A DNA stretch of 51,504 nt, from assembly GCA_016791475.1 (NCBI GenBank), contig JAEUWI010000052.1, positions 1 to 51,504 on the forward strand. Reading direction: 5' to 3'. This document shows positions 1-51,504 of the stretch, one piece after another. Every line of letters starts with the position of its first letter. The first letter of the stretch is position 1. The notes beneath the pieces are model-generated. The model ran no database searches and was not told the DNA's origin. It was given only the letters and a program-made list of their open reading frames with translations. The stretch comes from Candidatus Hydrogenedentota bacterium. Lineage in GTDB: Bacteria; Hydrogenedentota; Hydrogenedentia; Hydrogenedentales; JAEUWI01. The translations under genes were made by a program, and so were the position numbers.

Positions 1-120
1 GAAGGCGAAGGCGAAGGCGAAGGCGAAGGCGAAGGCGAAGGCGAAGGCGAAGGCGAAGGCGAAGGCGAAGGAGAAGGAGAAGGAGAAGGCGAAGGCGAAG
101 GCGAAGGCGAAGGCGAAGGA
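1..120 (+). repeat. Hexanucleotide tandem repeat encoding (Glu-Gly)n
   Basis: At least twenty copies of gaaggc, with a few gaagga variants, run from the window edge. They encode a Glu-Gly linker in the partial gene. The near-identical codons suggest growth by slippage. Confidence 0.95.
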
Positions 121-453
121 AGCCTGGCCGAACTGTTGCTCGAGAATTTCACTAGTGCCGACACCAATGGTGACGGATTGATTTCGCGAGCAGAGTCTTC
201 GGCGCTGTTCCCCGAACTGACAGAGGCCGATTTTGACGATCTGGATAGCAACGGAGACGGATTTCTCTCCCGTGCGGAACTGAACGGAACAACGGGCGGT
301 TGTGCCTGCCCGAGTCCGGATGAAGCGAAGGATTTCGGGCCGATTGGCCTGGTGATGACCTTGCTGGGACTTTTCGAGTCCGTGACGCGGATTCCGGGAC
401 AACTATTGCAATACATCTACGGGCTGATGCATCGAGAACCCGATCAGGAATAG
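1..453 (+). CDS. C-terminal part of a surface protein with (Glu-Gly)n linker, EF-hand pair and GGC tail (5' end outside window)
   Basis: The reading frame is open from base 1, so only the last 150 codons are seen. Twenty Glu-Gly dipeptides (1-120) lead into two canonical EF-hand loops, DTNGDGLISRAE and DSNGDGFLSRAE, which should bind calcium. A Gly-Gly-Cys motif follows, then a hydrophobic stretch and an amphipathic end containing RIPGQLL. The same order of parts closes the next gene (755-7027), so the two proteins are paralogous at least at the C-terminus. The tail looks like an anchoring or sorting signal, but it matches no named CTERM class that I know; that role is inference. A terminator-like hairpin follows the stop codon. 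What the missing N-terminal part does cannot be told. Confidence 0.8.
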   Translation, partial: EGEGEGEGEGEGEGEGEGEGEGEGEGEGEGEGEGEGEGEGSLAELLLENFTSADTNGDGLISRAESSALFPELTEADFDDLDSNGDGFLSRAELNGTTGGCACPSPDEAKDFGPIGLVMTLLGLFESVTRIPGQLLQYIYGLMHREPDQE

Positions 454-479
454 TGATTCCTGGAAAGCTTGAAGAGGCG

Positions 480-513
480 AGCGGAACCGGCAGGTTGTCG
501 GTTCCGCTCTTGT
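480..513 (+). terminator. Probable intrinsic terminator
   Basis: A perfect 10-bp stem (480-489 with 499-508) has a 9-nt loop and is followed by ctcttgttt. It lies 27 nt after the stop codon of the first gene. Confidence 0.6.
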
Positions 514-600
514 TTCAAGTGGAGCGGGTGACTTTCTGTGAGTAAGGTGTGAAAGTCGATGATGCGTGCCATTTTGTCCGAAATTTATACTACTGCAAGC

Positions 601-629
601 TTGACATATATGAATCTTTATTCTAGTGT
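601..629 (+). promoter_or_regulatory. Sigma-70-type promoter of the giant surface protein
   Basis: A perfect TTGACA (601-606) is separated by 17 bp from TAGTGT (624-629), inside an AT-rich stretch that stands out from its GC-rich surroundings. Transcription would start near 636, giving a leader of about 120 nt before the ATG at 755. Confidence 0.6.
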
Positions 630-635
630 AAAGAG

Positions 636-754
636 TTAATACCGGCGGCGAAGCCGCATATCGGATCCAGCGACCGAATTGCTGGCGGGGCCTCAGTGCA
701 GCAACGGGCGCCCCGTGAACCAGACATCGAGTCCAACCAAGGCAGGAGCATAGA
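636..754 (+). promoter_or_regulatory. Structured 5' leader of unknown function
   Basis: Three successive hairpins can be drawn: 645-649 with 653-657 (GAA loop), 667-671 with 681-685, and 686-691 with 710-715. They end about 30 nt before the Shine-Dalgarno AGGAG (744-748). I recognise no riboswitch class. The section with gcaacggg...ccccgtgaacc recalls an SRP RNA arm, but the conserved GGAA-capped helix is absent. It may be a plain leader or a regulatory RNA. Confidence 0.3.
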
Positions 755-3700
755 ATGGGAACGCTATCGGGAATCAATCAGTTCGTCTGGAAGGGCGTAG
801 TGCGGGGCGCCATCGTCGTGGCGGGCACTTGCCTTGGCGTCGTGTCGGCCTGGGCCAATGAGACCCCCCCGGTAATCGATCAGGGTGACTCCCCCCTTCT
901 CGTCACGATGGACGAGGACGGCGCACCGACGGCATTTGTGGCCCCGACGCTCAGCGCGGTTGATCCCCAAGCCGATCCCATCATCTGGACGGTGAGCGTG
1001 CCCGCGACCCATGGCACGGCGTCGGTGGGCGGGGTGGGTCCGTCTCCGCTCTCGTTCTCCTATGTGCCCGACTCGAATTACAACGGCGCGGACAGTTTCA
1101 CCGTGCAGGCTTCCGACGGCACCCATTCCGATACGATTGTAATTGAAGTGACGATCAACGCGGTGAATGACGCGCCCGAGTTCGTGGGACAACTCGAATT
1201 CGCGGGAAAATGGGGCAGCACGGGGTCAGCCGACGGCCAGCTCTCCAATCCGCGCCTGATCGCGCTGGACAGCGCGGGCAACGTGTACGTTCCCGATGCG
1301 CAGAATCACCGGATACAGGTGTTTGATGCGGACGGGACCTTCCTCCGGAAGTGGGGTACTTCGGGCACGGGTGACGGGCAGCTCAATCAGCCTTCGGGCG
1401 TCGCGGTGGACGCGTCCGACAACGTGTACGTGGCGGACTATCAAAACCACCGGATCCAGAAGTTCACTTCCGGCGGAAGTTACCTGCTCCAGTGGGGCTC
1501 CCTGGGTTCGGCAGACGGACAGTTGAGCAGCCCAATCGGCATCGCCGTTGGCCCCTCGGGGCAAGTGTACGTTGCCGACAGTGGGAACGACCGAATCCAG
1601 GAGTTTGATGCCAGCGGGAACTTCGTAAGGAAATGGGGGGCCGACGGCACTGCCGATGGCGAGTTCCAAACTATTTTTGGAATTGCCGTCGATTCCCTGG
1701 GGAACGTGTACGTGCCCGATATTAGTCGTAGCGACCTGCAGGTCTTTGATGCGAACGGAACTTTTCTGCGCAAGTGGGGCCAGTCGGGTTCGGGTGACGG
1801 TGATTTTTCCGCCCCGTGGGGTGTCGCGGCGGACTCGGATGACCGAATTTATGTCGCGGAGTCTGGAAACAGGCGCGTGCAAATTTTCGAGTCGGACGGG
1901 ACCTTCGTCCAGAAATTTGGGAGCTCCGGCAGCGGCGACGGGCAATTCACTACCCCTTTTGCCATCGCTGTTGCATCGACGGGCCGGATCTATGTTGGCG
2001 ATCACAGCGGCAATCGCATTCAATATTTCGATACCTCGACTATCGGCGCGTCTGTCGCGGTATCCATGTCGGAGGACGGGAACCCGACGCCGTTTGCCTT
2101 GACCCTCAACGCGCTGGATGTCGATGCCGATACAATCACCTGGGCGATATCGAGCGACGCCACGAATGGCGTCGCGGCGGTATCCGGCACGGGCACGGAG
2201 AAGACAGTCGCCTACACGCCCATTGGCAATTTCAACGGCGTGGACAGTTTTGATGTGCAAATCAGCGATGGCCTGCTCACGGATACGGTTACGGTAAACG
2301 TAACCGTCGATCCGCAACAGGATCCGGTCGTCATTGACCAGGGCGCCGGCCCGCTGACGGTGACGATGGACGAGGACGGTGTGCCAACCGCCTTTGTCGC
2401 GCCCACGGTGTCGGCGACGGATGTCGACACGGTTGACACGCTGACGTGGTCCGTCAGTTCCCCCGCGTCCCACGGCACGGCGACGGTGAGCGGCACGGGC
2501 GTTTCACCTTCCACATTTACCTACGCGCCCGATGCGAACTTCAACGGCTCGGATGCGTTTACGGTTGAAGTGAGCGACGGCACGGATGCGGACACCATAG
2601 TTGTTGAAGTGACGATCGGCCCGGAAAACGACGCGCCGGAATTTCTGGGCGCCATCGGCTTCGATATCCGCTGGGGCGCGCCAGGTACTGGAAACGGCGA
2701 GTTGAACGAGCCAGCCCAACTCGCGGTGGACGCCTCGAACAACGTCTATGTCGCCGACTCGGCCAACCATCGCGTGGTGGTCTTCGACGCGAATGGGAAT
2801 TTCTTGCGCACCTGGGGTTCCGTCGGCACGGCCGATGGACAGTTCACGAACCCAATGGGTATTGATGTGGACGCCGCCGGTTACGTCTACGTGGCGGAGA
2901 ACTCGGGCAACCGCGTGCAGAAGTTCGACGCGAACGGCAATTTCGTTCTCAAGTTCGGCGAAGTGGGCACGGATCCGGATCAATTTCAGGGGCCGAGCGA
3001 TATCGCGGTGGGTGCTTCGGGCCATATCTATGTGGCGGATATCAGTTACAGCCGAATTCAGAAATTCGACGCCACGGGCGCGCACGTGACCACCTGGGGC
3101 ACCTTTGGAACGGGCGATGGCGAATTGCAGAACCCGAGCGCGATCACGCTGGACGGTGCCGAGAATGTGTATGTCACGGACCGATTGAACCACCGCGTCC
3201 AGGTATTCACGTCAACGGGCACTTTCGTGCGGGCTTTCGGCTCGAACGGAACGTTGAACGGTCAGTTCAGTTCGCCCTACGGAATCGATTTCGGTCCGGA
3301 CGGGTTTCTCTATGTGTCGGACAGCAACAACCGTCGGGTGCAGGTGTTCACCACCACCGGCGAATTCGTGAGCACCTTCGGTTCTCAGGGTACCGCGGAC
3401 GGCCAGTTCAGCTATCCCTTCGGCATCGCCGTTGGCGGTAACGGAACGATCTTCATCGCCGATCTCGTCGGCGCCATGATCCACCGCTTCTCGCGCGCGG
3501 ACGCATCGACTGTTAGCGTGACCATGGATGAAGACGGCACGCCGACGCCCTTCAGCCTCACCTTGAACGGTGTGGACGTGGATGCCGACACGATAAACTG
3601 GAGCATCGGCACCCAGGCGACTCACGGCGAAGCGTCCGTCAGCGGCACGGGCGCCAGCCAGCCGGTAAGCTATACGCCGGACGCGGACTACAACGGTTCG

Positions 3701-6700
3701 GATAGCTTCGTGGTGTCCATTTCCGACGGTAATGGCGGTACGGATACGCTTACGGTCAACGTGACGGTCACTCCGCAACAGGACACACCGGTTATTTCCC
3801 CAGACCCGGTCAATGTGACGATGGACGAAGACGGTTCGCCGATGGCCTGGGCACCTCCCGCGGTGTCGGCGATGGACGCGGACGGCGACGAAATCACCTG
3901 GACGCTGGACTTCGATCCCCAGTACGGCACGGCGACGGTAAGCGGCACGGGGGCTTCCCCCGAAGTGCTGGACTATGTACCGGATTCGGATTCCGCTGGA
4001 ACGGATATTTTCGGTATTCGCGCTTCCGACGGCAACGGCAACCACGACACGGTCTACGTGGTGGTCACCGTCACCCCGCAGAACGACGCGCCGGTCATCG
4101 ATCAGGGCGACGGCCCGCTGACGGTAACGATGGACGAGGAAGGCACGCCCACGGCGTGGGCCGCCCCGACTCTGAGCGCTGCGGATATCGACGGCCCCAC
4201 CAACTCGCCGGGAAGCAATGAGCAGGGCGATCCCACGCCCCAGGATCCGGTCGGCGATGAGCTTTCCTGGTCGGTGTTGACCCAGGCCTCCCATGGCACG
4301 GCGACCGTGTCGGGCGACGGGGCTTCACCGCTGACCTTCGACTATGTACCCGAGGGCAATTTCTTTGGTTCGGACAGTTTCGTGGTGCAGGTGTCGGACG
4401 GCAACGGCGGCACGGACACGATCCAGATTGACGTGACGGTAAACAATACCCACGACGCGCCGGTGATCGAACAGGCGGATCCGCTGGCGGTGACGATGGA
4501 CGAAGACGGCGCGCCTATTGCGTGGGACGCCCCCACGGTGATGGCCCAGAATCCGGACAGCGTGGCGCTCTCGTGGTCCGTGCTGACCCCGGCGACGAAT
4601 GGCGTGGCGACGGTATCCGGCGGCGTCTTGTCTCCGTCGGTGTTCGACTATGCGCCGAATGCCAACTTTAACGGTTCCGACAGCTTTGTCATCCAGGTGT
4701 CGGACGGCGATGGTGGCACGGACGAGATCACGGTGAACGTGACGATCAATCCGGTGAATGACGCGCCCGCCATCACGCAGACGGGGCCGATCACGGTGAC
4801 CATGGACGAAGACGGCACGCCGGTGGCCTTTGTGGCGCCGGCGGTCGACGCGACCGATGCGGACGGCGACCCGATCACCTGGAGCCTCGCGGTTTCCGCT
4901 TCGAACGGCGTTGCCACGGCCGACGGTGAGGGCGCGAGTCCGACGGAGTTGACCTACACACCCGCCGCGAACTTCAACGGTTCGGACAGCTTCACGCTGG
5001 AAGCGAGCGACGGCGAGGCGTCGTCGCAGATCGCGGTGCAGGTCACGGTGACCGCGCACAATGACGGGCCGGTTCTGGCCCTGAACTCGGGCGTGACCGT
5101 GGACGAAGGCGGCGTGGCCACGCTGGACGCGGGCATGCTCGAAACGAGTGACGTGGACGACGGGGCTTCGGATCTGACCTACACGGTCACAGCGGCTCCG
5201 GCCAACGGCGTTCTGGCGTTGATCTCGGAGCCTGAAACCTCGGTGACCACCTTCACCCAGGCGGATTTGAACGCCGCCCAGTTGATCTACACGCACAATG
5301 GCGGTGAGACCACGTCCGACAGCTTTGCGTTCAGCGCGGCGGACGGTGGAGAGGATGGCGCGGTGCCGGTGTCGGGTGTTTTCGAGATATCCGTAACGCC
5401 CGTCAACGACGCGCCGGTGCTCGACGCCATAGGCGACCGTGAAGTGGCCGAAGGGGCCACCATCACGTTCGGCGTGTCCGCAAGCGATCCCGAAGGCGAC
5501 ACACTGACCTTTGACGCGGCGGCGTTGCCCTCGGGCGCGAGCTTCGATCAGGAAACCGCGACCTTCACATGGACTCCGGCCTTCGACCAGTCCGGCGTTT
5601 ACGCGGGCGTGCTGTTCCGTGTGACGGACGATGGCGAGGGACCGTTGACCGATACCGAGACCATCAGCATCACCGTGGGCGATGTAAACCGCCCGCCGGC
5701 GCTGGACGAATTGTCGAATCAGGAAGTGCCGGAGGGCGCCACGCTGGCGTTCACGGTGTCGGCAATCGATCCCGACGGGGACGGGCTGAGCTTCGGCGCG
5801 GCCAATCTGCCCGAGGGCGCCAGCTTCGACCCGGAAACCGCAACCTTTACCTGGACACCGGGCTTTGAAGATGCGGGAGTCTATGCCGACGTGATCTTCA
5901 CGGTGACGGACGACGGCGCGCCGGCCGAGGGGGATTCTCAGAGCATCACGATCACCGTGGGTGACGTGAACCGCATGCCCGAGCTCGCCGCGATTGGCAA
6001 CCGCCAGGTGGACGAGGGGGGCGCATTGACCTTCCTGGTGACGGCGAGCGACGCGGATGGCGACACTCTGGTGTTCGGCGCGGAGAACCTGCCGGATGGC
6101 GCAACGTTCGATACGGAGACCCAGACATTCCAGTGGAATCCGGCCTTCAGCGACGGCGGAAGCCATGAAGTCACCTTCACCGTGACGGATGATGGTGAAC
6201 CCGCGCGGGGGGATAGCGAAACCATCACGATCACCGTGGGCGACGTAAACCGCGCGCCGGCGTTGAATCCCGTGGGCAATCGCGAGGTCACCGAGGGTGA
6301 CGCGCTCCAGATCGTCTTGACGGGTAGCGACCCGGATGGCGATACACTCGCCTTCGGCGTGGAGCATCTGCCCGAGGGCGCCCAGTTTGATTCCGAAACC
6401 AGGACACTGAATTGGGCGACTGTGACCGGTGATGCCGGAACGTACACGGTGACATTTGTACTCACGGACTCGGGGACACCACCCTTGTCCGACGACGAAG
6501 CCATCACCGTAACCGTGGTGGCTGGCGCCGGTGAAGGTGAGGGTGAAGGCGAAGGTGAAGGCGAAGGTGAAGGTGAAGGTGAAGGCGAAGGTGAAGGCGA
6601 AGGCGAAGGTGAAGGTGAAGGTGAAGGTGAAGGTGAAGGTGAAGGCGAAGGCGAAGGCGAAGGCGAAGGCGAAGGCGAAGGCGAAGGCGAAGGCGAAGGC

Positions 6701-7027
6701 GAAGGAAACCTGGCGACTTCGCTGCTGGAAAATTTCATGCGTGCCGACGCGAACAACGACGGTCTGATATCACGGGAAGAGTCCGCGCTGCTCTTTCCAG
6801 AACTTACCACAAGCCAGTTCGACGCGCTCGATTTGGACGGCGATGGCTTTCTGTCGCGCAATGAAATCCGCCAGTCGCAACCGGGCGGCTGCTATGGACC
6901 TGGTGCGCAGGCGGAACTGTTCATCGCGGCGTTGGGCGTTTTCCTGCTCAATTGTTTCGAGACCCTATTGAGGTTGCCCGGTCAGATCCTGGAGGTCCTC
7001 TACGGTGGCGCCACGAGGAACGAGTGA
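755..7027 (+). CDS. Giant exported surface protein: cadherin-like repeats, two six-repeat NHL propellers, (Glu-Gly)n, EF-hands, GGC tail
   Basis: This 2090-residue protein starts at an ATG 6 nt after AGGAG and has a signal peptide (cleavage probably after AWA, residue 34). Order of parts: a cadherin/tandem-95-like domain (38-137); six NHL repeats (about 146-430); two cadherin-like domains (433-630); six more NHL repeats (about 630-916); five cadherin-like domains (about 920-1440), recognisable by VTMDEDG at the start and FNGSDSF near the end of each; one CSPG4-type repeat (about 1441-1555); four putative-Ig domains ending TVGDVNR (about 1556-1925); 29 Glu-Gly dipeptides (1927-1984); two EF-hands (DANNDGLISREE, DLDGDGFLSRNE); then GGC and a hydrophobic tail with RLPGQIL. 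Six NHL repeats fit one closed beta-propeller, so two propellers are likely. The domain types point to adhesion or glycan/protein binding at the surface; no enzyme domain is visible. Confidence 0.93.
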   Translation: MGTLSGINQFVWKGVVRGAIVVAGTCLGVVSAWANETPPVIDQGDSPLLVTMDEDGAPTAFVAPTLSAVDPQADPIIWTVSVPATHGTASVGGVGPSPLSFSYVPDSNYNGADSFTVQASDGTHSDTIVIEVTINAVNDAPEFVGQLEFAGKWGSTGSADGQLSNPRLIALDSAGNVYVPDAQNHRIQVFDADGTFLRKWGTSGTGDGQLNQPSGVAVDASDNVYVADYQNHRIQKFTSGGSYLLQWGSLGSADGQLSSPIGIAVGPSGQVYVADSGNDRIQEFDASGNFVRKWGADGTADGEFQTIFGIAVDSLGNVYVPDISRSDLQVFDANGTFLRKWGQSGSGDGDFSAPWGVAADSDDRIYVAESGNRRVQIFESDGTFVQKFGSSGSGDGQFTTPFAIAVASTGRIYVGDHSGNRIQYFDTSTIGASVAVSMSEDGNPTPFALTLNALDVDADTITWAISSDATNGVAAVSGTGTEKTVAYTPIGNFNGVDSFDVQISDGLLTDTVTVNVTVDPQQDPVVIDQGAGPLTVTMDEDGVPTAFVAPTVSATDVDTVDTLTWSVSSPASHGTATVSGTGVSPSTFTYAPDANFNGSDAFTVEVSDGTDADTIVVEVTIGPENDAPEFLGAIGFDIRWGAPGTGNGELNEPAQLAVDASNNVYVADSANHRVVVFDANGNFLRTWGSVGTADGQFTNPMGIDVDAAGYVYVAENSGNRVQKFDANGNFVLKFGEVGTDPDQFQGPSDIAVGASGHIYVADISYSRIQKFDATGAHVTTWGTFGTGDGELQNPSAITLDGAENVYVTDRLNHRVQVFTSTGTFVRAFGSNGTLNGQFSSPYGIDFGPDGFLYVSDSNNRRVQVFTTTGEFVSTFGSQGTADGQFSYPFGIAVGGNGTIFIADLVGAMIHRFSRADASTVSVTMDEDGTPTPFSLTLNGVDVDADTINWSIGTQATHGEASVSGTGASQPVSYTPDADYNGSDSFVVSISDGNGGTDTLTVNVTVTPQQDTPVISPDPVNVTMDEDGSPMAWAPPAVSAMDADGDEITWTLDFDPQYGTATVSGTGASPEVLDYVPDSDSAGTDIFGIRASDGNGNHDTVYVVVTVTPQNDAPVIDQGDGPLTVTMDEEGTPTAWAAPTLSAADIDGPTNSPGSNEQGDPTPQDPVGDELSWSVLTQASHGTATVSGDGASPLTFDYVPEGNFFGSDSFVVQVSDGNGGTDTIQIDVTVNNTHDAPVIEQADPLAVTMDEDGAPIAWDAPTVMAQNPDSVALSWSVLTPATNGVATVSGGVLSPSVFDYAPNANFNGSDSFVIQVSDGDGGTDEITVNVTINPVNDAPAITQTGPITVTMDEDGTPVAFVAPAVDATDADGDPITWSLAVSASNGVATADGEGASPTELTYTPAANFNGSDSFTLEASDGEASSQIAVQVTVTAHNDGPVLALNSGVTVDEGGVATLDAGMLETSDVDDGASDLTYTVTAAPANGVLALISEPETSVTTFTQADLNAAQLIYTHNGGETTSDSFAFSAADGGEDGAVPVSGVFEISVTPVNDAPVLDAIGDREVAEGATITFGVSASDPEGDTLTFDAAALPSGASFDQETATFTWTPAFDQSGVYAGVLFRVTDDGEGPLTDTETISITVGDVNRPPALDELSNQEVPEGATLAFTVSAIDPDGDGLSFGAANLPEGASFDPETATFTWTPGFEDAGVYADVIFTVTDDGAPAEGDSQSITITVGDVNRMPELAAIGNRQVDEGGALTFLVTASDADGDTLVFGAENLPDGATFDTETQTFQWNPAFSDGGSHEVTFTVTDDGEPARGDSETITITVGDVNRAPALNPVGNREVTEGDALQIVLTGSDPDGDTLAFGVEHLPEGAQFDSETRTLNWATVTGDAGTYTVTFVLTDSGTPPLSDDEAITVTVVAGAGEGEGEGEGEGEGEGEGEGEGEGEGEGEGEGEGEGEGEGEGEGEGEGEGEGEGEGEGEGNLATSLLENFMRADANNDGLISREESALLFPELTTSQFDALDLDGDGFLSRNEIRQSQPGGCYGPGAQAELFIAALGVFLLNCFETLLRLPGQILEVLYGGATRNE
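6533..6706 (+). repeat. Hexanucleotide tandem repeat encoding (Glu-Gly)29
   Basis: Twenty-nine in-frame gaaggt/gaaggc units lie between the last Ig-like domain and the EF-hands. The 5' half is rich in ggt and the 3' half is pure ggc, as expected if blocks were duplicated separately. It parallels the tract at 1-120. Confidence 0.95.
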
Positions 7028-7078
7028 TGGGCTTCCCCCGGTCGGGGTCTGCTCCACGTACTAGCTGAATACCAATGA

Positions 7079-7111
7079 GCCGGGAACCGCACCGGAGGTG
7101 CGGTTCCCGGC
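7079..7111 (+). terminator. Terminator-like hairpin after the giant gene
   Basis: A perfect 14-bp stem (7079-7092 with 7098-7111) has a 5-nt loop and lies 51 nt after the stop. There is no clear T-tract after it, so it could be a rho-assisted end or an mRNA-stability hairpin. From here to the promoter at 7249 I see nothing else. Confidence 0.5.
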
Positions 7112-7248
7112 TTCCGTATGCTCGGGTGCGGCGCCATTGCACGTCCGTAAAATTGTCTCACCCGAGGGCTTCGTCGCCGCCTTGCCACGGGCAGGGGTTT
7201 GTCAGGATTCTGTCAACAATCTTCCGTCAAAAATTCTTCGTTTTTTAC

Positions 7249-7276
7249 TGGACATTTTAAATTCGCGTGGTATACT
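7249..7276 (+). promoter_or_regulatory. Strong sigma-70-type promoter
   Basis: TGGACA (7249-7254) and TATACT (7271-7276) are 16 bp apart in an AT-rich block. The predicted start near 7283 leaves an 80-nt leader to the small gene at 7364. Confidence 0.6.
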
Positions 7277-7363
7277 TCTTTTGCTGCAGCAAGGCGCAGT
7301 AGTTGGGCGAGCAGCGTTCGCCAAACAAACCTGGTGGACAACACCTACAAGGAGGTAGACGTT

Positions 7364-7549
7364 ATGGCTGTATACGGAATACCTGACAATCCCTCGTTGA
7401 CCACGCATTCGTGGGTCCGTGCCTGGTGGCTTCATTCCCTCTGGGGATACAAGGTGCTGGACGTGCGGCGCAATCCGAAAGAAGGCTGGTTTGGCCGTCT
7501 GACCTACGAAGAGACCATACGCCTGGTGCCGAACCAAAAGGTGCACTGA
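7364..7549 (+). CDS. Small protein of 61 aa, unknown function
   Basis: The ATG at 7364 follows a strong Shine-Dalgarno (ggaggt, 7351-7356), and the gene has its own good promoter and a hairpin behind it, so I judge it real. The product has no signal peptide and no transmembrane segment. It is rich in Trp and basic residues (four Trp in 61), with a central WWLHSLWGY and a tail ending in ETIRLVPNQKVH. I do not recognise a family. It stands alone: the preceding gene is terminated and the next gene converges on it. A small soluble protein, perhaps nucleic-acid or protein binding, is all that can be said. Confidence 0.65.
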   Translation: MAVYGIPDNPSLTTHSWVRAWWLHSLWGYKVLDVRRNPKEGWFGRLTYEETIRLVPNQKVH

Positions 7550-7575
7550 GCCGAAGTAAACCTGGGAGGAGGGCC

Positions 7576-7636
7576 GCCTGAGGGTGGTCCGAAAAAGAAA
7601 TCGGCGCCGATGCGTGGGAGCACCGGCGCCTCAGGC
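7576..7636. terminator. Bidirectional terminator-like hairpin between convergent genes
   Basis: GCCTGAGG (7576-7583) pairs with CCTCAGGC (7629-7636), and inside it GGCGCCG (7603-7609) pairs with CGGCGCC (7624-7630). The two stems share two bases, so they are alternatives or a branched fold. It sits between the stop codons of the 61-aa gene and the lipoprotein gene. Confidence 0.45.
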
Positions 7637-7653
7637 ACCTCGGGGCAATAATC

Positions 7654-8406
7654 TTAGAAACCCAAATCGTCCAGCGCTTTTTCCTGCCGCTGGCTCTGCT
7701 CCGCCGCCGCACTCCGCGCGCCCGTGCGTCCGCGCGTTCCCGCCGCCGCTGCACCCGCATTGCTGTTGCTGTTCAGTTGTTCCTGCATGGCGATGCCGGT
7801 CATGGCCTCGCCCAGGGGCCCGCCCCCGCCTACGGGCGCCATACCACCGGAGCGCGGCGCCTGCGCGGGCATGGCCGCCGCCACCGGTCCTTCCAGCGGA
7901 TGGCTGATCGCCCCATTCTGATTGTTATAGTTGAAGGGCTGGCCGCTTTCGGTCCGGGGCATCACGGGCAAATCGCCGCTCTGGGCCAGGGCATCCAGCG
8001 TCGGGGGATAGAGGCCGGTTCGGGTGCCGTAGGAATTGATGGCCGTCTTGATTTTTTCCATCATGAGGTAATCCGCCGCGGTGGGGCCCGCATCGGTCTC
8101 CAGCACCCGGCCAATAACCGGGTTGTAGCCAAAGGCTCCGCCGTCGCCGCGGGGTGGTATGGCGTCGATAAAATTGGGTACGAGCAGATCGAGGGACGCG
8201 GGGTAGCTTCCCTTCTCCGCCTGGTAGAGGTCCACGGCCCGTTGCAGGTTCATCTGGCCGGTGTCGGTCTTGACGTTGGAGAGGGTCTGCTGAGCGGCGG
8301 TGGCCTGTTTGGCCTGGAGATCGGCCTGTATCGCGGTGGTGGTCAGCATTTCGACCATGCAACCGGGAAGAAAGAGGGCCGGGAGAAGAAATCGACAATA
8401 TCGCAT
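7654..8406 (-). CDS. Lipoprotein with two pseudopilin-like (GspG-type) repeats
   Basis: The start at 8406 is set by AAGGAGG 9 nt upstream and by a lipoprotein signal peptide with lipobox LPGC (Cys16); upstream in-frame ATGs lack both. The 250-aa product has two copies of a motif typical of the type II secretion major pseudopilin core: MNLQRAVDLYQAEKGSYPAS with a following Gly/Tyr-rich strand, and KTAINSYGTRTGLYPPTLDA with GQPFNYNNQNG. The usual prepilin FTLIE helix is absent and is replaced by the lipid anchor. The last 80 residues are Gly/Ala/Ser-rich low complexity ending in KALDDLGF. It may be an accessory of a secretion or pilus machine at the membrane; this is inference. Confidence 0.75.
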   Translation of the reverse strand: MRYCRFLLPALFLPGCMVEMLTTTAIQADLQAKQATAAQQTLSNVKTDTGQMNLQRAVDLYQAEKGSYPASLDLLVPNFIDAIPPRGDGGAFGYNPVIGRVLETDAGPTAADYLMMEKIKTAINSYGTRTGLYPPTLDALAQSGDLPVMPRTESGQPFNYNNQNGAISHPLEGPVAAAMPAQAPRSGGMAPVGGGGPLGEAMTGIAMQEQLNSNSNAGAAAAGTRGRTGARSAAAEQSQRQEKALDDLGF

Positions 8407-8431
8407 GGTTTGAAACCTCCTTATGGGGATT

Positions 8432-8437
8432 ATTATA
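8432..8437 (-). promoter_or_regulatory. -10 element for the lipoprotein gene
   Basis: A perfect TATAAT on the minus strand lies 26 nt before the start codon. No good -35 is seen at the right distance. The heptad repeat at 8451-8477 begins just upstream. Confidence 0.35.
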
Positions 8438-8450
8438 GCACAGGCGAGCC

Positions 8451-8477
8451 ATTGACAATGGACAATTGACAATGGAC
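8451..8477. repeat. Heptad tandem repeat (attgaca/atggaca)
   Basis: Almost four alternating 7-bp units, attgaca and atggaca, lie in the upstream region of the lipoprotein gene. They belong to a family also seen at 24434, 24513, 28748 and 36005. Confidence 0.85.
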
Positions 8478-8548
8478 GACGGGGAGAAGAGGGAGATGGA
8501 GGAGCGGTCGTCTTGTCCATTTTCTGCCGTCCCTGAGGTGGATTTCCG

Positions 8549-9214
8549 CTACTCGGTTACCCGTCGGCGGGTGCGGGGATACATGGCGGCCACGTCTTTG
8601 GGATAGAGCTTGCGCACGTGGTGGTACAGAAAAAGAGTGAGGAGACGCCGGGTCGCCGGGGTCATATTGGTGAAGCGCACGCCATAGCGGAGGGCGGCGG
8701 GGGCCTGCAGCTCGGTCTCCTCGTGGGCGTAGCAGATTCGCCCTTCCACGACCTGGGGGCCGTGTTCCCGGTCGAGGGCGAAGGTCATCTCCAGGGGAGT
8801 GCGCACCGGCAGCACGGGGTGGGCCCGAAGCAGGGCGCCTTCGGCGCTGAGATCCTCCATGACGGCGGAGTAGCGTTCGGGGGAATTGGGCGTGCGAAAC
8901 ACGACATTGATATCGGTGGGCACGCGCCAGGAAGTGCGGTGGGTGCGCTGATCCGCGCTCTCGCTTCGTTCCAGGATGATGCCGGATTCGGGGCGGTCCG
9001 CGTAGCGCAACACCTGCACGTTATAGGCGATAAAGCCGGTGTCGCTGTGAAACTCGAAACGCCCTCCCATGCCGGCCAGGGGATAGCAGACCCCCGGGAA
9101 GGTGGTCCAGATCTGGTTGCGTTCCAGCCCGAGGATTTCCACGAGAAATCGGTTGTCCATGAGGCAGAGGAACCCCGTGTTACCGCATCGGAGGGGGCTG
9201 GGAGGGGCGGTCAC
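8549..9214 (-). CDS. PilZ-domain protein (cyclic-di-GMP effector)
   Basis: The 221-residue protein has an N-terminal YcgR-like half (FEFHSDTGFIAYNVQVLRY, about 53-71) and a PilZ domain. The cyclic-di-GMP contact motifs are both present: RxxxR (R93, R97) and DxSxxG (D121-G126). The start is a GTG at 9214 with AAGGAG 10 nt upstream; an internal ATG at 9160 has no comparable ribosome site. It is probably soluble. PilZ proteins of this two-domain form usually adjust motility, pili or exopolysaccharide in response to cyclic-di-GMP; the partner here is unknown. It is transcribed alone or after cbiX; the 249-nt gap with a 9-bp repeat array separates them. Confidence 0.88.
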   Translation of the reverse strand: MTAPPSPLRCGNTGFLCLMDNRFLVEILGLERNQIWTTFPGVCYPLAGMGGRFEFHSDTGFIAYNVQVLRYADRPESGIILERSESADQRTHRTSWRVPTDINVVFRTPNSPERYSAVMEDLSAEGALLRAHPVLPVRTPLEMTFALDREHGPQVVEGRICYAHEETELQAPAALRYGVRFTNMTPATRRLLTLFLYHHVRKLYPKDVAAMYPRTRRRVTE

Positions 9215-9294
9215 GCGATCAGGGCTCCTTCAGTGGGTGGTTGGTGTTGTTCTTGTAGCATATTCGGGGAAGCGTCGCAACCTGGGGTTGCGGG

Positions 9295-9411
9295 ATGGGT
9301 CTTATGGGTCTTATGGGTCTTATGGGTCTTATGGGTCTTATGGGTCTTATGGGTCTTGGGGGTCTTGGGGGTCTTGGGGGTCTTGGGGGTCTTGGGGGTC
9401 TTGGGGGTCTT
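9295..9411. repeat. 9-bp tandem repeat array (13 units)
   Basis: Seven perfect copies of atgggtctt (9295-9357) are followed by six perfect copies of gggggtctt (9358-9411). The sudden change of variant suggests recent stepwise expansion. It is noncoding, between a PilZ and a cbiX gene. Related arrays are at 28627, 42926 and 51427. Confidence 0.95.
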
Positions 9412-9463
9412 GGGGGCGTATGGGGTGGCGGGCTGAGATTTTCGCACCGACCCATAGGAGCCG

Positions 9464-9853
9464 TTAGTCCCGGGCGAGGGCTTCCCTGATCCGCTGGTGC
9501 ATGAGTTGGGCCATGATCGTGTCTACCCCCAGGGGCTCGGTGACGCGAAAATAGACCTCGGGATAGTGCGGGGCCAGTTCAGCAACCATACGGGGGATGT
9601 CGCTGGTGCTGTGGCGTCCGGGCGCCAGGAAATAGGGATGGACCACGATGGAGGTGGCGCCCCGGGCCACGCAGCGGGCCGTGGCATCCTCCAGGGTAGG
9701 CTCGGCCAGCTCCATGTGGGCGGCTTCCACGATCTCGGCGCCGGTGACATTTCGGTACATGGCGACCACGTCATCCAGCATGGCATTGGCGGCGGCGAGA
9801 CGCGAGCCGTGGTCGATGACGATAACGGCGGTGCCGGGGGGGAGGGTTTGCAT
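9464..9853 (-). CDS. cbiX: Short CbiX/SirB-type sirohydrochlorin chelatase
   Basis: The 129-aa product is of the short, one-domain CbiX class, which inserts cobalt, iron or nickel into sirohydrochlorin for cobalamin, siroheme or F430. The family His residues are visible: H15 in VIDHGSR, and H72 and H81 in VVHPYFLAPGRH. I chose the ATG at 9853, which has GAAAGG a few bases upstream; a TTG five codons earlier is the alternative. No other tetrapyrrole gene is nearby, so the metal and pathway cannot be decided from context. Confidence 0.88.
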   Translation of the reverse strand: MQTLPPGTAVIVIDHGSRLAAANAMLDDVVAMYRNVTGAEIVEAAHMELAEPTLEDATARCVARGATSIVVHPYFLAPGRHSTSDIPRMVAELAPHYPEVYFRVTEPLGVDTIMAQLMHQRIREALARD

Positions 9854-10028
9854 GGAGGCCTTTCGCAACCTTGATTACGGGGTGGAATTGTTGAATACTC
9901 AATGGCCGGACCGGCCGCGGGCGACAGGGTAATCGCGCGGGTCGTCCAGTGTAGCAGATCATTCAGTTATCCCGCAGTTTCGAGGCACCCATGTGCAGGA
10001 GCTGCCCTTCAGCCTTGAGGATTGCATC

Positions 10029-11282
10029 ATGGAAATCAATCGTAGAGTTTTTCTGGCCGGGGCCGCCGCGGCCACGGCGAGCCTGAGCCTGGGCGCCCGC
10101 GCACAGGATGCACCGAAAACCTTTCGCGCCTGCATCATCGGCGACAGCAAGCAGGGGGGCTATGGCCACGACATGCACCTGGCTTTCGATCTGAATCCGC
10201 GCGTGCAGGTGGTGGGTCTGGCGGACCCCGACGACGACGGCAGGGCCAAGTACGGTGCGGAGTGCAAGGCCACGACCCTCTATGCGGACTATAAGGAAAT
10301 GCTGGAGAAGGAGAAGCCGGATCTGGTGGCGGTGGGGCCGCGCTGGACGATCCATCACAAGGAATATATTGACGCCTGCGTGGCGGTCGGCGCCCATGGC
10401 TTTCTGGAAAAGCCCCTCTGCGTGGATATGGCCGAGGCCGACGCCATGGTGGCGGCGGTGGAGTCGAAGAACCTGAAGTGGGCCGTGGCCTACAATTTCC
10501 GCCAGACCGCGACGCTGGCGCACGTAAAGAAGTGCATCGTCGATGACAAGCTGATCGGCACGGTAGTGGAAGCGCGGAGTCGGGGCAAAGAAGACGGGCG
10601 CGCGGGTTCGGAGGATATGGTGGTGCTCGGCACCCACCTTTTTGACCTCATGCGCTATCTGATGGGCGATGCGAGCTGGTGCCAGGCCGATATCACCCAC
10701 AACGGAGCGGCGGCGACTCCGGCGAATGTTCGGGAAGCCTCCGAGCCCCTTGGGCCGGTGGTGGGCAATCGTATCCATGCCACTTTCGGCTTTGCCAAGG
10801 GCACGGCGGGGCATTTCAGTTCGATGTTTACCAAAGAGGGTTCCGGGGGGCGTTGGGGCGTGGACATCTACGGGACCAAAGGCGTCATTTCCATCAAGAT
10901 GGACACCTTCAGCCGCCAGCCCCAGCCCGAAGCCAAGCCGTCGCGCGAGGAGATCCTGAATTCCATCGTGCCGGAGGTGCTTTGGCTCGACGACTCCGGC
11001 TGGATTCCGCGCACGGCGGCGGATGGGACGGTTATCAGCAACTGGAAGCCGTTGCCCGATGCGCCGGTCATCGCGATATCGGATCAGAAGCGTGATCGGC
11101 ACGCGCCCATCGTAACCGACCTGATTGCGGCGATTGACGAAGATCGGCTTCCCGCGACGTCGCTGCAGGACAGCGCGAAAGCCCAGGAGATGGTCCAGGC
11201 GGTGTTTGAGGCCCATGTTCAGGGGAAGCGCGTGGCGATTCCGCTGGAAAGGCGAGAACACCCCCTTAAAGGTTGGAGTTGA
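10029..11282 (+). CDS. Exported Gfo/Idh/MocA family oxidoreductase
   Basis: The start at 10029 gives a twin-arginine leader (NRRVFLAGAAAA) and has gagg about 9 nt upstream; an upstream in-frame ATG at 9993 would bury the leader. The 417-aa product has an NAD(P)-binding Rossmann half, with the family's EKP motif in FLEKPLCVDMAEAD, followed by the alpha/beta substrate domain. Tat-exported Gfo/Idh/MocA proteins are abundant in planctomycetes and relatives and are thought to act on sugars or sugar alcohols in the periplasm. It precedes the PSCyt1 genes by 195 nt; a role in the same periplasmic oxidation pathway is a guess. Confidence 0.9.
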   Translation: MEINRRVFLAGAAAATASLSLGARAQDAPKTFRACIIGDSKQGGYGHDMHLAFDLNPRVQVVGLADPDDDGRAKYGAECKATTLYADYKEMLEKEKPDLVAVGPRWTIHHKEYIDACVAVGAHGFLEKPLCVDMAEADAMVAAVESKNLKWAVAYNFRQTATLAHVKKCIVDDKLIGTVVEARSRGKEDGRAGSEDMVVLGTHLFDLMRYLMGDASWCQADITHNGAAATPANVREASEPLGPVVGNRIHATFGFAKGTAGHFSSMFTKEGSGGRWGVDIYGTKGVISIKMDTFSRQPQPEAKPSREEILNSIVPEVLWLDDSGWIPRTAADGTVISNWKPLPDAPVIAISDQKRDRHAPIVTDLIAAIDEDRLPATSLQDSAKAQEMVQAVFEAHVQGKRVAIPLERREHPLKGWS

Positions 11283-11477
11283 ACGGGGCCGGGGGCTCCA
11301 ATTCGGCATTTGCATTGCGTTTGCCGGTCGCGTTACCATCGTAATCCAGTGAAGTACCTCGGGAATTCCACGGTTCCAGGCGAGCCGTGCGATAGTCATC
11401 GTCGTGAAAAATCAATTGTAGTAATGGCCGTTTCGGGTGCCCGCCCGGCGGCCATGGATAAGATCGGAGCCGTATCG

Positions 11478-11936
11478 ATGTTGAAGTTGAATGCGAAGAC
11501 CGGCGCTGGCCGGGTGCTTGCCTGTGGTTCGTTCGTGGCCGCCGTCGTGCTGGGCAATGTCCTTTCCAACCCGGTTCAGGCCGAGGGCGTGTCGTTTAAG
11601 GACACGATTCTCCCGATTGTGAAGGATCGTTGCATTTCCTGCCATGGTCCCCAGAAGTCCAAAGGCGAGTTGCGACTGGACACGCTGGAAGCGTTTAAGG
11701 CCGGCGGTGAAAATGGCCCTATCATCGTGGCGGGCAAGCCGGAAGAGAGTTCGTTTTACAAGCTCACCATCCTGCCGAAGGACGATCCGGATATCATGCC
11801 GGGCAAGGGCGATCCCCTGACCGAAGAGCAGACCAAGGCGATTGCCGCCTGGATTACCGAAGGCGCGAACTTCGGCGATTGGAAGGGTGAGGAGGCTGCT
11901 CCCGCGGCTCAGGCGTCCGCACAGCCTCAAAACTAA
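11478..11936 (+). CDS. Small planctomycete-type cytochrome c (PSCyt1 domain), exported
   Basis: The ATG at 11478 has GGAG 8 nt upstream; upstream in-frame ATGs at 11424 and 11454 are less likely. The 152-aa product has a signal peptide (cleavage about residue 35, VQAEG) and one heme-c motif, CISCH (C53-H57 region), inside a PSCyt1 domain that fills the mature protein. Typical features of the family are VAGKPEES, MPGKGDPLT and AAWITEGA. It is almost the same over about 110 residues as the N-terminal half of the next gene, so the two are tandem duplicates. A likely role is periplasmic electron transfer linked to the DUF1549/DUF1553 protein downstream. Confidence 0.87.
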   Translation: MLKLNAKTGAGRVLACGSFVAAVVLGNVLSNPVQAEGVSFKDTILPIVKDRCISCHGPQKSKGELRLDTLEAFKAGGENGPIIVAGKPEESSFYKLTILPKDDPDIMPGKGDPLTEEQTKAIAAWITEGANFGDWKGEEAAPAAQASAQPQN

Positions 11937-12003
11937 GGTGCACAACTGGACGCCTTCCGGCGCGATCACGCCGGAGACGCCCCAAATGAATCGGAGCAGG
12001 AAA

Positions 12004-13419
12004 ATGATTGGCTTGAGAAGCATGAGCATTATGGGCCGGAAGCTGGCCTACGGTTCCGTCGTGGCCGGTCTTGTTCTGGGCGCGTCGCCCCGAGCCGGCG
12101 CGGAGGGGGTGTCGTTCAATGATACGATCTGGCCGATCCTTCAGGAACGGTGTATCTCTTGCCACGGCGGAGACAAAGACAAAGGCGGCCTGAAGCTGGA
12201 TTCGCTTGAGTCCTTCACGAAAGGGGGCGAAAACGGCCCGATTTTCGTGGCGGGCAAGCCCGAAGAGAGCGCCCTGTATAAACTCACGATCCTGCCCAAG
12301 GACGATCCGGACATCATGCCGGCCAAGGGTGATCCGCTGACGGAGGAACAGACGAAAGCGATCCACACCTGGATCACCGAAGGCGCAAACTTCGGTGACT
12401 GGAAGGGTGGCGCGGCGCCCGCCGATCAGGCCGCCGCTCCGGTGGACGTGCTGGAGGTGCTCGCGCAGAATACGGCGCCCGCCGATCCCGCCCAGCTCGA
12501 AGCGGTGACGGCCCTCGGCGGTCTGGCCATGCCGCTGGACATGAAAACGCCGTTGGTTCGCGTGGACTATCATCTCGTCGGCGACGCCATCGGCGACGAG
12601 CAACTCGCGACGCTTACGCCGCTGTGCAACCAGTTGACCTGGCTGAATCTGGCCGGCACGAAGATCACGGATGCCGGTCTGGCGACCGTGGCCGGCCTTT
12701 CCAAGGTCACGCGGCTTCACTTGGAGCGCACGGGTATCACGGACGCCGGTCTGGCCCATCTGGCCGGTCTGACGAATCTGGAGTACCTCAATCTCTACGG
12801 TACCCAGGTGACGGACGCCGGTCTGGCCCAGCTTGCCCCGCTGACCAACTTGAAGAAGATCTTCCTGTGGCAGACGGGTGTGACGGCGGCCGGCGCGGAT
12901 ACGCTGAAGGCCGCGCTTCCGAACCTGAAGGTCGATCTGGGCATTGACCCGGCGGCTGTCCCCGCGACGGCGGTGGCGAAGGTCATGCCGAAGGAGTTGT
13001 TCACGGCGGATAGCTGCTGCGCCAAGTCCGCATCGGAAAACAAAGTTTGCGACCACCCCTGCTGCGACGAGGCCCGGAAGGCCAATACCGTGTGCACGAA
13101 GTGCAACGCCGGCGCGGAAGCGCTGCTGGCGATCGTGACCAAGTTCGACGCCGACGGCTGCTGCTTGAAGGCTTTCGACGGCGGCAAGTTGTGCGACCAT
13201 CCCTGTTGCGCGGAAGCGTGGGCGGCCAAGACCGCGTGCGCAAAGTGCAACCCGAAGGGCGCCGCGGCCACAACACCCGCTCCCGTGGCGTTGAAGTTCA
13301 AGGATGGCAGTTGCTGTGCGACGGCCCAGGCCGCGAACAAAGAATGCGATCATCCCTGCTGCGTGGAAGCCCGCACGGCGGGTGCGGTCTGCAAGAAATG
13401 CAATCCGGACGTAGCCTGA
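12004..13419 (+). CDS. PSCyt1 cytochrome c + leucine-rich repeats + three Cys-rich CC-CDHPCC-CxxC repeats
   Basis: The start at 12004 has GGAG 7 nt upstream; an ATG at 11986 is an alternative. Signal peptide to about residue 33, then a PSCyt1 domain with heme motif C50-C53-H54, then about four leucine-rich repeats of the TDAGL type (about 195-310). The last 135 residues hold three copies of a repeat: SCC...VCDHPCC...CTKCN (about 337-370), GCC...LCDHPCC...CAKCN (383-417), SCC...ECDHPCC...CKKCN (433-468). Each has seven Cys and one His, 21 Cys in all, with conserved Glu-Ala after the second Cys pair. This looks like a metal-binding or disulfide-rich module; I do not recognise it as a named family. 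A strong terminator follows. Confidence 0.87.
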   Translation: MIGLRSMSIMGRKLAYGSVVAGLVLGASPRAGAEGVSFNDTIWPILQERCISCHGGDKDKGGLKLDSLESFTKGGENGPIFVAGKPEESALYKLTILPKDDPDIMPAKGDPLTEEQTKAIHTWITEGANFGDWKGGAAPADQAAAPVDVLEVLAQNTAPADPAQLEAVTALGGLAMPLDMKTPLVRVDYHLVGDAIGDEQLATLTPLCNQLTWLNLAGTKITDAGLATVAGLSKVTRLHLERTGITDAGLAHLAGLTNLEYLNLYGTQVTDAGLAQLAPLTNLKKIFLWQTGVTAAGADTLKAALPNLKVDLGIDPAAVPATAVAKVMPKELFTADSCCAKSASENKVCDHPCCDEARKANTVCTKCNAGAEALLAIVTKFDADGCCLKAFDGGKLCDHPCCAEAWAAKTACAKCNPKGAAATTPAPVALKFKDGSCCATAQAANKECDHPCCVEARTAGAVCKKCNPDVA

Positions 13420-13433
13420 TAACATGAGTTCGG

Positions 13434-13483
13434 GTGCTGCTGCTCCGGCCGGGTTCCGGTGGGGGCGGCAGCACTCTTTTTTT
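13434..13483 (+). terminator. Strong intrinsic terminator
   Basis: A 10-bp stem with one G-T pair (13434-13443 with 13465-13474) encloses further pairing and is followed directly by tcttttttt. It separates the Cys-rich cytochrome gene from the DUF1549/DUF1553 gene. Confidence 0.85.
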
Positions 13484-13549
13484 GGGCGGCAGCCCGCCCG
13501 TTGAAGTCTGGTTTTCGCACCCGAAGCCGGGGCGGAGGAGAATGGCAGT

Positions 13550-16500
13550 ATGATTTTGCGCGGTACACTTGCGCTGTGTGTCCTGACGGTCGGTTGCGCC
13601 GCGTTTGCGGCGGAGGTGGCGCCCACTACTGAGCCGATCAGCTTCAACCGGCATATTTGCCCCATACTCTCCGACAAGTGCTTTGCGTGCCACGGGCCGG
13701 ACGCCCATGCGCGCAAAGGGGATCTGCGGCTGGATCAGCCCCTGCCGGAGGCGTCGGCCCAGACCGTGCTGGCCCCCGGCCATCCCGAGGCGAGCGCGCT
13801 GGTGAAGCGAATTTTGAGCGCCGACCCGGACGAACAGATGCCCCCGCCCGATCAGGATAGACAGCTCACGCAGGGGCAGAAGGACCTGCTGGCGGCGTGG
13901 GTGGCTCAGGGCGCGCCCTTTGAGGCCCACTGGTCCTACATTCCCCCCGTACCCGCCCCGTTGGACCCGGCGGCGAGCCCCATCGATACATTTGTCGGTC
14001 GCAAGCTCGAACGCGAGGGGGTGTCGCCCATGCCCGAGGCCGATAAGGTCACGCTGGTGCGCCGCCTGTACTGGGACCTGCTCGGTATTCCTCCGAAGCC
14101 CGAAGTGGTTCAGGCTTACGTGGAGAGCACCGATCCGGGCGCCTACGGCGCGCTGGTGGATTCGCTTCTCGCATCGCCCCACTACGGCGAGCGCATGGCC
14201 ATGGAATGGCTGGATGTGGTGCGCTACGCGGATTCGAACGGCTACCACAGTGACGAGTTCCGCAGCATATCGCCCTATCGCGACTACGTCATCAAGGCCT
14301 TCAATGACAACATGCCCTTCGATCAGTTCACCCGCGAGCAATTGGCGGGCGATCTGCTCCCCGATGCGACCCGCGAACAGAAAGTGGCCTCGGGGTACAA
14401 CCGGCTCAACCAGATCACGGCCGAGGGCGGTGCGCAGGCGAAGGAGTATCTGGCCAAGTATGCCGCCGATCGCGTGCGGACGACGGCAACGGCCTGGCTC
14501 GGCACGACCATGGCCTGCGCGGAATGCCACGACCATAAATACGACCCGATATCAACGCGGGAATTTTATCAGTTTGAGGCCTTCTTCGCGGATATCGATG
14601 AGCAGGGCGTGTATGGTTCCGGCGGTATCTGGGAACCGCGGATGTACCTGCCCACGCCCGAGCAGGAAGCCCGGGAAGCGGCCTTGCTTGCCGAGATCCA
14701 GACCGTGCGGCAGACGCTGGCGTCCGAAACGCCGGCGTTGAAGGACGCCCGAAGGGCCTGGGAGGGCGCCCTCTCCGCACAGCGCGAAGGCTCCGTCCAG
14801 CCGTGGGTACGGCCCGAGCCGCTGTCGGTGACCGCCCAGGGCGAAACGACCTTTTTGACCATGCCCGACCGGCGCATACTGGCCTCGGGACCGGAGCGGG
14901 AAAAAGATGAGTACACGATACAGTTGCCGGGCCACGGCGCTCCGGTGTCCGCCCTGCTCCTGGAAGTGCTGGACGATATCCTGCTCGGCGGTGTATCCCG
15001 CGGCGGCGGGAATTTCCTGTTGACCAACGTCACGGCGGCCTGGCGCGGACCCGGCCTGGCCGAGAGCATTCCGCTGCCCTTCGCATCGGTCGCGGCGGAT
15101 TACGAGCAGGAGGGATTTCCCGTCACCAACGTGCTGGATGATGACGTGAAGAGCGGCTGGGCCGCCGATTCCCACAAGCACCGGGGGAATCATGCGATTG
15201 TTTTGCGCCTTGCCCAGCCCGTCACGCTGGAGAAAGGCGGGGTGCTGGAAGTGCGCCTCTACTTCAATTCCTCCTTTGCCGGCCACCAGATTGACAGTTT
15301 CCGGCTTGGCCTTACCGACGATACCCTCGCGGGCCGCACGCCCTGGCCCGTACTTCCCCCGGCGGTGAAGGCCGCGCTGTCCACCGAATTGATGGCGCGC
15401 ACGGCCGAGCATGATCAGGCCCTGGCAAGTTATTTCCTGGCCACGACCCCCGTGCTGGACGGTGAGCGGACCGCGCTCGCGAAGGCGGAGGGTGAGCTGA
15501 ACGCGCTGCGCGGTACGATGGCCACCACCCTGATCTCGCAGGCCCGACCCGAGCCGCGCACCATTCGGGTGCTGCCTCGGGGCAACTGGCTCGACGAAAC
15601 GGGCGAGATCGTGGAGCCCGCCACGCCCGCGGCCTTCCCCGCCCTCGGTGTGACTGGTCGCCGGGCCAACCGTCTGGATCTGGCCAATTGGCTGGTCAGT
15701 CGCGACAACCCTCTTACCGCGCGGGTGACCATGAACCGGCTTTGGAAACGATTCTATGGCACGGGTATCTCCAAGATAGTGAACGACCTGGGCGCCCAGG
15801 GCGAGTGGCCCACCCACCCCGAATTGTTGGACTGGCTCGCCGTGGAGTTCATGAACAGCGGCTGGGATCTGAAACACATGATCCGGTTGATGGTCACGTC
15901 CGAGACCTACCGCCGAACGAGCGAGGCGATTCCGGAACTGCGAAACCGGGATCCGTACAACCGCCTGCTGGCCCGGCAGAGCCGCTACCGGATCGACGCG
16001 GAAATGGTTCGGGACGGCGCGCTGGAAATGAGCGGCCTGCTTACACCCACGATCGGCGGCCGTTCCGTGTTTCCCTATCAGCCGGAGGGCTACTATGCGA
16101 ATTGCAACACCTTCGGCGGCGTGCTGGCCTACGATACGGAGAAGGACGAGAATCAGTATCGTCGCGGGCTGTACAGCTTCTGGAAGCGGACCTTTCTTCA
16201 CCCCAGCCTGCTGGCCTTTGACGCGCCCACGCGCGAGGAGTGTACGGCGGAGCGCCCTGTTTCGAATACGCCCCTGCAGGCCCTGGTGCTGCTGAACGAC
16301 CCCACGTATGTAGAGGCCGCGCGCGTCTTTGCCCAGCGCATTATGGCGGAGGGCGGCGAGGAGAGCGACGGCCGAATCAATCTTGCCTTCGCCTATGCGC
16401 TTTCCCGCGCGCCCCGACCGGAGGAACTGGCCCTGCTGCGCGATCTGTACCACCAGCATCTTGTGGAGTACACCAACGACCCGGCCTCGGCCGAGGCCCT

Positions 16501-16615
16501 GCTGAAGACGGGCCTCGCGCCGGTACCCGCCGGACAGAATCCCGTGGATCTGGCGGCCTGGACCTCGGTGGCCCGCGTCATCCTTAATCTGCACGAAACC
16601 ATTACCCGAAGCTGA
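13550..16615 (+). CDS. PSCyt1-DUF1549-DUF1553 domain protein (planctomycete-type)
   Basis: The 1021-residue exported protein starts at 13550 after ggagga, with a signal peptide ending near AFAAE (residue 21). It opens with a PSCyt1 domain bearing the heme motif CFACH, then a DUF1549 (PSCyt2) region (roughly 140-360; motifs EWLDVVRYADSNGYHSDE and CAECHDHKYDPIS, the latter a second CxxCH), a middle beta-rich region without clear assignment, and a C-terminal DUF1553 (PSD1) domain (about 700-1000; NPLTARVTMNRLWKRFYG, ERPVSNTPLQALVLLNDP). The family is typical of planctomycetes and relatives, is probably periplasmic and is linked to polysaccharide breakdown by genome context; the reaction is not established. 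It is followed by a DUF1501 gene, its usual partner, 20 nt on. Confidence 0.93.
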   Translation: MILRGTLALCVLTVGCAAFAAEVAPTTEPISFNRHICPILSDKCFACHGPDAHARKGDLRLDQPLPEASAQTVLAPGHPEASALVKRILSADPDEQMPPPDQDRQLTQGQKDLLAAWVAQGAPFEAHWSYIPPVPAPLDPAASPIDTFVGRKLEREGVSPMPEADKVTLVRRLYWDLLGIPPKPEVVQAYVESTDPGAYGALVDSLLASPHYGERMAMEWLDVVRYADSNGYHSDEFRSISPYRDYVIKAFNDNMPFDQFTREQLAGDLLPDATREQKVASGYNRLNQITAEGGAQAKEYLAKYAADRVRTTATAWLGTTMACAECHDHKYDPISTREFYQFEAFFADIDEQGVYGSGGIWEPRMYLPTPEQEAREAALLAEIQTVRQTLASETPALKDARRAWEGALSAQREGSVQPWVRPEPLSVTAQGETTFLTMPDRRILASGPEREKDEYTIQLPGHGAPVSALLLEVLDDILLGGVSRGGGNFLLTNVTAAWRGPGLAESIPLPFASVAADYEQEGFPVTNVLDDDVKSGWAADSHKHRGNHAIVLRLAQPVTLEKGGVLEVRLYFNSSFAGHQIDSFRLGLTDDTLAGRTPWPVLPPAVKAALSTELMARTAEHDQALASYFLATTPVLDGERTALAKAEGELNALRGTMATTLISQARPEPRTIRVLPRGNWLDETGEIVEPATPAAFPALGVTGRRANRLDLANWLVSRDNPLTARVTMNRLWKRFYGTGISKIVNDLGAQGEWPTHPELLDWLAVEFMNSGWDLKHMIRLMVTSETYRRTSEAIPELRNRDPYNRLLARQSRYRIDAEMVRDGALEMSGLLTPTIGGRSVFPYQPEGYYANCNTFGGVLAYDTEKDENQYRRGLYSFWKRTFLHPSLLAFDAPTREECTAERPVSNTPLQALVLLNDPTYVEAARVFAQRIMAEGGEESDGRINLAFAYALSRAPRPEELALLRDLYHQHLVEYTNDPASAEALLKTGLAPVPAGQNPVDLAAWTSVARVILNLHETITRS

Positions 16616-16635
16616 TATCCGGACAGGTGAAAACG

Positions 16636-18054
16636 ATGAAGTACGAAGATTTCCTGCTGGCCCAGACCCGGCGCCAGTTCTTTTCGCGATCGGCACGGGG
16701 TATTGGTTCGCTTGCCCTCGCCGGGCTCCTGAATCGCGTGGCCGAGGCCAGCACGAACGAAGCGAAGCTGGGCCTTATTTCTCCACTGCATCGTGTGCCC
16801 AAAGCGAAACGCGTGATCTATCTTTTCATGGCGGGCGGGCCGTCCCATCTGGAAACCCTGGACTACAAGCCGAAACTGGCGGAGCTGGATGGCCAGCCCA
16901 TGCCCGAATCGGTGACCCAGGGCCAGCCGATCGCCCAGTTGCAGGGCCAGACCCTGCGCTGCCTCGCCCCGCAGCACACCTTTGCACGGTACGGAAAATC
17001 CCAGCAGGAAATCTCCACGATTCTACCCAACATCGCGGGTATTGCCGACGATATCTGCATTATCCGGTCCATGCAGACCGAGCAGATCAACCACGATCCC
17101 GCCCAGACCTTCATGAATACCGGCACGTCCATCTCCGGGCGCCCCAGCATGGGAAGCTGGATCACCTATGGCCTGGGCAACGAAGCCGACAACCTGCCGG
17201 GCTTCGTGGTGCTGACTTCGGCCGGCGGCGGACAGAACCAGCCCATCGCCGCGCGGCAATGGCACAGCGGATTTCTTCCGAGCAAGTTCCAGGGGGTTCA
17301 ATTTCACTCCCAGGGCGATCCGGTGCTCTACCTGAGCAATCCCCAGGGTGTGAACGCGAAACAGCAGCGGGACGTGGTGGATGCGGTTCAGGCCATGAAC
17401 CAGTACCACGACGACGTTACCGACGACCCCGAGATCCAGACCCGGATCAGCCAGTACGAGATGGCCTTTAAAATGCAGACCAGCGTGCCCGATCTGGTGG
17501 ACTTCTCCGACGAGCCCCAGCACATCAAGGAGATGTATGGCACGGAGGGCTCGGACGGCACCTTTGCGTCCAACTGTCTGCTGGCCCGTCGCATGGCGGA
17601 GCGCGGCGTGCGCTTCATTCAGCTTTATCATCGCGGGTGGGATCACCACGGCGATGTAAAGAATGGCGTTGCGACCACGGCCGGTCTGGTGGACAAGGCT
17701 TCGGCGGCGCTGGTGAAGGATCTGGCCCAGCGGGGGATGCTGGAGGACACGCTGGTGATCTGGGGCGGTGAATTTGGCCGCACACCCATGGCCCAGGGCA
17801 CGGGCCGGGATCACCATATCCGCGGTTTCTCCCTGTGGATGGCGGGCGGCGGGGTGAAGGGTGGACTGACGCACGGGGCCACGGATGACTTTGGATACTA
17901 TGCCGTGCAGGATGTGGTCCACGTGCACGATTTTCACGCAACCCTGCTTCAACTGCTGGGCATCGAGCACACCAAACTGACCTATCGCTTCCAGGGGCGC
18001 GATTTCCGCCTGACGGACGTCGCCGGGAATGTGGTCCAGGCTATTCTGGCGTAA
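16636..18054 (+). CDS. DUF1501 family protein, Tat-exported
   Basis: The 472-aa product has a twin-arginine leader (TRRQFFSRSARG). I start it at the ATG at 16636, which has AGGTG 6 nt upstream; the GTG at 16627 is an alternative. DUF1501 is related to the alkaline-phosphatase/sulfatase fold, seen here in MAGGPSHLETLDYKP near the N-terminus, RGWDHHGDVKNG in the middle, and the metal-site-like VIWGGEFGRTP and GRDHHIRGFSLW near the C-terminus. It lies right after the DUF1549/DUF1553 gene, a pairing repeated many times in planctomycete genomes, so the two likely work together in the periplasm. Its 3' end overlaps the convergent STAS gene by 14 nt. Confidence 0.93.
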   Translation: MKYEDFLLAQTRRQFFSRSARGIGSLALAGLLNRVAEASTNEAKLGLISPLHRVPKAKRVIYLFMAGGPSHLETLDYKPKLAELDGQPMPESVTQGQPIAQLQGQTLRCLAPQHTFARYGKSQQEISTILPNIAGIADDICIIRSMQTEQINHDPAQTFMNTGTSISGRPSMGSWITYGLGNEADNLPGFVVLTSAGGGQNQPIAARQWHSGFLPSKFQGVQFHSQGDPVLYLSNPQGVNAKQQRDVVDAVQAMNQYHDDVTDDPEIQTRISQYEMAFKMQTSVPDLVDFSDEPQHIKEMYGTEGSDGTFASNCLLARRMAERGVRFIQLYHRGWDHHGDVKNGVATTAGLVDKASAALVKDLAQRGMLEDTLVIWGGEFGRTPMAQGTGRDHHIRGFSLWMAGGGVKGGLTHGATDDFGYYAVQDVVHVHDFHATLLQLLGIEHTKLTYRFQGRDFRLTDVAGNVVQAILA

Positions 18055-18397
18055 CCTCGCCCCGATCCATGACGGACAGCGCCTCGGCGCGGCTGGCGTA
18101 GATATCGAAGATGCGGTACATGCGCACAAGTTCGAACAGGGTTCGCACGGGCTTGCTCATGCCGCAGAGCGCGAGGTGACCGCCCTTGTCGTGCATGGCG
18201 CGCAGGCAGGAAAGCATGGCTCCCAGGCCCGAACTGTCGACAAACTGCAACGCTTCCAGATCGAGGAGAATGCGGCTGTACTGTCCCAGCACGGGCTGCA
18301 TATCGTCCTTAAAGGTTTTGGTGTTGCTCGCGTCGAGGCTGTCACGGGTAAAGGCAATCACGGCGATGCCATTTTCCAAAATGGGCCGTGTGATCAT
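18041..18397 (-). CDS. STAS-domain protein (anti-sigma factor antagonist type)
   Basis: The 118-aa product is one STAS domain. The phospho-acceptor loop is intact: LQFVDSSGLGAML (D54, S55, S56). Such proteins bind a partner kinase or anti-sigma factor and are switched off by Ser phosphorylation. The ATG at 18397 has AGGAG 8 nt upstream. It is 48 nt downstream of the response regulator gene, with a GC-rich hairpin (18422-18441) between, so it is probably in the same operon. No RsbW-type kinase or PP2C phosphatase is in the window. Confidence 0.9.
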   Translation of the reverse strand: MITRPILENGIAVIAFTRDSLDASNTKTFKDDMQPVLGQYSRILLDLEALQFVDSSGLGAMLSCLRAMHDKGGHLALCGMSKPVRTLFELVRMYRIFDIYASRAEALSVMDRGEVTPE

Positions 18398-18421
18398 GTG
18401 GCCATCTCCTGAACTCCGGTG

Positions 18422-18441
18422 CGCCCCGGCTTCCCGGGGCG
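18422..18441 (-). other. Intercistronic hairpin between response regulator and STAS genes
   Basis: An 8-bp perfect GC stem (18422-18429 with 18434-18441) with a 4-nt loop lies between the two minus-strand genes. It has no T-tract, so it may process or attenuate the mRNA rather than end it. Confidence 0.45.
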
Positions 18442-18445
18442 ATTG

Positions 18446-19159
18446 CTATTCAAACTCGCCCTCGAAACGGTAACCCTTGCCCCAAACCGTGTGGATCAGC
18501 CGGGGTTTCGCGGGGTCGTCCTCCAGCTTCTTGCGAAGCCGGCCCATGTGCACATCCACCAGGCGTTCGTCGCCCGCATACTTGAAGTCCCAGGCCTGAC
18601 TGATGAGCTGGCTCCGCCCGATGACCTGTCCCCGCCGCCGGGCCAGGGCATGAAGCAAATCGAACTCGATGGGGGTGAGCTTCACTTCCTGGCCGTGTTT
18701 CCACACGATACGCGCGCCGGGGTCAATGGTCAGTTCCTTGAAGACGAGGGAGTTGCCGGAGCGGGCCGGCCCCTTCGCGCGGCGGAGAATGGCCTGAACC
18801 CGCGCGGTGAGTTCTTTCGGGTCAAAAGGCTTGGTCAGATAGTCGTCGGCGCCCATGGTGAGGGCGGCGACCTTTACATAACTGATGGAGGTGGTGGTGA
18901 GCATGAGCACGCAGGCGTCGGATTCCTTGCGCATCTGCCGCAGGACTTCGATACCGTCCATGGCCGGCTCGCTGTGATCGCCCGCATCCAGGTTGATGTC
19001 GAGCACGACCAAATCGGGGCTGTTCTCCGCGATGAGGGCGAGCGCGTCTCGACCATTGGTGGCGGTTGTTACGGTGTAACCGTCGTTTTCGAGAACCTGA
19101 CGCGTTTTCGTCAGCGCCTCGGCTTCATCTTCAACGACCAGAATTTTTTCAGTGTGCAT
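18446..19159 (-). CDS. OmpR/PhoB-family response regulator with an enlarged beta3-alpha3 loop
   Basis: The 237-aa product has a receiver domain (acidic pair E10/D11, phospho-acceptor D54 in VVLDINL, TTT at 88-90, K110 in LTKPFDP) and a PhoB-type winged-helix DNA-binding domain (about 135-235, ending VWGKGYRFEGEFE). The start at 19159 has AGGGG about 6 nt upstream. Between D54 and the conserved MDG there are seven more residues (DAGDHSEPA) than in PhoB or OmpR, right beside the phosphorylation site. The gene lies 241 nt downstream of the histidine kinase and is its likely partner. Confidence 0.92.
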   Translation of the reverse strand: MHTEKILVVEDEAEALTKTRQVLENDGYTVTTATNGRDALALIAENSPDLVVLDINLDAGDHSEPAMDGIEVLRQMRKESDACVLMLTTTSISYVKVAALTMGADDYLTKPFDPKELTARVQAILRRAKGPARSGNSLVFKELTIDPGARIVWKHGQEVKLTPIEFDLLHALARRRGQVIGRSQLISQAWDFKYAGDERLVDVHMGRLRKKLEDDPAKPRLIHTVWGKGYRFEGEFE

Positions 19160-19363
19160 CGTCTGCCCCTGATACCCTGCAATTGATCTCGTTCGATACG
19201 TCTGGGTGTCTCCGGATTCACGCAACTCCCGCTGCAAGCGACTCTCGGGGCCGCGGGCAAAGCTCGATGGCCGCACCCCGTTCCGGGCGAAGCGCTCCGG
19301 GCACGACACCGGTCGCTACGTGGAGGCCGAACCAACGCTCAATCCGGATTCGCCTCGGCCCTC

Positions 19364-19392
19364 ATTGTAACCTAAATGCGCTTCACTATCTA
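19364..19392 (-). promoter_or_regulatory. Possible promoter of the response regulator gene
   Basis: TACAAT (minus strand, 19369-19364) lies 17 bp after TAGATA (19392-19387), just past the kinase stop codon. If used, the regulator and STAS genes can be transcribed apart from the kinase. Confidence 0.3.
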
Positions 19393-19400
19393 GATCAATG

Positions 19401-20942
19401 TCATGGCACGGAAATGGGCGTGGGAATGGGTTCGCCGGGGCCTCCGGCGGGCTCCACCATCGCCGCGTCACAGGCGTTAAGCCGCACATGGATTGAGGCG
19501 CCAATGCCCTCCACGCCCTCCGCCCATACGGTTCCACCGTGTCGCTCGACAATTCTGCGCACAATCGCGAGCCCCAGTCCGCTTCCCTGATTGCCGGCCT
19601 GGTCGTGGATTTGCTTAAAGGGGGCGAACATGGCCTCCGCGTGATTCATGTGAAAGCCGATGCCGTTGTCCCGCACGCAGATCTGGACCGAATCGGCGGG
19701 GCAATCCTCGGCGTAGACCCAGGCGCGGGGGGCCTCCGCACCGCGGGTAAATTTGGTGGCGTTGCCCAGCAGATTGACAAAGACCTGCTTCAGGAGGGAG
19801 GGGTCGCCCTGACACCGGGGCAGCGGCTCCACCGTCAGGGCCATGGTCTCTCCCACGGAAACCGTTTCCCAGGCGGAGGCGATGACGGTATCCAGGTCGC
19901 AGGGTTCGAGCATGACGGGCTTCCGGCTGAGCCGTGAGAAGTCGAGGAGCCGATCAATCAGGTGCTGCATCTCGGCGACGCCGCGGGAAATCATGGTGCA
20001 GTAGTAGCGCCCCGAATCCCCGAGGCTGTCGCCGGTTTCCTCTTCGAGCATGCGGGCGAAGGAGCGGAGGAAGCGAAGGGGGGAGCGCAGATCGTGCGCA
20101 ATGGTGTAGTTGAAGGCTTCCAGTTCCTGGAGGGTGTCCTGCAGCTCGGCGGTGCGCTCTTCCACGCGCTGTTCCAGCGCCTTGTTCAACTCGTGCACCG
20201 TGTCCGTCGCGATCTTTTCCTCCGTGTTGTCCCAGGCCACGAACACGGCATGCTGCACATCCCCCCCTTTGTCGCGGTACGGAGAATAGACCATGTCCAG
20301 GTGCCTCCGGGCGCCGGAAGGCAGGGTAAGCCATCGCTGGACGTGCACTTCTTCGCCGCGGAAGCAGCGCTCCAGGCACGGTTCCACCATGGACTCATAG
20401 AGGGCGGTACCCCACACGGTTGGCGCGATGGTGCCGTTCATGGCTTCCGGTTCGGTGCTAAAGAGAGCGGCGAAGGAACGGTTCACCAATTCGTAGGTGT
20501 AGCTCCGGTCGACGAGCGCCATGAACTGGCGCGAAGAGTCCACCAGTTTCTCGTAGCGCTGCCACAGCTCGTGGGCCCCCATCTGCTGGGTCACATCCCG
20601 GTGCATCCAGACGCGGAATTCGCTTTCCTTGAAAACCTGCACCTCGTTCCAGGCGGGGAACTCATCGCCCCGCTCATAGCGTATGCGGAGCGGGCGCTCA
20701 ATGTTGCCCGCCTCCAGTGCTTTCCGGATGGTGTTCAGGCTTTCCGCGCCGGCATGGCGCTCCTGAAGAAAGGGGTGGACCGTGCCGGGAAGGCGGTCGG
20801 GCTCCATGCCCATCATGGAGGCGAAGGCATCGTTGCAGTACGTGATGTCGCCCTCTCGGGTGATGGCGATGCCCACGCTCAAGCGCGAAAGAATGCGAAC
20901 TCCCATGGACTCAAGCAGTTGTTCCGTGGGGTGATCGAGCAC
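19401..20942 (-). CDS. PAS-PAS sensor histidine kinase
   Basis: The 513-aa product has two PAS domains (about 15-115 and 130-240), a coiled-coil linker (about 245-277), a HisKA dimerisation helix with H283 in TIAHDLRSPL, and a HATPase domain with N box (N390/N394 in NLLGNATKF), G1 (DNGIGF, 425-430) and G2 (GSGLGL, 453-458). All catalytic motifs are intact. There is no transmembrane segment, so it senses a cytoplasmic signal. The start is a GTG at 20942 with AGGA 8-9 nt upstream, only 4 nt after the stop of the SGNH hydrolase gene, so the two are translationally close. The ligand of the PAS domains is unknown. Confidence 0.92.
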   Translation of the reverse strand: MLDHPTEQLLESMGVRILSRLSVGIAITREGDITYCNDAFASMMGMEPDRLPGTVHPFLQERHAGAESLNTIRKALEAGNIERPLRIRYERGDEFPAWNEVQVFKESEFRVWMHRDVTQQMGAHELWQRYEKLVDSSRQFMALVDRSYTYELVNRSFAALFSTEPEAMNGTIAPTVWGTALYESMVEPCLERCFRGEEVHVQRWLTLPSGARRHLDMVYSPYRDKGGDVQHAVFVAWDNTEEKIATDTVHELNKALEQRVEERTAELQDTLQELEAFNYTIAHDLRSPLRFLRSFARMLEEETGDSLGDSGRYYCTMISRGVAEMQHLIDRLLDFSRLSRKPVMLEPCDLDTVIASAWETVSVGETMALTVEPLPRCQGDPSLLKQVFVNLLGNATKFTRGAEAPRAWVYAEDCPADSVQICVRDNGIGFHMNHAEAMFAPFKQIHDQAGNQGSGLGLAIVRRIVERHGGTVWAEGVEGIGASIHVRLNACDAAMVEPAGGPGEPIPTPISVP

Positions 20943-20946
20943 GGTT

Positions 20947-22089
20947 CTATCCTTTCAGCGTTTCCGGGAAGAGCGCGAGCAGCACCTGTGCATAAACGCG
21001 GTAGCCGAAATCATTGGGGTGATTCACGCCGTTGCCCGCGATGTCTACAAAGCGCTTGCGGGCAAGAAAGGTGGACCAGAAGGAGGTCAGATCGGCCACG
21101 GCCACACCCGGGCCCCGCAAGGTCATGAGGGCATCGCGGTACAGGGGATAGAGGTCCGGGGCCGCGTGTTTCCAGTCCGCATTGCCCAGCATGGGCGACA
21201 CAATGATGAAAGAAGTCGGGGGATGGCCCGCCTTGATGCCGTCCATGATGCGCTGGATGTTCGCGGTGAAATCGGCTGGCGAAAAGCGCCCTGAGGCGTC
21301 GTTCATTCCGAAGGCGATGATGGCGATATCGGGCTTCTTTTCCGCCACCAGCGGGGCCTGCTCTATGCCCCAGGGCGCGCCCATGCCGCTTACGGAAAAG
21401 TTGGTGAACTGAATCGGGCTGCCGAATCGCGCCGTGAGCCCCTGGACGAAGAGATCGCCGTAGGCCGGCTGGTGGGGCGCCACACCCGCTACGCCGCTCG
21501 CGTTGAGGCCGAAGGAGATGCTGTCGCCCAGCAGGCAGACCGTGAGGGCGTCTCCCGCCGCGAGTTTACGATTGAGATCGGCAAGATTGTCCCCGGCCGG
21601 CTCGGGAACAGGTCCGCCCAGTTTGCTCCAGTCCTTCTTCTTGTGCTCGTAGGTCACTTCAACCTGCAAATCGTGGAAGAGGTGCTCGTTCTCGAAGAAG
21701 ATGTCCCGCGTGCCGTCGCGGTACAACTGGCCGGACTTGCCTATGGGCGGCTCGTAGTCCGCGCGCGTCGTAAAGGGGATACGGGTCTCTTTGGTGAGGG
21801 TGATCCGTCGCGCTTCTTTGTCCAGGAGGTAGTCCCGGCCCTCTTCAAAGGTTGTGCCCGTGGCCGTATGGACCACGGAGAGGATTTTTCTGGGCGTGAA
21901 AAGAAGGGTAGAGGTCGGGGCTGCACCCGCGCTTTCCTCCAGGAAGAAGCAGCTCTCGCCATGCATCGTGGCGCCCGTCCAGAAGGGCTCCAGGCGCCAG
22001 CGGCTGATGGCGTCATCGTCCGCGTGAGCGGCGAGCACCCCGAGGCCGCCGACGGCGGCCAGGGCCGCGAAGAATACAATTCGATACAT
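20947..22089 (-). CDS. Exported SGNH/GDSL-type hydrolase
   Basis: The 380-aa product has a signal peptide (cleavage near AHA-D, residue 23), a beta-rich N-terminal half (about 30-175) of unknown type, and a C-terminal SGNH hydrolase domain. The catalytic set is visible: GDS (S190), the block with GMND (N263) and the D360/H357 pair in NHPNDFGY. It is probably an esterase on sugars or cell-envelope esters. I chose the ATG at 22089 because it begins the signal peptide and has GGAG 8 nt upstream. It leads a minus-strand run with the histidine kinase, the response regulator and the STAS gene. Confidence 0.9.
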   Translation of the reverse strand: MYRIVFFAALAAVGGLGVLAAHADDDAISRWRLEPFWTGATMHGESCFFLEESAGAAPTSTLLFTPRKILSVVHTATGTTFEEGRDYLLDKEARRITLTKETRIPFTTRADYEPPIGKSGQLYRDGTRDIFFENEHLFHDLQVEVTYEHKKKDWSKLGGPVPEPAGDNLADLNRKLAAGDALTVCLLGDSISFGLNASGVAGVAPHQPAYGDLFVQGLTARFGSPIQFTNFSVSGMGAPWGIEQAPLVAEKKPDIAIIAFGMNDASGRFSPADFTANIQRIMDGIKAGHPPTSFIIVSPMLGNADWKHAAPDLYPLYRDALMTLRGPGVAVADLTSFWSTFLARKRFVDIAGNGVNHPNDFGYRVYAQVLLALFPETLKG

Positions 22090-22241
22090 CGATGATGCTC
22101 CATTAAAACTGTGTGGCGTGGTGACTCTGCTATACGATTGTGATCTATTTGCGGTAGTCGGGGCAAGGGAAAGAGCACTATTAAGCGTTGAGAGCATCGC
22201 CAAGGTGCTTGGACCGTACCTGTCGTAATTCGTGATTCTCG

Positions 22242-24413
22242 TCACCGGCTCAGCGTCTGGTACTTATTCAGTTGCTTCCAGGTTGGCGGAAGGACGGCGT
22301 TCAGGAGGATGGCCTCCTTGCCGAGGTCGTTGAGTCGAAAGGCCCCCTTAAAGCGCCCCGATGCCGATGTCGGTATGGAAAAGCCCGTAAATCGCGCTTC
22401 CGGTCCGTAGTAGACCGGGTAATAAACTCGTGTGGGACCGGAATTTCCCAGCGGCGCGGGGGGGACCGCCATCGTGCGGTCAAACTGAAAATTGGGGTGC
22501 GTCGCCTCGTAGCTGAAGTCTATGGAAATCCACTGGGGCCCACTCTGGAACTCCAGGACGAGCACATCGGCGTACATGGGGAGCCTGACGGGGGAATCCA
22601 TTTTTTTCGAGGCGTCGCCGAAGCCCGGAATGGCGTAGTGTGTTTTGTCTTCGCGCTCCTCGCGCTGGGTGATAAGCAGGGTGCGATCCTGGCTTTCGTA
22701 GCGCTCAATCATATGAGCGACCTGGCCGGATTGCCACCATCGTGCGGCGAACAGGGGCGCCAGCAGGAGTACCGCGGCGATCGCGGCGATCGCGGCAGCA
22801 CTTGCGCCCTGGCGGACCAGGGGGGCGGCCGCGTTAAGGGTCGCGCGATAGGTAACTTCCTTTCGGCGCCTCCAGAAGCCCATGCCGCACCAGACCAGCC
22901 ACTGGAGCAGAAAGCCAGCGGCAAAGAGAGAGAGGATTTCCATGTGGAAGGCATGCCGTTCACTGAAGCGCAGGGCCGGATAGCCCGCGAGCAACAGGAT
23001 GGCGCAGAAGAGGGCCGCGCCCAGGCGGGGGTTCATGGCCGCAATGCAGAGCAGCATGAGCGCGATGTGGTAGCGCCCGCCACCGGGCAGGGCGTCGAGC
23101 GCCCAGCGGCGAAGTTGCCACAGGCGCGCGAGAAATTGATTGGTGATGCCCCGGGGCGTAACGTCGGCCGTGCTGATCTGCAGTTCGTCGGCGGTGCGGA
23201 GCACGGAGGCATATCCGCGAATGATGAGGTCGGCGGGAAAAGTTGCTGCCATCTCGCGAAAATAGGCCTTGCCCGCGGCGTCATAGTCCGGCGAGTAGTG
23301 GCGAAAGATTTCCGTGCGCCCTGTGGTGCGGTGGGCATAGCCCATGAGGATCGCGCGGACGTATTCGTCAAGAAAGGGATCGCCGAAATCGTAGAGGGGC
23401 GCCTCTACACCGAGCCGCTGATCGCAGTACTTGGTGAAGCCGATGATCGTGTCGTGGGTCGCATTATTGACACGGGACAGGACCTGGAAGATGGGCCAGC
23501 CGAACACGGCGAAGGCGGCGACGAAGACGGCGATGACCGCGCCGCGCTTCCACCAGGTCTGCTTGACGGGGCCGGGCGAGAAGAGGGCTATGAGCCCGCA
23601 GAAGAGGGCGGCGGCAATGGAGACATCCTGCCGAAAACCGAGACCCAGGCCGGCGAACAGGCCGACAGCCGCCGCGAGGGGCAACTGGAAGCGCAGGGGC
23701 AGGGGACGCTTCACGATCCAGCCCGCCACAAGAATAAGGGCGAAGAAGAAAGGTGCTTTGCTGTAGTCGCGCAGTTGGGGCAACTGCTGGAGGTGGACCG
23801 GCGACGTCATGAGGAGTCCGGTGAACAGCGTGGCGAAACGCGGCCCCATGCCCAGGCGGAAAATGCCGTAGCCGAGGGCGTTGGTGATGCCATAGAGGAG
23901 GGCGTAGAGGGGCGTGAGTGATTGCCATGCCACGCCGAAGAGGGTGAACATGAGCGCCACGCTGAGCACCAGATAGCGATGAAAGCGCTGCCACTGGGTC
24001 CAGCCGGGAAACTGCTGGAGCGGGTGGAAGGCCTGAATCTCATCGTAGCTCATGCCCGAGGTGTCTTGCGGGAGCAGGGTCACGTTCTCAGGGATGCTCG
24101 CGCAATCGAAGGTATCGCTGCGGAGGTAGAGGAAATCCTCCAGCCCCGGTACTTCCGACATCATGGGGTTGGTGTAGCCATGGCCACAGGCAGTCATCAC
24201 GGCGGGACCGAAGACCTGCTGCCAGAACTCTGGTGGGCCGCCCCAGGTGCTGACATAGATAGCGCCGATGACCGCGGCGGTGGAGAAAAGTGCGGCGACG
24301 CGCAGACATTCACGCCCCGCAACGCGCCAGCCATGGCGAAAGGCCCGCGAAAATCTGGGTTCCGCCGGTGTTGCCTCACATGAAGTGACGGGTTGTTCGC
24401 TATGCTCGGTCAT
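22242..24413 (-). CDS. Large polytopic membrane protein, unknown function
   Basis: The 723-aa product has an N-terminal membrane anchor (about 35-55), a first extracytoplasmic loop with paired Cys (TACGHGY, TFDCASI), about ten further membrane helices up to residue 590, and a soluble C-terminal domain of about 130 residues. The architecture resembles GT-C glycosyltransferases or their planctomycete relatives, but I cannot point to a catalytic Asp motif. The ATG at 24413 has no Shine-Dalgarno; a TATAGT (minus strand, 24427-24422) lies just 8 nt upstream, which hints at a leaderless transcript. It is divergent from another large membrane protein gene at 24560. Confidence 0.8.
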   Translation of the reverse strand: MTEHSEQPVTSCEATPAEPRFSRAFRHGWRVAGRECLRVAALFSTAAVIGAIYVSTWGGPPEFWQQVFGPAVMTACGHGYTNPMMSEVPGLEDFLYLRSDTFDCASIPENVTLLPQDTSGMSYDEIQAFHPLQQFPGWTQWQRFHRYLVLSVALMFTLFGVAWQSLTPLYALLYGITNALGYGIFRLGMGPRFATLFTGLLMTSPVHLQQLPQLRDYSKAPFFFALILVAGWIVKRPLPLRFQLPLAAAVGLFAGLGLGFRQDVSIAAALFCGLIALFSPGPVKQTWWKRGAVIAVFVAAFAVFGWPIFQVLSRVNNATHDTIIGFTKYCDQRLGVEAPLYDFGDPFLDEYVRAILMGYAHRTTGRTEIFRHYSPDYDAAGKAYFREMAATFPADLIIRGYASVLRTADELQISTADVTPRGITNQFLARLWQLRRWALDALPGGGRYHIALMLLCIAAMNPRLGAALFCAILLLAGYPALRFSERHAFHMEILSLFAAGFLLQWLVWCGMGFWRRRKEVTYRATLNAAAPLVRQGASAAAIAAIAAVLLLAPLFAARWWQSGQVAHMIERYESQDRTLLITQREEREDKTHYAIPGFGDASKKMDSPVRLPMYADVLVLEFQSGPQWISIDFSYEATHPNFQFDRTMAVPPAPLGNSGPTRVYYPVYYGPEARFTGFSIPTSASGRFKGAFRLNDLGKEAILLNAVLPPTWKQLNKYQTLSR

Positions 24414-24433
24414 CGCGAGAAACTATAGCAGCA

Positions 24434-24468
24434 GGCAATGGACAATGAACAATTGACAATGGACAATG
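24434..24468. repeat. Heptad repeat array, left arm
   Basis: Five 7-bp units of the type caatgga/caatgaa/caattga, containing TTGACA once, lie in the divergent intergenic region. The right arm (24513-24546) is its near-perfect inverted copy. Confidence 0.85.
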
Positions 24469-24512
24469 CGCTCGAGCAACACATCCGGACCGGTCGCCAG
24501 ACTTCGGCAATC

Positions 24513-24546
24513 GTTGTCAATTGTCAATTGTCCATTGTTCATTGCC
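24513..24546. repeat. Heptad repeat array, right arm (inverted)
   Basis: Units ttgtcaa/ttgtcca/ttgttca are the reverse complement of the left arm. A CATAAT (24546-24551) at the edge of the array, with TTGTCA 19 bp upstream inside it, could be the promoter for the gene at 24560. Confidence 0.8.
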
Positions 24547-24559
24547 ATAATATCGCCCC

Positions 24560-26461
24560 ATGACCGAGACCTACCTCCAGATTCGCGAGAAACGCTGCCT
24601 TTGGGCGGGCGCGTTGTTCTGGGTTGTCTTTTCTGTTGTTGCGGTAGCGCTGCGCGGCGTGCGCTGGGAGGAAACCTGGGAGCACGCGCTGGTGATTACG
24701 AGGGCGGTGCCCTATCCCGAGGGGCATCCCTTCTTCATCTACTGTCGCAATGTGTTCAGTGGCCAGAGCTACCTTTCCGCGCTGATGCTGAGCCTGTGGG
24801 ATTCGCCCCTCCTGATCAACGGCCTGCGGAATGTGGCCCAGCTCAGTTTCTGCACGGTGCCGGTCTATCTGCTTGGCATGCGTTTCAGCGGCAGCGCCTG
24901 GGGCGGGCATCTGGCAGCGACGCTGGTGCTGTTCGGGGTGCACCAGGGTTTTCAGAGCTACTACCCCATCGAAAGCTGGCCCCATTTCTTTGCCACGGGA
25001 CAGATTGGCGCGGGCTATGCCCTGCTGGTGTTCGGGCTGCTCCTGCTTAACGGCTGGCGCAGTGTCTGGTTTCTGCTGGGACTTATGCCCATGGTCCACG
25101 TGGGGCAGTGGCCCGTGATCGGGCTCTTTGCCGGAATCCAGTGGCTGTGGGCGCTCCGAAATCGCGAATACGCGCGCGCGCGCCAGGCCGTGGGCTGGTT
25201 TGTCGTGGGGATGACGCCCTGCGTGATCTTTTTGGCCGTGCAACGTCAGTTTCATGTGTCCATGCCCCTCGCGGGCGCTTACTTCGCCGAGGGCGACGCC
25301 CACGCTATCTGGTCCGCCTACACCGGGCTGCACGATCTGCACCGGGCGGTGCCGCGCGACTCTTTCCTGAAAAGCGTGCTCGCGGCGGGCGCCGTTCTGC
25401 TGGTGGCGGGTCTGAACGGCATGCGGCCCGGTCTGGAAGACGGGCCTCGCAGGGTTCTATTCCAGACCTTTGGTTTCGCCCTGTTGCTCAGCGGGGTGGT
25501 TGTTTCGATCTGGCTGGTCCATCAGGTCCTGGGCGGTGGTGCGCCTTTCGCCCTGATCGGTTGGATGCCTTATCGCCTTATGAACCACCTTGCGATACTC
25601 CTCGTTCCGCTGGTGGTTGGCGTGCTGTGGCGCGGCCGCGCCGGGGGACGGGGCCTTTTGGCGCTGGTGCTGCTCTATGCCCTGCTGCTTCCGCTGTGGC
25701 GCACGCTGCAGCCGCCCGAGATTTTTGTTCGCTACGGGGGCAATCTGGAGGGGCTGATCTTTGCGCTGTGTGGCGGCGCGATCGCGTCTGCGGTCGCCGC
25801 CCGGGATGGAAAGATCGTCGTTTGGGGCGTGCTTCGCTTGCCGGCGATTCAGCTTCTGCTGCTGGCGGTCGTGGCGGCATTCCTGCAGAACTTTTATCCC
25901 TTCGCCCTGGCCGGCATGCTGGGCGGGGCCCTGGTCTGGGGTGTCTGCGAGGGCCTGGTGCGTCTTTGGCCAAGCCTGGAACGGCCCTGGCTCCACTGCG
26001 GGACGATTGCGCTGGGCACCGCGCTGCTGGTGTCGCTGGTGGTTCGGGAAACGCGCCACCGGGAGCATCTGGCCCTCCAGCCCATCCACCAGCAGGTGGC
26101 GAACTGGCTGGATGAGCACGGCGAAGCGGACGCCATGCTTGTGACGCCCTACTGGGACGTCAACTGGCTCGGAAAAATTCGCCACCCCATACTGGCGGAT
26201 TATCAGACGGCCCACCTCATGAGCTATGTGCCCGCGCTCGCGCCGGCTTTGAAGAAAATGCATACCGAGGTCTTTGGATTTGTGGTGGATGGCGAAACGG
26301 GCCCGCCCCTGGCGGGATGGCCCGGCCGCAGCGTCGAGGAATGGCGCCGACTGGGAGAAGCGTATGGCTTTGAGTACGTGCTGGCCCCGACGGAGATGGA
26401 GTTGACGCTGGAGCGCGTGCTGGAGGGGCGGCCCTATGATTTGTATCGCGTGGAGCCGTGA
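24560..26461 (+). CDS. Large polytopic membrane protein, unknown function
   Basis: The 633-aa product has about a dozen predicted membrane helices up to residue 520 and a C-terminal extracytoplasmic domain of about 110 residues. An early external loop holds EETWEHALVITRAVPYPEGHPF, including acidic and His residues of the sort found in GT-C glycosyltransferase first loops; this is only suggestive. The C-terminal end (FEYVLAP..., YDLYRVEP) resembles the tail of uncharacterised membrane glycosyltransferases. There is no Shine-Dalgarno; the likely -10 (24546-24551) implies an almost leaderless mRNA. A terminator follows. Confidence 0.8.
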   Translation: MTETYLQIREKRCLWAGALFWVVFSVVAVALRGVRWEETWEHALVITRAVPYPEGHPFFIYCRNVFSGQSYLSALMLSLWDSPLLINGLRNVAQLSFCTVPVYLLGMRFSGSAWGGHLAATLVLFGVHQGFQSYYPIESWPHFFATGQIGAGYALLVFGLLLLNGWRSVWFLLGLMPMVHVGQWPVIGLFAGIQWLWALRNREYARARQAVGWFVVGMTPCVIFLAVQRQFHVSMPLAGAYFAEGDAHAIWSAYTGLHDLHRAVPRDSFLKSVLAAGAVLLVAGLNGMRPGLEDGPRRVLFQTFGFALLLSGVVVSIWLVHQVLGGGAPFALIGWMPYRLMNHLAILLVPLVVGVLWRGRAGGRGLLALVLLYALLLPLWRTLQPPEIFVRYGGNLEGLIFALCGGAIASAVAARDGKIVVWGVLRLPAIQLLLLAVVAAFLQNFYPFALAGMLGGALVWGVCEGLVRLWPSLERPWLHCGTIALGTALLVSLVVRETRHREHLALQPIHQQVANWLDEHGEADAMLVTPYWDVNWLGKIRHPILADYQTAHLMSYVPALAPALKKMHTEVFGFVVDGETGPPLAGWPGRSVEEWRRLGEAYGFEYVLAPTEMELTLERVLEGRPYDLYRVEP

Positions 26462-26473
26462 CGGTAACGGGAG

Positions 26474-26498
26474 CACGGACTTTCCCGTCCGTGTTTTT
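26474..26498 (+). terminator. Intrinsic terminator
   Basis: A 7-bp stem (26474-26480 with 26487-26493) with a 6-nt loop is followed by TTTTT. It lies 12 nt after the stop of the membrane protein gene. Confidence 0.75.
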
Positions 26499-26653
26499 GC
26501 GTGCAATGCCGCTGCGTGATACGCGGATAAGATAACCCGCGCTCCCGCTTCCCAACGGAGTGTGCATAATCCCGTGCGTGAGTGAAGCGTCCAGGCGCCT
26601 TGCGCTATACTATCGGCCCGCTTGCCCCCAGCTCTGAACCCCCGGATTACCCC

Positions 26654-27295
26654 ATGATACGCGCTGTACTTTTTGATCTCGATGGCACCCTGATGGATTC
26701 TACCGACGCCATCGTGAATTCTTATTTCCACACCTTCGATACCATTGGCGAGCCCCGTCCGGAGCGCAGCGTAATCATCGGTACCATCGGCGATCCCCTG
26801 CACAAGCAGTTTCCCACGATGACGTCTCACGATGTGGACGAGTGCATCCGCATTTATCGCGCCTACTACGCCGAGCACAGCGCCGCAATCACCACGCTTC
26901 TTCCGGGGGTTGAAGAAACGCTGGAGGCACTGGCCGGGCGGGGTATCAAGATGGGATTCGTGACCTCGAAGCGGCGCGAGGCCGCGGAAATGCTGCTGGA
27001 ACATCTGGGCGCGTTGCACTACATGGATGCGCGTATCGGCCCCCTGGAAGTCACCGAACACAAGCCCCATCCGGAGCCCGTACAAAAGGCCATGGCCGTG
27101 CTGGGTGTCACCCCGGAGGAAACGGTGTTTGTGGGCGACATGCATTTCGATGTGCTGGCGGGCCTGGCCGCGGGTGTGGTTACCCTGGCGGTGGCCACAG
27201 GCTATGAGACCCGCGCGCAACTGGAGGCGCTGAATCCGGATGCGACCTATGACAGCATGTACGAGGTGCGCGACCATATCCTCGGGCTGCTGTGA
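26654..27295 (+). CDS. HAD-family phosphatase (phosphoglycolate-phosphatase/PpaX-like)
   Basis: The 213-aa product has all HAD motifs: the nucleophile DxD in FDLDGTLMDS (D8, D10), the Thr/Ser of motif II in GFVTSK, the Lys of motif III in EHKPHPEP, and the motif IV Asp pair in FVGDMHFDVLAG. A helical cap follows motif I, as in subclass IA. It most likely acts on phosphoglycolate, pyrophosphate or a small sugar phosphate. I chose the ATG at 26654, which begins the first strand; there is no clear ribosome site. A TATACT at 26606-26611 may be its -10. Its stop overlaps the start of the MFS gene by 4 nt. Confidence 0.9.
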   Translation: MIRAVLFDLDGTLMDSTDAIVNSYFHTFDTIGEPRPERSVIIGTIGDPLHKQFPTMTSHDVDECIRIYRAYYAEHSAAITTLLPGVEETLEALAGRGIKMGFVTSKRREAAEMLLEHLGALHYMDARIGPLEVTEHKPHPEPVQKAMAVLGVTPEETVFVGDMHFDVLAGLAAGVVTLAVATGYETRAQLEALNPDATYDSMYEVRDHILGLL

Positions 27296-28590
27296 GCCAG
27301 CCTCCATCTACAACCGTGAATGACGCTCTAACGCCGGAATCTCGCCGCACCTTCTGGCTGCTGGTGGGCAATGGCGCCATCGTCACCATGGGCTCGGTCT
27401 TCTATAGCTTTGAGACCGTCATGGCGGGGCTGGCCTTCGAGCTCACCGGCTCCACCTTGCTGGTGGGCTTGCTGGTAACCGTGGCGACCTCGGGCTGGTT
27501 CTGGCCGCAGCTTATCGTGGGCAGCCGGATTCAGCACCTGCCCGAAAAGATGCCCACCTATCGGCTCTCGGCGTTCCTTCGTGTATCCGGTGTTTCCTGC
27601 ATGATCGCGTCCACCTGGCTGCTTTCGGATCGCGGGGAGATACTCTATTGGGCGATCCTGGCCTGCACGACGCTCTTCGCGGTGGGCGGCGGCATTTGCG
27701 TCATCCCCTTCATGGACATCCTGGCGAAATCCATTCCCGTGGTGCATCGCCCCATGCTGATGGCCTACCGGCAATCCATCGGCGGCGTGCTCGGTTGCGT
27801 GGCGGGTCTTGTGACGGTGTATATCCTTGGTGAGCACAGTGGCCTCACCTATCCTTACAATTACCTCACCCTCTTCATCGTGGGTGGCGCGATCAACTCG
27901 GTGGCTTACTATTGCGTTGTCGCCATTCGCGAGCCCGTGGAGGCTGTGAACCCGGAGCAGCAGACTTTCGGCGGCTTCCTGGCTGGTGGCGTGCGTGTGT
28001 TTCGCGAGGATCGCGATTTTCGATACTACTTCTACTTCCGTGTGTGCCTCTACCTTGCCTACATGAGCCAGAGCCTGCTCGTGCCTTTTGCCATGTCGCG
28101 CTTTGATACGCCGCTTGAGGCCACGGGGCTTTTCGCCGCGGGCATAGCGCTCACCGGCGGCGTCTTCAGTTTATTCTGGGGCCGGATCGCACGGCGCATC
28201 GGCGAAGTGGGCCTTTTCCCGTTGGTAAGTCTGCTCGCCTTTGTACCCTTCGGCTTGATGGCGGTCCTGGCCTTTCTCCCCGAGCAGAACGCCATCGTTC
28301 AAATACTCGCACCGCGATTCCATTGGGTGGTGCTTGCTGTCTTTGCCTGCCTGACCGCCGCGCGGCAGGGCATTGACATGGCCGGAAGCCTATACCTCCT
28401 CGCCATGCCCCCGGCGACATTGCGCCCGACCTACTTCGCCTTCATGAATTCTATCAGCGCGCCTCTCATGCTCAGCCCCATTTTCGCGGGCTGGCTGGCC
28501 GGCTCGGCCTCGTTTGTGATGGCCTTTACGCTGTCCGCGATCGCGGCGCTGGGTATGGTGGTAGTGAGTTTGACGTTGAAGAAGAGGTGA
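27292..28590 (+). CDS. Major facilitator superfamily transporter
   Basis: The 432-aa product has about twelve predicted membrane helices and a cytoplasmic loop after helix 6 (EPVEAVNPEQQ...). The GTG start overlaps the HAD stop (GTGA), so the pair is coupled and should be co-regulated. No conserved substrate signature is visible to me. The partner phosphatase suggests a small phosphorylated or organic-acid substrate, but this is a guess. The gene is followed by a 9-bp repeat array. Confidence 0.88.
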   Translation: MSQPPSTTVNDALTPESRRTFWLLVGNGAIVTMGSVFYSFETVMAGLAFELTGSTLLVGLLVTVATSGWFWPQLIVGSRIQHLPEKMPTYRLSAFLRVSGVSCMIASTWLLSDRGEILYWAILACTTLFAVGGGICVIPFMDILAKSIPVVHRPMLMAYRQSIGGVLGCVAGLVTVYILGEHSGLTYPYNYLTLFIVGGAINSVAYYCVVAIREPVEAVNPEQQTFGGFLAGGVRVFREDRDFRYYFYFRVCLYLAYMSQSLLVPFAMSRFDTPLEATGLFAAGIALTGGVFSLFWGRIARRIGEVGLFPLVSLLAFVPFGLMAVLAFLPEQNAIVQILAPRFHWVVLAVFACLTAARQGIDMAGSLYLLAMPPATLRPTYFAFMNSISAPLMLSPIFAGWLAGSASFVMAFTLSAIAALGMVVVSLTLKKR

Positions 28591-28626
28591 TAGTTGATGG
28601 TTGATGGCGAAGAGGGCGGTGACTGA

Positions 28627-28689
28627 ATGGGTCTTATGGGTCTTATGGGTCTTATGGGTCTTATGGGGCTTATGGGGCTTATGGGGCTT
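28627..28689. repeat. 9-bp tandem repeat array (7 units)
   Basis: Four copies of atgggtctt and then three of atggggctt, in the same orientation as the array at 9295. It lies between the MFS and ABC transporter genes. Confidence 0.95.
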
Positions 28690-28747
28690 ATGGGCGCGGA
28701 AAACTAGTATGGCAGTATGGTGAGCAACGATAACAGCAATGCATGCG

Positions 28748-28780
28748 CAACTGTCAACTGTCAACTGTCAACTGTCAACT
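28748..28780. repeat. Heptad tandem repeat (caactgt), 4.7 units
   Basis: Perfect copies of caactgt; read on the minus strand each joint gives TTGACA. It belongs to the heptad family of 8451 and 24434. Confidence 0.9.
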
Positions 28781-28783
28781 AAT

Positions 28784-28812
28784 TTGAACCCTCCGTCGCT
28801 GGCCTGTATGAT
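28784..28812 (+). promoter_or_regulatory. Promoter of the sugar ABC operon; transcript probably leaderless
   Basis: TTGAAC (28784-28789), 17 bp, TATGAT (28807-28812). The expected start point, near 28819, is within 2-3 nt of the ATG at 28821, and no Shine-Dalgarno precedes that ATG. Confidence 0.45.
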
Positions 28813-28820
28813 CATCGCCT

Positions 28821-31304
28821 ATGTCGGAAACCCTCCTCCAACTCACCTCTATCGACAAATGTTTCGGCGGCGTCGTGGCCCTGCGCGAGGCGCGGCTCCA
28901 TGTCCGCGCGGGCGAAGTGCTGGGCCTGGTCGGCGAAAATGGCGCGGGCAAGAGCACGCTGATCAACATCGCTACGGGCCTTTTCAAGCCCGATAGCGGC
29001 GTCATGCTGCTGCAGGGTCAGGCCGTGAGCTTCTCCAGCACCCGACAGGCCGCCGAGGCCGGTGTGGTGGTGGTGCACCAGGAGGCCGACCTCTTTGCTC
29101 AGCTCAGCATTGCGGAAAACATGCTGCTGGGGCGGGGACTCGTCCGTGGTCCCGGTGGACTCATCAATTGGGGCCGGACCAATGCCGAGGCGAAGAAACT
29201 CGTTGCGGATATTGGCGAGTCTTTTGATGTGGCGCAGGATGCGGGCACCCTTACGGTCGCCCGGCGCACCATGTCGGAGATTGCCGCCGCCGTGGCGACG
29301 AAGCCGAAAGTGCTTTTCCTCGACGAGCCCACGGCCTCGCTTACGGTAAAAGAGATAGAGAATCTTTTTGCCCAGATCCAGCGCCTGAAGGCGGCGGGTG
29401 TGGGGATTGTCTACGTGAGCCACCGCCTTGAAGAAATCCTCGAATTGTGTGATCGCGTCACCATCATGCGGGATGGATCCACGGTCGAGACCAAGGTGGC
29501 TGCCGATCTGACCATGGACGGCATCGTGGCGGCCATGGTGGGCCGGGAGAATACCCAGATTCACGCCAAGCGGATCGTTCCCATTGGCGATGTGCGGGTT
29601 GAAGTTCAAGGGATGACCGCTAGGGACAACAGTTTTCGCGATGTCTCCTTCAAGGTGCGCGCGGGCGAGATTGTCGGGCTCTATGGCTTCGTCGGCGCCG
29701 GTCGCAGCGAGTTTGCCCAGGCCATGTTTGGCATCCGCAAGCCCGCATCGGGCACGGTGAGCATCGACGGCAGGCCCCTCAAGATGCAGTCACCCCGGCA
29801 GGCCGTGGCCCAGGGGCTGGCCTATCTGCCCGAAGACCGCCTGGTTCAGGCGGTATTTCGCGGTCATGCGCTCCGCACCAATTCCAGCGTCACGCTGCTG
29901 CCGCGATTGAGTCATGGCACGCTGGTAAGCAACCGAAACGAGAAGGCGCTGGCCGCCCGCATCATCAAAGAAATGAGCGTCAAGACCTCCTCCATGGAGC
30001 AGGCCATCGGAACCTTGAGCGGGGGCAACCAGCAGAAGGTTATATTTGGACGCTGGGCCGCCACGGACCCGAAGGTGCTCATACTCGACGAGCCAACGCG
30101 CGGCGTGGACGTGGGGGCGAAAGCGGAGATTCACAAGCTCATCTGCGATCTGGCGGAAAAGGGCACGGCCATCATCCTCATCAGTTCCGAATTGCCGGAG
30201 GTGATGGCGATGAGCGATCGTGTTCTCACGCTGTCTGAAGGCCGTGTGACGGGCGACTTTAATCCGCGGACGGACGACGATAAGACGATTGCCGCGGCCG
30301 CGGTGCCCCGGAGCGCAGAGAAGGTGGCGGTTGTTCGTTCGCCCTTCCAGCGCGGTCTTACACAGGCCCTGCAGATGCGTGAATTGGGCCTGTTGGTCTT
30401 TATCGGCCTGCTCGCGGGCTACATGACGGTGACGACCCCCGCCAGTTTCGCGAATTGGGCCAATATGCTCGACATTCTGGAGAACGCGGCGATACCCGCC
30501 ATGATGGCCCAGGGCGCCATGCTCATCATCTGCGCGGGCGGCATCGACATTTCCGTGGGCTCCATGATGGGTCTGGTGGGCGTGTTTGCCGCGCTGTCGG
30601 TAAAGGCCGGCGTGCCCGCGCCGCTGTGCCTCGCGCTCGCCGTATGGCAGGGGGTCATCTTCAGCTTAATCAATGGCGGTTTGTCACTGGTCGCGCGAAT
30701 CCATCCGATTATCGTGACCCTGGCCGGCCTGTGGATCTATCGCGCCATCATGCCTATCGTGACCGGCGGCAGCGAGGTGATGAACCTGCCCGACGGCTAT
30801 CGCGCCCTGGCGGATGGCAACCTTCTGGGCATTCCCAAGATCTGTTACTACGTCGTGGCCCTATCGGCGATTACCCACGTGCTGCTGCGCTACACGCTCC
30901 TCGGACGGCAAATTCTCGCTCTGGGCAATTCCGAAAGCGCGGCGCGCCTGGCGGGTCTCTCCAAGACCAAACTGACCCTTTTCGTGTTCGGCTATTCCGG
31001 ACTCATCGTGGGGCTGTGCTCGGTTTTGAACGCCGCCTACTATGGCAAGGTTCAGGCCAATTCCGGCGCGGGCCTCGAGCTTCAGGCCATCGCCGCGGCG
31101 GTTATCGGCGGCACCAATATCCTCGGCGGTCGGGGCTCCGCCCTGGGCACCCTTCTCGGCGCGCTGCTCGTTTCCCTCTTGTACAACAGTCTGGTGCTGC
31201 TGGAAGCCAGCGCCTACTGGCAGAATATCTTCGTGGGCAGCCTGATTCTGGCCGCCGTGATGGTCGATGCCCTGGTGCAGCGGCTGCGGAAGGGACCGGC
31301 ATGA
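28821..31304 (+). CDS. Fused sugar ABC transporter: double ATPase plus permease in one polypeptide
   Basis: The 827-aa product joins two parts normally coded separately. Residues 1 to about 505 are an RbsA/LsrA-type double ATPase: Walker A GENGAGKST (38-46), first signature relaxed (LTVARRTMSE), Walker B LFLDEPTASL, a second, degenerate P-loop (GFVGAGRSE, about 289), signature LSGGNQQK (about 398) and Walker B LILDEPTRGVD (about 420). Residues from about 520 are an RbsC/LsrC-type permease with the family signature VIGGTNILGGRGSALGT. The frame has no break over the joint, so it is a true fusion. It leads an operon with a second permease and a lipoprotein binding protein, each joined by 4-nt ATGA overlaps. 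Confidence 0.93.
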   Translation: MSETLLQLTSIDKCFGGVVALREARLHVRAGEVLGLVGENGAGKSTLINIATGLFKPDSGVMLLQGQAVSFSSTRQAAEAGVVVVHQEADLFAQLSIAENMLLGRGLVRGPGGLINWGRTNAEAKKLVADIGESFDVAQDAGTLTVARRTMSEIAAAVATKPKVLFLDEPTASLTVKEIENLFAQIQRLKAAGVGIVYVSHRLEEILELCDRVTIMRDGSTVETKVAADLTMDGIVAAMVGRENTQIHAKRIVPIGDVRVEVQGMTARDNSFRDVSFKVRAGEIVGLYGFVGAGRSEFAQAMFGIRKPASGTVSIDGRPLKMQSPRQAVAQGLAYLPEDRLVQAVFRGHALRTNSSVTLLPRLSHGTLVSNRNEKALAARIIKEMSVKTSSMEQAIGTLSGGNQQKVIFGRWAATDPKVLILDEPTRGVDVGAKAEIHKLICDLAEKGTAIILISSELPEVMAMSDRVLTLSEGRVTGDFNPRTDDDKTIAAAAVPRSAEKVAVVRSPFQRGLTQALQMRELGLLVFIGLLAGYMTVTTPASFANWANMLDILENAAIPAMMAQGAMLIICAGGIDISVGSMMGLVGVFAALSVKAGVPAPLCLALAVWQGVIFSLINGGLSLVARIHPIIVTLAGLWIYRAIMPIVTGGSEVMNLPDGYRALADGNLLGIPKICYYVVALSAITHVLLRYTLLGRQILALGNSESAARLAGLSKTKLTLFVFGYSGLIVGLCSVLNAAYYGKVQANSGAGLELQAIAAAVIGGTNILGGRGSALGTLLGALLVSLLYNSLVLLEASAYWQNIFVGSLILAAVMVDALVQRLRKGPA

Positions 31305-32278
31305 TCCAGAATCTGTTCCGTTCCCGGGAGGCTGTGCTACTCGGCGTGCTCTGCGCCATGTGCGCGGTGTTTGGCGCGACCACCGAGTATTTCCTCAACC
31401 TCGATGCCCTGCTGGGTTACAGCCGATACTGGGTGGCGCCGGGCCTGCTGGCCATTCCTATGACCTTCATCATCGCCACGGCGGGTATCGATCTGTCTGT
31501 GGGGTCGATTGTCGGCATGTGCGGGATCATCCTCGGCGTGCTCTATCGTGACTACCAGTGGCCCATTGTGGCGGCGTGTGCGGCGGCGGTCCTTTCGGGT
31601 ACGGCGGCGGGCGCCTTCAACGGCGGCATCAGCAGCACGCTGGGCATTCCCCCGCTGGTCGTGACCCTTGCCACCATGACGCTCTTTCGTGGCATCGCCT
31701 TCGGCTTGAGCCAGGCCGACGCCATCAGCAATTTTCCCGCAGGCTTCAATTATCTCGGCAGCGGTACGCTGTTTTCCTTCTGGCTTTTCGGCGAAGAGGC
31801 TTTCGTGCCCGTGGCGCTGGTGGTGCTTCTCGCGGCCATGGCGCTCGGCGTGCTGCTGCTTCGCCGCACGTGGATGGGGCGCTACACGCTGGCCATCGGG
31901 GAGAACCCTTCCGCGGCAAGTTTCGCGGCCATTCCCGTGTCGTGGATGCTCTTCGGCATCTACACGGCGTGCGGGTTCATGGCGGGCGTGGCCTCCCTGT
32001 TTTACACAGCGGTCTACGCGACCGCACGGGCCGACGGCGGCACGGGCCTGGAGTTGGAGGCCATTGCGGCCGTGGTGATCGGCGGAACACGCATCAGCGG
32101 AGGCCAGGCCTCCGTCACCGGCACCTTGCTTGGCCTGCTGATAATCGGTATCCTGAGATACGGTCTCGAATTGAGCGGTGTTAAATCGCAGAATGTGGTC
32201 ATCATCGTCGGACTGCTCCTCATTGTGACGGCGGTCTTCAACGAGTGGATGGCCCGTCGCGCTGGAGAGAGCAAATGA
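31301..32278 (+). CDS. Sugar ABC transporter, second permease (RhaQ/LsrD-type)
   Basis: The 325-aa product has eight to ten predicted membrane helices and the BPD_transp_2 signature VIGGTRISGGQASVTGTLLG. The ATG at 31301 overlaps the fused ATPase-permease stop (ATGA), and its own stop overlaps the binding protein start in the same way. Together with the permease half of the fusion it would make the heterodimeric channel. Confidence 0.93.
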   Translation: MIQNLFRSREAVLLGVLCAMCAVFGATTEYFLNLDALLGYSRYWVAPGLLAIPMTFIIATAGIDLSVGSIVGMCGIILGVLYRDYQWPIVAACAAAVLSGTAAGAFNGGISSTLGIPPLVVTLATMTLFRGIAFGLSQADAISNFPAGFNYLGSGTLFSFWLFGEEAFVPVALVVLLAAMALGVLLLRRTWMGRYTLAIGENPSAASFAAIPVSWMLFGIYTACGFMAGVASLFYTAVYATARADGGTGLELEAIAAVVIGGTRISGGQASVTGTLLGLLIIGILRYGLELSGVKSQNVVIIVGLLLIVTAVFNEWMARRAGESK

Positions 32279-33330
32279 CCCGGAATCTTTTTCTGCTTTG
32301 CGCCACGTGTCTCGTGGCTCTGTTCACCCTTGCGGGCTGTGGAAAGCCCGCCCAAATCGCCGACCCGGCGGAAGGCGCCGGCGGTGCGGGCGCACCCACT
32401 GCCACTGAATCCGGCAAGAAAATCAAGATCGGCGTGATGCCGAAGCTGATCGGCATAGGCTACTTTAACGCCGCGCAGATTGGCGTGAACGAAGCCGCCG
32501 CCGAGCTGGGCGTGGAAGTAGACTACAACGGTCCGAGCGAGGCCGACGTGTCCGTCCAGGTGCAGATGATCGAGAGCTGGATCACGCGCAAGTACGACGC
32601 TATCGCCGTGGCGCCCAACGATCCCGACGCCATCAGCGATGTGCTCAAACGCGCGCGCCAGCGGGGTATCAAAGTCATCACGTGGGACACGGACGCCCAG
32701 CCCGACGCCCGCGATTTCTTCGTGAACCAGACCACCTCCGAAGCCATCGCCCACGCCTTCCTGGACATCCTTGCGGAAGGCGTTGGTCCCGAGGCCAAGT
32801 ACATCAACATCACCGGGACCCTGACAGCGGCGAACCAGAACACCTGGATGAAGCTGATGGAAGAGTACCGCCAGCAAAAGTATCCCGGCATGGTGAATCT
32901 GTCCGAGACGCCCAAGGCGCCCGGCGAAAATCAGGCGGCGGCCACCCAGATGGCGGCGGACTGCCTTAAGGCCTATCCGGAAATGAACGCCATGTTTGGG
33001 CTTACCTCCGTCGCGCTGCCCGGCGCAGCTGAGGCGCTGCGCAAGGAAGGAGCGGCCAGCCGCGTATTCCTTACCGGGCTGTCCACACCCAACGACATGA
33101 AATCCTACGTCCACGATGGCACGGTGAAAAAGTTCGTGCTCTGGAATGTCCCGGATCTCGGCTACCTCACCGTCCATGCCGCCGTGGCCGCGATCAAGGG
33201 CGAACTGACGGCGGATGCCGCCACCTTCAACACGGGGCGCATCACCACCTCGAAGAAGAACGGCACGGAGATCGTCATGGGCGATCCGCTGGTGTTCACG
33301 AAGGAAAACATCGACAACTTCGATTATTGA
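32275..33330 (+). CDS. Sugar-binding lipoprotein, RhaS/LsrB family
   Basis: The 351-aa product has a lipoprotein signal with lipobox LAGC (Cys22) and a periplasmic-binding fold. It is closest in pattern to LsrB (autoinducer-2) and RhaS (rhamnose): MPKLIGIGYF, ITWDTDAQPDARDFFVNQ, NQNTWMK, VALPGAAEA, VFTKENIDNFDY. Compared with the AI-2 ligands of Salmonella LsrB as I recall them, Lys, Asp, Gln, Pro and Ala are kept, and the Asp next to that Gln is Asn here. Rhamnose or AI-2 are therefore the best guesses. No lsrK, lsrF or rhamnose catabolic gene is in the window. Confidence 0.9.
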   Translation: MTRNLFLLCATCLVALFTLAGCGKPAQIADPAEGAGGAGAPTATESGKKIKIGVMPKLIGIGYFNAAQIGVNEAAAELGVEVDYNGPSEADVSVQVQMIESWITRKYDAIAVAPNDPDAISDVLKRARQRGIKVITWDTDAQPDARDFFVNQTTSEAIAHAFLDILAEGVGPEAKYINITGTLTAANQNTWMKLMEEYRQQKYPGMVNLSETPKAPGENQAAATQMAADCLKAYPEMNAMFGLTSVALPGAAEALRKEGAASRVFLTGLSTPNDMKSYVHDGTVKKFVLWNVPDLGYLTVHAAVAAIKGELTADAATFNTGRITTSKKNGTEIVMGDPLVFTKENIDNFDY

Positions 33331-33370
33331 GCAGCTAGGGATACACGTATATTTCGCTGGGTTCCGCCCC

Positions 33371-33574
33371 GGGTGCCACCTCAATCCCGCCTCCGGCGGG
33401 TTTGGGTGCCTTGTGAGGCGATCCCTTGCAGGCGGTCGGTGTACCTCCAGAATGCCGGGAATCTTCGGTTGAACCGGAATCGAGGGCCAAAGCCGGATGT
33501 GGATTGTCGTGTCCGCAAGTGAGGAACTTCCCACAGTGCACCCAAACGAGCGTTGCTCGATTGAGGTGGCACCC
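33371..33574. repeat. Nested palindromic element, cloverleaf-like
   Basis: A perfect 16-bp outer inverted repeat (33371-33386 with 33559-33574) encloses two small hairpins (33388-33400 and 33548-33558) and then a 9-bp stem (33401-33409 with 33538-33546). A third small palindrome (33457-33467) lies in the core. It fills most of the 339-nt gap between the ABC operon and the next gene. No coding sequence fits. It may be a small mobile repeat (MITE/REP-like) or a structured RNA. Confidence 0.75.
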
Positions 33575-33669
33575 GACGTCGTCCTCAACAATCGGTACAC
33601 CCGCTAAAGCATCCAGCCTTCCCCCGTCCCTGAGTTGCGCCACGTGCTTCGTTCCTTTAGGCTAAGCGC

Positions 33670-35145
33670 ATGACTGACACCAACGTGAAAACTTCATCCC
33701 TTGCGCCGCCGTTTTGGTTGCTTGGTCCCCTTTCCGTTTTCTGTGGTATCGCCGCACTGGGGCTTGTGAGCGCGCAACAGGCCTATTATCCGTGGAGCAC
33801 CAAGGACGTGCTCGCGACATTGATGGGGGCGGTGCTCTGCACGACACTCATTCTAGGTCCTTCGCGCATCATCCTCACGCTGGTGTTTCTGCTGGCCCTG
33901 CTGGATCACCAGTTTCGTTCGCCGTTCATATTGCCCTTTGGCGGAGCGGAATGGCATCCCCGCGAGCTGCTGCTTCTCCTGCTTTTTCTCCACGCCGCCG
34001 TGAAACTGGTCCAATATCGTCTCTGGATACGCTGGACCCCTCTCCATGTTGCGATGCTGCTCTACACCGCAGTCTTCGCTTATGGCGCCTGGCGCGGGCT
34101 CTGGCTGGGGAATGATCCGCGCGCCATTATCGCGGAGTGTCGCGCCCCGCTGTTTCTGGGCGTTTTCTGGGTCTTCGCAGGCACCGTGAAGACGCCGCGC
34201 GACCTCTTCTACTATGGTTACCTCGCGCTGTGCGTTCTCGTGGTGCTGGCCGTTGTCACGATTGGCGCCTTCGCGTATTTTGCCGTTACCGGACCCATTC
34301 CGAACACGCAGAACGCCTTGGGCGAGTTCGTGCCCAGAATTGTAGCGGGTATCCCGCTCCAATCCATTCGCCCGAGCGGACATGCCTGGTTTGAGACGGC
34401 GCTGGTGGTCTCGCTGGGAATGCTTTTGTGTCCCGGAGAGCCCTGGTACCGAAAGGCCGTCTACGCGGGACTGACTATCCTCTTTGCCACCGCGGTGTGC
34501 GCGGGTCTGATGCGCACAGCACTCGTTTCCGTCTTTGTGTCGATCACCGTGTTGCTCTGGCTCAGCCTGCCGGGAGCGGCGAGGGCACTTTCATTTTCAG
34601 TGCTTCTCTTTGCGGTTGGATGCGCGGCATTCATGGCGCTTCTCAATCCGAACGGCGCGTATGGTCTGCCGAGTTTTCGGGACCGTTCCCTGAATGCGCG
34701 TGCGGTAGAAACGGCCGGCGCAATAGAAGCTATCCGCCAACAGCCCCTCTTTGGGTCTGGCTTCGGGGCTTCTTTTGAGGCGCTTGGACTTGCGCAAAAG
34801 GACAGCGCTTCCAGTGCGGTGCCCGTGGACTACCGCAGCCTGCACAACGTGTGGCTATACATCGCGTGGAAGGCGGGGCTGGTGGGTCTTGCGATGGCGG
34901 TGCTCGCTTTGGCCGTGATGCTCATCTACGGCCAGGGGATAGTCACGCGTCTTCCCACGATGAGTCAGCGGTGCCTGGGCCGTACCTTGCAGGCCGTGCT
35001 TGTGGGGCAGTTGGCGGCCTCGGCGGCCATGCCGCGCCTGACCTATGCGAACGGTGCGCTTTTTCTGGGTATTTGGGTGATGGCGATGGTGTTGCTGGAG
35101 CGGGAGGCGGAAGGCGGAAATGGTGATGCCCGCTCCAGCCAATAG
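33670..35145 (+). CDS. O-antigen ligase/polymerase-like membrane protein
   Basis: The 491-aa product has about a dozen membrane helices and, near residue 360-400, the pattern of the Wzy/O-antigen-ligase family: QQPLFGSGFGASF, then LHNVWLYIAWKAGLVGL after an extracytoplasmic loop. Such proteins polymerise or attach surface polysaccharide. No other O-antigen gene is next to it, but lpxA/lpxB are in the window, so LPS is made. The ATG at 33670 has only a weak AGG upstream. It converges on purN, with a 22-bp hairpin between. Confidence 0.82.
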   Translation: MTDTNVKTSSLAPPFWLLGPLSVFCGIAALGLVSAQQAYYPWSTKDVLATLMGAVLCTTLILGPSRIILTLVFLLALLDHQFRSPFILPFGGAEWHPRELLLLLLFLHAAVKLVQYRLWIRWTPLHVAMLLYTAVFAYGAWRGLWLGNDPRAIIAECRAPLFLGVFWVFAGTVKTPRDLFYYGYLALCVLVVLAVVTIGAFAYFAVTGPIPNTQNALGEFVPRIVAGIPLQSIRPSGHAWFETALVVSLGMLLCPGEPWYRKAVYAGLTILFATAVCAGLMRTALVSVFVSITVLLWLSLPGAARALSFSVLLFAVGCAAFMALLNPNGAYGLPSFRDRSLNARAVETAGAIEAIRQQPLFGSGFGASFEALGLAQKDSASSAVPVDYRSLHNVWLYIAWKAGLVGLAMAVLALAVMLIYGQGIVTRLPTMSQRCLGRTLQAVLVGQLAASAAMPRLTYANGALFLGIWVMAMVLLEREAEGGNGDARSSQ

Positions 35146-35201
35146 GACGGATTCGACGGATAGGACCGATTTTTAATCCGTCCTATCTGTCGAATTTGTC
35201 C
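35145..35201. terminator. Long bidirectional hairpin between convergent genes
   Basis: A 22-bp stem with a few G-T pairs (35145-35166 with 35180-35201) has an AT-rich 13-nt loop. It begins on the last base of the O-antigen-ligase-like stop codon and ends 3 nt before the purN stop, so it can serve both genes. Confidence 0.65.
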
Positions 35202-35203
35202 CA

Positions 35204-35818
35204 TCACCTGATCCGCACCTTGCGCCCCTCGACCGTCACCCTGCCTTCGGCAATCATTTGGATTGCTTTGGGGTAGAGTTTGCGCTCCAGGGCCTGTACG
35301 CGCTCCGCCAATGACTCAGGCGTATCCTGGTCGTTCACCGGAATCGACTGCTGCATGATTATCGGGCCATGGTCGTAGGAATCGTCCACAAAATGGACGG
35401 TAGCGCCCGTCACCTTCGCGCCGTAGGCGATCACCGCCTCGTGGACGTGCTGGCCGAACATTCCCTGACCGGAGAAGGCGGGGATCAATGCCGGATGCAC
35501 GTTGATGATGCGGTTGGCAAAGTCCTCGGGCACTTTCAGCAGCGACATGTAGCCTGCGAGCACCACCAGTCCCGCGCCATGGCTTCGAACCGTCTCCCAG
35601 ATCGCGTCGTTTCGTTGCTCAAAGGTCGGATAATCTTTCGAGGTAACGGCGTAGGCGGGAATGCCGTGTTTGGCCGCCCGCACAAGTCCAAAGGCCGAAG
35701 CGCGCGACGCTATCACGCAAGAGACCGTGGCGTCCAGCGTTTCCGCTTCGCAAAGATCGATGATGTTTTGCAGCGTGGTTCCGCTTCCGGAGAGCAGTAC
35801 GGCCAGGCGTAGTTTCAT
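35204..35818 (-). CDS. purN: Phosphoribosylglycinamide formyltransferase
   Basis: The 204-aa product transfers the formyl group from 10-formyltetrahydrofolate to GAR in purine synthesis. Visible family marks: the LLSGSGTTLQN phosphate loop, the catalytic N-x-H in INVHPALIPAF, and the catalytic Asp in VHFVDDSYDHGPIIMQ. The start at 35818 has GAGGA 8 nt upstream; the extra in-frame upstream stretch runs through the palindromic element and is not coding. Its 3' end faces the convergent membrane protein gene. Confidence 0.95.
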   Translation of the reverse strand: MKLRLAVLLSGSGTTLQNIIDLCEAETLDATVSCVIASRASAFGLVRAAKHGIPAYAVTSKDYPTFEQRNDAIWETVRSHGAGLVVLAGYMSLLKVPEDFANRIINVHPALIPAFSGQGMFGQHVHEAVIAYGAKVTGATVHFVDDSYDHGPIIMQQSIPVNDQDTPESLAERVQALERKLYPKAIQMIAEGRVTVEGRKVRIR

Positions 35819-35856
35819 GAGAGAGTCCTCAGAGGCGAATGGATTGTGTGGACTGC

Positions 35857-35952
35857 GTGGATTCGCCGCGGCGAATGGACGGAATTTAGCGAGTACGCGC
35901 GGGTGGCGAGTTAAATCAGATCCACTTCGTCCATTCGCCGCGGCGAATCCAC
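35857..35952. repeat. Perfect 24-bp inverted repeat built on a 16-bp palindrome
   Basis: 35857-35880 is the exact reverse complement of 35929-35952, with a 48-bp spacer. Each arm contains the self-palindromic ATTCGCCGCGGCGAAT. The flanks repeat partial copies (gcgaatgga at 35834). It lies between the start of purN and the end of rho, upstream of purN. Confidence 0.9.
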
Positions 35953-35969
35953 TCTGTCCACCAACATAA

Positions 35970-35994
35970 TCGCCGCCCGGCAAGCGGGCGGCGA
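35970..35994 (-). terminator. GC-rich hairpin downstream of rho
   Basis: A 10-bp stem (35970-35979 with 35985-35994) with a 5-nt loop lies 37 nt beyond the rho stop. On the minus strand it is followed by attatgttgg, a weak tail, so the terminator call is tentative. On the plus strand it is followed by cttctttt, but no plus-strand gene precedes it. Confidence 0.4.
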
Positions 35995-36004
35995 CTTCTT
36001 TTCG

Positions 36005-36025
36005 TTGTCAATTGTTCATTGTAAA
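36005..36025. repeat. Heptad tandem repeat (ttgtcaa/ttgttca/ttgtaaa)
   Basis: Three 7-bp units just past the rho stop, of the same family as at 8451 and 24434; it reads TTGACA on the minus strand. Confidence 0.75.
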
Positions 36026-36030
36026 TTGAA

Positions 36031-37521
36031 TTACATTTTCTGCATTTTGGAGAGGAACTCTTCGTTCGACTTGGTCTTCTTAAGTTTGTCGATGAGCAGT
36101 TCCGAAGCTTCCTGCAGCTCGCGGTCGCTGAGCACGCGAAGGAGGAGCCAGATACGCTGGAGGTCTTCCGCGGCGACCAGGCGTTCTTCCTGGCGGGTGC
36201 GCGAACGGTTCACGTCGATCGCGGGGAAGATGCGCTTTTCCATCAGGCGGCGATCCAGGTGGATCTCCATGTTGCCGGTGCCCTTGAATTCTTCAAAGAT
36301 CACGTCGTCCATGCGGCTGCCCGTTTCGACCAGGGCCGTGGCCAGGATCGTGAGGCTGCCGCCCTCTTCTATGTTTCGCGCCGCGCCGAAGAATCGCTTC
36401 GGGCGCTGGAGTGCGTTGGCGTCCACACCGCCGGAGAGGACCTTGCCGCTGCTGGGCACCATGATGTTGTAGGCACGGGCGAGGCGCGTGATCGAGTCCA
36501 GCAGGATAACCACGTCGCGCTTGTGTTCCACGAGGCGACGGGCCTTGTTCAGCACCATTTCCGCCACCTGAATGTGGCGCTCCGGCGGCTCGTCGAAGGT
36601 GGAGGCTATGACCTCGCCCTTGACCGAGCGCTGCATGTCCGTCACTTCTTCGGGGCGCTCGTCGATGAGCAGCACGATGACGTAGGCTTCCGGGTGATTT
36701 GTAGTGATGCTGTTGGCGATTTTCTGCAGCAGCACCGTCTTGCCGGTGAAAGGCGCCGCCACGATAAGTCCGCGCTGTCCCTTGCCTACGGGCGAGATGA
36801 GATCCATGATGCGCATGGCGATCTCTTTCTGGCCCACTTCGAGGATAAAGCGCTCATCCGGGTGGATGGGCGTGAGGCTGTCGAAGATGATGCGTTTGTG
36901 AGCAACTTCGGGCGACTCGTTGTTGACCGATTCCACCTTCAGCAGCGCAAAGTAGCGCTCGCCCTCTTTCGGGGGACGTACATGGCCGGTGATGCTGTCG
37001 CCCGTGCGCAGGGCAAACTTGCGGATCTGCGAGGGGGAGACGTAGATGTCGTCGGGGCCGGGGAGGTAGGAGTAGTCGGGGGAGCGGAGGAAGCCGAAGC
37101 CGTCGGGGAGGATTTCCAGCGTGCCCTCGCCGTAGATGGAGCCCGCTTTCTCGATGCTGCGCTGGAGTACCGCGAAGATAAGGTCCTGCTTCTTGAGCCC
37201 GCCGTATTCCTCGATCCCGAGGGCCGATGCCGCCTCGTTCAACTGGGGCATGGTCATGGCCTTGAGATCGGTAATGTTCAATTCCGGACCGTCCACGGAC
37301 TCCGGGATGACTTCATTGGCCACATCCAGCACGGCAGGGGCGTTGCGCCGCTGTTGCTGTTGCTGGGGCCGTCCGCCGCCGGGCCGCCTGGGGCGGTTGT
37401 TATTGTTGCCGCCGCCCTGTTGGGGCCGATTCTGGCCGTTGGGATTGCGTTTCGGGTTGTTGTTACGACCCTTGTTTTTCGGACGCCCCGGACCACGTTC
37501 GGTGGCTGTCTTTTCTGCCAT
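36031..37521 (-). CDS. rho: Transcription termination factor Rho with Asn/Gln/Arg-rich insert
   Basis: The 496-aa product has the Rho N-terminal helical domain (about 80-120), the cold-shock-like RNA-binding domain ([16 protein letters not shown], about 130-200) and the RecA-type ATPase (P-loop [24 protein letters not shown]-rich [10 protein letters not shown]). Residues about 5-60 form a low-complexity stretch ([20 protein letters not shown]), as in some other bacterial Rho proteins; it may help RNA binding or phase separation. The ATG at 37521 has AAAGGAAA about 8 nt upstream. The leader can fold (see 37538-37589). Confidence 0.97.
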
Positions 37522-37537
37522 GCGTATTTCCTTTCGC

Positions 37538-37589
37538 TGTTCCTGCACGTAGAGGCGCCCCGCGTGGGGCAGTAGGGAGTACAGGAACA
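37538..37589 (-). promoter_or_regulatory. Structured rho leader hairpin
   Basis: An 8-bp stem (37538-37545 with 37582-37589) encloses a smaller stem (37557-37561 with 37566-37570). It ends just before the rho ribosome site. Rho genes are often self-regulated through their leader, so this could be the control element. Confidence 0.4.
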
Positions 37590-37658
37590 ATTCGCTCCAC
37601 TACTTGGAAAAACCTGTTGTCTGAATGTTTCGGCGTGATGTGGGCGCGGGGGGGAGTA

Positions 37659-40403
37659 TCAGTGGATTTCCGCCCAGTTTTTCCCAAAGCCCACGTCGAC
37701 TTTCAAGGGTACGTTCAATTCGACGATACCCTCCATAATTTCCTTCATTTGCGCCATCACCGTCGCCACCGCGTCCGTCCGGGCCTCCACGACCAGCTCA
37801 TCGTGCACCTGAAGCAGGATCCGCGCATCCGTTCCCGCGAGCGCGCTGTCCAGCCGTATCATGGCGAGCTTGATGATGTCCGCGGCGCTTCCCTGCACCG
37901 GGGTATTAATCGCGACCCGTTCTCCCGCCCGGCGCACGTTAACATTTCCGCTGTTGACATCGGGCACGTTGCGCCGACGTTTCAACAGGGTGGTGACATA
38001 GCCCTGGCTGCGCGCGGTCTCCAGTGTTGCATCCAGCCACGTCTTAATCCCCGGGTATTGGGTGAAGTAGCCGTCGATGAAGCGTCCGGCCTCGGCATTG
38101 CTAATCCCGAGATTCCGCGCCAGTCCAAAGGCGCTTATACCGTAGATCACACCAAAGTTCACGGCTTTCGCCTTGCGCCGCATCTCCGGGGTAACCGCAT
38201 CGTCCGCCACGCCAAACACGCGCGCGGCGGTTTCCGCATGGATATCGGCATCGCGCCGGAAGGCGTCGCAGAGGGCTTCATCGCCCGAGAGGTGGGCCAG
38301 GACCCGCAATTCAATTTGTGAATAGTCCGCCGAAATCAGCGAGCGATCCGGTTGGCTGGGTATGAAGGCCTCCCGGATTCGGCGGCCGAAGGCGTTCCGA
38401 ATGGGAATATTCTGCAAGTTGGGATCACTGCTGGAAAGCCGTCCGGTGGCGGCAACCGCCTGATTATAGGAGGTATGTATGGTCCGGGTTTCGGGATGGA
38501 TCAGACGCGGAAGGGCGTCTACATATGTTCCCCGAAGCTTTTCAAGCATCCGGTATTCCAGAATCTTTTCCGGCAGTGGATGCTCATGCGCCAGTTGCTC
38601 CAACACGCGCTCGTCCGTGGAAAACCCCGTTTTCGTTTTGCGCGCCGTCGATAGCCCCAACTTTTCAAACAAAATCACCTGGAGCTGCTTCGGAGAATTT
38701 ATCTTGAAGGGTTCGCCGGCCAGCGCGTGGATCTCGGTCGTCAACTCTCCCAGGCGAGATTCGATCTCGGTGCGGAGGGTGTCGAAAACGGAGAGGTCCA
38801 CCGCGATACCCGCCTGCTCCATGCGGGCGAGTACGTGAACTAGCGGCAACTCAACATCGGTGAAGAGTGATTCAAGTTGGAGGTCCTTTAATCGATCCCT
38901 GAAGATCCCAGCCAAGTGCCATGTGGCGTCCGCGTCTTCTGCTGCGTAGTCACGAGCCTGGAGGATGGGAACTTGATTAAAGGTGACGGCTTTCGATCCT
39001 TTTCCGATCACGTCGGCAATGGGGATGAGTTTCCGTCGGAGGTGTTGAAGGCTGACTTCGTCTAAATTGTGCCTCAACTGGGAGGGATCTGTCAAGTAGG
39101 AAGAAATCATGGTGTCCAGGGCAATTCCCTGAAGGGGAACACCGGCCCGTTCAAGCACGATCAGGTCGTACTTGATGTTGTGGCCGATCTTCTTCACGGA
39201 TTCGTCGGCGAAGAGCGGGCGCAGCAACTCCAGGGCTTGTTCGCCGGGTAGCGGCTCCAGTTGGGAGACCGTGGTCAGGTCATCGGGATCGCCCCAGACC
39301 TGGAGCGATTCGACCGTGTGGGCGATGGGGATATAGTAGGCCTCTTCACTGTCACAACAGCAGGATACGCCCACCAGTTCCGCGCGCACCGGTTCCGTGG
39401 AAGTCGTTTCCGTGTCCACGGCAAACTCGCCCGCCGCGCGCATGCGCGCTATCATGGCGCTCAACTCCGCCTCCGTCAGGATCAGTTTGTAGGCGCACGT
39501 TGCAGCGGCAATTGTCTCGCCCCCGGCGGTGGCGGCGGCACCGCCCGGCACCAGCTCCTCCAGCAGGCTGTGGAAGGCGAAGCGGGTCAGGGCTTCCGTC
39601 AGCACATGGGGGTCATAGGGCTTGCGCACGCAGCAGTCCGGCGTGAAGTCGAGGGGCACATCGGTTTTGATAGTGACCAATTCGCGGCTGAAGAAGGCCT
39701 GCTCGCGATCGGCAATCAGGTTCTCTTTTTGCTTGCCCTTCAACTCGTCTATATGCTCGTAGATCCCCTCCAACGATCCATATTTCTCCATCAACGTCTT
39801 CGCCGTCTTGTCGCCGATACCCTTCACCCCCGGCACGTTGTCCGCCGAATCGCCGATCAGGGCCAGGGCGTCCACCACGTTGGCCGGACCCGTACCGAAG
39901 CGTTCGCGCACCGCCGCCTCGTCGTACCAGGCGCCGCTGTCGCCCTTCGACGGGTCGTAAACCGTGATGCCGGGGGATACCATCTGCTGGAGGTCTTTGT
40001 CGCCCGTGACAATGACGGCGTCCATGCCGCCCTCGTGGGCCTGGCGGGCCAGCGTGCCGATCACGTCGTCCGCCTCCACGCCCGGCACCACCAGCAGGGG
40101 GATGTTCAGCGCCCGGACCAGATCATGCATCATGGGGAACTGGACCTTCAGGTCCGGCGGCGTTTCGCGGCGCGTCGCTTTGTAGTCCTTGTACAGGTCG
40201 TCGCGGAAATTCTTACCCGGCGCGTCGAAGACCACGGCGAGGTGGGTCGGTTCGTGATCGCGGATCAGCTTGAGGAGGACGCGGGTGAAGCCGTAGAGGG
40301 CGTTGGTGGGGTTGCCTTCGCCGTCGGTGAGCGACGTGCGGATCGCGTAGTAGGCCCGAAAGGCATAGGCCATGCCGTCGATCAGGAACAGGCGATCCTT
40401 CAT
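37659..40403 (-). CDS. polA: DNA polymerase I
   Basis: The 914-aa product has all three activities. The 5'-3' exonuclease/FEN domain fills about 1-290 (LFLIDGMAYAFRAYYA, VEADDVIGTLA, GDSADNVPGVKGIGDKTA). The 3'-5' proofreading domain keeps its metal ligands (FAVDTETTS, IGHNIKYD, YAAEDADATW). The polymerase has motif A (SADYSQIELRVLAHLSGD), motif B (RRKAKAVNFGVIYG) and motif C (QVHDELVVE). The ATG at 40403 overlaps the lpxB stop (ATGA). The long in-frame extension upstream overlaps lpxB and is not coding. Confidence 0.97.
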   Translation of the reverse strand: MKDRLFLIDGMAYAFRAYYAIRTSLTDGEGNPTNALYGFTRVLLKLIRDHEPTHLAVVFDAPGKNFRDDLYKDYKATRRETPPDLKVQFPMMHDLVRALNIPLLVVPGVEADDVIGTLARQAHEGGMDAVIVTGDKDLQQMVSPGITVYDPSKGDSGAWYDEAAVRERFGTGPANVVDALALIGDSADNVPGVKGIGDKTAKTLMEKYGSLEGIYEHIDELKGKQKENLIADREQAFFSRELVTIKTDVPLDFTPDCCVRKPYDPHVLTEALTRFAFHSLLEELVPGGAAATAGGETIAAATCAYKLILTEAELSAMIARMRAAGEFAVDTETTSTEPVRAELVGVSCCCDSEEAYYIPIAHTVESLQVWGDPDDLTTVSQLEPLPGEQALELLRPLFADESVKKIGHNIKYDLIVLERAGVPLQGIALDTMISSYLTDPSQLRHNLDEVSLQHLRRKLIPIADVIGKGSKAVTFNQVPILQARDYAAEDADATWHLAGIFRDRLKDLQLESLFTDVELPLVHVLARMEQAGIAVDLSVFDTLRTEIESRLGELTTEIHALAGEPFKINSPKQLQVILFEKLGLSTARKTKTGFSTDERVLEQLAHEHPLPEKILEYRMLEKLRGTYVDALPRLIHPETRTIHTSYNQAVAATGRLSSSDPNLQNIPIRNAFGRRIREAFIPSQPDRSLISADYSQIELRVLAHLSGDEALCDAFRRDADIHAETAARVFGVADDAVTPEMRRKAKAVNFGVIYGISAFGLARNLGISNAEAGRFIDGYFTQYPGIKTWLDATLETARSQGYVTTLLKRRRNVPDVNSGNVNVRRAGERVAINTPVQGSAADIIKLAMIRLDSALAGTDARILLQVHDELVVEARTDAVATVMAQMKEIMEGIVELNVPLKVDVGFGKNWAEIH

Positions 40404-41575
40404 GGGGGGGTGTTGTCCAGCACTTCGAGTATTTCCCGTGCGGCGTTCTGCGAGGCGCCGCCGTCTCCCAACATGGATTGTACTTCCCGGAGATCGCCGA
40501 TCATCTGCGCGCGCTCGGGCGAGGGGGCGATGAGGCGGAGGGCCTGGGGAAGGATTTGAGCGGGCTGGATGTCGTTCTGGATAAACTCGGGAACGACTCC
40601 GCGCCCTACCAATATGTTTACTATACCGATGTACCGTATGTCTACTAAAAATTTCGCCATCCAAAAAGTCAGCGTGGTGACTTTGTACAGGATAACCATC
40701 GGAACGCCGAAGAGCGCCGTTTCCAGGGTGGCTGTTCCCGAGGCCACCATGCAGAAGCGCGCCCGACGGAGTATATCGTACATGCTGCCAGTCTTAATCT
40801 CCAGCGGGAAGCTGCCGGCAATTTCACGGGCCTGCGCCGCGCGGGCTTCATCCACCACGGGCGTCATGAAGCGGGCTTCCGGGTGCGCCTTCGCGATTCC
40901 AGCCGCCACCTCAAGCATCGGCGCGAGCAGCCGCTTGATTTCCTGTTCCCGGCTGCCCGGCAACAGGCCAATCACCATTTCGCCCGCCGCGGCGCCATCG
41001 CCCTCGATCCGGCTGATGTGATCCAGCAAGGGGTGGCCCACGTAGCGGCAGGGCAGGCCCACCTTCTCATACAACGGCTGCTCGAAGGGAAAGATGACCA
41101 GCATCTTGTCCACGCAGGCGGCCAGCGTGTGGATGCGCTTTTTCTTCCACGCCCAAACCTGGGGGCTAATGTAATATACAACCGGGATGCCCAATTGTTT
41201 CAGGCGCTTTGCGAGGCGGATGTTGAAGCCGGGATAGTCGATCAGAACGACGGCGTCGGGGCGTGTGTCTTCGATATGAGCCAGCGTGTCCAGAAAGAGA
41301 CGGCGGATACCGCGGAAATGCTTGACCACTTCGGTAAAGCCCATGATGGCCTCGCCCGCGAGATCGTGTCGCAGGGCCATGCCCGCCGCCGCCATCCGCT
41401 GGCCGCCCAGGCCCTCGCATTCGATGCCCGGCGATAGCGCGCGCAGGGCCGCGATGAGATTCGCGCCGTGGATGTCGCCCGAGGCCTCGCCGGCGACGAA
41501 GAAGAGGCGGAATGTGGCGTGGGGGGCCTGGCTTTGCCTATTTTCTGGTTGAGCAATAGCGTCGTCGGCGGACAT
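40400..41575 (-). CDS. lpxB: Lipid-A-disaccharide synthase
   Basis: The 391-aa glycosyltransferase joins UDP-diacylglucosamine to lipid X. Family marks: FFVAGEASGDIHGANL at the N-terminus, DYPGFNIRLAKRLK, YYISPQVWAWKKKRI, LPGSREQEI (nucleotide site) and SGTATLETALFGVPMVI. The ATG at 41575 has GAGG 8 nt upstream. It is translationally coupled to polA by a 4-nt overlap. Upstream in the same direction lie the gnnA-like gene and lpxA. Confidence 0.96.
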   Translation of the reverse strand: MSADDAIAQPENRQSQAPHATFRLFFVAGEASGDIHGANLIAALRALSPGIECEGLGGQRMAAAGMALRHDLAGEAIMGFTEVVKHFRGIRRLFLDTLAHIEDTRPDAVVLIDYPGFNIRLAKRLKQLGIPVVYYISPQVWAWKKKRIHTLAACVDKMLVIFPFEQPLYEKVGLPCRYVGHPLLDHISRIEGDGAAAGEMVIGLLPGSREQEIKRLLAPMLEVAAGIAKAHPEARFMTPVVDEARAAQAREIAGSFPLEIKTGSMYDILRRARFCMVASGTATLETALFGVPMVILYKVTTLTFWMAKFLVDIRYIGIVNILVGRGVVPEFIQNDIQPAQILPQALRLIAPSPERAQMIGDLREVQSMLGDGGASQNAAREILEVLDNTPP

Positions 41576-41605
41576 CAAAGTGCCTCTAAAGTTCGCGGTC
41601 GCATA

Positions 41606-41907
41606 GGGACTGACGCGGACTCGTGCGCCACGGTAGCGGAAAGCTCCGCAATTTGGAAGCGTTCCAGTCCGAGGAATAGTTGTTGTGGAGTCCGTGGCTG
41701 TCCCGTCGCGGCCCGAGCGCACGCGACACTACAACGGGGCCCGTATTCAGGGGCTGTGTCGCGGATTGAGTTTGTGCTGGCGTATCCCGCACGTTTCCCT
41801 GACGACGGGACAGCCACGCGCATGGACGTGCCTGCTGTTTTCATTGACTTCCCTATTGAGCGCTGGCCTGGTCCGCTCACCACAGTTCACCCGCGCGCGT
41901 CAGTCCC
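41606..41907. repeat. Nested palindromic element, about 300 bp
   Basis: An outer perfect 12-bp inverted repeat (41606-41617 with 41896-41907) encloses a perfect 16-bp one (41693-41708 with 41803-41818) and an inner 8-bp one (41722-41729 with 41756-41763). It fills the 337-nt gap between lpxB and the gnnA-like gene. No coding sequence fits. It may be a mobile repeat or a structured RNA. Confidence 0.7.
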
Positions 41908-41912
41908 TCTGC

Positions 41913-42866
41913 TCACGCATGCGCCCGAATGAATTCCATGATCTCCTCCGCCAGGCGCAATGCTTTCACGCCGTCTTCACCGGAAACCACGGGGGCTTTT
42001 CCTTCCCGGACGCATTCGATGAAGGAGCGGAGTTCTAACTTGAGGGGTTCGTCTTTTTCAACCGGGAGGGGATCGATCGTGATGTGCTCCATGGGATTCG
42101 AGCCCTCGGGAATCGGGCCGGGCTTCTTCCGGTAGACCATCACCTCCTGGGCGCTGTAATCCGTGCTTAGATAGGCGTTTTCCTCGAAGATGCGGATCTT
42201 CCGCATGCGGTCCATGGAAACGCGGCTGCACGTGAGATTCGCCACGCAGCCCGAAGCAAAGCGCAGGCGCACGTTGGCGATGTCCTCGCTCGTGGAGAAA
42301 ACGGCCACGCCCATGGCGTCCAGAGAAACCAGATCGGACTTTTCCAGGGCAAGCACGATGTCGAGATCATGAATCATAAGATCCAGCACGACGCTGACGT
42401 CCGTGCCCCGGCCCGGAAAGGGGCTCAGGCGGTGACACTCGATGAAGCGGGGCGCATTGATGGCTTGAGAAAAGGCCAGTACCGCGCCGTTAAAGCGCTC
42501 TATGTGGCCCACCTGCAAGATGCAATGGTGCGTCTTCGCCAGCGCCACCATCGTTTCGGCCTCGTGAAGCGTGGGGGCAATGGGCTTCTCCACCAGCACG
42601 TGGACGCCTGCCTGAAGCAGGGCGTTGACCGCTTCCGCATGAGCACTGGTGGGCGTCGCCACTGAGACGGCTTCGACGCCCGCGGCAATCAGGCCATTCA
42701 CGTCGCTGAATCCAGGAACGGTGAAATCCTCGGCGGCCTTCAGGCGATTGGCTTCATGGGGATCGGCGATGCCCACAAGCTCGACACCCTCCAGGGCGGC
42801 GTAGTTGCGCGCGTGGTGATAGCCCAGGTGGCCAACGCCGACGACACCGGCACGGATGGAGGTCAT
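41913..42866 (-). CDS. Gfo/Idh/MocA oxidoreductase in the lpx cluster, possibly a UDP-GlcNAc 3-dehydrogenase (GnnA-like)
   Basis: The 317-aa cytoplasmic protein has a Rossmann domain (GVVGVGHLGYHHARNY), the EKP motif in LVEKPIAPT and a catalytic-His region (VLDLMIHDLDIVLAL). The ATG at 42866 has GAGGA upstream. It stands between lpxA and lpxB in the same direction. In Acidithiobacillus, GnnA (this family) oxidises UDP-GlcNAc at C3 before the aminotransferase GnnB makes the diamino sugar used by LpxA, and gnnA/gnnB lie between lpxA and lpxB. No gnnB is present here: the gap to lpxB holds only the palindromic element. So the reaction is inferred from position, and other sugar-nucleotide oxidations are possible. 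Confidence 0.85.
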   Translation of the reverse strand: MTSIRAGVVGVGHLGYHHARNYAALEGVELVGIADPHEANRLKAAEDFTVPGFSDVNGLIAAGVEAVSVATPTSAHAEAVNALLQAGVHVLVEKPIAPTLHEAETMVALAKTHHCILQVGHIERFNGAVLAFSQAINAPRFIECHRLSPFPGRGTDVSVVLDLMIHDLDIVLALEKSDLVSLDAMGVAVFSTSEDIANVRLRFASGCVANLTCSRVSMDRMRKIRIFEENAYLSTDYSAQEVMVYRKKPGPIPEGSNPMEHITIDPLPVEKDEPLKLELRSFIECVREGKAPVVSGEDGVKALRLAEEIMEFIRAHA

Positions 42867-42925
42867 GGATGTTTCCTCATTGTACAAGGCGAGCCCGATT
42901 CCAGTGACCGGGGAATACGGGTCCA

Positions 42926-42990
42926 ATGCGTCTTATGGGGCGATATGGGGGAAAGCGATGCGCCAGACCCACAGGACCCATCAGCCCCAT
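42926..42990. repeat. Degenerate 9-bp repeats on both strands
   Basis: Two worn units, atgcgtctt and atggggcga, run forward (42926-42943), and three units related to atgggtctt run on the minus strand (42964-42990). This is an old copy of the array family seen at 9295, 28627 and 51427, between lpxA and the gnnA-like gene. Confidence 0.6.
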
Positions 42991-43020
42991 TTTCCCTGGC
43001 GCGGAACTCACCCCAGCGCG

Positions 43021-43815
43021 TCAGCCCAATAGCCCGCGCTTTGAGTTCGCGATAAACGTCAATATGGTTGTCTTCTCCTCCGAATCCTCCACCTCCGCCT
43101 CGATGCGCGCCACCGCCTGGCTCGTGTTCAAATCCGAACGATAGAGCAGCTTGTACATGGCGCGAATCGACTTGATCTGCTCCGCCGAAAGCCCATTGCG
43201 CTCCAGGCCGATGGTATTCGGTCCGTGGCAGCGACCGGGGTGACCTTCGCAGAGCATATAGGGCAGCACGTCCTTGTTGATGCGGGCCATGCCGCCGATG
43301 AAGGCCATGGTGCCGATGATGACGAACTGGTGGATGCCCGTGAGGCCGCCGATGAAGGCCCGATCATGGACCGTGACGTGGCCGGCCAGCGGCGATCCAT
43401 TGGCCATGATGACGTGATCGCCCAGAACGCAGTCGTGACCCACGTGGCACGTGGACATGAAAAGGCAGTGGCTGCCAATCCGTGTCGCCTTCGCGTCTTC
43501 CTCGGGGCTGTCGCTGTAGCGCGTGCTGGAACTGATCGTCACAAACTCGCGGATGACATTATTGTCGCCCAGGATGGTTTGCCCCCGCTTTCCGGGGAGA
43601 TGCTTGAGGTCCTGGGGGGTAACGCCCACCTGCGCGCCGCTGTAGGTCCGGTTGTTTCTGCCCATGACTGTTCCGGCGCCGATGACACAATGGGGCCCGA
43701 TGACGGTGCCCGCCCCGATGCTGACCCCGGCCTCGATGATCGAGAAGGCCTGGATTTCCACATCGTCGGCGAGCTGGGCCTCAGGATGGACAATGGCGGT
43801 CGGATGTATTTGCAT
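43021..43815 (-). CDS. lpxA: UDP-N-acetylglucosamine acyltransferase
   Basis: The 264-aa left-handed beta-helix enzyme adds the first 3-hydroxyacyl chain in lipid A synthesis. The hexapeptide repeats run through about residue 185. The catalytic His is in CHVGHDC (H127), and LKHLPG holds the conserved Lys. The C-terminal helical part starts near PNTIGLERNGL. The ATG at 43815 has AGGAAA upstream. If the neighbouring gnnA-like enzyme changes the sugar, this LpxA may make amide-linked chains; I cannot judge its sugar preference from sequence alone. Confidence 0.96.
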   Translation of the reverse strand: MQIHPTAIVHPEAQLADDVEIQAFSIIEAGVSIGAGTVIGPHCVIGAGTVMGRNNRTYSGAQVGVTPQDLKHLPGKRGQTILGDNNVIREFVTISSSTRYSDSPEEDAKATRIGSHCLFMSTCHVGHDCVLGDHVIMANGSPLAGHVTVHDRAFIGGLTGIHQFVIIGTMAFIGGMARINKDVLPYMLCEGHPGRCHGPNTIGLERNGLSAEQIKSIRAMYKLLYRSDLNTSQAVARIEAEVEDSEEKTTILTFIANSKRGLLG

Positions 43816-43847
43816 GCAGCTTTCCTGTAGAACGAATAGCGTGGGGA

Positions 43848-43853
43848 ATTATA
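43848..43853 (-). promoter_or_regulatory. -10 element for lpxA
   Basis: A perfect TATAAT on the minus strand 33 nt before the start codon. The expected -35 region is poor. It would drive lpxA, the gnnA-like gene, lpxB and polA if they are one unit. Confidence 0.4.
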
Positions 43854-44496
43854 GTACCACCGTGGCCCGGAATCGTTAGCGGTCGGCTCCCCATTGAGCG
43901 GAACGGGGCCATTGGAAACGAGGTGTAATTATGGGGCCTGCGCCATGCCCGGTGCAACCTGATACGCATTTGATACAGAATGCGAAAACCCCAGAACATA
44001 CGGGCGGGCTTGGGGGAGGGGCGGTTCCGTTCCGTATATCCTGGGGCTAAAACTGTTCGGCCATCCGGCCGGTCTTTCGCTTCTTAAGGTGCAGGGATGA
44101 CAGCGCAATCATCCCTGCGAAGCTCCTCGTGGTTTCACCCTCTGAAGTTGAATCCAACATGAAGCTGTCGGTCCAATAACCAGACTCATGCCAGAAACCG
44201 GTGGCCCGTATAAGTTATTTTAATTAGCGGCTTTATGGATTTTTACCGGGGTGGAGTTATCTTCCGTCGATTGGAGTCTGTATGATAATCGGACGGCCCG
44301 AAGTGTATGATTTGCGGACACCCCATTTTGCGATAGAATACTTGTGTTTTTTTCGCCGATCTGCGTTAATATGAGTGGCCCCGAAGAGGCGGTGAAACAC
44401 CGCTGAAGTGGGATCCGTCATCGACGGTCGGGGTTCAGTGGTCGGGACTGAACTCTCCTTTCCCGTGCAGGGCTTTGGGTGGAGCGGCTGTTCGTT
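43854..44496. other. Long intergenic region between lpxA and the FHA regulator
   Basis: No convincing gene is found in this 640-nt stretch. It holds a 10-bp hairpin with an 8-nt loop (44091-44100 with 44109-44118), an AT-richer section (about 44160-44370) and a possible promoter (44312-44339). I see no tRNA or riboswitch. Confidence 0.5.
44312..44339 (+). promoter_or_regulatory. Possible promoter of the FHA-sigma54 activator gene
   Basis: TTGCGG (44312-44317), 16 bp, TAGAAT (44334-44339). The leader would be about 150 nt. Confidence 0.35.
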
Positions 44497-46302
44497 ATGC
44501 AGATTATGATTACGGCGAAGGCAGGTTATACGCGGGGGGCATCGTGGATGCTCGATGCAAAATCTCTGGTGATCGGGCGCTCTTATCGCTGCGATATCGT
44601 GGTGGATGATGGCACGGTCTCCCGGCAGCACTGCCGAATTCAGAAAGTGCAGGAGGGGGTGCGTCTGGAGGATCTGGGCAGCCGGAATCCGGCCCTCGTG
44701 GACGGTGTGCCCCAGGGGGATGTCGTGCTCAAAGTGGGCGACGAATTCAGCGTGGGTCGGGCCATCTTCCTCATCACCGCCGTCGCCGAATCGGGCGCGC
44801 CGTCGGGCCGCGGGCCGACGGATTCGGATACCATCTCCCTCGATCTCAAAGACCTTGGGTTGGATGCCATCGAGCAGGGCAAGTCCTGGCCGGGCACCTT
44901 TACGGACTACGTACTCCTTTTCCGATTTACCCGCAGTTGCAGCCTCCTCAAGTCCGAAGTGGCCCTCTCCAACCAGATGCGGGAGGTCATCACCCAGCGT
45001 TTCGCCGCCGGGCGGGTCTACATCCTTCAGGAGGACGAAGGGCGCTGGCCCTTCATGGAACTGTTGGAAATTACCGACGAATCTCTGATTCGTCATGAGG
45101 CCCTGGAGAAGGCCGTGGACGAGCGCCGCGCCCTCTCTTTCGCGCTGCCCCACCGCGACGGCACCTCCGGGCATGTCTTCTTCGCCCCGCTTTTCTATGC
45201 GGACCATTGCGAAGGGCTCGCCGTGTTGACCATGGAGGGGATGGGGCCCGACGGAGACCGCGAGGCGGCCCTTCGCCTCTTTTCCGCCCTGTGTGAACTG
45301 GTGGGGCCCTACCTCCACGCGGCGCGGGAACACGACCGGCTCGTCCAGCTCAATCACCGCCTCACCAGTACCGACGGTTTTGCCCGCATGCCCCTGGTGG
45401 GTCAGAGCCGGGTAATGAAAGGGCTCCGCACCCAAGTCTACGAGGCGGCCGCCACCCCTATGAACGTCCTGATTACCGGGGAAACGGGCACCGGCAAGGA
45501 ACTGATCGCCCGCGCCATCCACCGCAACAGTATCCGGGCGTCCAAGCCCTATATCATCCTCAATTGCGCCGCGATCCCCGCCGAACTCTTTGAGAGCGAG
45601 CTCTTCGGCTACGAGCGCGGTGCCTTTACCGGAGCCCAGGGCTCCAAAAAAGGACTGCTCTCACTGGCGAACTCGGGCATACTCTTCCTCGATGAAGTGG
45701 GCGATCTCAGCCTGGAGAACCAGGCCCGAATTCTCCGTGTACTCGAGCAGGGGACCTACCGCAGGCTCGGCGCGGCCCAGGAAGAGCAGGTGGACGTCCG
45801 ATTTATCGCCGCCACCAACCGCCCCGTGGACGACAAGGGCTTTCGCTCGGATCTCTATCACCGTCTGGCCGGCTTCACCCTCCATGCGCCGCCCCTGCGC
45901 GAGCGCGCCGAGGACATTCCGCTGCTTGCCCAGCATTTTATGGATGGATTGGCCGCCCAGGATGCCCGCCTGATCCGGACCCTCTCCCAGGAGGCGGCCG
46001 AAGTGCTCAAACACTATCATTGGCCTGGAAACGTGCGCCAGCTTAAGAACACGGTCGAGCGTATCGCGCACCGTAGCAACACGCCCCTGATTTCGACGGA
46101 GGACATCTGGCGCGACGGCCAGATCAGCAAGACGCCCGAGAAGGAGGCTGGCCCGCTGCTTTCCCTGACCGAGATGGAGCGGGAGCATGTGCTCAAGGTG
46201 CTCCGTACCTGTGGCGGCAATCGGGCGAAGGCGGCCCGCATTCTGGGGATCAGCCGGAGCACATTGTACCTGAAGCTGGCGGAATATGGGGTGGATGAGT
46301 GA
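44497..46302 (+). CDS. FHA-GAF sigma54-dependent transcriptional activator
   Basis: The product (601 aa from the ATG at 44497) has an N-terminal FHA domain (VIGRSYRCDIVV, SRQHCRI), which reads phospho-Thr peptides, a GAF-like domain (about 165-290), a sigma54 AAA+ domain with Walker A GETGTGKE, the GAFTGA loop that touches sigma54 (GYERGAFTGAQ), Walker B ILFLDEVGDL and the Arg-finger region, and a Fis-type helix-turn-helix (NRAKAARILGISRSTLYLKL). The start is uncertain: GGAG lies 12 nt before the ATG, and a GTG at 44479 with AGGG upstream is an alternative. It lies just before the pseudopilin operon; control of that operon is plausible, but its promoter looks sigma-70-like. Confidence 0.92.
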   Translation: MQIMITAKAGYTRGASWMLDAKSLVIGRSYRCDIVVDDGTVSRQHCRIQKVQEGVRLEDLGSRNPALVDGVPQGDVVLKVGDEFSVGRAIFLITAVAESGAPSGRGPTDSDTISLDLKDLGLDAIEQGKSWPGTFTDYVLLFRFTRSCSLLKSEVALSNQMREVITQRFAAGRVYILQEDEGRWPFMELLEITDESLIRHEALEKAVDERRALSFALPHRDGTSGHVFFAPLFYADHCEGLAVLTMEGMGPDGDREAALRLFSALCELVGPYLHAAREHDRLVQLNHRLTSTDGFARMPLVGQSRVMKGLRTQVYEAAATPMNVLITGETGTGKELIARAIHRNSIRASKPYIILNCAAIPAELFESELFGYERGAFTGAQGSKKGLLSLANSGILFLDEVGDLSLENQARILRVLEQGTYRRLGAAQEEQVDVRFIAATNRPVDDKGFRSDLYHRLAGFTLHAPPLRERAEDIPLLAQHFMDGLAAQDARLIRTLSQEAAEVLKHYHWPGNVRQLKNTVERIAHRSNTPLISTEDIWRDGQISKTPEKEAGPLLSLTEMEREHVLKVLRTCGGNRAKAARILGISRSTLYLKLAEYGVDE

Positions 46303-46468
46303 CCCGTTTCAGTGCGCTTTCGCGCGTTGCGGGGGGGCCGGGCTGTTGCTTTTGAGTCGGTTCGGGTTGTCGCATTATGGGAATATTTGTTCAGGAATGA
46401 CTAATAAATCGATATAATTCCATTTTTCGTCAATGATTTATGGGGCTGATTTCCAGTTTTTTTTAGTG

Positions 46469-46498
46469 TTGACATATCGGCTGAATTGTGCTTAATAT
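46469..46498 (+). promoter_or_regulatory. Sigma-70-type promoter of the pseudopilin operon
   Basis: A perfect TTGACA (46469-46474) and TTAATA/TAATAT (46492-46498) at 17-18 bp spacing sit in a markedly AT-rich stretch (46370-46500). The leader is about 95 nt to the ATG at 46601. Confidence 0.55.
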
Positions 46499-46600
46499 AC
46501 CCCTCGCCCCAAGTTTATTGAGGTGCTTGCTGCCCATCTGCGTCCCCAGGCATGTCAGTGACACATCCGTGGTGCTGACCGCCGAGCAGGAAGGAGTTTC

Positions 46601-47143
46601 ATGCAAATCGTTCGTCGGCACTCCAGTGATCCGCCCCCCCGATCCCGTCGGGCGGGATTTACGCTCATTGAGCTCATTGTGTCGCTTTTCGTGATCAGTG
46701 TTGCGACCACCATTTTCATGCACCTCTACGCGACGAGCATGGACCTGGGTAAACTTTCCCGGAACCGGCAGATCGCCGTCTCCATCGCCGAAGAACAGCT
46801 CGGTTTGCTCATGCAGAACCCGGAACGTTTTGTCTGGGACAAGGACAACCCCGATGCGGCCGGACTCTTCCGTGTTCGCGCCAGCGCCGACGATCCCCGC
46901 GCCGGTGTGGAGGCGCAGTTGCCCTCCTCCACGCTCCCCGATGAAGGCGCCTACCAGCGCGAGACCACCGTGTTCGACCAGTTTCGCTGGAAAGCGGTCG
47001 GCAAGCTGGGCGCGCGCGGACTGTTCTACGAGGTTACGGTGGACGTGTCCTGGGTGCAAAGTGGAAAAAATGAAAGCGTCACGCTGACGGGTGCTGTGCC
47101 CCGCGGCAAGGTGGAACCCAACTGGACGGAGGCGCCGAAATGA
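46601..47143 (+). CDS. Prepilin-type protein, GspI/PilV-like minor pseudopilin
   Basis: The 180-aa product starts at an ATG with AAGGAG upstream. A basic 19-residue leader ends in Gly and is followed by FTLIELIVSLFVISVA, the class III prepilin signal (PilD cleavage after Gly, Glu at position 5). The rest is a short globular domain with the SIAEEQLGLL helix typical of GspI/PilV. It is the first gene of a four-gene run; its stop overlaps the next start (ATGA). Confidence 0.88.
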   Translation: MQIVRRHSSDPPPRSRRAGFTLIELIVSLFVISVATTIFMHLYATSMDLGKLSRNRQIAVSIAEEQLGLLMQNPERFVWDKDNPDAAGLFRVRASADDPRAGVEAQLPSSTLPDEGAYQRETTVFDQFRWKAVGKLGARGLFYEVTVDVSWVQSGKNESVTLTGAVPRGKVEPNWTEAPK

Positions 47144-47775
47144 CCAGGCCCAGGAAGCGCTCCGGATTTACTCTTTTTGAACTCCTCGTGGTCTTGTCGG
47201 TCATGTCCGTGGTTTCGACCATCGGTGTGACCGCCTACAGTCGGGTTACCGGCGTATGGCGCGTGAGCGCCCTGCGCATGGAGATGGCCTCCAACGCCGA
47301 GTACATCTTTGAGACCATCCGCCGCGACATCGAGAATGTCCCCTCGTCGCTCCGCACCGGCCAGTCCATCCGCGGGACGGACGTACTGAATGAAGAAGTC
47401 AATTATCGCCGGGTGCCGCTGGACAACGACACCTTGGTGCTCCCCGTCCTGCAATTGGGCAGCACCGGCCTTTCCGAGCGGATTGCGGTGAAGTATCACA
47501 TCCAGCGGAACGGCACCGACCACATTCTCGCCCGGACCGTGGGTCCGATGAGCGCCGGCGACCCGAATGGTTCCAGCCTGATGGTGAGCGATGCGGATCG
47601 GGCCAATGTGCTCTCCATGGATGTTCAGTACCTGAGCGCGGGCGTCTGGCAGCCTGTGTGGACCGGGCCGACCCATCCCGAAGCTATCCGCGTGTCGCTG
47701 ACCCTGGCGGGCAAGGGACAGCGCGAAGTGGAGCAGATTACCCGAAGCGCAGTGTTCCCGATCCGGGTGAAGTGA
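47140..47775 (+). CDS. Prepilin-type protein, GspJ-like minor pseudopilin
   Basis: The 211-aa product has the prepilin signal KRSG/FTLFELLVVLSVMSVV right at its N-terminus, with Glu at position 5 of the mature form. The mature part (RMEMASNAEYIFETIRRDIE..., then beta strands) agrees with GspJ/PilW. Its order, after an I-like and before a K-like gene, supports GspJ. In type II secretion, I, J and K form the tip of the pseudopilus. Confidence 0.87.
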   Translation: MTRPRKRSGFTLFELLVVLSVMSVVSTIGVTAYSRVTGVWRVSALRMEMASNAEYIFETIRRDIENVPSSLRTGQSIRGTDVLNEEVNYRRVPLDNDTLVLPVLQLGSTGLSERIAVKYHIQRNGTDHILARTVGPMSAGDPNGSSLMVSDADRANVLSMDVQYLSAGVWQPVWTGPTHPEAIRVSLTLAGKGQREVEQITRSAVFPIRVK

Positions 47776-47783
47776 GGCCGACC

Positions 47784-48887
47784 ATGCGGACAACGACGAC
47801 GACTCCCATCCAGAAATCGCGCAACGAGCGCGGTGCCGCGCTGATTTTTGCCCTGTCCATGCTGGCCATTTTCGCCTTCATGGGCGTGGCGTACGTGAAG
47901 TATATGAGCCTGAATCTGGTCGAGTCCGATCTGGACTTGCGCAAGGCCCGGGCGCGCCAGTTGGCCGTGTCGGGCATCCAGATCGCGGCCTCCGGACTGC
48001 GCCAGGAAGTGCTGGACGCCAACTATGAGAAACTGCGGGGTGTCCCGGTCTCTTTTGACCTTGCCACCTACAATTCGGTCAGCGACGGCGATGCGGGTAT
48101 TGTGGCCGAGCCCATGAACGTGACTCGGGTAGCCCGTACGACGGTGACGGTGTTCGAAGAGGGGGGGCGGGTCAATCTGAACCACGCTCCGGCAAGCGCC
48201 CTGCAGAAGCTGCTGGGGGTGGACGGCGACACGGCGCGGAATATTGCCGCGAGCGTCCGCGGCGGACAGGGTTCCGACACGCAGTGGTTTCTCACGACGG
48301 ACGAGTTGTTTTCTCGGGGTCTGCTGACCAAAGCCCAGTACGATCTGATCGTGCCCGAATTGCTTACGACGACCTCGGTGGTCGATCACGCCAACCCGGC
48401 TGGTCACTTTAACGTGAACGGCGCGGAGGCGTCGTCCCTGGCCGCCATGCTCAATATCACGACGGAGCAGGCGCAGCAGGTCAAGGCCAAGGGACCCTTC
48501 GCCTCCATCGAAGCGCTCGGTCAGGCGGTCTCCGCCGTGACGGGCGCTCCGGCGGAATCGATCATGGCCGACACCGCACTGGGCTTGAAATCCCGTTGTT
48601 TCCGCGTAGTTAGCGAAGGGTTCTATGCCAAGGCATTGGATTCCGAACGTTATGAGGCGGCGGCGACGGAAGACGAGAAGAATCGGCTGCTCACGAATCG
48701 CACCACCAGCACCGTGGAAGCCGTACTCCAGTTCAACGATGATGGGACCTACGAGGTCATCTATTGGAACGCAAGCCCCGAAGACACCGCCCAGGTGGCT
48801 GGCGATTCCGAAACCGCGCCCGAGCGTGGCGGGGCCGCTCCGGAAGCGGAAGCCCCTGCGAACGGGGCCGGAAGCGTATCGTCATAA
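47784..48887 (+). CDS. gspK: GspK-like minor pseudopilin
   Basis: The 367-aa product starts at 47784 with GAGG 7 nt upstream. The N-terminal NERG/AALIFALSMLAIFAFMGV matches GspK, which lacks Glu at position 5. A large domain follows, with helix-hairpin-helix-like segments (VNLNHAPASALQKLLGVDGDTA; FNVNGAEASSLAAMLNI), as GspK has. The last 50 residues are Ala/Glu/Pro-rich. It lies 8 nt after the GspJ-like gene. Confidence 0.85.
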   Translation: MRTTTTTPIQKSRNERGAALIFALSMLAIFAFMGVAYVKYMSLNLVESDLDLRKARARQLAVSGIQIAASGLRQEVLDANYEKLRGVPVSFDLATYNSVSDGDAGIVAEPMNVTRVARTTVTVFEEGGRVNLNHAPASALQKLLGVDGDTARNIAASVRGGQGSDTQWFLTTDELFSRGLLTKAQYDLIVPELLTTTSVVDHANPAGHFNVNGAEASSLAAMLNITTEQAQQVKAKGPFASIEALGQAVSAVTGAPAESIMADTALGLKSRCFRVVSEGFYAKALDSERYEAAATEDEKNRLLTNRTTSTVEAVLQFNDDGTYEVIYWNASPEDTAQVAGDSETAPERGGAAPEAEAPANGAGSVSS

Positions 48888-48960
48888 CCTGTAACACGAT
48901 TTGTGCGGACTGCCTTTCGGGCAGTTTTCGCCGATAGGAACCAAGGGAGGAAGCCTTCTG

Positions 48961-50412
48961 ATGGCCGACGAAGCCGAAAACAGGGAAGAGACCACCGGAG
49001 CCGCGGACGACGCGGCGGCTGCAAAGAAGAAGCCGGTTGCCAAAAAAGCGCCCGCCAAGAAGGCGCCAGCGGCGAAACCGGTCGTGAAGGCGGAAGCGCC
49101 GAGGAAAGTCGCCTTGAAGAAACTCGATGTAAAGAGTCTCGCGGACGAGTTGAAAGCCCCGTCAGCGGCTGAAGCGCCGGCGGTCGAAGCCCCCGCCGCC
49201 AAGAATGCGCCGACGGCCGCAGCCGCAGCCGCACCGCGCCCTGTTGGCGTGGTGAAGGCCGTACCGGTGAAGCCCGCCGCAAAAGCACCCGCCGCGAAGG
49301 ATAACAAGCGAAGCCTCGCCGATTTCATGGGACCCGCCGCCCACGCCGTGACGACCGGCTACATCTCCGAGCGCCGGGTGATCGACTTCCTGCGCCAGCT
49401 CATCATGTTGCTCCGCGCCGGCACGCCCATCCTGCGTTCGCTCCAGACCCTGTCCAAGCGCACCTCCAGCGCGGGCACCCGGGCCTTGATTTCCGATATC
49501 ACCCAGTACGTGGAAGCGGGCAACCCCCTGTGGCAGGCCTTCGACCGTCACAATAAGTACTTCGACCGCGTTTTCGTGAACCTGATCAAGGCCAGCGAGG
49601 CGAGCGGTACCTTGGTGACCGTGCTTGGCCGCGTGGTGACGTATCGTTCCGAGCAGGCCATGATGCGCAAGCGCGTGCGCGGCGCCATGATCTATCCCGT
49701 GGTGCTCGTCATCGCGTGCGTCGGCGTCATGCTGCTGCTGACCAAGTTTGTAATTCCCGAATTCAAGGACATCTTCGAGAAGGCGGATATCCCCACCCCG
49801 CCGCTCACCCAGGGTATTTTCCGGGTGAGCGATTTCGTGGGCAACTATTGGTGGACACCCTTCCCCGTCATCCTGTTCCTTTTTGTCGCCTACAAGCTGG
49901 GCGTGAACAATTCCCCGCTGATGCGCTACTACGCCGATGCGATCAAGATCCGGATTCCGATCGTGGGCTCCATCATCAAGAAGAGCGCGCTGGTTGAACT
50001 GACCCGCACCCTCGCCCTGCTCATCCGCTCCGGCGTGCCCATGATGGCCACCCTCGAGCTTACCCGCTCGGCCATCACCAATCGCCGCATCGCGGATTGC
50101 CTCCAGGGCGTGCGTGATTCCATCGAGCGCGGCGGCGGCATGGAAGGTCCCCTGCGCAAGTCGGCCCCGGCCATTCCCCACGTGATGACCGACATGATTG
50201 TCACCGGCGAGGAATCCGGTAAAGTGGATGAAGTCTGCGAGCAGATCGCGGATATCTACGAGGAAGAGGTCGAAATCGAGACGCGCAGCCTCGGCGAAGC
50301 GCTCCAGCCGCTCTTTACCGTGATTGTCGGTATCGGCGTCATGATTCTCTTCGTGTCGCTCTTCCTGCCGCTCATCACGTCTCTCGACCAGTTGGCCGGC
50401 TCGGGCGTATAA
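48961..50412 (+). CDS. gspF: GspF/PilC-like inner membrane protein with histone-H1-like N-terminal extension
   Basis: The 483-aa product starts at 48961 with GGGAGG upstream. Residues about 15-125 are an Ala/Lys/Pro-rich stretch (KKKPVAKKAPAKKAPAAKP and similar), resembling histone H1 tails and not found in ordinary GspF. From about residue 140 there are two GspF repeats (FLRQLIMLLRAGTPILRSLQ; LTRTLALLIRSGVPMMATLE), each followed by the ES/EASG pattern, and three membrane helices (about 240-265, 295-320, 455-475). GspF links the ATPase to the pseudopilus base. No GspE, GspD or GspG is in the window. A strong terminator ends the operon. Confidence 0.9.
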   Translation: MADEAENREETTGAADDAAAAKKKPVAKKAPAKKAPAAKPVVKAEAPRKVALKKLDVKSLADELKAPSAAEAPAVEAPAAKNAPTAAAAAAPRPVGVVKAVPVKPAAKAPAAKDNKRSLADFMGPAAHAVTTGYISERRVIDFLRQLIMLLRAGTPILRSLQTLSKRTSSAGTRALISDITQYVEAGNPLWQAFDRHNKYFDRVFVNLIKASEASGTLVTVLGRVVTYRSEQAMMRKRVRGAMIYPVVLVIACVGVMLLLTKFVIPEFKDIFEKADIPTPPLTQGIFRVSDFVGNYWWTPFPVILFLFVAYKLGVNNSPLMRYYADAIKIRIPIVGSIIKKSALVELTRTLALLIRSGVPMMATLELTRSAITNRRIADCLQGVRDSIERGGGMEGPLRKSAPAIPHVMTDMIVTGEESGKVDEVCEQIADIYEEEVEIETRSLGEALQPLFTVIVGIGVMILFVSLFLPLITSLDQLAGSGV

Positions 50413-50437
50413 GCCAGAATTCCATTCCGGTTACATT

Positions 50438-50475
50438 CGGGGCGTCCAGCTCAGGCTGGACGCCCCGGTTTTTTT
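50438..50475 (+). terminator. Strong intrinsic terminator
   Basis: A perfect 13-bp stem (50438-50450 with 50455-50467) with a 4-nt loop (tcag) is followed by gttttttt. It ends the pseudopilin operon. Confidence 0.92.
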
Positions 50476-50529
50476 GAATTGGGAATCTAGAATAGCGAAA
50501 TGGAAAAGCGGCGGGTTGTTCGCCATAGG

Positions 50530-51177
50530 CTACACCGCGTGAATCGCCTGGCGCAGTTCCTTCGCTGCCGCGTACACGTCCGGCGCCGCCGTCACCGCCG
50601 TAACTACCGCCACGCGCCGGGTGCCCCGGGATACCACCTCATGGAGATTGTGGGCCTTGAGTCCGCCCATGCAGGTGAAGGGAATCGAAACGTGGGGACG
50701 AATGACGTCGATCATCTCAGGCCCCACCACGCCCGTGGGGACATCTTTCGTTTGTGTGGCGAAGATGGGCCCGATGTTGATGTAGGTCGCGCCCGCAGCT
50801 TCGGCCGCCAACGCCTCTTCGAGGCTATGGGTGCTGGCGCCCACCAGGAGATCCGGGGCAATGCGGCGGGCCGCCGCCACGGGGAAATCGTCCTGGCCCA
50901 GGTGCACGCCGTCCGCGCCGATGGCGAGGGCAATGTCCACCCGATCATTTACGATCAGCAGCGCGCCTGCTTCACGGCAGCGGTCGGCGAAGGCCTCGCC
51001 CCTCCGTACCAATTCTGCGGCGGAGCAGTTCTTTTCGCGAAACTGGAACAGGCGAACTCCCGCCCGCAGGCAGGCATCAAGTACATCCAGCCCACTGCGC
51101 CCCGCGCAGAACGCCTCAGTGATTACGACATAGAGGTCGGCCTGGGCGAATCGGGCCACGCGCGTTGCGAGGTCCAT
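50530..51177 (-). CDS. thiE: Thiamine-phosphate synthase
   Basis: The 215-aa TIM-barrel enzyme couples HMP-pyrophosphate and thiazole phosphate. Marks: FQFREKNCSA, LIVNDRVDIA, DGVHLGQDDFPV, GASTHSLEEA, YINIGPIFATQTK and the C-terminal MGGLKAHN. The ATG at 51177 shares one base with the thiS stop (TGATG), so thiS and thiE are coupled. The K in FREKN is the pyrophosphate-binding Lys of the family. Confidence 0.95.
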   Translation of the reverse strand: MDLATRVARFAQADLYVVITEAFCAGRSGLDVLDACLRAGVRLFQFREKNCSAAELVRRGEAFADRCREAGALLIVNDRVDIALAIGADGVHLGQDDFPVAAARRIAPDLLVGASTHSLEEALAAEAAGATYINIGPIFATQTKDVPTGVVGPEMIDVIRPHVSIPFTCMGGLKAHNLHEVVSRGTRRVAVVTAVTAAPDVYAAAKELRQAIHAV

Positions 51178-51377
51178 CAGCCTCCCCCGACGAAGCGCAC
51201 GAGCTCCAGGGTGTCGCCATCGGCCAGGGGCGTGTCGGCAAATTGTGCGCGGGCGACGATGTCATCGTTGCGTTGCACCACGAGGGCATCGCAGTTTACT
51301 TCGAGCGCGTCGAGCAATTGTTGCAGGGAAGTGCCCGCGTCAACCGTGCGGGCCTCTCCGTTGAGGGTGATGTTCAT
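51177..51377 (-). CDS. thiS: Sulfur carrier protein ThiS
   Basis: The 66-aa beta-grasp protein ends in VGGG; the C-terminal Gly carries the thiocarboxylate used for thiazole synthesis. [20 protein letters not shown] and [15 protein letters not shown] fit ThiS. No clear Shine-Dalgarno precedes the ATG at 51377. thiG, thiF and thiH are not in the window. No TPP riboswitch is visible in the 127 nt upstream, which hold a 9-bp repeat array. Confidence 0.93.
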
Positions 51378-51426
51378 GATTTCGAGGGTACTCCGGTAGT
51401 TCGCGGGCCATCAACGCTCGCGGTTG

Positions 51427-51504
51427 ATGGGTCTTTTGGGTCTTTTGGGTCTTTTGGGTCTTTTGGGTCTTTTGGGTCTTTTGGGTCTTTTGGGTCTTTT
51501 GGGT
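51427..51504. repeat. 9-bp tandem repeat array, running off the window end
   Basis: One atgggtctt and then nearly eight perfect ttgggtctt units, in the same orientation as the arrays at 9295 and 28627. It lies upstream of thiS. Confidence 0.95.

Follow-up and report, generated by a model that had tools for sequence, protein, structure and literature searches.

Introduction

The fixation of proteins on the outer surface of Gram-negative bacteria is only partly understood, and sorting systems such as PEP-CTERM, GlyGly-CTERM and MYXO-CTERM were found via their signals. Synerg-CTERM is a Cys-type tail that goes together with a CPBP protease, MrtS. In the MYXO-CTERM system, cutting is dependent on the Cys and needs the CPBP-family intramembrane protease MrtX, and both Cys lipidation and a type II secretion route of export have been proposed (PMC11980579). 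For JDVT-CTERM a single target adjacent to a single enzyme is described (PMC11980579).

Here we describe a C-terminal tail found in the uncultured phylum Candidatus Hydrogenedentota. The window, meaning the whole stretch of 51,504 nucleotides that was analysed, is contig C52 from base 1, and the genome it belongs to (own genome, G000) comprises 7.7 Mb in 529 contigs. We hold it probable, at roughly 60%, that the two tails of the window are an acid-ended variant of a Cys-type sorting or anchoring signal that is carried by many exported Hydrogenedentota proteins and is MYXO-CTERM-like in its working.

Two related C-termini in one contig

The frames at 1-453 and 755-7027 end on the same plan: (EG)n, LLENF, two EF-hand loops and GGC, then a hydrophobic stretch that leads to R(I/L)PGQ(L/I)L and a YG pair (Table 1). 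Pairwise alignment of positions 130-450 with 6716-7024 gave 52% identity over 97 aa, confirming the shared plan described in a first-pass annotation of this DNA. The tails 3' of the EF-hands, taken alone, are 35% identical over 48 aa (pair E 2e-8). Both frames have two canonical 12-residue EF-hand loops, matched in Pfam by EF-hand_5 in frame 1-453 (1.3e-8) and by EF-hand_6 in frame 755-7027 (8.7e-6), and nothing comparable to their (EG)n stretches was found in 100 shuffles. AlphaFold2 models of two sequences consist of an EF-hand pair (pLDDT ~75), disorder around the Cys and one weakly predicted helix, residues 72-100, with a mean pLDDT of 63. The modelled EF pair resembles calmodulin-type pairs in Foldseek, although weakly (best E 5.6e-3).

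Both frames had been read as large surface proteins. The size and surface status of the protein at 1-453 are unreadable because the contig start cuts the frame inside the (GAAGGC)n array that encodes its (EG)n linker, leaving the upstream part of the protein outside the contig.

Table 1. Features of the two C-termini and their proteins (window positions).
Feature	Position	Strand	Basis
C-terminal 150 aa of a protein truncated by the contig start	1..453	+	open frame, stop 451-453
(Glu-Gly)n linker, 20x GAAGGC	1..119	+	repeat/pattern search
EF-hand loop 1, DTNGDGLISRAE	160..195	+	Pfam EF-hand matches and sequence
EF-hand loop 2, DSNGDGFLSRAE	244..279	+	Pfam EF-hand matches and sequence
Gly-Gly-Cys, with the signal's invariant Cys	295..303	+	alignments
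Hydrophobic helix, predicted to be continuous with R-x-PGQ	334..387	+	sequence; weakly predicted AlphaFold2 helix (residues 72-100 of 107)
RIPGQLL...YG with an acidic terminus (net -2 over last 14 aa)	388..450	+	
2090-aa exported-type protein with NHL and cadherin/tandem-95/He_PIG repeats	755..7027	+	Pfam NHL, Big_9, Cadherin_4/5, He_PIG; NCBIfam tandem-95
Sec-type signal peptide at the N-terminus, expected to be cut after AWA	755..856	+	inferred from sequence
(Glu-Gly)n linker	6530..6705	+	repeat/pattern search
EF-hand loop 1, DANNDGLISREE	6746..6781	+	Pfam and sequence
EF-hand loop 2, DLDGDGFLSRNE	6830..6865	+	Pfam and sequence
Gly-Gly-Cys	6884..6892	+	alignment
Hydrophobic helix	6917..6970	+	sequence, alignment
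RLPGQIL...YG with an acidic terminus (net -1 over last 14 aa)	6971..7024	+	

The ends of own-genome contigs often lie within or close to (GAAGGC)n encoding Glu-Gly (e.g. C5, C77, C78, C89, C95, C104 and C107). A second repeat, with a 9-bp unit (TGGGTCTTN), forms arrays at window positions 9297-9416, 28627-28694 and 51428-51504, the last of these at the right contig end; it is a dispersed short tandem repeat and seems to break the assembly too. Arrays of a 7-bp unit (AATGGAC/CAATGGA) were found at 8451-8477 and 24436-24468 of the window and in contig C16 of the own genome (L233:4076-4792), and this unit is apparently dispersed as well. The window further encodes a Planctomycete-type PSCyt1/PSCyt2/PSD1 protein, after which comes a DUF1501 protein (13550-18054), and an O-antigen ligase-like membrane protein (33670-35145; Wzy_C, 1.3e-13).

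A common tail form in the own genome

A combined profile of EF-hands and tail, whose matches are driven mainly by the EF-hand part with the tail hardly selected for, gave 57 matches in the own genome. In viral contigs three matches were seen, all of them to EF-hands only. Among the best 30 of the 57, 27 are proteins whose C-terminus comes shortly after the EF-hands, each with a Gly-Cys and a hydrophobic tail; of the remaining three, two have internal EF-hands and one is cut by the edge of its contig. Five of the 27 have the R-x-PGQ form or a tail closely related to it, namely the two of the window and those at C106:4530, C78:5256 and C77:27023. The module is thus not confined to the two proteins in which it was first noticed. 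The other 22 have a Gly-Cys, a linker that is short but varies in length, a start resembling Gly-Asp-Leu-Phe-Leu-Leu-Gly, a Leu/Ala-rich helix and usually a basic end. An example of the common form is the tail on C5 of the own genome (L023).

A profile of this common tail matched ~40 places in the own genome, several of them without EF-hands. The common plan reads (Glu-Gly)n, often two EF-hands, Gly-Cys, linker, a helix starting Gly-Asp-(Leu/Phe)-Phe-Leu-Leu-Gly, and a basic end. In an alignment of 25 tails from families f1, f8, f9, f10 and f11 the Cys and the Asp are invariant. A Gly-Cys with a hydrophobic end was seen in only one of 355 other open frames of the own genome (at least 150 aa), and that one is a member of the class lacking (EG)n. 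EF-hands lie upstream of about 24 of the 30 own-genome tails inspected and, in families f9 and f11, of several tails as well. In about one fifth of the inspected own-genome tails (EG)n stands directly before the tail with no EF-hand, and EF-hands also occur internally with no tail nearby (L034, L041).

The R-x-PGQ tail

The R-x-PGQ tails align with the common-tail profile at an hhalign probability of 87 (pair E 3.9e-6), the Gly-Gly-Cys falling on the Gly-Cys, and the Asp of Gly-Asp being matched by the Asp/Glu that precedes the helix. Read from the sequences, their linker from the Cys to the Asp/Glu is shorter than in the common form and their helix is extended by R-x-P-x-Q-(L/I)-L. The last 14 aa are acidic in six of six (net -1 to -5), whereas common-form tails have a mean net charge of +2.05 over the same length (range 0 to +4, n=56).

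Tails of this kind are known from five proteins of the own genome and one of G001, i.e. from two species of one genus. The protein in G001 has an orthologue in G005 (55% identical) with an intermediate tail, GGCGGGARNLIDLFLYAFIAAIYGIWDAMNRFLGRFRSGSE, and a basic end. The R-x-PGQ tail looks like a derived form rather than an independent signal, because it occurs in six proteins only, aligns with the common tail and is connected to it by the basic-ended intermediate in G005. R-x-PGQ is thereby ruled out as the core motif; it is a minority variant of the signal.

The gene order around this protein is conserved between G001 and G005 (L152:1914-5463 and L153:589-4290), with a repeat protein encoded upstream of the variant-tail protein. 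This shared neighbour (56% identical over 597 aa) was considered as a conserved partner enzyme and rejected, as it has no Pfam domain and reads as an exported repeat protein.

Signal-like properties and comparison with known models

In each of the 56 tail hits measured, no more than 8 aa separate the end of the hit from the stop codon. No internal hits were found among them, and with ~40 tail proteins in the own genome the tail is far from limited to two. By a crude rule, which also passes 7 of 18 control frames of the window, some of these genuinely exported or membrane proteins, a Sec-type signal peptide is present in 20 of 20 complete own-genome tail proteins. Copy numbers reach 30 per genome, and the combination of many targets per genome with sporadic occurrence across genomes is seen for this tail. 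Together with the lack of an NCBIfam or Pfam model, these observations support the initial guess of an unnamed sorting- or anchoring-type signal. Export of these proteins and a sorting role of the tail are likewise supported, short of proof.

Whether searched singly or as 47 aligned tails, no tail scored above any NCBIfam 20.0 cut-off, and a Pfam search returned nothing on the tails. The MYXO-CTERM model of NCBIfam gave no match at E up to 10 with single tails and up to 1 with the 47 aligned tails, and GlyGly-CTERM was likewise without a match in NCBIfam. The best sorting-signal score was that of JDVT-CTERM, 12.5 bits (E 0.11, and 0.42 in another scan) against a cut-off of 27 bits. The common form does fit the general tripartite pattern, with its motif, hydrophobic helix and basic end; the end of the R-x-PGQ form is acidic.

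Closest in design is MYXO-CTERM/MrtX of the Myxococcota, with which the tails share an N-terminal signal peptide, an invariant Cys, a ~14-residue linker, a hydrophobic helix, a basic end and dozens of copies per genome. They differ from it in their conserved Gly-Asp helix start, in the lack of a match to any myxo model or of an Mrt_core protein over cut-off, and in the acid-ended variant of the window; in hhalign, only 6 columns align with the TraA tail. JDVT-CTERM/MrtJ is also a Cys-type tail with a CPBP protease, and among the sorting-signal models it alone was picked up more than once across the scans, but its model scores far below cut-off and the Hydrogenedentota tails number dozens per genome. 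The tails have no match to Synerg-CTERM, and the MrtS model stays below its cut-off. PEP-CTERM and IPTL-CTERM are tripartite C-terminal tails as well, with many copies per genome, and exosortases are present in the phylum. However, the Hydrogenedentota tails have an invariant Cys in place of a PEP or IPTL motif, and exosortase presence is uncoupled from theirs.

Distribution across the phylum

A broad tail profile, built from 25 tails of families f1, f8, f9, f10 and f11, was run on 68 genomes of the phylum. Tail matches were found in 27 of the 68, with at least three copies (3-30) in 22, and none in 41; these counts are lower bounds, as search sensitivity is limited, and they are underestimates because the (EG)n repeats break contigs. 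Family f5, a sister family, had no tail matches in this search in 27 genomes, nearly complete ones included. Within family f1, genera g1 and g3 have 8 to 27 tails and g2 none, and the split is exemplified by G005 with 25 tails versus G004 with none. Genomes of family f11 carry 3 to 30 tails each except those of genus g21, which carry none.

Among the matches listed for an (EG)n-GC DNA pattern, the Hydrogenedentota MAGs JAUIMA, CANKTP, CAIYET and JAPYPO had tails of this kind, and a Nitrospiraceae MAG (L287) as well as a Deltaproteobacteria MAG (L307) had similar ones. One tail of G003 is letter-identical to a tail in JAUIMA010000041.1 (isolate Co_bin.7), which makes G003 probably identical with this MAG.

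Candidate processing enzymes

The signal had been expected to co-occur with one processing enzyme. Three candidates were compared and none fits phylum-wide. CPBP proteases are present in 59 of 60 genomes of relatives. The known myxosortases were rejected as partners, since the core model Mrt_core was above cut-off in 0 of 60 genomes. Against the CPBPs of the own genome the MrtJ model reached 21.8-26.1 bits (cut-off 75) and the MrtS model 29.9-42.2 bits (cut-off 130).

A tree of 61 CPBPs contains a phylum-wide clade, a clade frequent in families f10 and f11, which is incompletely sampled, and a clade, with VEGG...GEEALFRG, that covers the five signal-rich genomes of the window's family without exception. 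Searched with its own profile, this last clade turned up in these five (G000, G001, G002, G003 and G005) and otherwise only in the tail-less G035; it is absent from G004 and G006. Its association with the signal has a Fisher p of 0.018 over 62 genomes, a value uncorrected for kinship. This family is absent from all signal-bearing genomes of f10 and f11, which rules it out as a phylum-wide partner, and it stays a lead. As a first guess, made by analogy, the processing enzyme may be a CPBP protease; one candidate of the own genome is encoded on C14 (97789-98394).

A divergent XrtH-like exosortase with Cys, Arg and His motifs was observed in 50 of 68 genomes (L184-L196, L204-L232), and downstream of its gene there are often a membrane gene and a conserved one of ~430 aa. 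In G005 a PEP-CTERM gene (L235:5290-6174) adjoins the XrtH-like enzyme, and a further PEP-CTERM tail was found in L117. A 1539-aa frame near the XrtH-like gene of G007 (L249:6527-11143) ends in NPTAVPLNIAPLLILGLLVVSLHTLRKRTLR, possibly another C-terminal signal.

Proposed mechanism and alternative explanations

We propose that the tail protein would be exported by Sec and held by its helix in the inner membrane, the C-terminal end remaining in the cytoplasm. The Cys would then be lipidated, an intramembrane protease would cut on the far side of it, and the lipid would keep the protein bound to the surface, in line with the MYXO-CTERM proposal. In the window variant, the shorter linker and the acidic amphipathic end may make cutting by the same enzyme less efficient or give a longer-lived membrane anchor. 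Lipidation, cutting, surface location and the identity of the enzyme are steps that we infer. Against this proposal it can be said that no candidate enzyme tracks the signal phylum-wide (CPBPs are nearly universal and Mrt_core hits lacking), that the window tails are without the basic end that defines a tripartite signal, and that the MYXO and JDVT models are not matched by score.

The tail could instead be a permanent, uncut membrane anchor, its Cys serving for lipidation or a disulfide only. Such an anchor, for the whole class or for the R-x-PGQ variant alone, is in our view unlikely, yet the most credible of the alternatives. The missing phylum-wide enzyme is consistent with it, as are the longer predicted helix (72-100) and acidic end of the R-x-PGQ form. 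However, the Gly-Asp, the Leu-rich helix start and the spacing are conserved across families beyond what a generic anchor needs, and the all-or-none, many-copy distribution is typical of signal/enzyme systems. Another proposal concerns the variant only. R-x-PGQ may represent a second signal type, evolved in the genus by charge inversion of the cytoplasmic end and an amphipathic helix, and served by its own enzyme or by calcium control through the EF-hands; two classes of calcium-binding surface proteins would then be sorted differently in one cell. We regard this as distinctly unlikely. Processing by the exosortase/archaeosortase system of the phylum, including the XrtH-like enzyme (ECGAI, NIFRL, HEYVWQ), is improbable. 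This enzyme scores up to 80 bits against the XrtH model TIGR04177 (cut-off 86), and in G014 its gene lies near a Cys tail on C341 (tail 146-271, enzyme 893-1762), a sole case that was unrepeated in 20 flanks inspected. It shows no association with the signal (18 of 22 signal-bearing versus 29 of 40 other genomes, p 0.54), was looked for in vain in G001 with its 23 tails, and is present in G027, G034, G015 and family f7, all with zero or one tail. The PEP-CTERM tails of these genomes are its likelier substrates. We rejected the XrtH-like exosortase as the partner on its distribution.

The EF-hands give rise to two further explanations. Calcium gating, in which they would sense calcium and control processing or export, was suggested in the first-pass annotation. 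It is possible, as the EF loops look functional from their sequence, with canonical loops conserved directly before the Cys and EF-hands preceding most of the inspected own-genome tails and several in f9 and f11; nevertheless we give it a low probability. The tails without any EF-hand and the internal EF-hands far from a tail argue against gating, and a calcium-stiffened stalk would explain the same layout. The paired EF-hands at protein ends, and the match of the structural model to calmodulin-type EF pairs, are also reminiscent of a dockerin-like docking module, with the tail as a mere membrane stub. This is very improbable: Pfam gave no dockerin hit, the Foldseek matches are weak, as given above, and calmodulin-like, and the Cys-helix tail also occurs without EF-hands.

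Implications for the Hydrogenedentota

In one branch of the uncultured phylum Candidatus Hydrogenedentota, many exported repeat proteins bear a signal that has no name yet. The clean split between presence and absence in close kin, as in G005 versus G004 and in genus g21 within f11, makes the search for the enzyme a defined computation, and the charge-inverted variant is a natural test of the requirement for a basic end.

Follow-up and report, generated by a model that had tools for sequence, protein, structure and literature searches.

The three Cys-rich repeats at the C-terminus of a secreted protein from a Hydrogenedentota bacterium form part of a real domain family that has no name and is overlooked by annotation pipelines. 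We propose, with a probability of slightly more than one half (about 0.55), that each of them represents a periplasmic module of about 36 residues, not described before, which folds autonomously, binds metal and is accessory to a complex of PSCyt and DUF1501 proteins. Comparison of sequences establishes the invariant pattern of this unit, its mobility between proteins, its conserved operon and its all-or-none retention, while the bound metal is a prediction. The window analyzed here, 51,504 nucleotides in length, is one whole contig of a draft genome of 7.7 Mb.

The 471-residue protein and its genomic neighborhood

The protein is composed of a signal peptide, a PSCyt1 heme-c domain, leucine-rich repeats (LRRs) and three Cys units, in this order (Table 1). 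Its N-terminus is hydrophobic and ends with ...ASPRAGAEG, which reads by eye as a Sec-type signal peptide. The PSCyt1 domain, with a score of 50.3 bits against the gathering cut-off of 22, is a member of PF07635; it carries CISCH, a motif of the CXXCH type, at residues 50-54, and a PSCyt1 search within the genome itself placed it at the identical position. The genome has 41 PSCyt1 matches but only one protein with Cys units. The initial annotation, made from the window alone, had correctly recognized both the repeats, whose CDHPCC signature recurs at residues 349, 397 and 448, and their position behind a PSCyt1 domain (PF07635, residues 50-106) and LRRs (residues about 200-300). Its count of 21 Cys in 135 residues is exact (residues 337-471), but the first spacer, given there as eight or nine residues, is always nine.

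Table 1. Features of the 471-residue protein and of the adjacent genes in the window
Feature	Position	Strand	Basis and remarks
Stand-alone PSCyt1 protein, upstream	11478..11936	+	PF07635 E 8e-14 (scanned from 11367); start codon uncertain
Secreted PSCyt1-LRR-(Cys unit)x3 protein, 471 aa	12004..13419	+	ORF and domains
PSCyt1 heme-c domain with CISCH	12151..12321	+	PF07635 E 3.8e-13, residues 50-106
Leucine-rich repeats, residues about 200-300	12493..12939	+	PF12799/PF13516; PDB LRR sequence and fold matches
Cys unit 1 core, residues 338-367	13015..13104	+	pattern; predicted helices 338-344, 352-359
Cys unit 2 core, residues 386-415	13159..13248	+	pattern; modelled alone, mean pLDDT 90
Cys unit 3 core, residues 437-466	13312..13401	+	pattern; predicted helices 437-443, 451-458
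Partner PSCyt1-PSCyt2-PSD1 protein, 1021 aa	13550..16615	+	domains; conserved next gene, natural fusion partner
Partner DUF1501 protein	16627..18054	+	E 4e-161; conserved next gene

The window protein is encoded with a pair of the PSCyt1/PSCyt2/PSD1 and DUF1501 type known from planctomycetes, on the same strand and in the same order as in its relatives, with gaps of about 130 and 11 bases ahead of the two partner genes. In Hydrogenedentota and Phycisphaerales the gene with the Cys unit usually precedes the genes for PSCyt1-PSCyt2-PSD1 and DUF1501 proteins, and in the Hydrogenedentota loci L028, L029, L034, L037 and L038 it forms one continuous frame with PSCyt1-PSCyt2-PSD1. This conserved order, together with the natural fusions, argues for a physical complex, which the Cys-unit protein would form with the PSCyt2-PSD1 and DUF1501 proteins. 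The stand-alone PSCyt1 protein encoded upstream has an orthologue in another genome (G001) that combines two PSCyt1 domains in one chain. According to a published account of PSCyt proteins, their function is unknown and a role in carbohydrate metabolism has been suggested; its passages on PSCyt/PSD architectures of Verrucomicrobia mention no LRR-Cys subunit (PMC5615132). A literature search for DUF1501 together with DUF1553, or for Cys repeats of this kind in these phyla, returned nothing useful.

Conservation and distribution of the Cys unit

Each unit of the window conforms to the pattern CC-x9-C-D-H-P-CC-x9-C-x-K-C-N. In a set of 102 distinct natural units, drawn from Hydrogenedentota, Planctomycetota and Verrucomicrobiota, no unit lacks any of the seven Cys or the His, and in 101 of them the spacing is also exact, one spacer being different in the remaining unit; the possibility, raised in the initial annotation, that the Cys residues are not conserved in homologues is thereby contradicted. 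Since these 102 units had been gathered with a Cys pattern, a hidden Markov model (HMM) free of such a filter was also applied to 10,115 ORFs from the retrieved loci, and it revealed no degraded units except for one frameshifted copy (L050) and fragments at chance level. In L050 (about 7700-8600) the frameshift lies within the Cys unit and joins the following PSCyt1 gene in frame, which may reflect either a sequencing error or a natural fusion.

The Cys region is under purifying selection (dN/dS 0.07-0.14). Both congeneric orthologues examined keep all 21 Cys, with five and seven synonymous changes in Cys codons, and the respective dN/dS values of this region (0.137 and 0.067) are lower than or similar to those of the LRR and heme parts. 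For the LRR part, 19 genomes have a close orthologue (E below 1e-40), and 17 of them possess Cys units. The other two (G009 and G011, loci L159 and L160) encode orthologous PSCyt1-LRR proteins with an acidic C-terminal tail and no Cys unit, and are natural deletion variants of the Cys tail. Thus, the tail is accessory and inessential to the core function, but constrained when present.

The unit was detected in 17 of the 68 genomes of the phylum to which the window belongs, with E-values down to 1e-22, hence far above chance. Its nearest relatives from named genomes come from metagenome-assembled genomes (MAGs) of Hydrogenedentota. In a sample of 388 genomes from the phylum that includes L045, which is titled Verrucomicrobia, 12 have the unit; in a sample of 392 from that of L047, which is titled Phycisphaerales, 7 have it after exclusion of two chance-level matches. 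Both samples include the seed genomes. One extra match is in a MAG labelled as Proteobacteria (L051). The architectures vary considerably. Hydrogenedentota have one to six units behind PSCyt1 and LRRs, and Phycisphaerales a single unit at the end of a DUF2231-PSCyt1-LRR protein. In other planctomycetes the units follow LRRs without PSCyt1 (L040, L041, L053), precede in three copies a 3-keto-disaccharide-hydrolase domain (L043, L046), or occur singly behind DUF1579 (L099). In Verrucomicrobiota the unit forms small secreted proteins of 60-90 residues on its own. This occurrence, both alone and on varied proteins, characterizes the unit as a mobile, autonomous domain, and the stand-alone proteins show that it can act by itself. 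The stand-alone verrucomicrobial gene adjoins tRNA-Gly(CCC) in 7 of 11 genomes (L106-L109, L111, L112, L114), and in several genomes homologues of recR and dxs (named by eye from the sequence) are nearby. No metal genes were found beside the stand-alone genes, whose recurrent neighbors are those mentioned and other housekeeping genes; therefore, guilt by association is of no help here.

Searches of Pfam, NCBIfam and PDB sequences gave no match to the Cys units. A profile of the unit hit nothing among the PDB sequences, even at E up to 10, the metallothionein models of Pfam and NCBIfam did not match (20 and 85 units searched), and a Foldseek search of the PDB with a single-unit model returned no chain, at a power that is limited for 47 residues. 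Among the fold matches listed for the full-length model there are only LRR proteins. The view that no named domain contains this repeat has thus been upheld at the level of family models, PDB sequences and PDB folds, and no known disulfide-only domain matches; such a match was the outcome that, according to the initial annotation, would disprove its proposal. Matches to PHROGs families of unknown function (E 0.002 and 0.008) were weak and were put down to Cys composition; a mobile-element origin was likewise dismissed, with no plasmid match and no relative on a viral contig.

Candidate ligands and competing explanations

The two halves of the unit, CC-x2-A-x3-G-x2-C-x-H and CC-x-E-A-x3-G-x2-C-x-K-C, align in register, and their likeness exceeds that in 99% of column shuffles (p about 0.005). 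AlphaFold2, which leaves metals out, predicts for a single unit of 47 residues (with 85 units as input) a fold of mean pLDDT 90 with helices at positions 13-19 and 27-34, each beginning at or beside a CC pair. In the full-length model (pLDDT 85, pTM 0.50) the pair of helices recurs in all three units, with linkers of low confidence. The 30-residue core contains only about 2.5 large hydrophobic residues, i.e. it has almost no hydrophobic core, yet the predicted fold is confident; hence, something else must hold the unit together.

Metal is the preferred candidate for this role, given the odd and invariant number of Cys, the His that never varies and the lack of a core. Seven Cys leave at least one thiol unpaired per unit and, together with the His, provide eight possible ligands. 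Heme-c proteins cross the membrane unfolded via Sec, whereas the insertion of Fe-S clusters takes place in the cytoplasm. The 471-residue protein, as a carrier of heme c, would thus be exported unfolded by Sec and would acquire its metal in the periplasm; by this reasoning we reject an iron-sulfur cluster as unlikely. The eight invariant side chains, arranged in the half-repeats CC-x9-C-x-H and CC-x9-C-x2-C, would coordinate metal, either Zn(II) at about two ions per unit or Cu(I) in a small thiolate cluster, and the metal would substitute for the hydrophobic core. Zn(II) and Cu(I) would be the natural candidates. One to six units in series would then give a PSCyt1-LRR subunit, acting together with the PSCyt2-PSD1 and DUF1501 proteins, an accessory tail that holds metal. 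Against this reading stand the oxidising periplasm, where disulfides are plausible, the lack of a homologue of known function, and stand-alone genes that do not lie beside metal genes, while the two orthologues devoid of the tail speak against the module as an essential part.

The main rival is a disulfide-only fold, which we consider rather less probable. Three disulfides within the unit would hold both short helices, the seventh Cys would link units or partners, and the tail would serve as a rigid spacer or a dimerisation arm. The periplasmic location indicated by signal peptides and heme c, as well as the absence of a hydrophobic core, would agree with such a module, and so would the CC pairs at x9 spacing, which recall the disulfide-linked twin CX9C proteins (PMC7909247). 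However, seven is an odd number for disulfides, and the seventh Cys is kept even in the stand-alone proteins with one unit; the His, invariant in all units of the set, would be needless, and no known disulfide domain matches.

With the twin CX9C (CHCH) proteins the unit shares two C-x9-C elements in a short two-helix arrangement (C339-x9-C349 and C354-x9-C364 in unit 1, and likewise in 101 of the 102 units), extra adjacent Cys (CC), and a setting that is oxidising and adjacent to respiratory cytochromes. On the other hand, its predicted helices have only 7-8 residues and, in the AlphaFold2 model, those at 338-344 and 352-359 stop before C349 and C364, so that they do not span the pairs one by one; the halves are linked by x-H-P-C only, and the invariant His and the terminal CxKCN are additional. 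With no PDB sequence or fold match either, we do not assign the unit to this family in spite of its spacing.

It is tempting to go beyond the metal-binding module and to regard the unit as the founder of a family of metal-thiolate modules that would be new, periplasmic and widespread in Hydrogenedentota, Planctomycetota and Verrucomicrobiota, and the multi-copy tail of which would supply or buffer metal for the PSCyt2-PSD1/DUF1501 machinery. This extension is speculative, and we think it improbable. That machinery is very abundant, and if the extension were true, the Cys tail would be its metal supply or buffer. The Cys-unit protein, as a conserved third subunit whose candidate cofactor site is distinctive, offers a handle on the role of the PSCyt/DUF1501 complex, and the small stand-alone proteins are easy to produce and analyze.

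A narrower form of the metal explanation, in which the units would store or relay Cu(I) specifically for the neighboring heme/PSCyt2 complex, is possible but not specifically supported, and we judge it improbable. In Cox17 the CC pair binds Cu(I), with the CX9C pairs forming disulfides (PMC7909247); the number of units, from one to six, is as expected of an additive store, and the PSCyt1 context is constant in Hydrogenedentota. Nonetheless, no copper genes are found among the annotated genes near that of the 471-residue protein, Met-rich and CxC motifs are absent, and the unit also occurs without any cytochrome. The suggestion of the initial annotation that the repeats are a metal cluster or store next to an electron carrier therefore survives in part: a metal site is the best inference, but a store linked to the cytochrome is weakened by units that occur alone or on non-cytochrome proteins and by the two orthologues that dispense with the tail.

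In copper storage proteins (Csps), the Cys line the core of a four-helix bundle, and Csp1 has a Tat signal (PMC7558416). Csps resemble the window protein in their many Cys, the existence of a secreted form (Csp1) and the possible Cu(I)-thiolate chemistry; however, the window protein has a Sec-like signal and separate units, each with two short helices in the AlphaFold2 model instead of a four-helix bundle, and shows no sequence or fold match to them. Bacterial metallothioneins of the SmtA type are likewise small, with many Cys, one or a few His and a minimal hydrophobic core, but the Cys unit has no CxC motifs, is secreted, repeated and fused to LRR or cytochrome domains, and matches no metallothionein sequence in Pfam, NCBIfam or the PDB. 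At most, Csps and metallothioneins share chemistry with the unit, and we file it under neither.

Finally, it is highly improbable that the terminal C-x-K-C-N is a degenerate c-type heme site, derived from CXXCH, that once carried heme: two planctomycete units (L041 unit 1 and L119 unit 1) do read CFKCH, which has the form of a heme-c attachment motif, but these are the only ones among the 102, all three units of the window read CXKCN and lack CXXCH, and such an origin would not account for the other five Cys or the CxH.

Other repeats in the contig

Apart from the Cys repeats, the contig contains a 9-base tandem repeat, (GGGTCTTNN)n, at 9297-9416, 28627-28694 and 51428-51504, the last of these at the contig end. 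A pattern of three such units has 412 matches in the genome (233 forward and 179 reverse) on many contigs, as opposed to none for a reversed control; (GGGTCTTNN)n is a genome-wide repeat family, and its copies may break the assembly. Hexamer arrays of GAAGGC and GGTGAA are located at 1-119 and 6530-6705, the latter within the gene (755-7027) of a 2090-residue NHL/cadherin-like/Ig protein, and seven-base tandem repeats, CAACTGT and CAATGGA, at 28748-28780 and 24436-24468.

What the first reader, a model, noticed from the sequence alone, without database searches (positions are those of the whole stretch)
48961..49330. Histone-H1-like Lys/Ala/Pro extension on GspF
About 110 cytoplasmic residues rich in KKAPAKKAP-type motifs precede an ordinary GspF. 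Such tails bind nucleic acid or acidic proteins; on a secretion-platform protein this is unexpected. It could recruit the ATPase or tether the machine to the nucleoid.
Basis: partly seen in the sequence, partly recalled or inferred. Interest (0 to 1): 0.6.

Follow-up and report, generated by a model that had tools for sequence, protein, structure and literature searches.

The report
Secretion platform protein with lysine-rich tail
In a little-studied bacterial phylum, a membrane protein that builds secretion fibres has lost its usual folded front domain and carries instead a floppy, positively charged tail that in some lineages has grown to look like histone H1, probably to hold the machine onto a negatively charged partner.

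Summary
The window's GspF-type platform protein (ATG 48961, Shine-Dalgarno GGAGG) starts with about 135 residues, predicted disordered, with a K/A/P-rich basic core. The clade is Hydrogenedentota. Orthologues occur in 58 of 68 genomes of the order (38 of 38 good ones); all 58 readable rows have a 46-161-residue leader, and 53 of 58 leaders hold a stretch of net +4 or more. The H1-like form is in 10 of 58, including 4 of 4 of the window's genus, and changed several times. It is not an extension of an "ordinary GspF": the leader stands where canonical GspF/PilC has its folded beta-beta-alpha-beta N-domain, which canonical paralogues in the same genome keep. The gene closes a conserved operon of pseudopilin-like genes (I-J-K-F) without ATPase or secretin; a fuller T2SS locus with a canonical GspF lies elsewhere. 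Best reading: the basic leader replaces the non-essential N-domain as an electrostatic tether, most likely to anionic lipid and/or an ATPase supplied in trans. Nucleoid binding (PhaF/AlgP-like) is possible but untested. New variant of a known kind.

The parts
48946..48950 (+). Shine-Dalgarno GGAGG of the platform gene
   Evidence: sequence; a Shine-Dalgarno-like site precedes the chosen start in all 58 orthologues scored (the start rule favours ATG with a Shine-Dalgarno, so this is partly by construction)
48961..49365 (+). N-terminal leader, residues 1-135, predicted disordered, in place of the canonical N-domain
   Evidence: AlphaFold pLDDT 39-64 per 10-residue block over residues 1-130; outside the T2SSF match, and the GspF profile match starts at residue 128
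48961..49017 (+). acidic stretch of the leader, residues 1-19, net -6
49018..49134 (+). histone-H1-like K/A/P block, residues 20-58, net +12
49117..49152 (+). short motif KKLDVKSLADEL, residues 53-64, kept as KK[LI]DVK.LA[DE].L in the four genus members; residues 57-64 are the only helix predicted within the first 110 residues
49246..49320 (+). second basic stretch, residues 96-120, net +5
49366..50412 (+). platform core (Cyto1, TM, Cyto2), residues 136-483 and stop
   Evidence: PF00482 two stretches, 174.9 bits; pLDDT mostly above 90; PDB profile matches to PilC and GspF domains
46601..47143 (+). pseudopilin-like gene, named GspI here by position and N_methyl motif
   Evidence: PF07963; conserved order
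47140..47775 (+). pseudopilin-like gene, named GspJ here by position and N_methyl motif
   Evidence: PF07963; conserved order
47784..48887 (+). GspK-like gene (ORF open from 47658; likely start 47784)
   Evidence: HHH_3 match only; conserved order; name inferred

Best explanation
This is a GspF/PilC-superfamily platform protein of a type-4-filament machine in which, at or before the last common ancestor of the sampled Hydrogenedentota, the folded N-domain was replaced by a disordered basic leader. Shown by calculation: the replacement, its presence throughout the order, loose purifying selection on it, and several separate changes to or from a K/A/P-rich form. Inferred: the leader does the N-domain's helper job, acting as a flexible multivalent electrostatic tether at the cytoplasmic face that holds the platform on anionic lipid head groups and/or helps it catch its ATPase, which the operon does not encode. 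H1-like expansion would raise the valence of that tether.
For: 58 of 58 readable orthologues carry a leader; 53 of 58 have a 25-residue stretch of net +4 or more. None of 58 shows the [YF].[YF].[AV] N-domain signature in its leader. The canonical GspF of the same genome (L003) is predicted beta-beta-alpha-beta at residues 3-46, as described for PulF; the window protein has no strand at all. NCBIfam GspF aligns from profile position 53 in the window protein but from 1 in L003. Of 24 loci from other phyla, 22 keep the N-domain, 1 is cut inside it, 1 lacks it (by eye). Tail dN/dS was 0.16-0.48 in 16 of the 18 pairs where it could be computed. PMC10790770 (passages): PulF without its N-domain still works, less efficiently; the N-domain and linker contact anionic lipids through basic residues in simulations. 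A basic cluster also sits in the linker of the PilC-type paralogues (maximum +5).
Against: No binding was tested. Tail dN/dS exceeds the core's in nearly all pairs, and 2 of 18 pairs (both in one genus) exceed 1. 5 of 58 leaders are hardly basic. The leaders of the window's genus are polyampholytes with an acidic start, which is not ideal for lipid binding. A disordered tail is not obviously a substitute for a folded domain.
Confidence: 0.45

Rival explanations
1. The leader binds a specific protein partner: it recruits the right ATPase in trans, through the basic block and/or the short conserved helix, as a specificity tag.
For: No ATPase gene recurs beside I-J-K-F while the genome holds 19 matches to T2SSE and 14 GspF-like places, so pairing must be selective. 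An ATPase gene without a neighbouring platform gene, beside a dnaN-like gene in the window genome and in G003 and G037, occurs in 50 of 68 genomes of the order, 35 of 38 good ones. Genus members share KK[LI]DVK.LA[DE].L.
Against: The stretch after the basic block differs between families (alignment). No covariation or complex was tested. 3 of 38 good genomes, all with the platform protein, lack that ATPase at the cut-off. The core of GspF is thought to fit the ATPase by itself (PMC10790770, abstract).
Confidence: 0.22
2. The H1-like tail binds DNA and tethers the platform to the nucleoid, as the tails of PhaF and AlgP are thought to do for storage granules.
For: Composition matches: up to 0.95 K+A+P in a 40-residue window in L009. 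Precedent in PhaF and AlgP (PMC3574117, PMC9239181, passages read). One orthologue (L068) weakly matches the H1-like nucleoprotein HC2 profile, 20.1 bits against a cut-off of 40.
Against: Only 10 of 58 orthologues have the H1-like form. No tandem repeat under the window's tail, no HC2 match, and an acidic start.
Confidence: 0.15
3. Relaxed drift: once the non-essential N-domain was lost, the leader became a low-complexity remnant whose only need is to be soluble and non-hydrophobic; the lysines mean little.
For: Faster evolution than the core in most pairs; length 46-161; 5 of 58 barely basic; 2 of 18 pairs above 1. The PulF N-domain is dispensable (PMC10790770, passages).
Against: 16 of 18 pairs show dN/dS at or below 0.48. 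Basic character kept in 53 of 58 rows spread over 11 family codes. The K/A/P form changed at least 3 times on well-supported branches.
Confidence: 0.15

Closest known systems
GspF / PulF / EpsF, platform protein of type II secretion (TIGR02120, PF00482)
   Same: Cyto1-TM-Cyto2-TM core; profile match to solved GspF and PilC domains; sits beside pseudopilin-like genes
   Different: Folded N-domain absent, basic disordered leader instead; scores 255 against the GspF cut-off of 424; no ATPase or secretin gene recurs beside it
ComGB, competence pseudopilus platform protein (NF041012)
   Same: Its 332-position profile aligns to the core from position 4 on, so it too seems to do without the N-domain
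   Different: Scores 128 against a cut-off of 240; that ComGB lacks a basic leader is recalled, not tested
KPAA tails of PhaF and AlgP
   Same: Disordered, rich in K, P, A; attached to a protein that sits on another cell body (PMC3574117, PMC9239181, passages read)
   Different: C-terminal there; long tandem repeats there, none here; DNA binding reported there, untested here
PulF N-domain and linker as lipid-contacting helper
   Same: Same place in the chain; basic residues at the cytoplasmic membrane surface; helper role (inferred here)
   Different: Folded beta-beta-alpha-beta there, disordered here

Membership tests
T2SSF domain superfamily (PF00482) | T2SSF repeats above the gathering score | tested here: met
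   174.9 bits against 25.2, two stretches
GspF equivalog (TIGR02120) | whole-protein score at or above the curated cut-off | tested here: not met
   255 against 424, profile 53-396 of 401; the canonical paralogue L003 scores 440.1
GspF/PilC with canonical N-domain | folded beta-beta-alpha-beta N-domain | tested here: not met
   no strand, and pLDDT 39-64 per block over residues 1-130; control L003 shows E-E-H-E at residues 3-46
Type II secretion system (complete locus) | secretin, ATPase, platform and pseudopilins in one locus | tested here: not met
   only I-J-K-F recurs around this gene; the fuller locus with canonical GspF is elsewhere (most gene names there by position)
Histone H1-like nucleoprotein HC2 (PF07382) | match above the gathering score | tested here: not met
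   no match for the window protein at E <= 0.001; L068 20.1 bits against 40
PhaF/AlgP-type tail | long tandem KPAA-type repeats | tested here: not met
   no tandem repeat under 48961-49365; composition only
PhaF/AlgP-type tail | DNA binding | not testable with these tools
   needs a binding assay

The most novel reading that the evidence does not exclude
A phylum-wide I-J-K-F pseudopilus module without its own ATPase gene, whose platform protein swapped its folded N-domain for an H1-like tail that grips the nucleoid, so that a membrane fibre machine is physically coupled to the chromosome, for positioning or DNA uptake.
Probability: 0.1. Interest if true: 0.8.

Novelty: new variant of a known kind. 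Interest (0 to 1): 0.42.

Why it matters
The role of the N-domain of GspF/PilC is unclear: it is dispensable in PulF yet raises efficiency (PMC10790770, passages). An order-wide replacement of it by a disordered basic leader is a natural experiment on what that domain must supply. The conserved stand-alone I-J-K-F operon also points to a filament or secretion module in Hydrogenedentota that I did not find described; the two searches for this phylum with secretion or pilus terms listed no paper whose title or abstract start concerns it.

Tried and rejected
Wrong start: rejected. Strain-specific oddity: rejected. Slippage or tandem-repeat artefact: no repeat found there. A second protein of the genome with the same tail: none convincing. 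Frameshift or chimera at the junction: a leader is in frame with the core in all 58 rows. A regulator upstream (44479-46302) as part of the module: kept in only 2 of 53 wider loci at high identity, plus one weaker match, so not part of it. First scan of genome contigs with the single protein found nothing. A class-wide search returned the same 68 genomes as the order.

Rows dropped: L069 (gene cut by the contig end) left 58 of 59 places; alignment A1 used 54 of 58 (L049, L054, L064, L067 left out as truncated); the start of L066 was moved by hand to match L065. The 25 stretches compared were the window plus 24 of 53 wider loci, chosen for long flanks; one search then looked at all 53: 42 hold I, J and K, 4 K alone, 1 I and J, 1 I alone, 5 none (L123, one of the 53, is a Planctomycetota locus; some others are short on one side). 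The dN/dS pairs (22) were picked by hand among relatives and are not independent; 4 gave no value.

Full report
Observation. ORF 48961-50412 (+) encodes 483 residues. The start ATG follows AAGGGAGGAA. Pfam T2SSF matches in two stretches, 174.9 bits, the best starting at residue 143. Residues 1-135 lie before the core. They consist of an acidic start (1-19, net -6), a K/A/P block (20-58, net +12), a mixed stretch (59-95, net -1) and a second basic stretch (96-120, net +5). Among 85 ORFs of at least 100 aa from the window and five other stretches of this genome the block is the top K/A/P segment; the ORF picks are mechanical and may include false ones.

Conservation. With the whole protein, 58 of 68 genomes of the order have a match at E <= 1e-70, and 38 of 38 genomes at least 90% complete and at most 5% contaminated. 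Record titles of matching contigs name Candidatus Hydrogenedentota, Hydrogenedentes or Hydrogenedens for most. I read the N-terminus of 58 of the 59 places. All have a leader of 46-161 residues before the core, often beginning MAT/MAD/MAN, then a KRVRR- or KKK-like basic patch, then a more acidic or hydrophobic stretch. 53 of 58 have a 25-residue window of net +4 or more; L023, L024, L025, L043 and L048 do not. A strict [KR][KR]x[KR] pattern is in only 26 of 58 within 45 residues, so what is kept is basic character rather than one exact motif.

The H1-like form. Defined as a 40-residue window with at least 8 K and at least 20 K+A+P, it is present in 10 of 58: four of four in the window's genus, G001 of the same family, four of five in family code f5, and G045 in f11. 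On a core-only tree it needs 5 changes, at least 3 on well-supported branches (quick tree, SH-aLRT only; these may be gains or losses). I read the H1-like tail as a repeated elaboration of an older, shorter basic leader.

Selection. NG86 estimates on 22 hand-picked pairs gave 18 usable tail values: 16 between 0.16 and 0.48, and two of 1.53 and 1.46 within one genus, where the tail's synonymous divergence is low. Core values were lower in nearly all pairs. The leader looks translated and constrained, more loosely than the core. Alignments of low-complexity tails are uncertain.

Domain replacement. NCBIfam's GspF model aligns to the window protein only from profile position 53 and scores 255, under the cut-off of 424; the canonical GspF of the same genome (L003) aligns from position 1 and scores 440.1. 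AlphaFold on 54 orthologues gives pLDDT 39-64 for the blocks of residues 1-130, one short helix at 57-64 and two more at 119-131, a core mostly above 90, and no strand anywhere. The control L003 is predicted E3-10, E16-22, H26-35, E38-46 at pLDDT about 80, then a disordered linker, then the core (only 10 sequences, mean pLDDT 78.1). This is the beta-beta-alpha-beta N-domain described for PulF (PMC10790770, passages read). Of 24 loci outside Hydrogenedentota, 22 show an N-domain of this type by eye, L127 is cut within it, and L148 (Peregrinibacteria) lacks it.

Surroundings. The gene is last in a run of pseudopilin-like genes that I name I, J and K by position; Pfam supports only N_methyl for I and J and HHH_3 for K. 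The order is the same in 25 of 25 compared stretches; over all 53 wider loci 42 hold I, J and K. No ATPase, secretin or major pseudopilin gene recurs beside it. The genome has 19 T2SSE-type matches and 14 GspF-type places, among them a locus with secretin, ATPase, canonical GspF and pseudopilin-like genes on contig C5. An ATPase gene without a platform gene in the surrounding stretch, beside a gene that looks like dnaN by eye, was read in three genomes, with a further copy without that neighbour in G019; the ATPase is found in 50 of 68 genomes. It is a candidate partner by elimination only.

Mechanism. In PulF, deleting the N-domain leaves function but lowers efficiency, and in simulations the N-domain and linker rest on anionic lipids through basic residues (PMC10790770, passages). 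The PilC-type paralogues here also have a basic linker. The simplest reading is that the leader keeps the electrostatic role without the fold. ATPase recruitment, DNA binding as in PhaF and AlgP (PMC3574117, PMC9239181, passages), and drift are rivals that sequence alone cannot separate.

Novelty. I found no description of this leader in searches on GspF with GspE/GspL, platform protein N-terminal extensions, GspF/PilC with cardiolipin or disorder, H1-like lysine-rich tails, or Hydrogenedentota with secretion or pili. I saw listings, and passages of three papers. Only openly licensed papers are held in that library.

Noticed in passing
9297-9416, 28627-28694, 51428-51504: The same 9-base minisatellite (TGGGTCTTN) occurs at three separate places and the contig ends inside one; 17 matches to a three-unit pattern against 0 expected.
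   Followed up: partly
44479-46302: FHA-domain sigma-54 activator directly upstream of the operon; kept there only in two close relatives among 53 wider loci.
   Followed up: partly
46303-46600: The gap before the first pseudopilin-like gene holds a TTGACA...TAATAT-like pair, a sigma-70-type promoter by eye; a sigma-54 pattern was met only with two mismatches.
   Followed up: no
6530-6705: GGTGAAGGCGAA tandem array inside a 2091-codon ORF (755-7027).
   Followed up: no
L216:6320-8299, L217:5541-7481: GspE/PilB-like ATPases with MshEN domains but no neighbouring platform gene, beside a dnaN-like and an FtsY-like gene respectively (neighbours named by eye); the first is in 50 of 68 genomes of the order.
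   Followed up: partly
L148: A Peregrinibacteria platform protein that also seems to lack the canonical N-domain.
   Followed up: no
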